From an uncultured Pseudomonadota bacterium (GTDB taxonomy: Bacteria > Myxococcota_A > UBA796 > SXON01): DNA of 33,708 bases. The stretch covers positions 1 to 33,708 of the forward strand of contig CAJBVW010000336.1 of NCBI GenBank assembly GCA_903959175.1, in the 5' to 3' direction. Positions 1-33,708 of this stretch are shown piece after piece (position 1 is the stretch's first letter; each line of letters starts with the position of its first letter). The translations under genes and the position numbers were made by a program. The notes under the pieces were generated by a model. That model had not been told where the DNA came from, searched no databases, and saw only the letters and a list, made by a program, of their open reading frames with translations.

Positions 1-40
1 CGACGCTCAGGCCGAGCGCCGCGCCGTCGGGGGGGCGGAC

Positions 41-2326
41 GTGAGCGCCGGGCTCGCGCCGCCCGTCGCGCCGACCGAGGACCCGACGCGCCGGATCGTC
101 GAGGACGGGCTCCAGCTCGTCCGCGAGCACGAGATCGAGGCCTGCTTCACCGTCGGTAACGGCGCCGCAGGGGTGCGCGGGTCGATCTCGGAGGGGACGC
201 CGCACTCGGCGCCGGGCACCCGGGTCGCGGGCGCCTGGCTGAGGGCCACCCCCGAGAGCCTCCCGACGCTCGCGCGCACGCCCGAGTGGACTCGCCTTCG
301 CATCCGCGTGGGCGACGCCGACCTCGAGATGGTCGAGGGGACGGACGGCCACCGGCGCGTGCTCGACCTCGCGCAGGGGATGTACTGGCGGACGTGGCGG
401 CACGTCGGAGACGACGGCCGCGTCACGCTCCTGCGCGTCGCGCGCTTCGCGTCGATGGCGGACCGCCGGCTCCTCGGCGAGCGCGTCGAGCTCACGACGG
501 AGAACTGGGGGGGGCCGCTGGAGGTGGAGGCGCGGGTGAGCGAGGGAGACTGCTGGACGCGTACCGGGCCGACCACCTGGACGGGGCCCGCGCCGTGCGC
601 GATCGGCCTCGCCTTCCACGGCACACCCTCCCCCACCGACACGCTCGACGGGCCCGGCACCCCCATCCGCCCTGCGGCCGACAGGCCCCCTCCCCTCGCC
701 GCCGCCGAGCCGCTCCCCGCGCCCGAGACGCCCGGCGCGTCCCCCGGCCTCGAGCCCGCACACACCCTCGCGCGTTGGCGCGTCGTCACCCGCCCCGGCG
801 CGACGTGGCGGCTCGACCGCGCGCACGCCTTCGCGCGGCGCCCCGTGGAGGAGGATGCCTGCGCGCCCGATCCGAGCGCCGACACCTCCGCGCTGCTCGC
901 GCTCGCCGAGCGCACCGTGGAGCGCGGCCTCGATCACGCCGTCGCCGACCACGTCGTCGCCTGCCGCACCCGCGTGGACGCGCTCGCCGTGACCCTCGAG
1001 GGCGACGCCCCCCTCCAGCGCGCCCTCGCCTTCGCCGCCCACCACCTCGTCGCGGCCGCCAACCCCGAGGACGACCGCGTCTCCATCGGCGCCCGCGCGC
1101 TCACCGGCGGCGCCTACATGGGCCACGTCTTCTGGGACACCGAGCTCTGGCTGCTCCCCGTCTACACCCTCACCTGGCCCCGCGCGGCCCGCGCCCTCTG
1201 CCGCTACCGTTGGCACCTCCTCCCCGCCGCCCGCGAGCGCGCCCTCGCGATGGGCTACCGCGGCGCCCTCTACGCGTGGGAGTCCGCGGGGAGCGGCGAC
1301 GACGTGACGCCCCCGTTCGTCCGCATGCCCGACGGTCGTGAGGCGCGCGTGTTCGCGGGCGAGCGCGAGCACCACGTGAGCGCGGCGGTGGCGTGGGCCG
1401 CGTGGCACTACTGGAGCTGGACCGGCGACGACGCGTACCTCCGCGACGCCGGCGCCGAGGTCATCCTGGAGACGGCGCGCTTCTGGGCGAGCCGCGGGCG
1501 CATGGAGGCGGACGGCCGCTTCCACATCCGCCACGTCGTGGGCCCCGACGAGTACCACGACGACGTGGACGACAACGCCTACACCAACGGGATGGCCGCC
1601 TGGAACTTGCAACGCGGCGCGGAGGTCGCCCGACGGATGGCCCGCGCGTGGCCCGAGCGCTGGGCCGCGCTCGCCGCGGCCCTCGCCCTCACCCCGGACG
1701 AGCCCGCCGCGTGGGAGTCCGCCGCCGCCGCGATGTACACCGGCTTCGACCCGCGCACGGGCCTCATCGAGCAGTTCGCCGGGTACTTCGCCCTCGAAGA
1801 TGTGCCGCTCGACGCCCTCGAGCCGCGCACGGCGCCCGTGGACGTGCTCCTCGGCGCCGACCGCGTCCGCGGCTCCCAGCTCCTCAAGCAGGCGGACGTC
1901 GTCCTGCTCCTCCAGCTCCTCGGCGACCGCTTCCCCCCCGAGGTCCACGCCGCCAACTTCCGCTACTACGCGGCGCGCACGGGCCACGGCAGCTCGCTCT
2001 CGCCCTCCATCTACGCCCTCGCGGCCGCGCGCCTCGGCGAGGACGTCGCCGCCGAGCGCTACCTCCGCCAGGCCGCCTCCATCGATCTGGAGGACCACTT
2101 CGGGAACGCCGCGGGGGGCGTCCACATCGGCTCGCTCGGCGGGCTCTGGCAGGCGGTGGTGTTCGGCTACGCCGGCCTCACGCTCGGACCCGACGGACCG
2201 ACCCTCGCCCCGCGCATGCCCCCGTGGCTGCGCCGCCTCACGTTCCCCTTCGTGTGGCGGGAGCGCCGCTTCCGCGCCGAGATCGACGCCGGCCGCGCCC
2301 GGCTCGTGCCGGAGGGCGCGTGGTGA
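41..2326 (+). CDS. Glycoside hydrolase family 65 disaccharide phosphorylase (kojibiose/trehalose/maltose phosphorylase-like)
   Basis: The 761-residue length and motif set fit GH65 inverting phosphorylases, which split an alpha-linked glucose disaccharide with phosphate to beta-glucose 1-phosphate and a sugar. Residues about 20-270 look like the N-terminal beta-sandwich (FTVGNGAAGVRG near the start) and about 300-690 the alpha/alpha barrel. The general acid is Glu504 in GPDEYH (501-506). KQAD at 616-619 and HGSSLS at 649-654 match the family's phosphate-site motifs, favouring phosphorolysis over hydrolysis. Which disaccharide is used cannot be told. There is no signal peptide, so it should be cytoplasmic. 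The GTG start follows a G-rich stretch; the frame is open to the window edge, so a start further upstream is possible. Its stop overlaps the next gene by four bases. Confidence 0.88.
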   Translation: MSAGLAPPVAPTEDPTRRIVEDGLQLVREHEIEACFTVGNGAAGVRGSISEGTPHSAPGTRVAGAWLRATPESLPTLARTPEWTRLRIRVGDADLEMVEGTDGHRRVLDLAQGMYWRTWRHVGDDGRVTLLRVARFASMADRRLLGERVELTTENWGGPLEVEARVSEGDCWTRTGPTTWTGPAPCAIGLAFHGTPSPTDTLDGPGTPIRPAADRPPPLAAAEPLPAPETPGASPGLEPAHTLARWRVVTRPGATWRLDRAHAFARRPVEEDACAPDPSADTSALLALAERTVERGLDHAVADHVVACRTRVDALAVTLEGDAPLQRALAFAAHHLVAAANPEDDRVSIGARALTGGAYMGHVFWDTELWLLPVYTLTWPRAARALCRYRWHLLPAARERALAMGYRGALYAWESAGSGDDVTPPFVRMPDGREARVFAGEREHHVSAAVAWAAWHYWSWTGDDAYLRDAGAEVILETARFWASRGRMEADGRFHIRHVVGPDEYHDDVDDNAYTNGMAAWNLQRGAEVARRMARAWPERWAALAAALALTPDEPAAWESAAAAMYTGFDPRTGLIEQFAGYFALEDVPLDALEPRTAPVDVLLGADRVRGSQLLKQADVVLLLQLLGDRFPPEVHAANFRYYAARTGHGSSLSPSIYALAAARLGEDVAAERYLRQAASIDLEDHFGNAAGGVHIGSLGGLWQAVVFGYAGLTLGPDGPTLAPRMPPWLRRLTFPFVWRERRFRAEIDAGRARLVPEGAW

Positions 2327-3135
2327 GCCCCTCCGTGATCGTGGCGCTCGACGGCTCGACGCTCTCCCGCTCCGCCCTCCCGGTCGCCCGCTCGCTGGCG
2401 CGCATACAGGCCGCCACCCTCCACGTCCTCCACGTCTCCGAGCCCGCGCTCTGCGCCGCGGACGCCCACGACCGCCTCGGCGTCGGCGGCGGCGACGCCC
2501 TCGTGGTCGACGCGTGTGGCGGAGACCCCGTGGCCGCCATCGTCGAAGCAACGCGACGCTTCGCCCCGAGCACCGTCGTCCTCGCCGCGCACAGCGGCCA
2601 CCCCCGGCCCGCGTCGGGGCTCGGGAGCGTGGCGGAGGGCGTCCTCCGCGCCGCGACCTCCCCGCTCGTGGTCGTGCCCCCCCACCGCGGCGAGGTGCCG
2701 TGGGAGCCCCGCTCCCTCCTCCTCCCCCTGGACGGCACCCCCGGCAGCGCCGGCGCCGTCGCCCACGCCCAACGCCTCGCGCGCGTCTCGGGCGCCCACA
2801 TCGAGCTCCTCCACGTCACCGCCCCGGGCCGCTCCCGCGCCGACGAGGCCGGCACGCTCTCCACGCCGCTCTACGCGGACCAGCCGCAGCACGAGTGGCC
2901 GGCGTGGCGCGATGAGTTCCGCTCGCGCGCCGCCTGCCGCTGCGGGGACGCCGCCGCCATGCGCGTCCACGTCGCCCAGGGCGCGCCGGGGCCGGAGACG
3001 CTGCGGCTCGCGGCGGCCGAGCAGGCCGACCTGATCCTGGTGGCGTGGCACGGCGTGCTCGACGATGCGCACGCCGCCACGCTCCGCACGCTGCTCACCG
3101 GGGCGAATTGCCCGGTGATGGTGGTGCGGGCGTGA
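2323..3135 (+). CDS. Tandem universal stress protein (two UspA domains)
   Basis: A 270-residue protein with two Usp folds in a row. Each starts with a hydrophobic strand followed by LDGS or LDGT (VIVALDGS at the N-terminus, LLLPLDGT near residue 130). The first domain ends in a clear nucleotide-binding segment (GLGSVAEGVLRAATSPLVVV). The second domain keeps the final strand (CPVMVV) but lacks the GxxG...GS loop, so only the first domain may bind ATP. I chose GTG 2323 because GGAGG at 2311-2315 lies seven bases before it and it forms a GTGA overlap with the GH65 stop. The coupling suggests co-regulated stress and storage-sugar metabolism. No partner is visible. Confidence 0.82.
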   Translation: MSPSVIVALDGSTLSRSALPVARSLARIQAATLHVLHVSEPALCAADAHDRLGVGGGDALVVDACGGDPVAAIVEATRRFAPSTVVLAAHSGHPRPASGLGSVAEGVLRAATSPLVVVPPHRGEVPWEPRSLLLPLDGTPGSAGAVAHAQRLARVSGAHIELLHVTAPGRSRADEAGTLSTPLYADQPQHEWPAWRDEFRSRAACRCGDAAAMRVHVAQGAPGPETLRLAAAEQADLILVAWHGVLDDAHAATLRTLLTGANCPVMVVRA

Positions 3136-3137
3136 GC

Positions 3138-3166
3138 GCGGCCGCCCCTACGCGGGAGGCGGCCGC
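3138..3166. terminator. Hairpin between convergent genes, probable bidirectional terminator
   Basis: A perfect 9-bp inverted repeat (GCGGCCGCC, 3138-3146; GGCGGCCGC, 3158-3166) with an 11-base loop starts two bases after the stress-protein stop and ends ten bases before the YceI stop. There is no T-tract, so intrinsic termination is not certain. Confidence 0.45.
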
Positions 3167-3175
3167 GGCTCAGAC

Positions 3176-3814
3176 CTACGCGCGGGGCGCGGTCAGGTCG
3201 ATCGTGAGGACCACGTTGTCCTGGATGAGGTCGTCCGGCTTGCCGGGGTAGACGATGCCGAAGTCCTTGCGGTTGATGGAGAACTCGGCGCGCCCGGTGA
3301 CCTCGCCGGGGGTGACCGTGAGCTTCGCGGGGAAGGTCACGCGCTTGGTGACGCCGCGGAGCGTGAGGTCGCCGGTCACCTCGTGGGTGGCCTCGCCGAC
3401 CGCCGCGGCCTTGACCTCGGTGGAGGTGAAGGTGGCCGTGGGGAAGGCGGCGGTGTCGAAGAAGTCCGGGCTCTTCAGGTGGTTGGCGAGCTTCTCGGGG
3501 TCGGCCACGAGGGAGCCGACCTGCACGGTGAAGGACAGCGCGGAGACGGCGTCGCCGGAGACGCCGACCTTGCCCTCGAACTCGCCGAACGAGAGGTCGT
3601 GCGAGCCGGTGATCTTCGCGCCGAGGGCGCCGATCTTGGAGCGGGCCTTGTCGACCGCGAGCTCGGTCGTGGGGCCGGCGGGGGCCGCGACGGGCGCGAC
3701 GGGCGCGATGGGCGCGACGGGCGCCTCGGTCACGACGGCGGCGGTCTTGTCCTTGGCGACGTCCTCCGCGCAGGCGACGACCGAGAGGAGGGAGAGCAGG
3801 ACGAGTACGCGCAT
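3176..3814 (-). CDS. YceI-family lipoprotein
   Basis: A 212-residue secreted protein. The N-terminus (MRVLVLLSLLSVVAC) ends in a lipobox with Cys15, followed by an Ala/Pro/Val-rich linker of about 35 residues and a YceI lipocalin-like domain to the C-terminus. The YceI signature is clear: a KxxFGIxYPGKPDDLIQDxV-type stretch near the end, and a central region running from SPDFFDTAAFPTATF to the GDLTLRGVTK strand. Family members bind long isoprenoid lipids in the periplasm; the ligand here is unknown. I chose ATG 3814 because it begins a good signal peptide with GGAG five bases upstream; an in-frame start at 3904 would add 30 unlikely residues. It follows ung on the same strand with a 123-bp gap that shows no clear signal. 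Confidence 0.85.
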   Translation of the reverse strand: MRVLVLLSLLSVVACAEDVAKDKTAAVVTEAPVAPIAPVAPVAAPAGPTTELAVDKARSKIGALGAKITGSHDLSFGEFEGKVGVSGDAVSALSFTVQVGSLVADPEKLANHLKSPDFFDTAAFPTATFTSTEVKAAAVGEATHEVTGDLTLRGVTKRVTFPAKLTVTPGEVTGRAEFSINRKDFGIVYPGKPDDLIQDNVVLTIDLTAPRA

Positions 3815-3937
3815 GGAGACTCCGTGGGAGGGTGAGCCCGGACGTCGGGCGAACGCGGCGCGCCTAATCGGCCGCACCGGGGTCGCGCACCCCGCGCACG
3901 TCATGAATCGTCACCGCGGCAGCGTTCGCACGCGAGC

Positions 3938-4630
3938 TCACGACGGGAGACGCCAGTCGATCTCGGGCTCGCCGCGGCCGGACAGCCAGGCGTTCACGCG
4001 CGAGAACGGCCGGCTGCCGAAGAAGCCTCCCCTCGCGGAGAGCGGCGAGGGGTGCGGCGACGTGATCACATGGTGCCGATCGCGGTCGATACGCGCCGCC
4101 TTCTGCGCCGCGGGCCGCCCCCACAACACGAACACAAGGCCCTCCCGGCGCTCCCCGAGCACCTCGACCACGCGATCGGTGAACGTCTCCCACCCCTGGC
4201 CGCGGTGGGAGTTCGCCTCGTGCGGGCGCACGGTGAGCGTCGTGTTCAGCAGGAGCACGCCCTGCTCCGCCCACGCGACGAGCTCGCCGTGCGCGGGGGG
4301 CGCGACGCCGAGATCGGTACGGAGCTCCTTGTAGATGTTCGCGAGCGACGGCGGGACCGGCACGCCGCGCCGCACCGAGAAGGCGAGGCCGTGGGCCTGC
4401 CCGGGGCCGTGGTAGGGGTCCTGGCCGAGCACGACGACGCGCACCTTGTCGAAGGGGGTGAGGTGGAAGGCGGAGAACACCTCGGCGCTCGGCGGGAACA
4501 CCGAACCGTGCTGCGTCTCCGCGAGCAGGAACGTCCGGAGCGCGGCCATGTACGGCACGTCGAGCTCGGCGCCGACCTCGGCCTGCCAGGAGGGAGGCAG
4601 CGGGGGCGGGGCGGCGGGGGCGGCGGACAT
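3938..4630 (-). CDS. ung: Uracil-DNA glycosylase, family 1
   Basis: This 230-residue enzyme excises uracil from DNA to start base-excision repair. The family-1 hallmarks are all present: the water-activating motif GQDPYH at 69-74 (catalytic Asp71), the LLLNTTLTV uracil-binding strand at about 126-134, and the DNA-intercalation motif HPSPLSA at 193-199. The length matches E. coli Ung (about 229). A Pro/Ala-rich N-terminus of about 15 residues precedes the fold. The start is ATG 4630, without a strong ribosome site. It is divergent from the beta-propeller gene across a 173-bp gap (4631-4803) in which I see no convincing promoter. Its high-GC codon use matches its neighbours. Confidence 0.95.
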   Translation of the reverse strand: MSAAPAAPPPLPPSWQAEVGAELDVPYMAALRTFLLAETQHGSVFPPSAEVFSAFHLTPFDKVRVVVLGQDPYHGPGQAHGLAFSVRRGVPVPPSLANIYKELRTDLGVAPPAHGELVAWAEQGVLLLNTTLTVRPHEANSHRGQGWETFTDRVVEVLGERREGLVFVLWGRPAAQKAARIDRDRHHVITSPHPSPLSARGGFFGSRPFSRVNAWLSGRGEPEIDWRLPS

Positions 4631-4803
4631 CGGCGCCCCCTATCTCAGCGCGGCGCCGGCTTCAGCGGGGGCGTGCGCCGGGGCGGCAACGGCGTGGTCG
4701 CGAGACGGGCGCCGCTCGCCCCTCCCGGCTGATCCCGCGGCAGCGCGCGTCCTCGCGCGTCTGTCCGCCCGATTCCCCTCCCCCCGTGCGTTAGCGGGTC
4801 CGC

Positions 4804-5721
4804 ATGCTGATCCTCCTCGTGCTCGCCTGCACCGCCGCCTCCGACGCCGACACCGCCGACACGACGGCCGACGCCTGCTGGACGGACCTCGCCCCCGGCG
4901 ACGCCGCCCCCCTCGCGACCGGCTTCGCGGACGGCACCGAGGGCGCCGCGTTCGCGGACGGGCGGCTCCTCGTCACCGCGTTGGGCACGGGCCTCGTGGA
5001 GGTGGGCGCGGACGGCACCGTCACCACCGTCGCGACGCTGGATCACGCGCTCGGCCTCGCCCCGGCGACCGGCTCCGTGCTCGTGGCCGACCCCGGCGCC
5101 TTCAGCCTGGACGGCTCCGGCGACGACGGCCGCCTCCTCCTCGTCGACCTCGCGGGGAACGCCCGCCCGCTGGGCATCGGCATGCCGAACCCCAACTTCG
5201 TGGCCGCGATGCCGTGGGGAGACGTGCTCGTGAGCGACGATACCAACCCGCTCATCTCCGCGGTGCGGGACGGCGCCGCGCGGCCGTGGCTCACGACGAT
5301 TGACAGCCCCAACGGCATGGGCCTCTCGCCCGACGGCCGCACGCTCTACGTCGTGAGCACCTTCGTGACCGATCCGCCGCTCTGGGCCGTCCCCCTCGAC
5401 GCGGACGGCACCCCGGGCACCCCCGTCGTCGTGACCACCTTCGCGACCGGCGACACCCCCGACGGCCTCGCCGTCTCCGCGGACGGCACGGTGTGGGTCG
5501 CGTTGAACCTCGCGAACGAGCTCGCCCGGGTCGACCCCGAGACCGGCGCCACCGAGACGTTCACCACCGACGTGGCGACGCCCGCCAGCCTCGCGTTCGG
5601 CACGGGGGACGACTTCGACCCCTGCTCGCTCTACGTGACCGAGCTGTACGGGGAGTCGGTGTGGCGGGTGGCGACCGGCACGCCCGGTCTGGCGCTGGAG
5701 ACGCCGACCTTCGCGCCCTGA
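4804..5721 (+). CDS. SMP-30/gluconolactonase-like beta-propeller lipoprotein
   Basis: A 305-residue protein with repeated propeller blades, including LGLAPATGSVLVADPG, PNGMGLSPDGRTLYV, PDGLAVSADGTVWVA and PASLAFGTGDDF, the pattern of the SMP-30/gluconolaconase/NHL-like superfamily. Enzyme activity cannot be claimed; many such proteins are secreted sugar-lactone hydrolases or binding proteins. The N-terminus is unusual: MLILLVLAC puts a lipobox-like cysteine at residue 9, followed by an Asp/Thr/Ala-rich linker. A TAG at 4792-4794 in frame, three codons before the ATG, rules out a longer start. The ribosome site is weak. It converges with the receptor operon across a palindrome at 5728-5749. 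Confidence 0.7.
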   Translation: MLILLVLACTAASDADTADTTADACWTDLAPGDAAPLATGFADGTEGAAFADGRLLVTALGTGLVEVGADGTVTTVATLDHALGLAPATGSVLVADPGAFSLDGSGDDGRLLLVDLAGNARPLGIGMPNPNFVAAMPWGDVLVSDDTNPLISAVRDGAARPWLTTIDSPNGMGLSPDGRTLYVVSTFVTDPPLWAVPLDADGTPGTPVVVTTFATGDTPDGLAVSADGTVWVALNLANELARVDPETGATETFTTDVATPASLAFGTGDDFDPCSLYVTELYGESVWRVATGTPGLALETPTFAP

Positions 5722-5727
5722 GCGGAT

Positions 5728-5749
5728 CGATACATCCTCGGATGTATCG
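5728..5749. terminator. 22-bp AT-rich palindrome between convergent genes
   Basis: CGATACATCC (5728-5737) and its exact complement GGATGTATCG (5740-5749) form a hairpin. It lies between the stops of the propeller gene and the small acidic lipoprotein. Its AT content stands out against the GC-rich surroundings. It most likely ends transcription from both sides, although no U-tract follows; a protein-binding palindrome is the alternative. Confidence 0.45.
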
Positions 5750-5756
5750 CCCCGGG

Positions 5757-6356
5757 TCACTCCACCGTGAGCGCGAACTCGACCATCGCGTCCGTCTCGC
5801 CGGGCAGCCCGTCGAGCCCGTCGACGGCGACGCCCTCCGCGAGCGTGCCGGTCTTCACCGCGGCGTCGTTCTCCGGCGGCAGGTGGCGGAGCGTAACGAC
5901 GAACGTGCCACCGCCCACGCCGAGCGTGGCAACCGTGTTGGACAGGCCCACGGGGAACCCGTTGACGTCGGTGTCCTCGTACGATTGGGTCACGACGGCG
6001 TCCGCGTTGTCGCCCGTCGCGGGGCCCTCGACCGCCGTGCCCGTGAAGAACACCTGGTGTTGGTCGCTCTCCGCGTCCACCTCCTCGGTGATGTCCTCGG
6101 CGGGGGCTTCCAGCTCGTTGAGGAAGGACACGCCCAGGGTGTAGGTCTCGGCGTCGGCGAGCACGATGGGGTCGACGACGGGGGTGCCGTCGTTCTCGGG
6201 GTCCGCCCAGGCGAAGGTCCGGGCGTCGCCGCCGGACGCGGGGGAGAACGAGAGGGCGACGGTGGTGATCACCTCCTCGGCGTTCACCTCTTCGGGGTTG
6301 GTCGTGTCACCGCAAGCGACGAGGAGGGCGAGGACGGAGAGGAGCGGAGCGCGCAT
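5757..6356 (-). CDS. Small acidic lipoprotein paired with TonB-dependent receptor
   Basis: A 199-residue lipoprotein: the signal MRAPLLSVLALLVAC ends in a lipobox at Cys15 and is followed by a strongly acidic mature protein. It contains ITTVALSFSPASGG near the N-terminus, a DITEEVDAESDQHQVFF stretch in the middle and VVTLRHLPPENDAAVK toward the end. From memory these resemble small secreted proteins found next to TonB-dependent receptors in Bacteroidetes, labelled in databases as a type 1 periplasmic binding fold superfamily; I could not search. Such pairing suggests a surface or periplasmic ligand-capture partner of the receptor, but the ligand is unknown. It starts 24 bases after the receptor stop (AGAAGG precedes the ATG), so it is the last gene of that operon. 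Confidence 0.7.
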   Translation of the reverse strand: MRAPLLSVLALLVACGDTTNPEEVNAEEVITTVALSFSPASGGDARTFAWADPENDGTPVVDPIVLADAETYTLGVSFLNELEAPAEDITEEVDAESDQHQVFFTGTAVEGPATGDNADAVVTQSYEDTDVNGFPVGLSNTVATLGVGGGTFVVTLRHLPPENDAAVKTGTLAEGVAVDGLDGLPGETDAMVEFALTVE

Positions 6357-6380
6357 GGGGGCCTTCTGTTGGGTGGGAGG

Positions 6381-8876
6381 TCAGAAGTCGAGGCCGAGGC
6401 GCAGGCGCACCTCACGCCCGGGCTCGTCGGCGTAGTACCGGAGCAGGCTGGTGTAGTCGCGGTAGCGGGCGTTCAATAGGTTGTTGGCTTCGATCCCCAC
6501 CTTCAGGCTCCGCGCGCCCAGGGGGATGCGGGCGCCCACCGCCGCGCCGAGCAGGAGGTAGCCGTCGGGAGGAGGCGCGAGCTCGGCTCCGTCTGCCACG
6601 CGCGTCTGCTCGAAGACGTAGAGCCCCGAGGCCTCGGCGAAGAGGTCGGCGAAGGGCCCCACGTCGGGGGGCGCGAACCGCAGCGCGGCCTGGACGCGGT
6701 CGGCGGGGGTCATCACGAGGGGGGCGTTCGTCGCGGTGTCCACGGCGCGGACGATGGCGCCCTGGACGGTGAGGCCGACGGGGGCGTCGGGGCCGACGGT
6801 GAAGCCGCCGTCCACGCCGTAGAATACGGCGTCCACCGGGCGGAAGCTGAAGCGCGGAAACGCGCCCTCGATCGTCACGTCGACCACGGGGGTGCCGTCC
6901 GCCCGGATCTCGGGGGCGAAGTAGACGTAGTCGTCGATGACGTTGACGTAGGTGGAGACCTCCGCCTCCAACGCCGGGAGCCGCAGGCCGAGCGTCGGCG
7001 TGGCGCCCCACGTCGTCTCGGTGCCGAGGCTCGGATCGCCGAGCGCGTAGACGGGGGAGGTCGGCGCGCTCCCGTTCATGTCGAGCTCGTCCGCGTTGGG
7101 GACGCGCGTCGCGGAGGACAGGTCGAGGCGCGCCTCGAGGCGGTCCGGCAGGATGTGCCAGATGCCGCCGAGCGAGGCGGTGGCGGCGTCGTAGGCGGCC
7201 GGGCAACGCGCGGCGTCGGCGCTGACCGCGCAGTCCGCCTCCGCGAGGGTGCCCCGCGCGACGCTCCGCTCGAAGGCGGAGCGGGTCAGGTACGCGGCGC
7301 GGGAGAGGTGGTCGTAGCGCGCGCCGGCCTCGAGCTCGACGGGGCCGGCGGCGAGGCGCTCGAAGCCGAACACCCCGAACTGGAACGCGCGGAAGTTGGG
7401 GATGAGCGGCAGCCCCCGGTACACGTTCTCCTGGAAGGTCCCGGCGAGCCCTACGCCGCCGGCGAGCTCGCCCAGCTTCCCGAGCGCCACGGGCGCGTGG
7501 TCGAGCGTCGCGTCGAGGCTGTGCGTGCGGAGCGTGAAGTCGTACTGGGCGCCGGTGATCGCGGCCCGCACGGGCTCGTACTCCTGCCGGAGGTTGGCCT
7601 GGAAGGCGTAGGTCAGCTTGAGGTCGGCGCCGCCCGGCAGCGCGAGCTCCACCCGCGCGAGGGCGATGTCGTGGGTGACCGCCTGCGAGGGGCGGTCGAT
7701 GGTGTAGGTCTGCGTCCAGCGGTCGGCGCCCAGCGGCGCGTCGGCGTCGAGCTGGGAGAGGAAGTCGTCGGGCGTCCCGCTCTGGACGCAGTAGCAGACG
7801 CCGCTCTGCAGGTCGAAGTGATGGTAGGAGACCTTCAGTTGGGTGACAGCGCCGGTGTACCCCACGGTCGCGCCCAGGTTCCAGCCCTCGCTGCCGGTGT
7901 TCCCCAGCAGGTAGGTGGGCGTCCTCAGCGCCGCACCCCGCGAATAGTTGCCTTCGACGCGCCATGTCAGCTCCGGCACCGCCGCGAACACGCCGTCCAC
8001 CCGCGCCGCACCCACCGCGCGGAGCCCGTTGTCGACGCCCACGAGCTGCACCCTCCCGCCGACGCCCGGCTCGGTGCGCAACGGCGGCGGCTCCACGAGC
8101 ACCACCCCGCCGATCGCGTCGGGCCCGTAACGTACGCCCGCCGCCCCCTTGATCACGTGGATGGAGCCCGCGGCGAACGGGTCGATCTCGGTCGCGTGGT
8201 CCAGGCCCCACTTCTGGCTCTCGTGGCGCACGCCGTCGAACAACACGAGCAGCCGCCGCTCGAACTGCCCGCGGATGATGGGCTTCGACACGTCCGAGTT
8301 GCCCCGCGCCACCGCGACGCCGGGCACGTCCGACAGAGCCTCGCCGAGGTCCTCGCCGCCGGCCCGGTCGAGGGCCTCCACGCCGATCGTCGTGACGGAG
8401 TGCAGCTCGTGGGAGGCCACGCTCCGCGCGCGCGCCACCACCAGCTCGTCGGAGCCCGCGACGTCTTCGAGGGGCGGCGCCTCGATCGGCGGCTCGAAGT
8501 GGAAGCTGACGGCGAGGCGCGTGACGACCGGCACGCCGTCGCGGGTGGCGGGCGCGAACCCGAGCGCGCGCGCGGCGGCGAGCGCGGGCGGCACGAGCAC
8601 GTCGGGGCCACCGGACGCGAAGACCGCGTCGGTGACGACGCCCTCGGGGCTCACCGTCACGTGCACGGTCACGTCCCCGACCACCGCGTCGGCCAGCGCC
8701 TCGGCCGGGTACTCCGGCACCACCTGCGCGAGGAGGCGGGCCCCCACGCGCACGGGGGCCGCGGGCGTCTCCGGCGCGGGGGCCTCCGGTGCGGGGGCGT
8801 CCGGTGCGGGCGCGTCCGCGGCGCGGGCCGGCGCCGCCGCGAGCATCCCCACCATCCACATCGACCACACGCGCAT
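6381..8876 (-). CDS. TonB-dependent outer-membrane receptor with an N-terminal TonB C-terminal-like domain
   Basis: An 831-residue receptor. Order: a cleavable signal ending APARA (residues 1-19); an Ala/Pro/Asp/Glu linker (20-40); a TonB energy-transducer C-terminal-like domain (about 41-128, VVPEYPAEA to VTRLAVSFHF); a TonB-box-like DELVVAR (143-149); a plug (about 155-265, with IRGQFERRLLVLFDGVR and GPDAIGGVVLVEP); then a beta-barrel ending in LRLGLDF with terminal Phe. It should import a scarce nutrient across the outer membrane. The substrate is unknown; a CYC pair occurs in a probable loop. The TonB-like domain normally sits in a separate inner-membrane-anchored protein. ATG 8876 starts the signal peptide; ATG 8933, in frame, would add 19 Arg-rich residues. 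It lies just downstream of regA. Confidence 0.85.
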   Translation of the reverse strand: MRVWSMWMVGMLAAAPARAADAPAPDAPAPEAPAPETPAAPVRVGARLLAQVVPEYPAEALADAVVGDVTVHVTVSPEGVVTDAVFASGGPDVLVPPALAAARALGFAPATRDGVPVVTRLAVSFHFEPPIEAPPLEDVAGSDELVVARARSVASHELHSVTTIGVEALDRAGGEDLGEALSDVPGVAVARGNSDVSKPIIRGQFERRLLVLFDGVRHESQKWGLDHATEIDPFAAGSIHVIKGAAGVRYGPDAIGGVVLVEPPPLRTEPGVGGRVQLVGVDNGLRAVGAARVDGVFAAVPELTWRVEGNYSRGAALRTPTYLLGNTGSEGWNLGATVGYTGAVTQLKVSYHHFDLQSGVCYCVQSGTPDDFLSQLDADAPLGADRWTQTYTIDRPSQAVTHDIALARVELALPGGADLKLTYAFQANLRQEYEPVRAAITGAQYDFTLRTHSLDATLDHAPVALGKLGELAGGVGLAGTFQENVYRGLPLIPNFRAFQFGVFGFERLAAGPVELEAGARYDHLSRAAYLTRSAFERSVARGTLAEADCAVSADAARCPAAYDAATASLGGIWHILPDRLEARLDLSSATRVPNADELDMNGSAPTSPVYALGDPSLGTETTWGATPTLGLRLPALEAEVSTYVNVIDDYVYFAPEIRADGTPVVDVTIEGAFPRFSFRPVDAVFYGVDGGFTVGPDAPVGLTVQGAIVRAVDTATNAPLVMTPADRVQAALRFAPPDVGPFADLFAEASGLYVFEQTRVADGAELAPPPDGYLLLGAAVGARIPLGARSLKVGIEANNLLNARYRDYTSLLRYYADEPGREVRLRLGLDF

Positions 8877-8945
8877 CGGACCGGTTCGTTGGTCCGCCTC
8901 GTAGCGTCGGCGCTGAGAGCGGGTCCGCGGCATGACGTCGCAGGG

Positions 8946-9455
8946 TCAGCGCGCGGGGGGCAGCTTCTGGAGCTTGCGTTGGAGCGTGCGCCGGTGGAGC
9001 CCGAGGCGGCGCGCGGCCTCGCTGATGTTCCCGCCGCAGGCCTGGAGCACGCCGAGGATGTGCCCCCGCTCCACCGCGTCGAGCGACTCCGCCGGGAGCG
9101 GGTCCACCGCGTCCCGGAGCGCCTGCACCAGCTCCGCGCCCGTCAGCGGCTTGGTGCGGAAGTCCACGGCGCCCGCGCGCATGGCCTCCACCGCGGCCGC
9201 GATGGTGCCGTGCCCCGAGAGCATCACACATCGGCACGCGGGCACGCTCGCCGCGAGCATGCGCACCACGGACACGCCGTCGCCGTCCTCCAGCCGGAGG
9301 TCGACCAGCGCGAGGTCCGGCGGCGTCGCCGCGCACGCCCCCGTCGCCTCCGTCAGCCCGTTCACGAGCACGGCCCGGAAGCCGGCGCGGCGCAGCGTTC
9401 GCCCGAGGGCGTCTCGGTAGGCGCCGTCGTCCTCCACCACGAGCACGGTCAGCAC
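8946..9455 (-). CDS. regA: RegA/PrrA/ActR-type response regulator
   Basis: A 169-residue two-domain regulator. The receiver (1-115) has the acidic pocket EDD (8-10), phosphoacceptor Asp52 in LALVDLRL, Ser80 and Lys102. A short Pro-containing linker leads to a Fis-type helix-turn-helix (about 125-165) with GGNISEAARRLGLHRRTLQR, close to the very conserved DNA-binding end of the RegA/PrrA/ActR family. These regulators control respiration, carbon and nitrogen genes with redox state. I chose GTG 9455, which overlaps the kinase stop by seven bases; GTG 9446 is a possible alternative. It is co-transcribed with the sensor and precedes the TonB receptor by at most 69 bases, so it probably also controls that operon. 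Confidence 0.85.
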   Translation of the reverse strand: MLTVLVVEDDGAYRDALGRTLRRAGFRAVLVNGLTEATGACAATPPDLALVDLRLEDGDGVSVVRMLAASVPACRCVMLSGHGTIAAAVEAMRAGAVDFRTKPLTGAELVQALRDAVDPLPAESLDAVERGHILGVLQACGGNISEAARRLGLHRRTLQRKLQKLPPAR

Positions 9456-10729
9456 GCGGGCACCCGCGGCATCTGCACCGTCACGCGCGCCCCGCCCGCG
9501 GGCCCCGGCGCGAGCGCGACCTCCCCGCCCACCGACTGCGCGAAGCTCCGCGCCACGAACAGCCCGAGCCCCGTGCCGCCCCAGCCCGTCCGGAACGGCT
9601 CGCCGCTCCGGGCCGCCTCCTCCGCAGAGAGCCCCCGCCCGTCGTCCGAGATGTACAGCTCGATCCCTGCTTCTCCCTCGTGCGTCTCGACCACCACCTC
9701 CCGCGCCCCCGCCCGCCGCGCGTTGTCCAGCATCACCCACACCGCGCCGCGCCAGCTCGCCTCCGAACCCGCGATCCGCCCGCCCGCCACGCCGCCTTCC
9801 CGCCGCACGGCCACCTCGGGCGCTGCCCGCGCCCACTCGAGCACCCACCCGTCCACGTCGGGCACGCAGTCCGCCGCGCCGCCCCCGTCCGCTCCGCGCA
9901 GCCGATCGAGGATCGACCGGCACCGCGCCACCTCGGTCAGCAGCGCGGCCATCTGCTCGGGCGACGGCGCCTCGCCCGCCTCCTCGGCCAGGAGCTGGAT
10001 GGTGCCCAGCGGCGTCCCGAGCTCGTGCGCCACGCCCGCTGCGAGCGTCCCCAGCGCGGCGAGCCGCTCCGTGACGGCGCGACGCCGCTGCGCCTCCCGC
10101 TCCCGGGTGTCCCGCTCCCGCAGCGTCGTCGACAGCTGGTTGACCACCCAGGTCACCGCGATGGCGGCGAGGTCGAACGTGAGGACGTGCCCGACCACGT
10201 GCACCGGGGTCAGCGCCTCGGGCACCAGCCCGTCGACGTGCCCGGGGTTGAGCACCGCGATCGCCTGGAGCACCATCGCCCCGATCGCGACGGTCCACGC
10301 CCCGCGCGCCGGGAGCACGAGCGCGAGGAGCGCCAGGTAGACGAGGTACGCGGCCATCAGCGGGTTCTGGATGCCGCCGGAGAGCAGGAGGATCCCGGTC
10401 AGCGCGCAGAGATCGACGGCTCCGTGGGCGAGCGCCAGCCACGGGGGTTGCCCGTGGCGCCGGACCCACACGGCTTGCCCCACGTCCACCAGGATGAGCC
10501 CCGAGAGGATCGTCAGCAGCTCGGGCGAGTGCACGTGGATGTCGGTGCCGGCCTCCGCCACCAGCATCAGCAGGAGCTGGATCGCGAGCGCGCCCCGACG
10601 CGCGCGCGTGAGCCACCGCAACGCCAGCTCGGGGTCGGCCAGCGAGGGGGCGGCGGCGGGAGGGCGGCGGGCATGCCCCGGGCAGATACCGGGGCGCGGG
10701 CCGGGGGACCATGCGTCAAGATGTCGCAT
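9449..10729 (-). CDS. regB: RegB/PrrB-type redox sensor histidine kinase
   Basis: A 426-residue membrane kinase. About five or six hydrophobic segments fill residues 45-200; the loop motif GGIQNPL (118-124) matches the GGxxNPF quinone-sensing signature of RegB. A charged linker (about 203-218) leads to the dimerisation domain with phosphoacceptor His235 in HELGTPLGTI, and Cys270 in ARCRSIL corresponds to the redox-active cysteine known in RegB. The ATPase domain has the N-box Asn336, DDGRG (362-366) and GGTGLGL (384-390). The protein should sense quinone pool and thiol redox state and phosphorylate RegA. ATG 10729 is the first plausible start after the upstream tRNA terminator; the frame stays open further upstream through the tRNA gene. 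Confidence 0.85.
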   Translation of the reverse strand: MRHLDAWSPGPRPGICPGHARRPPAAAPSLADPELALRWLTRARRGALAIQLLLMLVAEAGTDIHVHSPELLTILSGLILVDVGQAVWVRRHGQPPWLALAHGAVDLCALTGILLLSGGIQNPLMAAYLVYLALLALVLPARGAWTVAIGAMVLQAIAVLNPGHVDGLVPEALTPVHVVGHVLTFDLAAIAVTWVVNQLSTTLRERDTREREAQRRRAVTERLAALGTLAAGVAHELGTPLGTIQLLAEEAGEAPSPEQMAALLTEVARCRSILDRLRGADGGGAADCVPDVDGWVLEWARAAPEVAVRREGGVAGGRIAGSEASWRGAVWVMLDNARRAGAREVVVETHEGEAGIELYISDDGRGLSAEEAARSGEPFRTGWGGTGLGLFVARSFAQSVGGEVALAPGPAGGARVTVQMPRVPAC

Positions 10730-10747
10730 GCACCGGGCGCGGCCCCG

Positions 10748-10787
10748 AAACGAGAAACGCCCAACCTGCGTTTCCGCTGGATGGGCG
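10748..10787 (-). terminator. Rho-independent terminator of tRNA-Thr
   Basis: Read on the minus strand, CGCCCA (10787-10782) pairs with TGGGCG (10763-10758). An inner stem closes on a GAAA loop, and TTTCTCGTTT follows. It starts 14 bases after the tRNA 3' end. On the plus strand the same hairpin is followed by CTTCTTTT, so it may work in both directions. It separates the tRNA from regB. Confidence 0.65.
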
Positions 10788-10800
10788 CTTCTTTTCGGAC

Positions 10801-10876
10801 TGGAGCCGAAGATCGGAGTTGAACCGACGACCTGCTGATTACGAATCAGCTGCTCTGCCAACTGAGCTACTTCGGC
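10801..10876 (-). tRNA. tRNA-Thr (anticodon CGT)
   Basis: A 76-base tRNA on the minus strand. The acceptor stem GCCGAAG/CTTCGGC pairs perfectly. The D arm has AGTTGG, and the anticodon stem GCTGA/TCAGC encloses the loop TTCGTAA, giving anticodon CGT, which reads the ACG Thr codon. The T loop is TTCAACT, and the 3' CCA is encoded in the DNA (complement of 10801-10803). ACG is a common codon in this GC-rich genome. A consensus-like promoter lies directly upstream and a hairpin terminator downstream. Confidence 0.97.
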
Positions 10877-10886
10877 TTGCCGCTGC

Positions 10887-10915
10887 CTTCTAAGACGTCG
10901 CCGCGGTATCGTCAA
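10887..10915 (-). promoter_or_regulatory. Sigma-70-type promoter of tRNA-Thr
   Basis: On the minus strand TTGACG (10915-10910) is followed by a 17-base spacer and TAGAAG (10892-10887), ending 10 bases before the mature tRNA 5' end at 10876. The -35 box is nearly consensus and the -10 box matches four of six bases. The -35 box lies immediately before the start codon of the divergent lipoprotein gene. Confidence 0.6.
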
Positions 10916-10918
10916 CGC

Positions 10919-11614
10919 ATGTGGTCGCTCCTCGTCGCCTGCGCCGCGCCCCCCGCGCCGGCCCCACCCGTCCCGCCGGCCGCACCCGCCGCGCGCGCGG
11001 TCTGGTCCCTCGTCGGCCGCGCCACCTCCGACGGCCTCGACACCCCTCCCCTCCCCGACGGCACCGCCGTCCTCGGCCCCGCGTGCGCCACCGTCAACGC
11101 CTCGCTCCACGGCGACGGCCCCCCGTGCCTCGTCGAGGACTGGACCGACGGCCCAACCACCGTCCGGGTCACCCGCGCCGGCGCACGCCTCCGCTTCGAC
11201 GGCGCCCCCGGCCGCACCACCTGGACCCCCATTGCCGGTATCCTCTCGGCCTGCCTCGGCGACCCCCTCGCGCTCCCGCCCGCGCGCGATCCCGTCGGGC
11301 AGCGGATCCTCGACGGCGCCACCTGGCTCCTCGCCCTCTCCGGCCAGAACATGTGCGGCCTCTCCGGCACGCTCCGCCTCGACGTCACCCGGGACCACGC
11401 CGACTGGAGCGACCTCTCTGCCGACGGCCTGCCGTGGTCCAAAGGTGGCCGCGAAGCCGCACAGATCCACGTCCGCGCGCAGCTCCGCGAGGTCGTCCGC
11501 ACCCGCTGGAGCACGCTCGACCCCGACTCCCGCGACGACGCCCTCCGCGCCCTCGCCCTCGATCCGCATCCGGACGCGAAGGCGTTGCTCAAAGCTAAAT
11601 CCTCGAAACGATAG
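10919..11614 (+). CDS. Hypothetical Pro/Ala-rich lipoprotein
   Basis: A 231-residue protein I do not recognise. From ATG 10919 the N-terminus is MWSLLVACAAPP, a lipobox-like cysteine at residue 8 followed by a Pro/Ala linker to about residue 30. The rest is a mixed-composition domain with several cysteines (in GPACATVN, PPCLVED, LSACLGDP and QNMCGLSG), possibly disulphide-bonded in the periplasm, and a charged, helical C-terminus ending KAKSSKR. A TTG at 10877 in frame would give a more usual signal with basic residues, but it abuts the tRNA 5' end and overlaps its promoter. No ribosome site is clear for either. Function unknown. Confidence 0.6.
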   Translation: MWSLLVACAAPPAPAPPVPPAAPAARAVWSLVGRATSDGLDTPPLPDGTAVLGPACATVNASLHGDGPPCLVEDWTDGPTTVRVTRAGARLRFDGAPGRTTWTPIAGILSACLGDPLALPPARDPVGQRILDGATWLLALSGQNMCGLSGTLRLDVTRDHADWSDLSADGLPWSKGGREAAQIHVRAQLREVVRTRWSTLDPDSRDDALRALALDPHPDAKALLKAKSSKR

Positions 11615-11633
11615 GGACTCCTCGGCTCTTGGG

Positions 11634-11652
11634 GCGGGGGGTCCCCCCCCGC
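11634..11652. terminator. GC hairpin between convergent genes
   Basis: GCGGGGGG (11634-11641) pairs with CCCCCCGC (11645-11652) around a three-base loop. It sits between the converging lipoprotein and FAD-oxidoreductase genes. There is no T-tract. Confidence 0.4.
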
Positions 11653-11674
11653 AACGCCCCCGGAGCCACGCGTT

Positions 11675-12952
11675 CTACCGCTCCACGAACCGCGTCAGCC
11701 GCGCGCGATCCGTCGGATCCATGACCGGCGGCTCCACATGGTCGCGAAGCAGCGCCCGGAGCGTCTGCCGATCCGGCGCGAGCAGCCCCTCGAGGTAGGC
11801 GGTCTCCTGCGCGAGGTCGAGCGGCGAGTGCAGGCCGGCGCGACCGACCGGGGACAGCTCGACCTCCTCGAGGCCGAGGAGGTAGCGGCGCATGCGCACG
11901 AGGTGCGTGCCCGACCAGATGGGGTGGTGGTCGCGGATGCGCTGGACGCGCGCGCCCTCGGCGGAGGCGCCGGTGATCCCGATGGCCTCGAGCGCGGCGA
12001 CGGTGCGCGCGCCGACATCGGCGTCGTCGGCGTTCCAGAGGGGGTCGCCCTCCTCCAGCGCGTAGTGCACGGAGAGGTAGGACTCGAGCGGGCCGGAGCC
12101 CGGGAGCAGGCCGGGCCGCACGATCCGGTAGAAGGGCGCGCCGCCGAGCACGTGGGTCTCGAAGGGGAGGTCCTGGGGCCCGCGGACGAACACCTGGAGG
12201 GCGTTGCGCGCGCCGAGGAAGCCGACGTCGTGCACCATCGCGGGCGTGGCGGCGTCGCCGAGCCACCCGACGACGCGGCGGGGGGCGATGTCGAGGAACA
12301 CGTCCCCGGTGAAGAGGCCGTCCTCCGTCTCGACCTGGCCGCCCTGGACCCCGCGGACGACGACGTCGGTGCGGACCTCCACGCCGTCCATCGAGACGGG
12401 CAGGCCCGCGACCGGGCCGTACGCCGGCGCGTCGGCCACCATGCCGTGCACCCAGCGGGCGGCGTTGCAGGAGATGGTCTCGGGCGGGCCGAAGCGCGCC
12501 TCGCAGTACGCCTTGTAGAAGCGCTCGTAGACGGGCACGCCGAAGCGCTGGGCCACCCAGTCCCGGTAGGTGCGCTGCTCGCTGCCGCCGCCGATGATCT
12601 TCTGGAGCTCGATCGTGCCACGCGTGCGCGACCACGCCACCGCCGCCGTCGCCACCTGGGACGTCGGGACGAGGCGCGCGAGCTCGGAGCGGCCGAGCGG
12701 CAGGCGGTGGGTCCGCCCGTCGATGTGGACGCCGCGATCGACCTCGACCGTCCGCATCGGGCCGTTGAGCTGCTCGCCGAGGGGATTCACGGCGGGGCTG
12801 ACGCCGCGGGACACGGGGAGGTCCGGGTACGCGAGGCCGCCGACGTGCGGCCCTTCCTGGAGCAGGGTGACGCGCCGCCCTTCGCGCGCGAGCGCCGCCG
12901 CCGCGCGCACGCCACCGGGGCCCCCACCGACTACGATCGCATCGTTCGCCAT
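11675..12952 (-). CDS. FAD-dependent oxidoreductase (amine oxidase/protoporphyrinogen oxidase-like)
   Basis: A 425-residue flavoprotein. The dinucleotide-binding Rossmann motif opens the protein (AIVVGGGPGGVRAAAALA, then a basic strand VTLLQEG and HVGG), as in the FAD/NAD-binding superfamily that includes protoporphyrinogen oxidase and UDP-galactopyranose mutase. A central block with YERFYKAYCEARFGPP resembles the substrate-domain segment of those families. A C-terminal RMRRYLLGLEEVELSP fits the second FAD-contact region. The substrate is unknown. ATG 12952 is preceded by GGAGGGAG at a good distance; an in-frame GTG at 12967 sits in that ribosome site and is rejected. It is divergent from the NUDIX gene across 105 bp. 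Confidence 0.72.
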   Translation of the reverse strand: MANDAIVVGGGPGGVRAAAALAREGRRVTLLQEGPHVGGLAYPDLPVSRGVSPAVNPLGEQLNGPMRTVEVDRGVHIDGRTHRLPLGRSELARLVPTSQVATAAVAWSRTRGTIELQKIIGGGSEQRTYRDWVAQRFGVPVYERFYKAYCEARFGPPETISCNAARWVHGMVADAPAYGPVAGLPVSMDGVEVRTDVVVRGVQGGQVETEDGLFTGDVFLDIAPRRVVGWLGDAATPAMVHDVGFLGARNALQVFVRGPQDLPFETHVLGGAPFYRIVRPGLLPGSGPLESYLSVHYALEEGDPLWNADDADVGARTVAALEAIGITGASAEGARVQRIRDHHPIWSGTHLVRMRRYLLGLEEVELSPVGRAGLHSPLDLAQETAYLEGLLAPDRQTLRALLRDHVEPPVMDPTDRARLTRFVER

Positions 12953-13057
12953 CTCGGCTCCCTCCACGTCCGCCGCAAGGGTGTTGCGGTACCGGGCGCG
13001 CGCATGCCCGGATAACCCGGAGAGGCGCCGTCACGCACCCGACGCGCGGGAGGACAA

Positions 13058-13501
13058 ATGAGCACCCCGACCCCGACAGGCGCGCCGCGCGGCCCCGCCA
13101 CCACGGTGGACGCCATCATCGAGCGCGACGGCAAGATCGTGCTTGTGCGGCGCCGCTTCGAGCCCGTCGGCTGGGCGCTCCCCGGCGGCTTCGTCGACCC
13201 CGGCGAGATGGTCGCGGCCGCCGCCGTGCGCGAGGCGAAGGAGGAGACCGGGCTCGATGTGGCGCTCGGCGCGCTCCTGCACGTCTACTCGAACCCCCTC
13301 CGCGATCCGCGCCGCCCCACGATCTCCGTCGTCTTCACCGCGACCGCCACGGGCGACATCGTCGCCGGTGACGACGCAGGGGACGCCCAGTGGTTCGCCC
13401 TCGACGCCCTACCCGCCCCCGTCGTCTTCGATCACGCCGCGATCCTCGCCGACTACGTCCGCTTCCGGGACACCGGCGTCCGCCCCGATCCGTACGTATA
13501 G
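13058..13501 (+). CDS. NUDIX hydrolase
   Basis: A 147-residue protein with a complete Nudix box at residues 44-66: G44, E50, then R58-E59-A-K-E62-E63-T-G65, following the Gx5Ex7REUxEExGU rule. Such enzymes hydrolyse nucleoside diphosphates linked to another group; the size and the C-terminal VVFDHAAILADY segment resemble the ADP-ribose pyrophosphatase/8-oxo-dGTPase type, but the substrate is not settled. ATG 13058 is preceded by GGGAGGA at five bases. The last 93 bases overlap the 3' end of rsmD on the other strand. Confidence 0.88.
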   Translation: MSTPTPTGAPRGPATTVDAIIERDGKIVLVRRRFEPVGWALPGGFVDPGEMVAAAAVREAKEETGLDVALGALLHVYSNPLRDPRRPTISVVFTATATGDIVAGDDAGDAQWFALDALPAPVVFDHAAILADYVRFRDTGVRPDPYV

Positions 13502-13996
13502 AGCGACGGCCGTGTCCCCGTAGGCGCGCGCGCGCTCCAGGCGGAAGCCGGGCAGCGCCTCCGGCCACTCCACCGGGGCCCGCGCCTCGGCCACGATGAG
13601 CCGCTGACCGAGCCGGGCCGCGCGCTCGAGCCACGGCCGGATCGGCTCCTTGAACGGGGGATCCAGGTAGACGAGGTCGGCCGTCACCGCCGCGGTCGTC
13701 GCGTCGCCGGACACCACGCGCACCGCCGCGCCGACGGCCGCGACGTTCTCGCGGATGCACTTAAGCGACGCCGCGTTGCGATCCACGACCGTGACCGGCC
13801 CGGCCCCCCGCGAGGCCGCCTCGATCGCCATCAGGCCGGTACCGCCGAACAGATCGAGCACGGACCACCCCTCGAGGTCCTGCCCGATCATGGAGAACAC
13901 GGCCTCCCGCACGCGCGACGCCGTCGGCCGCACGTTCGGCGGGATCGGGGCGGGCAACATCCGGCCGCGGAGGACGCCTCCGGTGATCTTGATCAC
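13409..13996 (-). CDS. rsmD: 16S rRNA (guanine966-N2)-methyltransferase RsmD
   Basis: A 195-residue SAM-dependent methyltransferase that modifies G966 of 16S rRNA in the 30S subunit. The N-terminus IKITGGVLRGR and the segment RPTASRVREAVFSMI are typical RsmD. Motif I is DLFGGTGLM (48-56), and the catalytic NPPF-type motif is DPPF (112-115). GTG 13996 forms a GTGA overlap with the upstream lipoprotein stop and gives the normal family length. The family core should end near VALYVR; here about 27 Gly/Asp/Val-rich residues follow and run antisense into the NUDIX coding end. Confidence 0.9.
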   Translation of the reverse strand: MIKITGGVLRGRMLPAPIPPNVRPTASRVREAVFSMIGQDLEGWSVLDLFGGTGLMAIEAASRGAGPVTVVDRNAASLKCIRENVAAVGAAVRVVSGDATTAAVTADLVYLDPPFKEPIRPWLERAARLGQRLIVAEARAPVEWPEALPGFRLERARAYGDTAVALYVRIGADAGVPEADVVGEDRGVIEDDGGG

Positions 13997-14460
13997 GGCT
14001 TCTTCGGCAGCTGCAGGTGGCGGGGCGCGGGCATCTCGCTCCGCACGTTCCAGGTGCACATCCCCTCGTGGCAGCCGCAGCCCTCGACCGCCGAGAAGCA
14101 CGGCAGGATCTCGCAGGTCGTCATCACGTCCGGCGCCTTGGTGGTCGCGGTGCAGACCTCCGAGGAGCAGCCCACGGTGACGCACTCGGCGTCGGTGGTG
14201 CACTCGCCGGCCGCCTGCGGGCCCTCAAGGCGGTCCTTGCAGGCAGCGTAGCTCTGCGCGGGGGTCGGCTTCGCGTCCCCGAGGGGCGCAGGTTCGGCGG
14301 CGCCGCCCAGCTCGGCCACGGTGGAGACCGGATCGGCCACGGTGGAGACCGGATCGGCCACGGTGGAGACCGGATCGGCGAGGGGGGCGGGAGCGTCGGA
14401 CGCGGGGAGCTCGGCGGCGGCGCGGGGGCCGGAGCACGCGAGGAAGAGCGCCAGGATCAC
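13993..14460 (-). CDS. Cysteine-rich lipoprotein with tandem ADPVSTV repeats
   Basis: A 155-residue exported protein. From GTG 14460, with GGAG eight bases upstream, the N-terminus MILALFLACSG gives a lipobox-like Cys9. An Ala/Pro linker follows and contains three exact ADPVSTV repeats. The mature C-terminal half holds nine cysteines spaced like small disulphide-rich domains (SYAACKD, GECTTDAECVTVGCSSEVC, TTCEILPC, GCGCHEGMC), reminiscent of the eight-cysteine-cluster proteins of delta-proteobacteria; that likeness is from memory. A longer start at 14535 would add 25 Pro/Gly-rich residues and seems unlikely. Its stop overlaps the rsmD start. Function unknown. Confidence 0.65.
   Translation of the reverse strand: MILALFLACSGPRAAAELPASDAPAPLADPVSTVADPVSTVADPVSTVAELGGAAEPAPLGDAKPTPAQSYAACKDRLEGPQAAGECTTDAECVTVGCSSEVCTATTKAPDVMTTCEILPCFSAVEGCGCHEGMCTWNVRSEMPAPRHLQLPKKP
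14315..14377. repeat. Three exact 21-bp tandem repeats
   Basis: Units at 14315-14335, 14336-14356 and 14357-14377 are identical (GCCACGGTGGAGACCGGATCG has 21 bases, beginning GCCACGGTGG). They encode ADPVSTV three times on the minus strand in the linker of the cysteine-rich lipoprotein. In-frame copy number could vary. Confidence 0.9.
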
Positions 14461-14606
14461 GAGGAGAGCTCCGTCGCCGGGCGGTGGCCCGGGCGGTCGA
14501 GGGAGGGCGTGGAGGGGACCGCGGATCCCTACCACGGCGGACGCGGCCGGCCTCGCCAGCCTCGGGGGAACGCGTGCGCGCTATGCTGTCGTCGCACGGA
14601 GCCAGA

Positions 14607-14798
14607 ATGTTCAAGCTCGACGCCACCACGGCGGCCGCCATCATCGCGGAGGAAGACGCCCTCGCCACCCTCCGCAACCACACGATCGACGAGGTGCTCC
14701 AGAGCATCGACGACATCGACGAGGTCGAGGACGAAGAGGACGCCTTCAACGCCCTCATGGCCGCCATGTACGCCCTCCGCCCCCAGGGATACCTCTAA
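14607..14798 (+). CDS. Small acidic protein, 63 residues
   Basis: A short helical-looking protein (MFKLDATTAAAIIAEEDAL to the end ALRPQGYL) with a very acidic centre (SIDDIDEVEDEEDAF). ATG 14607 has GGAG at 14598-14601, five bases upstream. Its stop lies three bases before the next start, so the two are probably co-translated. In-frame starts upstream (14484, 14583) would add Arg/Pro-rich residues unlike the rest. I do not recognise a family. It could be a small regulator or binding partner of the following protein, but that rests only on position. Confidence 0.55.
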   Translation: MFKLDATTAAAIIAEEDALATLRNHTIDEVLQSIDDIDEVEDEEDAFNALMAAMYALRPQGYL

Positions 14799-14801
14799 CC
14801 G

Positions 14802-15830
14802 ATGCTGCTGCTCCCCCTCCTCGCCTGCGCGCCGTCCAGCTCCGAGCTCCTGCTGACGGGCTGGGAGTACGAGTGGGAGGAGCTCTCCCACCGCGTCTCC
14901 TACATACGGATCGGCGTGGAAGAGGACTCGAGCCTCGCGCTGGGCCTCGTCGGTGGGGACTGGTCCACCGGCGCCACCTTCACGGACACGCCGAACTACC
15001 GGGTGCGGTACCAGCGGGTGACCGCGCCAGGGCTGCAGGTCGTGCGCGGCACCACCGCGCTCCAGGTGGGCCCCGACCCCACCGGCACCACGTCGCTCGT
15101 GCTCGACGGCGCCGACCTCCCCGAGGGCGCCTCGCTCGTCGCGGTGATCGACGGCTTCTGGCTCGACACGGCGGTCCCCCAGCCCGAGGGCTACCCGGCC
15201 GAGTACGACCCCGCGTTCGGCTACACCAGCAACGGCTTCGGCATCGCGCTCGGCACCCCCGAGCGGTCGGGCGGATCCGTGACCGTGCCGATCGAGGCCA
15301 CGGTGCGCTGGGGCCCGCAGGACCGCGAGGACGTGAACGCCGCCATCCCCTTCGCCGTCACCGAGGTCGGAGTGGACGTGGCGCTGCTCGCCTTCGACGG
15401 CGACCTCGAGGCCCTCTCCCTCACCGGCGACCGCCCCTACGACACCGACCCCGCCAACGTGCGCCCCTTCACCGACCAGCCCCCGATGGAGCTCCCCGCA
15501 GCCTTCGACGGCGGCGCCCGCGAGGGCTTCGTGGCGTGGCGCAGCTTCGATCTCCAGCTCAATCTCGCGGGGACCTCCGTGGGCGAGGGCGACTACCTCC
15601 GCGCCTTCGGGGTGGAGGCCGTCCCGGCCCAGGCCGGCCCCGCGTCGTGGGACGGCTCGGTCACCGCGACCATGAGCACCTCGTCGCTCTCCGAGTGGAG
15701 CGACCCGCACGCCGGCTTCGCCGGAGATCTCGTGCGGATCGGCGCCCGGGATGTCGTCGCCGAACACTTCGTCACTTCGGGCAGTCACCCCACTGGCCTC
15801 GCGATCACGGGTTCGACCCTACCCGAGTAG
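14802..15830 (+). CDS. Hypothetical secreted/lipobox protein
   Basis: A 342-residue protein I do not recognise. It begins MLLLPLLACAPSSS, with a lipobox-like cysteine at residue 9. The TAA of the preceding gene is in the same frame two codons before the ATG, so no longer start exists. The mature part is rich in Gly, Asp, Thr and aromatic residues with alternating hydrophobic strands (LQVVRGTTALQVG, ASLVAVIDGFWLD, GSVTVPIEATVRW, SFDLQLNLAG), suggesting a beta-sandwich fold in the periplasm or at the surface. There are no other cysteines or catalytic motifs I can name. Confidence 0.65.
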   Translation: MLLLPLLACAPSSSELLLTGWEYEWEELSHRVSYIRIGVEEDSSLALGLVGGDWSTGATFTDTPNYRVRYQRVTAPGLQVVRGTTALQVGPDPTGTTSLVLDGADLPEGASLVAVIDGFWLDTAVPQPEGYPAEYDPAFGYTSNGFGIALGTPERSGGSVTVPIEATVRWGPQDREDVNAAIPFAVTEVGVDVALLAFDGDLEALSLTGDRPYDTDPANVRPFTDQPPMELPAAFDGGAREGFVAWRSFDLQLNLAGTSVGEGDYLRAFGVEAVPAQAGPASWDGSVTATMSTSSLSEWSDPHAGFAGDLVRIGARDVVAEHFVTSGSHPTGLAITGSTLPE

Positions 15831-15895
15831 CCCGACCTCGGGCGTTGCTCCCCGGGGACTGCCGCGTTAGAGAAGCGGTCTTTTCGGAGTGCACC

Positions 15896-16417
15896 ATGTA
15901 CCGCGCATTGCTGATGACCGTGTTCCTCGCCGCCTGCGGTGGGGAAGAGAAGAAGGCCGAGACCCCGCCCGCCCCGGCCCCCGCCGCCCCCGCGCCGGCC
16001 CCCGTCGCGCCCCCCCCCGCGGCGCCCGCCACCAACGCGCAGTCCGGGGCCTACACCCCTGACGCGATGGCCCAGGCCGCCTACGACAAGGCGAAGGCCG
16101 CCGGCGCCGACGCCAAGCCCAACCCGAAGCACGGCGACGCCGCGGCGATCGCCGCCGGCAAGGCCCACTACGAGGGGAAGTGCGTCGTGTGCCACGGCGC
16201 GACCGGCATGGGCGATGGTGTCGCCGGCTCGGCCCTCCCCCAGAAGCCCGCGAACTTCCACTGGAAGGAGCGCTGGGATGCGACCACCGCCGGCACCAAG
16301 CACTGGATCCTGCTCAACGGCGTCCAGGGCACCGGCATGGCCCCCCTCGGCCTGACGGACGACCAGGCGTGGGAAGTCCTCGCCTACGTCGACGCCGAGT
16401 TCGCCAACAAGCAGTAG
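15896..16417 (+). CDS. Monohaem cytochrome c lipoprotein
   Basis: A 173-residue protein: a signal with lipobox Cys14 (MTVFLAAC), a long Ala/Pro linker (about 21-47), and a class I cytochrome c domain (about 75-173) with haem site CVVCH (96-100) and probable axial Met148 in GTGMAPLG. It would be anchored to a membrane and carry single electrons in the periplasm. It lies about 250 bases before the ACIII operon on the same strand and could be its electron acceptor, which is inference from position. GGAG lies six bases before the ATG. A strong terminator follows, so it is a separate transcript. Confidence 0.88.
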   Translation: MYRALLMTVFLAACGGEEKKAETPPAPAPAAPAPAPVAPPPAAPATNAQSGAYTPDAMAQAAYDKAKAAGADAKPNPKHGDAAAIAAGKAHYEGKCVVCHGATGMGDGVAGSALPQKPANFHWKERWDATTAGTKHWILLNGVQGTGMAPLGLTDDQAWEVLAYVDAEFANKQ

Positions 16418-16449
16418 ATCGCGCCGGGCGCCCGCCCGACCGACCCCGC

Positions 16450-16486
16450 ACGGCCGCCGGCACCCCCCGGCGGCCGTCGCCGTTTT
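16450..16486 (+). terminator. Rho-independent terminator after cytochrome c gene
   Basis: ACGGCCGCCGG (16450-16460) pairs perfectly with CCGGCGGCCGT (16467-16477) around CACCCC, followed by CGCCGTTTT. It separates the cytochrome gene from the ACIII operon. Confidence 0.75.
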
Positions 16487-16489
16487 CGG

Positions 16490-16670
16490 GCCCGCGCCGG
16501 ATTCGTCACCGAAGGCCATGAGCCCGAGGTTGATGCACTCTGCCTTTTCGCATGCGGGCGCGATGGAGTGAAGCACAGACCCTTGTTCGCGCTCCAGCGC
16601 TGCATTAGGGTGCGGCCCCCAACGCCCACCCATCACGAGAAGCGTTCCACGCCATCCGGCCGGAGGATGC
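16490..16670 (+). promoter_or_regulatory. Leader region of the ACIII operon
   Basis: This non-coding stretch between the terminator and actA must hold the operon promoter. I see only weak candidates, such as TTGTTC at 16583-16588 with a poor -10 region near 16603. The ribosome site CGGAGG (16661-16666) precedes ATG 16671 by four bases. An ATG at 16667 is out of frame. No clear RegA-type operator can be picked by eye. Confidence 0.35.
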
Positions 16671-17324
16671 ATGCGTCAGTTGCCAGGAGCTTTCCTGGTG
16701 TTCGCGGTGATCAGCGCAGCCGTCGTCGGCTCCGCTGGTTGCGCCACCAACGCCGCGGACAGCGCGGCCGAGGCAGCGTTCACGCGCGGTACCAAGAACC
16801 TGTTGCCGAATGAGCTCTTCGACGACAACCTCGTAACGGCTGTCGGAAAGCCGCTCGAGGAGCCGATCGAACAGCCGATCGTCTTCCCCCACGATCGCCA
16901 CGTGCAGACGCTGGGCATGGAATGCCAGTACTGCCACTCCGGCGCCCGTAAGGGGGTCCACGCGGGCGTCCCGCCGACGCAGCTCTGCATGGGGTGCCAC
17001 AACCTCGTGCCGACCGAAGGCCGCCCCGAGCTCGACAAGCTCAAGGACTACTACGCGAAGGAGGAGCCCATCCCCTGGGTGAAGGTCCACGACCTCCCCG
17101 ACTTCGTGTACTTCAACCACAAGCGCCACGTCACCGGCGGCGTCCAGTGTCAGGAATGCCACGGACAGGTGCAGGAGATGGGGGTCGCGGAACGCGTGGC
17201 CACCCTCGAGATGGGCTGGTGCCTCGACTGCCACGCGCAGCACGACAGCATCGACGAGAACTACGGCACCAAAGCAGAACTTCGGCGCGCTGAGCTGAAG
17301 GACTGCTACACCTGCCACAAGTAG
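16671..17324 (+). CDS. actA: ACIII subunit ActA, pentahaem cytochrome c
   Basis: A 217-residue periplasmic multihaem subunit of alternative complex III, which passes electrons from quinol oxidation toward cytochrome c or an oxidase. Five CxxCH sites occur at 85-89, 106-110, 160-164, 184-188 and 212-216, the number known for ActA. Extra histidines (His74, His77, His150, His153) are placed to be distal ligands. The N-terminus carries a hydrophobic segment ending GSAGC, a lipobox-like Cys24, so it may be lipid-anchored rather than held by an uncleaved helix. It is the first gene of actABCDEF; actB follows 13 bases later. Confidence 0.95.
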   Translation: MRQLPGAFLVFAVISAAVVGSAGCATNAADSAAEAAFTRGTKNLLPNELFDDNLVTAVGKPLEEPIEQPIVFPHDRHVQTLGMECQYCHSGARKGVHAGVPPTQLCMGCHNLVPTEGRPELDKLKDYYAKEEPIPWVKVHDLPDFVYFNHKRHVTGGVQCQECHGQVQEMGVAERVATLEMGWCLDCHAQHDSIDENYGTKAELRRAELKDCYTCHK

Positions 17325-17337
17325 GCGGAGCGGCGAA

Positions 17338-20462
<3,125 letters not shown>

Positions 20463-20463
<1 letters not shown>

Positions 20464-21794
20464 TGAAGGGGCCCACCTACAGTTCGGTCAACCGGGACGT
20501 TCTCGCCCCGCTCTTCACCCCCAACGCGGCCTACATGGGCGCGTTGACGGCGGCGCTCGCTGCCCTCGCCTGGGGCGGGTACTGCTGGGCACAGCAGCTC
20601 GTCCACGGCCTCGGCGTCGCGGGCTACCGTCCGCCGGTGTTCTGGGGCGTCTACATCACGACGTTCGTGTTCTGGGTCGGTATCGGCCACGCCGGGACGC
20701 TGATCTCGGCGGTGCTCTTCCTCACCCGCTCCCGTTGGCGCACCGGCATCTACCGGGCCGCCGAGGCGATGACGATCTTCGCGGTCATGACCGCGGCGCT
20801 CTTCCCCGCCATCCACGTCGGTCGCGCCTGGTACGCGTACTTCCTGTTCCCCTACCCCAACCAGCGCCAGCTGTGGGTGAACTTCAAGTCGCCGCTCATG
20901 TGGGACGTGTTCGCCGTCTCCACCTACTTCACGGTGTCCACCGTCTTCTTCTTCATCGGCCTTGTCCCTGACATGGCGGCGGTGCGGGACTCGACGCGCG
21001 GCTACACCCAGAAGCTGTACGCGGTGATGTGCCTCGGCTGGCGCGGGACCGACCGTCAGTGGCGCCACTACATGGCCGCGTACGGGTTCTTCGCCGCGCT
21101 CGCGACGCCGCTGGTGCTCTCCGTGCACTCCGTCGTCTCCTGGGACTTCGCCATGGCGCAGACCCCCGGTTGGCACTCGACGATCTTCCCGCCGTACTTC
21201 GTCGCCGGCGCGATCTTCTCGGGCTGCGCGATGGTCATCACGCTCATGCTGCCGCTCACGAAGATCTTCAAGCTCGAAGACTACATTCACGTGTGGCACT
21301 TCGAGCACCTCGCGAAGCTCTGCCTCTTCACCGGCGGCATCCTCACCTACGCGTACGGCACCGAGTACTTCATCGCCTGGTACTCGGACAATATCTACGA
21401 GTGGGGCACCTTCGTCGACCGCGTGGTCGGCAACTACTGGTGGGTCTTCGCCACCATGGTGTTCTGCAACTGCCTCGCGCCGCTGCCCTGGTACTTCAAG
21501 AAGGTCCGCACGAGCTACCTGTGGCTGTTCGTCATCAGCATCCTGATCAACGTCGGGATGTGGTTCGAGCGCTACAACATCATCGCCAGCTCGCTCTCGC
21601 ACTCCTTCGACCCGGCCGGCTGGGTCTACTACGTCCCCACCTACATCGAGTGGGGCATCATGCTGGGCTCGTTCGGGTGGTTCTTCACCTGGTTCCTTCT
21701 CTTCGTGAAGATCATGCCCTCCGTGGCGATCGCCGAAGTGAAGGAGATGATGCGCCCGCCGCTCAAGTCTGATGAGGAGGTCGCCGCCAAATGA
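20463..21794 (+). CDS. actC: ACIII subunit ActC, NrfD-like quinol-binding membrane protein
   Basis: A 443-residue integral membrane protein of the NrfD/PsrC family with about ten hydrophobic helices. Family blocks are clear: GIGHAGTLISAVLFL (around His76), PAIHVGRAW (His118) and a C-terminal WGIMLGSFGWFFTWFLLF. ActC contains the quinol site next to ActB and a proposed half-channel for protons. Two ATGs are adjacent; I chose 20463 because GGAGG at 20454-20458 is only one base from 20460. It is translationally coupled to actB, and its own stop overlaps actD in ATGA. Confidence 0.94.
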
Positions 21795-22369
21795 GCGTCT
21801 CTGTTCCCGTCGAGGCCGCCGCTACCGTGGCGCCCATCAAGGCGGTCTACAAGCATCTCGACTGCCTGGTAACGGGCATCGACGGCCTCAAAAGGGCCGG
21901 GTTCCGTGACATCCACGTCATGACCCCCTTCCCTCGTCACGAGGTTGAGGAGCTGATCTACGAAGGTGAGCCCAGCCCCGTGCGCTGGTTCACCCTCATG
22001 GGTGGCCTCTTCGGCGCGACGATGGCGTTCACGATGACGGCGCTGATGTCGGCCAACTGGCCGATGATCATGCCCGGCGGCAAGCCGCTGGTCTCGATCC
22101 CGCCGTTCATCATCATCACCTTCGAGGGCACCATCCTCTGGGCCTCGATGTTCACCTTCGCGGCGTTGCTCCTCCTCTGCCGCCTGCCGGCGCGAGGCCT
22201 CCCCAAGGAGGTCGAGGACCCCCGCTTCAGCAACGACCACTTCGGCATCGTCGTCGAGCGGGTCGGAGCCCACAACGCGGCCCAGATCAAGTCCATCCTT
22301 GCCCATTCGGGCGCGATCGAAGTGACGGGTGGCGGCGAGGATGCCGCCCACGGAGCCCACCATGGCTGA
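21791..22369 (+). CDS. actD: ACIII subunit ActD (DUF3341 family)
   Basis: A 192-residue membrane subunit with a soluble N-terminal domain (about 15-65), two transmembrane helices (WFTLMGGLFGATMAFTMTAL and the ILWASMFTFAALLLLC segment), and a short C-terminal domain (DDPRF-type loop, NDHFGIVV). This matches DUF3341/ActD, a structural subunit packing against ActC and ActF. GAGGAGG lies nine bases before the start, inside the actC end. The C-terminus ends in a His-rich stretch (AAHGAHHG). It overlaps actC by four bases and actE by eight. Confidence 0.92.
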   Translation: MSVSVPVEAAATVAPIKAVYKHLDCLVTGIDGLKRAGFRDIHVMTPFPRHEVEELIYEGEPSPVRWFTLMGGLFGATMAFTMTALMSANWPMIMPGGKPLVSIPPFIIITFEGTILWASMFTFAALLLLCRLPARGLPKEVEDPRFSNDHFGIVVERVGAHNAAQIKSILAHSGAIEVTGGGEDAAHGAHHG

Positions 22370-22991
22370 TCCCCGCAAGCGCAGCCGCCTCCTCGTGGGG
22401 TTCGGCTTGTTGGCCGCCGGTGTCGCCTGGGCCAGCCCCTGGGACATCGACATGGTCGACTCGTACGCCTTCAAGGCGTACGAGTGGAAGATGCGCCCGT
22501 TCCCCGTCGCCTCCGTGCAGCAGGATCCGGTCGGCGGGAAGGTCCCCGGCGCGTACCAGACGGCCTACGTGGCCGCCGTCGACCGCACCGCGGGCGCCGA
22601 CGCGCTGGTGAACCCCTACCCTGCCGACGAAGCCTCGATCGCCGAGGGCAAGAACCTCATGCAGGTGACCTGCGCCCCCTGCCACGGCATCGACGGCAAG
22701 GGCGGCGGTCCCGTCACCCACAACGACCCCGCGAAGGACATCCGGCGCTTCCCGCTCCCGGCTCCCCTCCTCTCGGGTCCCGGCGCCGTCTCGGCCGTCC
22801 GCAGCGACGGCTACCTCTACGCCACGATCCGGAACGGCGGCGCCCTCATGCCCGCCTACGGCATCAGCCTGACCGACCACGAGCGGTGGTCCATCGTGTC
22901 GTACATCCGTACGCTCGAAGGGGCGCAGTTCGCGCCGCCCGCCCCCGCCCCGACCGACACCCAGCCCACCACCGGGGGGACCGCGGGATGA
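22362..22991 (+). CDS. actE: ACIII subunit ActE, monohaem cytochrome c
   Basis: A 209-residue cytochrome with a signal segment (RLLVGFGLLAAGVAWAS) and one haem c site CAPCH (104-108); Met163 in GGALMPAYG is the likely sixth ligand. The early block MVDSYAFKAYEWKMRP is typical of ActE. It takes electrons from ActA and offers them to the acceptor. The signal has no lipobox cysteine, so it appears to be a signal-peptidase I substrate or membrane-anchored by the helix. ATG 22362 has GGAG six bases upstream; an in-frame ATG at 22329 lies inside actD and is rejected. The C-terminus is a Pro/Thr tail. Confidence 0.92.
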   Translation: MADPRKRSRLLVGFGLLAAGVAWASPWDIDMVDSYAFKAYEWKMRPFPVASVQQDPVGGKVPGAYQTAYVAAVDRTAGADALVNPYPADEASIAEGKNLMQVTCAPCHGIDGKGGGPVTHNDPAKDIRRFPLPAPLLSGPGAVSAVRSDGYLYATIRNGGALMPAYGISLTDHERWSIVSYIRTLEGAQFAPPAPAPTDTQPTTGGTAG

Positions 22992-24334
22992 GCAACAACA
23001 TCGATCTCATCGCGCTCGCGCGCACCGTCGTCGGCAACGGCCCCGACGTCGCGCGGACCATCCAGTCCACCCCGCGCGAGGTCCCCTCCTCCGTCAAGAC
23101 CTACACCGGCATCGGCCTGGTGGTCGGCCTCGGCGCGCTGGTCGCGGGCCTCACGATGCAGTCGGATCGCACGCTCGGCGTGGTCCTGACCTGCCTCGTG
23201 TACTTCATCGGCGTCTCGCAGGGCGGCGTCATGTTCGCCGTCGCGCAGACCGCCACGCTCGGCCGTTGGGGCCGTCCGTTCAAGCGCATCGCCGAGTCGT
23301 TCGCGGTGATGTTGCCGATCCTCTACCTGCTCTGGATCGTGTTCCTGCTCGCGGGCGGGCTCCACATCTACGCGTGGACCCACGAGACGATGCACAACCA
23401 CAAGGCGATCTGGCTGCAGCCGGGCTTCTTCGTGGCGCGCCAGGTCGTGGCCCTGGGCATCCTGTTCCTCCTTAGCCTCACGTTCGTGCGCAACAGCCTC
23501 CGTCCGGACCTCGGCGTCGCCGCCGAGAAGCTCGGCAGCCGCGCCCCGGCGTGGTGGGGCCGCATCACCGTGGGCTGGAAGGGCGAGAAGGCCGAGATCG
23601 AGGACGCCTACCAGCGCAACATCAAGCTGGCCCCGATCATGGTCGTGTCGTACGCCATCATCTTCACGATGTTCGCCGTCGACGCCGTGATGAGCCTCGA
23701 GCCCCACTGGTACTCGAACATGTTCCCGGGCTGGATCTTCGTCTCCAGCTTCTGGGTGTCGCTGTCCTGGATCTGCATGTTCGCCGTGTTCGGCGGCAAG
23801 TGGATGCAGATCGACCACCTCACCGGCCGGTCGAACTTCCACGACCTCGGCAAGATGATGTTCGCGCTCAGCATCTTCTGGACGTACAACCTGTACGCCC
23901 AGATCCTGCCGATCTGGTACGGCAACATGCCCGAAGAGACCGGCTACCTGATGCTCCGCATGTACACGGACACCTGGGGCCCCCTCGCCAAGGTCGTGCT
24001 CGCGCTCTGCTTCCTCATCCCCTTCACCGTGCTGCTCTCCCGCGGCATCAAGAAGCTCCCCCGCTCCCTCGCGGGCGTGGCGATGGTCATCTCCACGGGC
24101 GTGTTCCTCGAGCGCTTCCTGCTGGTGATGCCGACGGTGTGGAAGGAAGACTCCCTGCCCATCGGCCCGGTCGAGATCGGCATCTTCATCGGCTTCGTGA
24201 GCCTCTTCGTCCGCGTCGTGACGACGTTCCTCGCGCAGGTCCCGCCGGTCCCCATCTCGGATCCGTTCATGAATCCGAACCCGTCCGACGTGCACGTGCA
24301 CCCGGCCGGCGACCACGGCCACGCGCACGCATGA
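22988..24334 (+). CDS. actF: ACIII subunit ActF, NrfD-like membrane protein
   Basis: A 448-residue, ten-helix membrane protein homologous to ActC. Blocks such as YFIGVSQGGVMFAVAQ, YAWTHETMHNHKAIWL and the DAVMSLEPHWYSNMFPGW stretch are characteristic of ActF. It has no cofactor site and is thought to serve structure and proton translocation. ATG 22988 overlaps the actE stop (ATGA) with GGG just upstream. The last twelve residues (VHVHPAGDHGHAHA region) are rich in His. The stop overlaps the cupin gene in ATGA, showing that transcription and translation continue past the canonical end of the operon. Confidence 0.94.
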   Translation: MSNNIDLIALARTVVGNGPDVARTIQSTPREVPSSVKTYTGIGLVVGLGALVAGLTMQSDRTLGVVLTCLVYFIGVSQGGVMFAVAQTATLGRWGRPFKRIAESFAVMLPILYLLWIVFLLAGGLHIYAWTHETMHNHKAIWLQPGFFVARQVVALGILFLLSLTFVRNSLRPDLGVAAEKLGSRAPAWWGRITVGWKGEKAEIEDAYQRNIKLAPIMVVSYAIIFTMFAVDAVMSLEPHWYSNMFPGWIFVSSFWVSLSWICMFAVFGGKWMQIDHLTGRSNFHDLGKMMFALSIFWTYNLYAQILPIWYGNMPEETGYLMLRMYTDTWGPLAKVVLALCFLIPFTVLLSRGIKKLPRSLAGVAMVISTGVFLERFLLVMPTVWKEDSLPIGPVEIGIFIGFVSLFVRVVTTFLAQVPPVPISDPFMNPNPSDVHVHPAGDHGHAHA

Positions 24335-24792
24335 CCAGAGAAGAGCTCCTCGCGCAGGCTGCGGTCATCGCCGCCTTCCTGCGCGACCTGGACGCCACCG
24401 AGCCCGCGGTCGCCGAGAAGGCGCTCCGCGGGTTTCGCGTCTCAGGCTTTGAAGAAGCGCTCCGTGCCGCCCACGCCGAAGGCTGGGCGACGCCCAAGGA
24501 GGCCGGCGGCGTCCGCTTCGGCCGCATCGCCCGCGCCGACGCCGCCCTCTCCGGGTTCAGCCTGGACGTGGTGGAGATGTCGGCCGCGGCCCCGGGCGCG
24601 CACACCCACCCTCGCGGCGAGTTCGACCTCTCCTTCGTCCTGGACGGCCAGCCCCGCTTCGACGGTCGCGCGCCGGGCTGGGTCGTGTACCCGCCGGGCA
24701 GCCGCCATGTGCCGACGGTGACCGGAGGCCGGATGCTGATCGCGTACTTCCTACCGGGCGGCGAGATCGCCTTCGAACCACAACGGGCGTAG
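24331..24792 (+). CDS. DUF4863-type cupin (hydroxylaminobenzoate lyase/mutase-like)
   Basis: A 153-residue protein with a helical N-terminal part (1-50) and a small cupin barrel. The run from GFSLDVVEMS through HTHPRGEFDLSFVLDG and GWVVYPPGSRHVPTVTGG to LPGGEIAFEP closely matches, from memory, the DUF4863 family that includes 4-hydroxylaminobenzoate lyase (PnbB). His91, His93, Glu97 and His126 are placed as the cupin metal ligands. A role in nitroaromatic breakdown is not supported by any neighbour. The ATGA overlap with actF instead ties it to ACIII expression, perhaps as a quinone-analogue or redox-related accessory; that is speculation. Confidence 0.75.
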   Translation: MTREELLAQAAVIAAFLRDLDATEPAVAEKALRGFRVSGFEEALRAAHAEGWATPKEAGGVRFGRIARADAALSGFSLDVVEMSAAAPGAHTHPRGEFDLSFVLDGQPRFDGRAPGWVVYPPGSRHVPTVTGGRMLIAYFLPGGEIAFEPQRA

Positions 24793-24807
24793 GCACACTT
24801 CCCGCGG

Positions 24808-24833
24808 GAGGCGTGGTGATTAGCCCACGCCTC
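24808..24833 (+). promoter_or_regulatory. Hairpin directly before the peroxiredoxin ribosome site
   Basis: GAGGCGTGG (24808-24816) pairs perfectly with CCACGCCTC (24825-24833) across an 8-base loop, four bases before GAGG (24838-24841). No T-tract follows. It could end the ACIII transcript, protect or process the mRNA, or control peroxiredoxin translation. Confidence 0.45.
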
Positions 24834-24847
24834 ACCCGAGGCAGATC

Positions 24848-25483
24848 GTGTCCACCATCCCCCGCATCGGCGACCCCGCCCCCGACTTCACCGCGAACAG
24901 CACCCAGGGCCCCCTCACCTTCTCCGAGTGGCAGAACGGGAAGTGGGTGGTGTTCTTCTCGCACCCGGCCGACTTCACGCCGGTCTGCACGACGGAGCTC
25001 GCGGAGTTCTCCCGGCGCGCCCCGGCCTTCGAGGCGCTCAACACCCGCCTCCTCGGCCTCTCCATCGACTCGGTGCACTCCCACCTCGCGTGGCTTGAGT
25101 CCATCGAGTCGAAGATGGGGATCGAAGTCCCCTTCCCCATGCTCGCGGACATCGACACGAAGGTCGCCCAGGCCTACGGGATGATCCACCCGGGGGAGAG
25201 CTCCACCGTCACGGTGCGCGCCGTCTTCGTGATCGACCCGAGCCGCACCGTCCGCGCGCTCATCTACTACCCGCTCTCCAACGGCCGGAACATCGACGAG
25301 ATCCTACGCCTCGTCGAGAGCCTGCAGACCGCCGCCGCGAACGGCATCGCCACCCCGGCGAACTGGCGCCCCGGTGACAAGGTGATCGTTCCGCCCACCA
25401 CCACCGTCGCCGCCCGCAAGGCGCGCCTCGCGGACGCCACGCTCGAGCACGTCGCGCCGTACATGGCCCTGAAGTCGGTCTGA
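24848..25483 (+). CDS. 1-Cys peroxiredoxin (Prx6/AhpC-TSA family)
   Basis: A 211-residue thiol peroxidase that reduces hydrogen peroxide and organic peroxides. The active site is PADFTPVCTTE with peroxidatic Cys47, Thr44 and Arg124. Cys47 is the only cysteine in the protein, so it is of the 1-Cys type and needs an outside thiol for recycling. The long C-terminal arm with LQTAAANGIATPANW and GDKVIVPP fits the Prx6 subfamily. GTG 24848 has GAGG six bases upstream. It is cytoplasmic, with no signal. Placement after the respiratory complex suggests defence against respiratory peroxide. Confidence 0.93.
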   Translation: MSTIPRIGDPAPDFTANSTQGPLTFSEWQNGKWVVFFSHPADFTPVCTTELAEFSRRAPAFEALNTRLLGLSIDSVHSHLAWLESIESKMGIEVPFPMLADIDTKVAQAYGMIHPGESSTVTVRAVFVIDPSRTVRALIYYPLSNGRNIDEILRLVESLQTAAANGIATPANWRPGDKVIVPPTTTVAARKARLADATLEHVAPYMALKSV

Positions 25484-25491
25484 GCGACAGC

Positions 25492-25517
25492 GGGGTGGGC
25501 AGCCGACGGCCCGCCCC
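25492..25517. terminator. Hairpin between convergent genes
   Basis: GGGGTGGGC (25492-25500) pairs with GCCCGCCCC (25509-25517) with one T-G wobble and an 8-base loop, between the peroxiredoxin stop and the stop of the DUF4388-like gene. No T-run follows. Confidence 0.35.
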
Positions 25518-25522
25518 CTCCC

Positions 25523-27226
25523 CTACCGCGGGATGTTCCGCGCCCGGCCGAGCCCCTCGCGGGCCTCGGCGCTCCCGGGCGTGAGCTCCAGCGCCTTGAG
25601 GTAGCAGTCGAGCGCCTCGCGGGAAGCGGCCTTCATGATGGCCATCTCTCCCTTCTTCGTGAGCATGTCGGCGCTCTGCTCGATCTTGCTCTTCTCGATG
25701 ATCGAGGCGCGGTACTCCCGCCGCCGCGCGTCGGTCGAGAGCTTCTCGAACGTGTCGTCCAACGCCGCGTTGATCTCCTGGAGCACCGGCAGGTGCTCGG
25801 CGCCGTAGGTCTCGGTGAGCGAGAGCGGCCACTCGGCCTTGATGCGCTTGTGGTGGGCCTCCACGTCGGCCGTGGTGCAGATCCAGTGCAGCTCGAGCCG
25901 CTCGAAGAGCGTCTTCGCCCGCGTGCTCGCGCGCCGCGCGGCGAGGTCGCCCAGGAAGCGCTCGCGCTCCCGCACGCCCGACGACTCCGCGCTCATCGAG
26001 AGCAGGTTCAGGTCGTACAGGCACCACAGCGCCGCGGCGGTCTGGGAGCGGGAGAGGCTGGAGACCGAGAAGATCTCGCGCAGCCGGTAGGGCGTGCGCT
26101 GGATGATCTGGATGAACTGCTGCTCGTCCGCCGAGAGCTTCATCTCGTCGAAGGTGCGCTCCACCCCGGGGATGACCGTCACGTACGAGTCCAGCCACGG
26201 CCGTAGGAGCGCCGCGAGCTCCTGCGCGGGCATGCCGCGCGTGTGGGCCAACAGCGCGCGGTACAGGATCGAGGCCACGCGCAGCGGCGGGGTCAGGAAG
26301 CGCTCGGGGAGCTCGCCGAGCAGGTGGAAGCTCCAGGTGCCCTCGCGCTCACGCAGCGCGCGCTGGAGCACGAAGTCCGTCTGCTTCTGGAGCATGAGGA
26401 CGAGCTGCGGGAAGGTACAGACGCCCATCTCGATGAGCGCCTCGCCCTGGCGGCTCCCGGCGGCCTCCATGCGCTGAAGCGACTCCGCGAGCTGCTCCGT
26501 CGTCAACGAGCCGGCGCGGTACAGGAGCATGCCGAGCACCTCGGTCTCCTCGACCGGCTCGGTACGCCACGCGACGGGGCCGCCCTTCGACCAGAAGCCC
26601 CACCGCACGCGTCCGTCGGGCCGGCGCAGGGTGAGCAGGCCCGTCTGCTTCTCGACGGCCAGCGCCATCAGCGCGTCGCGCAGGGAGCGATCCGAGAGGT
26701 CTCCCGAGAGGCTGGGCTCGACGAGGTCCACGTCGGGGATGCGCAGGCCCCGGACCCGCTCCGGGGCCGCGGCGGGCTCGACGGCTGCGGACCCGTCCGA
26801 CGGCCCACGCGCCTCGAGCTCGCGCACGCGGGCCTTGAGCCGGGCGACCTCCTCCGGCGCGGCGGCCACCACCGGCGCCACGGCCGGGGCCGCGCTGGGC
26901 TCGACGAGGCGTCCCGTGGCGAGGAGCCACTGCCGGACCTCGTCGGCGACCGCGAGGAGCTGCTGGATCGCGGCGGTCGCGGCGGCGGGGGTCTCGACGA
27001 TGCGGAGGGCCACTCCCCCGTCCGGCAACCGCGCCACCACCTGCCCCACGAGCGGACCGACGCGGCCGACCAGGGGGAGGAGGAGGTCGACCTTGAGCTC
27101 GGGCGCGGGCTCGTCGTCGAGCGACTCCGCGGGGAGGACGAGCGCCTGGACCCCGAGCGTCGAGGGGTACTCGTTCAGGAAGGTGGCGAGATCGGCGTAG
27201 CGACGGGTGGCGTGGCGAAGGGCCAT
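25523..27226 (-). CDS. DUF4388-like protein with degenerate J-like and TPR-like C-terminus
   Basis: A 567-residue cytoplasmic protein. Residues about 20-78 look PilZ-like (LKVDLLLPLVGRVGPLVGQVV). A Pro/Ala and charged linker (105-165) may be coiled near 125-140. Residues about 172-400 fit DUF4388: LSGDLSDRSLRDALMALA, then TGLLTLRRPDGRVRWGFW. Residues 437-507 resemble a DnaJ domain (FERLELHW to LSTDARRREYRASI), but the HPD motif needed to stimulate DnaK is missing. The last 45 residues look like one TPR. Family members occur in delta-proteobacterial signalling and gliding contexts. It starts nine bases after the epmB stop, so it is probably in that operon. Confidence 0.7.
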   Translation of the reverse strand: MALRHATRRYADLATFLNEYPSTLGVQALVLPAESLDDEPAPELKVDLLLPLVGRVGPLVGQVVARLPDGGVALRIVETPAAATAAIQQLLAVADEVRQWLLATGRLVEPSAAPAVAPVVAAAPEEVARLKARVRELEARGPSDGSAAVEPAAAPERVRGLRIPDVDLVEPSLSGDLSDRSLRDALMALAVEKQTGLLTLRRPDGRVRWGFWSKGGPVAWRTEPVEETEVLGMLLYRAGSLTTEQLAESLQRMEAAGSRQGEALIEMGVCTFPQLVLMLQKQTDFVLQRALREREGTWSFHLLGELPERFLTPPLRVASILYRALLAHTRGMPAQELAALLRPWLDSYVTVIPGVERTFDEMKLSADEQQFIQIIQRTPYRLREIFSVSSLSRSQTAAALWCLYDLNLLSMSAESSGVRERERFLGDLAARRASTRAKTLFERLELHWICTTADVEAHHKRIKAEWPLSLTETYGAEHLPVLQEINAALDDTFEKLSTDARRREYRASIIEKSKIEQSADMLTKKGEMAIMKAASREALDCYLKALELTPGSAEAREGLGRARNIPR

Positions 27227-27235
27227 GCCGCGATT

Positions 27236-28282
27236 CTACTCCTTCGCGTCCCCGTCCCCGCGCGCGAGCCACTCTTCGACCGGGATCTTCCCGGACCCAT
27301 CCGGGAGATCCACGACGTACGCCGGCAGGCCGATCCCGCTGGTCCGTGCGCGCAGGGCCCGGTGCAGCGCCACGCCGCGCGCCGGGTCGACACGGAAGTG
27401 CGCGTTTCCGGCCGCGTGATCGGGGTGGTGCAGGTAGTACGGGAAGACCCGGAGCGACACGAGGCGCTCGGAGAGGGCCGCGAGCACGTCAACGTCGTCA
27501 TTCACGCCGGCGAGGAGCACCGCCTGGTTCAGGACGGGGACGCCCGCGTCCACCAGCCGGCGCAGGGCGTCCTCGACCTCGGGCGTCAGCTCGCGCGGGT
27601 GGTTGGCGTGGACGAGGACCCACACCGGACCGCGCGCGGCCAGCCCCTCGACGAGCGCGGGCGTCACGCGCTGCGGGTAGGTGATCGGCGCGCGCGTGTG
27701 CAGTCGGATGACGGGGATCGACGGCCGCAGCGCGTCGATGACGCCGAACAGCCGCTCGTCCGTGACCGCCAACGGGTCCCCGCCGGACAGGATGGCCTCG
27801 CGCGCCCCGCTCCCCGCCGCCCAGGCCAGTAGGGCGTCCCACTCGGCGGGCGTGGGGTCCTGGCTCTCGCCGGGCTCGTGGTTCCGCCGGAAGCAGTAGC
27901 GGCAGTAGAGGTGGCAGCGCTTCGTCAACAGCAGCAGGACGCGATCCGCGTGCTTGCGTACTCCCCACGCGACCGGGCTCTTGAGGGCATCGCCGACCGG
28001 ATCCGCGTGGTCGTCGGGCGCGGGGAGCGCCTCACGCGCGTCGGGAAGGACCGTGAGGAGACGGGGATCGTCCGGCGCCGTCGCGCCCTCCACGTACGCG
28101 CGGGGGATCCGTACGGGAAACGCCGCGTCCAGACCCTCCCAATCGAGGTTCGCGAGCCACGGCCACCGGCGCAACGCCTCCGGCCGACCGACAAAGGGGC
28201 CGTCGGCTGGCGCCTTTCGATCCGGATGATAGAAGGCGGCCCCTTCTCCTCGATTGCCCCTCCCCGCTGGAGCAAAGCCCAT
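27236..28282 (-). CDS. epmB: EF-P-lysine 2,3-aminomutase (KamA-family radical SAM)
   Basis: A 348-residue radical-SAM/PLP enzyme. The cluster motif is CHLYCRYC with Cys123, Cys127 and Cys130; GGDP (167-170) and RLHTRAPI follow the family pattern, and Lys332 in DGSGKIP is the likely PLP lysine. Location next to efp and epmA points to EpmB, which converts (S)-alpha-lysine to (R)-beta-lysine for EF-P modification, rather than a catabolic lysine aminomutase. The only upstream ATG is 28282, whose bases overlap the efp start on the other strand; TTG 28174, just after GGAGG, would be a shorter alternative, so the N-terminus is uncertain. Confidence 0.88.
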   Translation of the reverse strand: MGFAPAGRGNRGEGAAFYHPDRKAPADGPFVGRPEALRRWPWLANLDWEGLDAAFPVRIPRAYVEGATAPDDPRLLTVLPDAREALPAPDDHADPVGDALKSPVAWGVRKHADRVLLLLTKRCHLYCRYCFRRNHEPGESQDPTPAEWDALLAWAAGSGAREAILSGGDPLAVTDERLFGVIDALRPSIPVIRLHTRAPITYPQRVTPALVEGLAARGPVWVLVHANHPRELTPEVEDALRRLVDAGVPVLNQAVLLAGVNDDVDVLAALSERLVSLRVFPYYLHHPDHAAGNAHFRVDPARGVALHRALRARTSGIGLPAYVVDLPDGSGKIPVEEWLARGDGDAKE

Positions 28283-28853
28283 GTCCTACGAGACCTCCGA
28301 TTTTCGCAACGGCCTGAAGATCGAGCTGGATGGCGATCCTTACACCATCGTCTACTTCCAGTTCGTCAAGCCCGGCAAGGGTACCGCGTTCACGCGCACC
28401 AAGCTCAAGAGCATTCTGTCCGGGTCGGTGATCGAGCGCACCTTCCGCAGCGGTGAGACCGTCGGCGAAGCGGACGTGGAGGAGCAGCCGATGCAGTTCC
28501 TCTACGCCAACGGCGACGTCTACACGTTCATGAACACCGAGACCTTCGACCAGGTCGAGCTCCAGGCGAAGCTCCTCGGAGACGACGCGAAGTTCCTCAT
28601 GGAGAACCTCGACGTGTCCGTGCTCTTCTACAAGGGCCGCGCGGTCAACATGACCCTCCCGAACTTCATCGAGACCAAGGTCACCTGGACCGAGCCCGCC
28701 GTGAAGGGCAACACGTCCCAGGGCGTGCTCAAGATGGCCAAGCTCGAGTGCGGCGCCGAGATCCATGTGCCCATCTTCGTGAGCGAAGGCGAGCTCCTCA
28801 AGGTCGACACGCGCGACGGCGGCTCGTACGTCTCCCGCCTGAACACCAAGTAA
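28281..28853 (+). CDS. efp: Elongation factor P
   Basis: A 190-residue translation factor that binds between the P and E sites and relieves stalling at proline runs. The N-terminal KOW-like domain carries the modification loop VKPGKGTAF with Lys33 (equivalent to E. coli Lys34) at the tip; the OB domains follow, ending in [20 protein letters not shown]. The Lys loop, plus epmB and epmA on either side, predicts (R)-beta-lysylation. GGAG at 28269-28272 precedes the ATG by eight bases. A strong terminator follows. Pro-rich linkers in many neighbouring proteins are natural EF-P clients. Confidence 0.97.
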
Positions 28854-28871
28854 GCGGCCCTCCGCCGAAGG

Positions 28872-28899
28872 AAAGGCCTCCGGGATCCGGGGGCCTTTT
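28872..28899 (+). terminator. Rho-independent terminator of efp
   Basis: AAAGGCC plus CCGG pairs with CCGG plus GGCCTTTT around GAT (region 28872-28897), ending in TTTTC. It follows the efp stop by about 20 bases and precedes epmA. Confidence 0.75.
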
Positions 28900-28912
28900 C
28901 TGTTGGTGGGCC

Positions 28913-29749
28913 ATGTTCCCCGAGGCCCCCATCGACGCCCACCGCCTCCGCCAACGCGCCGCGATCGTCCACGCCGTGCGCGACGCCCTCCACGCCGACG
29001 GCTTCCTCGAGGTGCACCCACCCATCGTGGTGGACGGCCCCGCGCTGGAGGAGACCCTCGAGCCCGTCCGCGCCGACGGCCGCTTCCTCCACACGAGCCC
29101 CGAGTTCGCGCTCAAGCGCGTCCTCGCCGCGGGGCTTCCGCGCATCTACAGCATCGTCCCCTGCTTTCGGGACGAGGAGCACGGCCGGCACCACGCCCGC
29201 GAGTTCACCCTGTTGGAGCTCTACTTCTCCAACGCGGGCTACCTCGACCTCCTCCCCGTCGTGGAGGGCCTCGTCGCCGCCGCGGCCCGCGCCGTGCACG
29301 CTCCCGTCCCAACCTTCTCCCGCCGCACGGTCGCGGAGCTGTTCGGGGGCGCGGTCCCCGAGGACGACGAGACCTTCTTCTTCCGTTGGGTCGACTCCAT
29401 CGAGCCTACCCTCACCGAGCCCACGTTCGTCCTGGACTACCCCGCGCGGCACGCCGCCCTGGCCGAGGTCCGCGGCGACATCTCCGAGCGCCTCGAGGTC
29501 TACCTCGGCGGGCTCGAGCTCGGGAACGGCTTCTCCGAGCTGCGGGACCCCGCGGAGCTCCGCGCGCGCTTCCTCCGCTCGGCCGCGCACCGCACCGCGC
29601 TCGGGCGGGCCCCCCACCCCGTGGACGAAGGCGTGATCGACGCATCCGGCCGCATGCCGCGCGCCACCGGCATCGCGATCGGGGTCGACCGCCTGGTGAT
29701 GGCGCTCACCGGCGAGACCGACATCGCGCGCGTCCAGATCCCGCGGTAG
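28913..29749 (+). CDS. epmA: EF-P--(R)-beta-lysine ligase (GenX/PoxA)
   Basis: A 278-residue class II lysyl-tRNA-synthetase-like enzyme without the anticodon-binding domain. It attaches beta-lysine to the EF-P lysine. Motif 2 is seen in CFRDEE followed by [11 protein letters not shown]; motif 3 is [13 protein letters not shown] near the C-terminus; [11 protein letters not shown] is the usual LysRS-like stretch. It is shorter than E. coli EpmA (about 325) mainly at the N-terminus. ATG 28913 starts [16 protein letters not shown], which aligns with the first helix of the family. It lies just after the efp terminator, so it may rely on read-through or its own promoter. Confidence 0.9.
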
Positions 29750-29772
29750 AAGGGGCCGCGCGGAGAGCACGG

Positions 29773-30501
29773 ATGGAACTCGACGGAAAGATCGCCATCG
29801 TCACCGGTGGAAGCCGGGGGATCGGCCGGGCCATCTCGCTGGAGCTCGGCCGGGCCGGCGCGTTCGTCGTGGTGAACTACCTGAAGAACGCCGAGGCCGC
29901 CGAGCAGGTCGTCGCCGAGCTGGGCGGGCGCGGCATCGCCGTCCAGGCCGACGTCGCGACGCAGGAAGGCGTGGACAAGGTCATCGCCGAGGCGGAGGCC
30001 CGCGGCGGCGTCGAGCTCCTCGTCAACAACGCCGGGATCACCCGGGACGGCCTCCTCCTCCGCATGTCGGACGAGGACTGGGACACCGTCATCGACACCA
30101 ACCTCGGCTCCGTCTTCCGCTGCTGCCGCGCCGCCGCCCAGCACATGCTGTCGCGCCGGAAGGGCGCCATCGTGAACCTCACGAGCATCAGCGGCATCGC
30201 CGGCAACCCCGGCCAGAGCAACTACTCCGCCGCCAAGGCCGGCATCATCGCGTTCTCGCGGTCGATGGCCAAGGAGCTCGGCCGTCGCAACATCCGCGTG
30301 AACTGCGTGGCGCCCGGCTTCATCGACACCGACATGACGCACGCCCTCCCCTCCGAGCTGGTGGACGGCGTCAAGCAGATGGTCCCTCTCCGCCGCCTCG
30401 GGAAGCCGGAGGAGATCGCCCCGATCGTGCGCTTCCTCCTCGGCCCCGGCGCGTCCTACGTCACCGGCCAGACCTTCGTGGTGGACGGCGGCCTGTCCTG
30501 A
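29773..30501 (+). CDS. fabG: 3-oxoacyl-ACP reductase FabG
   Basis: A 242-residue short-chain dehydrogenase for NADPH-dependent reduction in fatty acid elongation. The cofactor motif is TGGSRGIG (11-18). NNAG (85-88), Asn110, Ser138, Tyr151 and Lys155 form the catalytic tetrad, and the end FVVDGGLS is typical of FabG. GGAG lies seven bases before the ATG, 24 bases after epmA, so the two may share a transcript. No other fab gene is nearby, so a role in polyhydroxyalkanoate or other acyl reduction is possible. Its last codons and stop are duplicated just downstream. Confidence 0.88.
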
Positions 30502-30522
30502 GGGACGGCGGCCTGTCCTGAG
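30483..30522. repeat. Perfect 20-bp tandem duplication at the fabG stop
   Basis: GGACGGCGGCCTGTCCTGAG occurs twice back to back (30483-30502 and 30503-30522). The first copy encodes the last fabG codons and its stop; the second lies in the gap before the nrnA-like gene. Confidence 0.95.
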
Positions 30523-30530
30523 CCGCGCCC

Positions 30531-31523
30531 CTATTCCAGCCCTTCGAGGCGCGGAACCAGCAGCGCCTTGAGACGCGCGCGCACGTCGGCCACGGGGGCG
30601 AGCAGCACGACGCCCGCCGCCTTGGCATGCCCGCCGCCGCCGGCGTCCAGCGAGTGCGCCAGCGCCGCGACGTCGACCCGCCCGCTGGACCGCAGCGACA
30701 GCTTGACCCGCGCGGACGCGCGCTCGACCACGACTACGGCGAGATCGACGCCCTCGGCATGCTGGAGCACGTCCACCACGCCCTCGAGGTCGCTCTCCTC
30801 CGCGCCGAGCTCGGCGCGCATCGCCTGGGTGCACGTCGCCATCGCGAGGCGGCCCCCCGCGAGGAAGTCGGCCTCGTTCAGCAGGCGCGCCAGCAGCCGG
30901 AGCGCCGGCAACCGCCGCTCGACGAGCACCTTGAGCATGATGCGCGCGTGGTCGATACCGGTCTCGAGCAGCTCGGCCGCGATCCGGTGGGTGGACGCCG
31001 CCGTGTTCGAGTACCGGAAGCCGCCCGTGTCGAAGATGATGCCGACGTAGAGCATCGCGGCGAGATCGGCGTCCAACGGGACACCCCACGCCTTCAGGAG
31101 CGTGTAGACCATCCCGCAGGTGCTCTCGGCCGCCGGATCGAAGAAGGCCACGTCGTAGCCGGCGAGATCGGTGGAGCGGTGGTGGTCGACGATGCCGGTC
31201 CACCGTGCGCCCGCGAAGGCGCGCGCGACGGGCGGGTAGAGGCGATCCTTGTCGCCGTCGAGCACGACCACGCCGTCGTAGGCGCCGACCTCGGCGTCGG
31301 GGACCATCGCCGCGGCGCCGGGGAGCCATCCGTAGCGCGCCCCGGGGACCCCCGCGACGTCAACCCGCGCGCCGGGGGCACGGGCCGCCAGGAGCCGCTG
31401 GAGGGCGAGGCAGGCGCCGATGCTGTCCCCGTCCGGCCCCTCGGGGCCCGTGAGCAGCACGGCCCCGCCGCGGAGCCCGGACTCCCGCACCAATTCCAGC
31501 AATTGTTCCGCGATCTCGACCAT
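30531..31523 (-). CDS. nrnA: DHH-family phosphoesterase, NrnA-like
   Basis: A 330-residue metal-dependent phosphoesterase. The DHH domain shows GPDGDS (D31, D33), LDGDKD near 89, the signature VDHH (D113-H115) and FDTGGF (Asp165). The DHHA1 domain ends with the substrate-binding GGGGHAKAAG (295-304). The arrangement matches NrnA, which degrades nanoRNA or linear cyclic-dinucleotide products and dephosphorylates pAp. ATG 31523 has GGAAG upstream. It is divergent from the helicase across 134 bp, and RNA-turnover roles for both make the pairing sensible. Substrate choice among nanoRNA, pAp and pGpG is not decided by sequence alone. Confidence 0.88.
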   Translation of the reverse strand: MVEIAEQLLELVRESGLRGGAVLLTGPEGPDGDSIGACLALQRLLAARAPGARVDVAGVPGARYGWLPGAAAMVPDAEVGAYDGVVVLDGDKDRLYPPVARAFAGARWTGIVDHHRSTDLAGYDVAFFDPAAESTCGMVYTLLKAWGVPLDADLAAMLYVGIIFDTGGFRYSNTAASTHRIAAELLETGIDHARIMLKVLVERRLPALRLLARLLNEADFLAGGRLAMATCTQAMRAELGAEESDLEGVVDVLQHAEGVDLAVVVVERASARVKLSLRSSGRVDVAALAHSLDAGGGGHAKAAGVVLLAPVADVRARLKALLVPRLEGLE

Positions 31524-31582
31524 CCGGCTTCCAGAGAACCCGGAAGCCTATTGCAGCCGCCCCACCGCGCAAGCGCCCCCGG

Positions 31583-31641
31583 TTGCGATGAGCCGCAATC
31601 GGGATAAAAGGCACCCCTTTGTCGAGCGATACGCGCTCGAC
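31583..31641 (+). promoter_or_regulatory. Putative promoter and 5' stem-loop of the helicase gene
   Basis: An 8-bp perfect stem GTCGAGCG/CGCTCGAC (31621-31628, 31634-31641) with loop ATACG lies seven bases before the GGAG ribosome site. Upstream, TTGCGA (31583-31588) and TAAAAG (31605-31610) with a 16-base spacer are a weak promoter candidate. DEAD-box helicase genes often carry structured leaders, so control by mRNA structure is possible. Confidence 0.35.
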
Positions 31642-31657
31642 CGTTCCTGGAGAGCCG

Positions 31658-33708
31658 TTGACCGCACCTGAAGACACCCTCACCTCGTCCCAAGAGTCCC
31701 CCTCGCCCGCCCAAGTGGAGCCGGCACCCGGGGACGACGCGGGCCCGGGCGAGCCCACCGAGGGGTCCCCCCCGTCGGCCGAACCCGCCGACCCCGCCCC
31801 TGATTCCCCTGCCACTTCCTCGGCTTCCGACGCCCCCGCGCCCGTGAAGCCCCGCCGCTCCGACTACGTGAGCGACCGCACCTTCGCCGACTTCCCGATC
31901 TCGTCCGAGGTCCTTCAGGGCCTCACCGAGCTCGGGTACGTCACCGCTACGCCCGTCCAGGCGATGACGATCGATCCCGCCCTCGCGGGCCGGGACCTCC
32001 TCGTCCGCGCGAAGACCGGCACCGGCAAGACCTGCGCCTTCTGCGTCCCCGTGGTCGAGCGCATCACCGCCGGTGACCGCAAGCCCCGCGCGATCGTGCT
32101 CGCCCCCACCCGCGAGCTGGCCATCCAGATCGCGCAGGAGTGCACGGGCATCGCCAAGTACAAGGACCTCCGCATCGCCGCGATCTACGGCGGCGTCGGG
32201 TTCCCCGCCCAGGAGCAGGCACTCCGCGACGGCTGCGAGATCGTCGTCGGCACCCCCGGCCGCATCCTCGACCACATCAAGCGCGGCAACCTCGACCTGT
32301 CGGCGGTCTCCTTCGCCGTCCTCGACGAAGCCGACGAGATGCTCTCGATGGGCTTTCTCGAAGATGTCCGCAAGATCCTCGACCGCACGCCGAAGTCGCG
32401 CCAGAACCTGTTCGTGAGCGCCACGATCAACGAGTCGATCAAGGGCCTCATCCGGAACTACCTGAAGGATCCGGAGGAGATCTACCTCTCGGTCGACGGT
32501 GAGAACGTCTCGAACATCGCGCACGTGCTGTACGAGACCAGCCCCGACTACCACAAGGCCCGCGCCCTCATCGACCTCATCGAGCTCGAGCGGCCCGCGT
32601 CGGCGCTGATCTTCTGCAACACCCGGGAGGACGTGAACACCGTCTACTCCTTCCTCGACCGCCAGGGCATCGGCGTCGAGATGATCAGCGGCGAGCTCGC
32701 CCAGAACCGCCGCGAGAAGGTGATGGCCCGCGTCAAGGCCGGCGCCGTGCAGTACCTCGTCGCGACGGACGTGGCGGCCCGCGGCATCGACATCTCGGAC
32801 CTCTCGCACGTCATCAACTACGCGCTCCCCGACGATCCGAACGTCTACATGCACCGCTGTGGCCGCACCGGGCGCATCGGCAAGACGGGCATCGCGCTGA
32901 CCCTCGCCGGCGGCGCCGACTTCTCGACGCGCCTCACGCTCGAGCGCCAGCACAAGATCCTGTTCGAGGTGAAGCACCTCCCGACCCCCGACGAGAGCAA
33001 GAAGCTCCAGGCCGACCGCATCGCCCGCGCCCTGAAGACGGCCGCCGGCACCATGGCGTACGAGGCCTACATCGACGTGGTCAAGGCCATCAAGGAGCGC
33101 CCCGACGCCGATCAGGTGCTCGCGGTGGCCCTGCGCGGCTTCTTCCAGTGGGACCAGGCGCGCCGCGCCGCTGCAGCCGAAGAGGCCGAGGGCGGTGGCG
33201 AGAACGCCTCCGGAGAGGCGCGTGACGATCGCGGCGATCGCGGCCCCCGCGACGACCGTGGCCGCGACCGCGATCGCCCCCGTGACCGCGATCGGGATCG
33301 CCCCCGCGACGACCGCCCCCGCGGCGACGACCGCGGCCGTGACCGTGATCGCCCCCGTGAGGCCCGCTCCGACGCCCCCCGTGACGGCGGCCGCTCCGAC
33401 GCCCCCCGGGAAGTTCGTGGTGATTCCCCTCGCGAAGCCCGCTCCGACGCGCCCCGCGAGGTCCGCAGCGACGCCCCCCGCGGCGACCGCAACGACCGCG
33501 GCGAACGCCCGCCCCGCGAGCCCCGCGCCGAGCGTACGGACGCTCCGCGTGAGCCCCGTGAGCCCCGCGAGCCCCGCGAGCCCCGCGCCGAGCGCACCGA
33601 CGCCCCGCGCGAGCCGCGTCCGCCCCGTGAACCCCGCGCCGAAGGCACGGGCGAGCCGCGCGAGCCGCGTCCTCCCCGCGAACCCCGTGAACCGCGCGCC
33701 GAAGGCAC
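31658..33708 (+). CDS. DEAD-box ATP-dependent RNA helicase, 3' end beyond the window
   Basis: At least 683 residues, running off the edge with no stop. A Pro/Glu/Ser-rich extension (1-65) precedes the core. Motifs: Q region TPVQ, I AKTGTGKT (118-125), Ia PTRELA, Ib TPGRI, II DEAD (223-226), III SAT, V ATDVAARGID, VI HRCGRTGR (399-406). From about residue 525 the tail is low-complexity Arg/Asp then Arg/Glu/Pro repeats, an RNA-binding style. It should remodel RNA or ribosome intermediates, as DeaD/CsdA or RhlE do. The start is TTG 31658 with GGAG five bases upstream; an in-frame TGA at 31589 limits the frame, and TTG 31619 is a weaker alternative. Confidence 0.92.
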   Translation, partial: MTAPEDTLTSSQESPSPAQVEPAPGDDAGPGEPTEGSPPSAEPADPAPDSPATSSASDAPAPVKPRRSDYVSDRTFADFPISSEVLQGLTELGYVTATPVQAMTIDPALAGRDLLVRAKTGTGKTCAFCVPVVERITAGDRKPRAIVLAPTRELAIQIAQECTGIAKYKDLRIAAIYGGVGFPAQEQALRDGCEIVVGTPGRILDHIKRGNLDLSAVSFAVLDEADEMLSMGFLEDVRKILDRTPKSRQNLFVSATINESIKGLIRNYLKDPEEIYLSVDGENVSNIAHVLYETSPDYHKARALIDLIELERPASALIFCNTREDVNTVYSFLDRQGIGVEMISGELAQNRREKVMARVKAGAVQYLVATDVAARGIDISDLSHVINYALPDDPNVYMHRCGRTGRIGKTGIALTLAGGADFSTRLTLERQHKILFEVKHLPTPDESKKLQADRIARALKTAAGTMAYEAYIDVVKAIKERPDADQVLAVALRGFFQWDQARRAAAAEEAEGGGENASGEARDDRGDRGPRDDRGRDRDRPRDRDRDRPRDDRPRGDDRGRDRDRPREARSDAPRDGGRSDAPREVRGDSPREARSDAPREVRSDAPRGDRNDRGERPPREPRAERTDAPREPREPREPREPRAERTDAPREPRPPREPRAEGTGEPREPRPPREPREPRAEG
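33225..33708 (+). repeat. Low-complexity coding repeats in the helicase tail
   Basis: Imperfect short repeats encode RDRDRPRD-like units, then SDAPRE units, then REPREPREPRE runs. Codons for Arg, Asp, Glu and Pro dominate, and identical blocks recur at 33540-33610 and again near the window end. The stretch is prone to copy-number change and assembly error. Confidence 0.8.

Follow-up and report, generated by a model that had tools for sequence, protein, structure and literature searches.

TonB C-terminal domains as recurrent, exchangeable N-terminal modules of TonB-dependent receptors in one bacterial phylum

TonB is described as binding its receptors by taking up the TonB box of the receptor as a parallel strand on beta3 of its C-terminal domain, or CTD (accessible parts of PMC11658791 and PMC6699858). 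Small periplasmic domains lie ahead of the box in several known systems: the STN domain in transducers such as FecA, FpvA and FoxA, and the carboxypeptidase-regulatory-like N-terminal extension (NTE) in receptors of Oar and SusC type, for which the accessible part of PMC7782687 gives an Ig-like fold. In the same part of that paper, NTE deletion in a Bacteroides SusC protein abolished growth on levan, and the authors suggested specificity for TonB paralogues as a possible NTE role; in the available excerpt of PMC6434023, the NTE of Myxococcus xanthus Oar could be removed without loss of function (secretion). That excerpt also reports a survey of 34,893 receptors and names five N-terminal architectures, a TonB_C-headed one not being among those it lists. 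The literature searched gave no account of a receptor headed by TonB_C; it covered few subscription papers, so that this absence is weak. The model of the myxochelin receptor MxcH (NF038079) starts with the same domain, the 88-residue domain described below matching its profile positions 3-83 when isolated (E 5.3e-10), and the arrangement is therefore already present in named proteins; MxcH is, however, a subfamily separate from the receptor studied here, which scored 50.3 bits as a whole against an equivalog cut-off of 925.

This receptor is encoded on the minus strand at positions 6381-8876 of the window (the whole 33,708-nucleotide stretch that was analysed) and has 831 residues by translation. 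An alternative upstream ATG at 8933 gives a longer frame; the 8876 start was preferred because its signal sequence resembles that of L107, an ortholog 70% identical to the window's receptor. Both Plug (PF07715) and barrel (PF00593) scored above cut-off and the fold matches agreed, identifying the protein as a TonB-dependent receptor. The originally predicted order, from signal peptide through a Pro/Ala/Asp linker and TonB_C to plug and barrel, was seen in the translation and in Pfam (Table 1). The stretch DELVVAR, a candidate TonB box, is degenerate and lines up, by eye and in the alignment, with box-like stretches of relatives.

Table 1. Features of the receptor gene and its neighbours, with coordinates in the window.
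Feature	Coordinates	Strand	Basis
Signal peptide, residues 1-20, MRVWSMWMVGMLAAAPARAA	8817..8876	-	Translation; cleavage site by eye, Ala-x-Ala end
Pro/Ala/Asp-rich linker, residues 21-40	8757..8816	-	Translation; low pLDDT in AlphaFold model
TonB C-terminal domain, residues 41-128 (Pfam match 54-128)	8493..8756	-	PF03544, TIGR01352, fold
TonB-box-like DELVVAR, residues 143-149, disordered linker	8430..8450	-	Translation; alignment; pLDDT <50, unpaired
Plug domain, residues 159-258	8103..8402	-	PF07715, 73.5 bits
Beta-barrel, about residues 260-831, ZnuD-like	6384..8099	-	PF00593, 67.3 bits over 392-800; ZnuD 4rdr best match
Partner lipoprotein gene (signal with Cys), no known family	5757..6356	-	Homolog beside receptor in 16 of 17 relatives
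Response regulator, ActR/PrrA/RegA type, upstream	8946..9470	-	NF033791, 142.9 bits, below cut-off 250
Histidine kinase, ActS/PrrB/RegB type, upstream, approximate start	9449..11035	-	NF033792, 119.1 bits, below cut-off 350

The N-terminal domain was a TonB CTD. Searched with the whole receptor, Pfam TonB_C (PF03544) matched residues 54-128 at 40.9 bits (cut-off 24.6, E 2.9e-10) and NCBIfam TIGR01352 (tonB_Cterm) scored 34.5 bits (cut-off 27.1); residues 41-128 in isolation scored 45.8 and 38.6 bits respectively, and the boundaries first proposed for the domain, 41-128, were correct to within a few residues. Pfam gave no match at E≤1 to STN (PF07660), secretin or CarboxypepD_reg (PF13620/PF13715) in the window's receptor, and a secretin/STN or carboxypeptidase-like identity was rejected on this ground; neither Pfam nor the fold matches pointed to an unrelated domain. 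Compared with solved structures, the modelled domain was closest to a TonB CTD (VIA; Z 12.9, rmsd 1.8 over 82 residues), and the top 14 rows were all TonB or FusB CTDs (Z 12.9 to 8.3), TolA coming next at 7.2. The AlphaFold model of the mature receptor, built on an alignment of 18 orthologs (mean pLDDT 84.9), contained a well-formed TonB-type domain with a helix at 39-42, strands at 48-56 and 61-69, a helix at 73-84 and a strand at 100-108 (mature numbering); the order of these elements and a YP motif were also those of TonB CTDs. The difference lies in position: the domain is normally the C-terminus of an inner-membrane protein and here forms the N-terminus of a receptor, an arrangement that is confirmed as real.

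The survey of frequency called for by the original prediction was run in ten genomes of the window's phylum, on which the whole-genome searches were centred. TonB_C preceded Plug in 25 of 92 Plug genes (24 of the 25 above the TonB_C cut-off) and in 9 of the 10 genomes: 6 of 13 genes in the window's genome and 19 of 79 in nine further genomes across the phylum, with 0 of 7 in G064. A one-genome oddity was thereby rejected, and TonB-dependent receptors headed by TonB_C recur as a variant across the phylum. In the other five fused receptors of the window's genome, unlike the window's receptor, TonB_C was separated from Plug by a carboxypeptidase-regulatory-like domain (three above the Pfam cut-off, two below). 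Among plasmids, 52 records matched a TonB_C-plus-Plug query, none covering more than 80% of it, with no sign of the fusion there. Other unusual TonB-like genes were seen during the survey: a 1324-residue receptor frame with two tandem TonB_C domains ahead of Plug, directly behind another TonB_C gene (G008:C102:39100-40787; L179, L180, L182); a row of four or more separate TonB-like frames, 199-306 residues in length, in a 4.2 kb stretch (G047:C16:266368-270571); and a 970-residue Ala/Pro-rich frame ending in TonB_C (L029 3179-6091, G000:C147), which could encode a TonB-like protein of unusual length or extend beyond the actual gene.

The slot occupied by TonB_C was exchangeable among orthologs. 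A whole-receptor search of 190 genomes of the phylum (E≤1e-20) found relatives in 14, the window's own genome included, and a scan of named genomes with the receptor gave 7 loci; 17 distinct relatives were compared after setting aside L100 and L103 (duplicates of L107 and L111) and the matches in G003 (fragments) and G071 (weak). Ahead of the plug, the 18 orthologs (window included) carried TonB_C in eight cases, a carboxypeptidase-regulatory-like domain in seven and no cap domain in three (L101, L102 and L111). TonB_C was above the Pfam cut-off in six of its eight cases and below it in L112 and L117; with the window excluded, it was present in 7 of 17, five above. The carboxypeptidase-regulatory-like domain was above the cut-off in L104, L105, L114 and L116 and below it in L106 and L118; in L115, where Pfam found no N-terminal domain, it was assigned by position and by eye. 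The tree of plug and barrel required at least five changes of cap state and placed the capless L101 as sister of the window's receptor and L107 (support 98/96), its other forks being weak; the cap has therefore been lost or replaced repeatedly, while the ZnuD-like receptor body, the box-like stretch (kept in all orthologs in the alignment, by eye) and, in 16 of the 17 relatives, the adjoining lipoprotein gene persisted. The contig of L101 (CAMCWU010000330.1), which encodes a close relative (61%) of the window's receptor, belongs to a metagenome-assembled genome titled Klebsiella pneumoniae, a label that looks wrong.

The fused domain differed from genuine TonB transducers in several respects. 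Neither a TonB-type transmembrane anchor nor an SHLS-like (S/G-x-H) motif was found near the receptor N-terminus, where the best 19-residue hydropathy was 1.09 vs. 2.08 in a control TonB of the same genome, which has an S/G-x-H motif at 26; TonB_C, at residues 54-128 of 831, was not C-terminal as in a TonB transducer. Since it has no inner-membrane anchor, the fused domain cannot be driven by ExbBD. A complete exbB-exbD-tonB set was present elsewhere in the window's genome (L026 4524-6342), directly followed by another receptor beginning with TonB_C, and more TonB_C genes lay near exbD genes at C318 and C177, so a substitute transducer is not needed; an energised TonB substitute was rejected on these grounds.

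The sequence signature of the domain was also distinct. The tryptophan near the end of helix 2, which we take to be the important Trp213 of E. coli, was present in 1 of 25 receptor-type TonB_C domains (mostly Phe or Leu in its place) vs. 21 of 37 C-terminal ones (p value 1e-5, which overstates independence because the rows are related). This comparison drew on 68 TonB_C rows from the ten genomes, namely all 11 of the window's genome and 57 of the 85 matches listed in the nine others (about 28 bits or more); the count leaves aside two gapped rows and four others that belong to neither the receptor nor the C-terminal group. Receptor rows were labelled by hand from the same contig, strand and frame length in the TonB_C and Plug listings; the fused gene of G112 C21 (TonB_C at 24.1 bits, below cut-off) falls outside the 25 compared domains, and the G008 C102 receptor contributes two. 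In a tree of TonB_C domains, weak because it has few columns and biased because top-scoring rows were used, the six sufficiently long members of the window's receptor family fell into one group (SH-aLRT 82), and the two kinds of label, receptor and transducer, were clustered (6 changes each vs. about 20 in shuffles). A recent fusion of a neighbouring tonB gene was rejected, the domains of receptors and adjacent transducers not being sisters in this short, weakly resolved tree.

With respect to L107, dN was 0.41 and dS 0.69 for TonB_C (dN/dS about 0.59), 0.10 and 0.66 for the plug (about 0.16), and 0.18 and 0.78 for the barrel (about 0.24); the dS values are rough, the G+C content being high. 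TonB_C is thus retained under purifying selection, though a less strict one than acts on the plug and barrel. With no anchor, the tryptophan mostly lost and faster evolution than the plug, the fused domain is an exchangeable accessory module and not a TonB substitute.

For this module we tentatively favour, at somewhat less than even probability, a role in docking or selectivity: the TonB-type cap would tune docking or the choice of TonB. The slot it fills ahead of the TonB box is the one taken in other receptors by an STN or carboxypeptidase-regulatory-like (NTE) domain. From there the cap could touch the incoming TonB, CTD to CTD, or stand beside the box, and its contact or position might set which of several TonB proteins bind, and when. 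This reading was preferred on four grounds: the cap sits where TonB docks, it is related to TonB itself, orthologs have in its place a domain for which such a role had already been suggested, and it is unable to transmit force. Its placement follows from the pairing of the box with beta3 of TonB and from the short linker by which the cap precedes the box; the cap is therefore near the docking place of the working TonB. Against docking stand the disordered tether on which both AlphaFold models put the domain, the dispensable NTE of Oar and the capless orthologs, and the fast evolution of TonB_C could equally accompany a weak function.

These same observations lend something to the view that the cap is a dispensable structural leftover or an aid to biogenesis with no part in energising transport, which we regard as unlikely: a cap missing in three of 18 orthologs, a fast-evolving TonB_C and an NTE that Oar can do without (available excerpt of PMC6434023) would all fit it, but eight of the 18 orthologs keep TonB_C, as do 25 of the 92 receptor genes in the ten genomes, and its dN/dS is below 1.

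A latch in cis, in which the fused domain would augment its beta-sheet with the receptor's own box and hide it until ligand binding frees it, is quite improbable. TonB CTDs do take boxes as a parallel strand on beta3 (accessible parts of PMC11658791 and PMC6699858), and the alignment places the box a short linker behind beta3. In the full-receptor model, however, the stretch 113-137 (mature numbering), which contains DELVVAR, had pLDDT <50 and was unpaired, and a second AlphaFold model, of the domain with the box fragment, agreed, both models being built on shallow alignments (18 and 8 rows respectively). To pair in parallel, the chain would also have to double back along beta3, and by eye the shortest linkers seem to leave little room for this. 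That the domain packs against the plug or the TonB box, as sought in the structure predictions, was not supported by the models.

The receptor body was nearest to ZnuD (profile 4rdr, E 3.2e-25; fold, E 3.9e-38), in both barrel and plug; further TonB-dependent receptors, among them OprC and haem receptors, ranked after it. On the ZnuD model NF038289 it scored 73.4 bits, below the cut-off of 950. The partner lipoprotein had no Pfam or NCBIfam match (best PDB match E 0.19); its homologs adjoined the receptor with or without a TonB_C cap and had a His/Asp-rich start in several relatives, which suggests a metal-handling partner. From the ZnuD-like barrel and the His-rich partner lipoproteins, zinc or another metal may be the substrate. 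At the window's start, 41-2326 (+) encodes a member of glycosyl hydrolase family 65; the frame that follows was judged universal-stress-like by eye.

The sensor-regulator pair at 8946-11035 bears on a further alternative, as doubtful as the latch, in which the cap would be an STN-like signalling module talking to an inner-membrane regulator. The slot is shared with STN, and this RegB/RegA-like pair lies directly upstream of the receptor in the window and in L107; yet Pfam detected no STN in the receptor and no TonB_C in the kinase, and close homologs of the pair stood beside the receptor in 1 of 17 relatives only, namely L107. Least probable, by a little, is a peptidoglycan-binding or positioning spacer: TonB CTDs have peptidoglycan affinity, but for the carboxypeptidase-like domains found in the cap's place we are aware of no such binding.

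A bolder reading, which we hold to be rather unlikely, is that a retired TonB domain would pair or compete with its counterpart in the working TonB, the receptor itself thereby screening the transducer or passing it on. If true, Ton coupling would be controlled from the receptor, for which the literature searched describes no counterpart. How a receptor secures TonB, when TonB is scarce, receptors are many and several TonB paralogues coexist, is an open question in the field, and close relatives that differ little in plug and barrel but are headed by a TonB-type cap, by an Ig-like one or by none are a natural experiment on cap function. For annotation, since the TIGR01352 domain model fires on TonB_C-headed receptors, these may be given the name of TonB family proteins in error.
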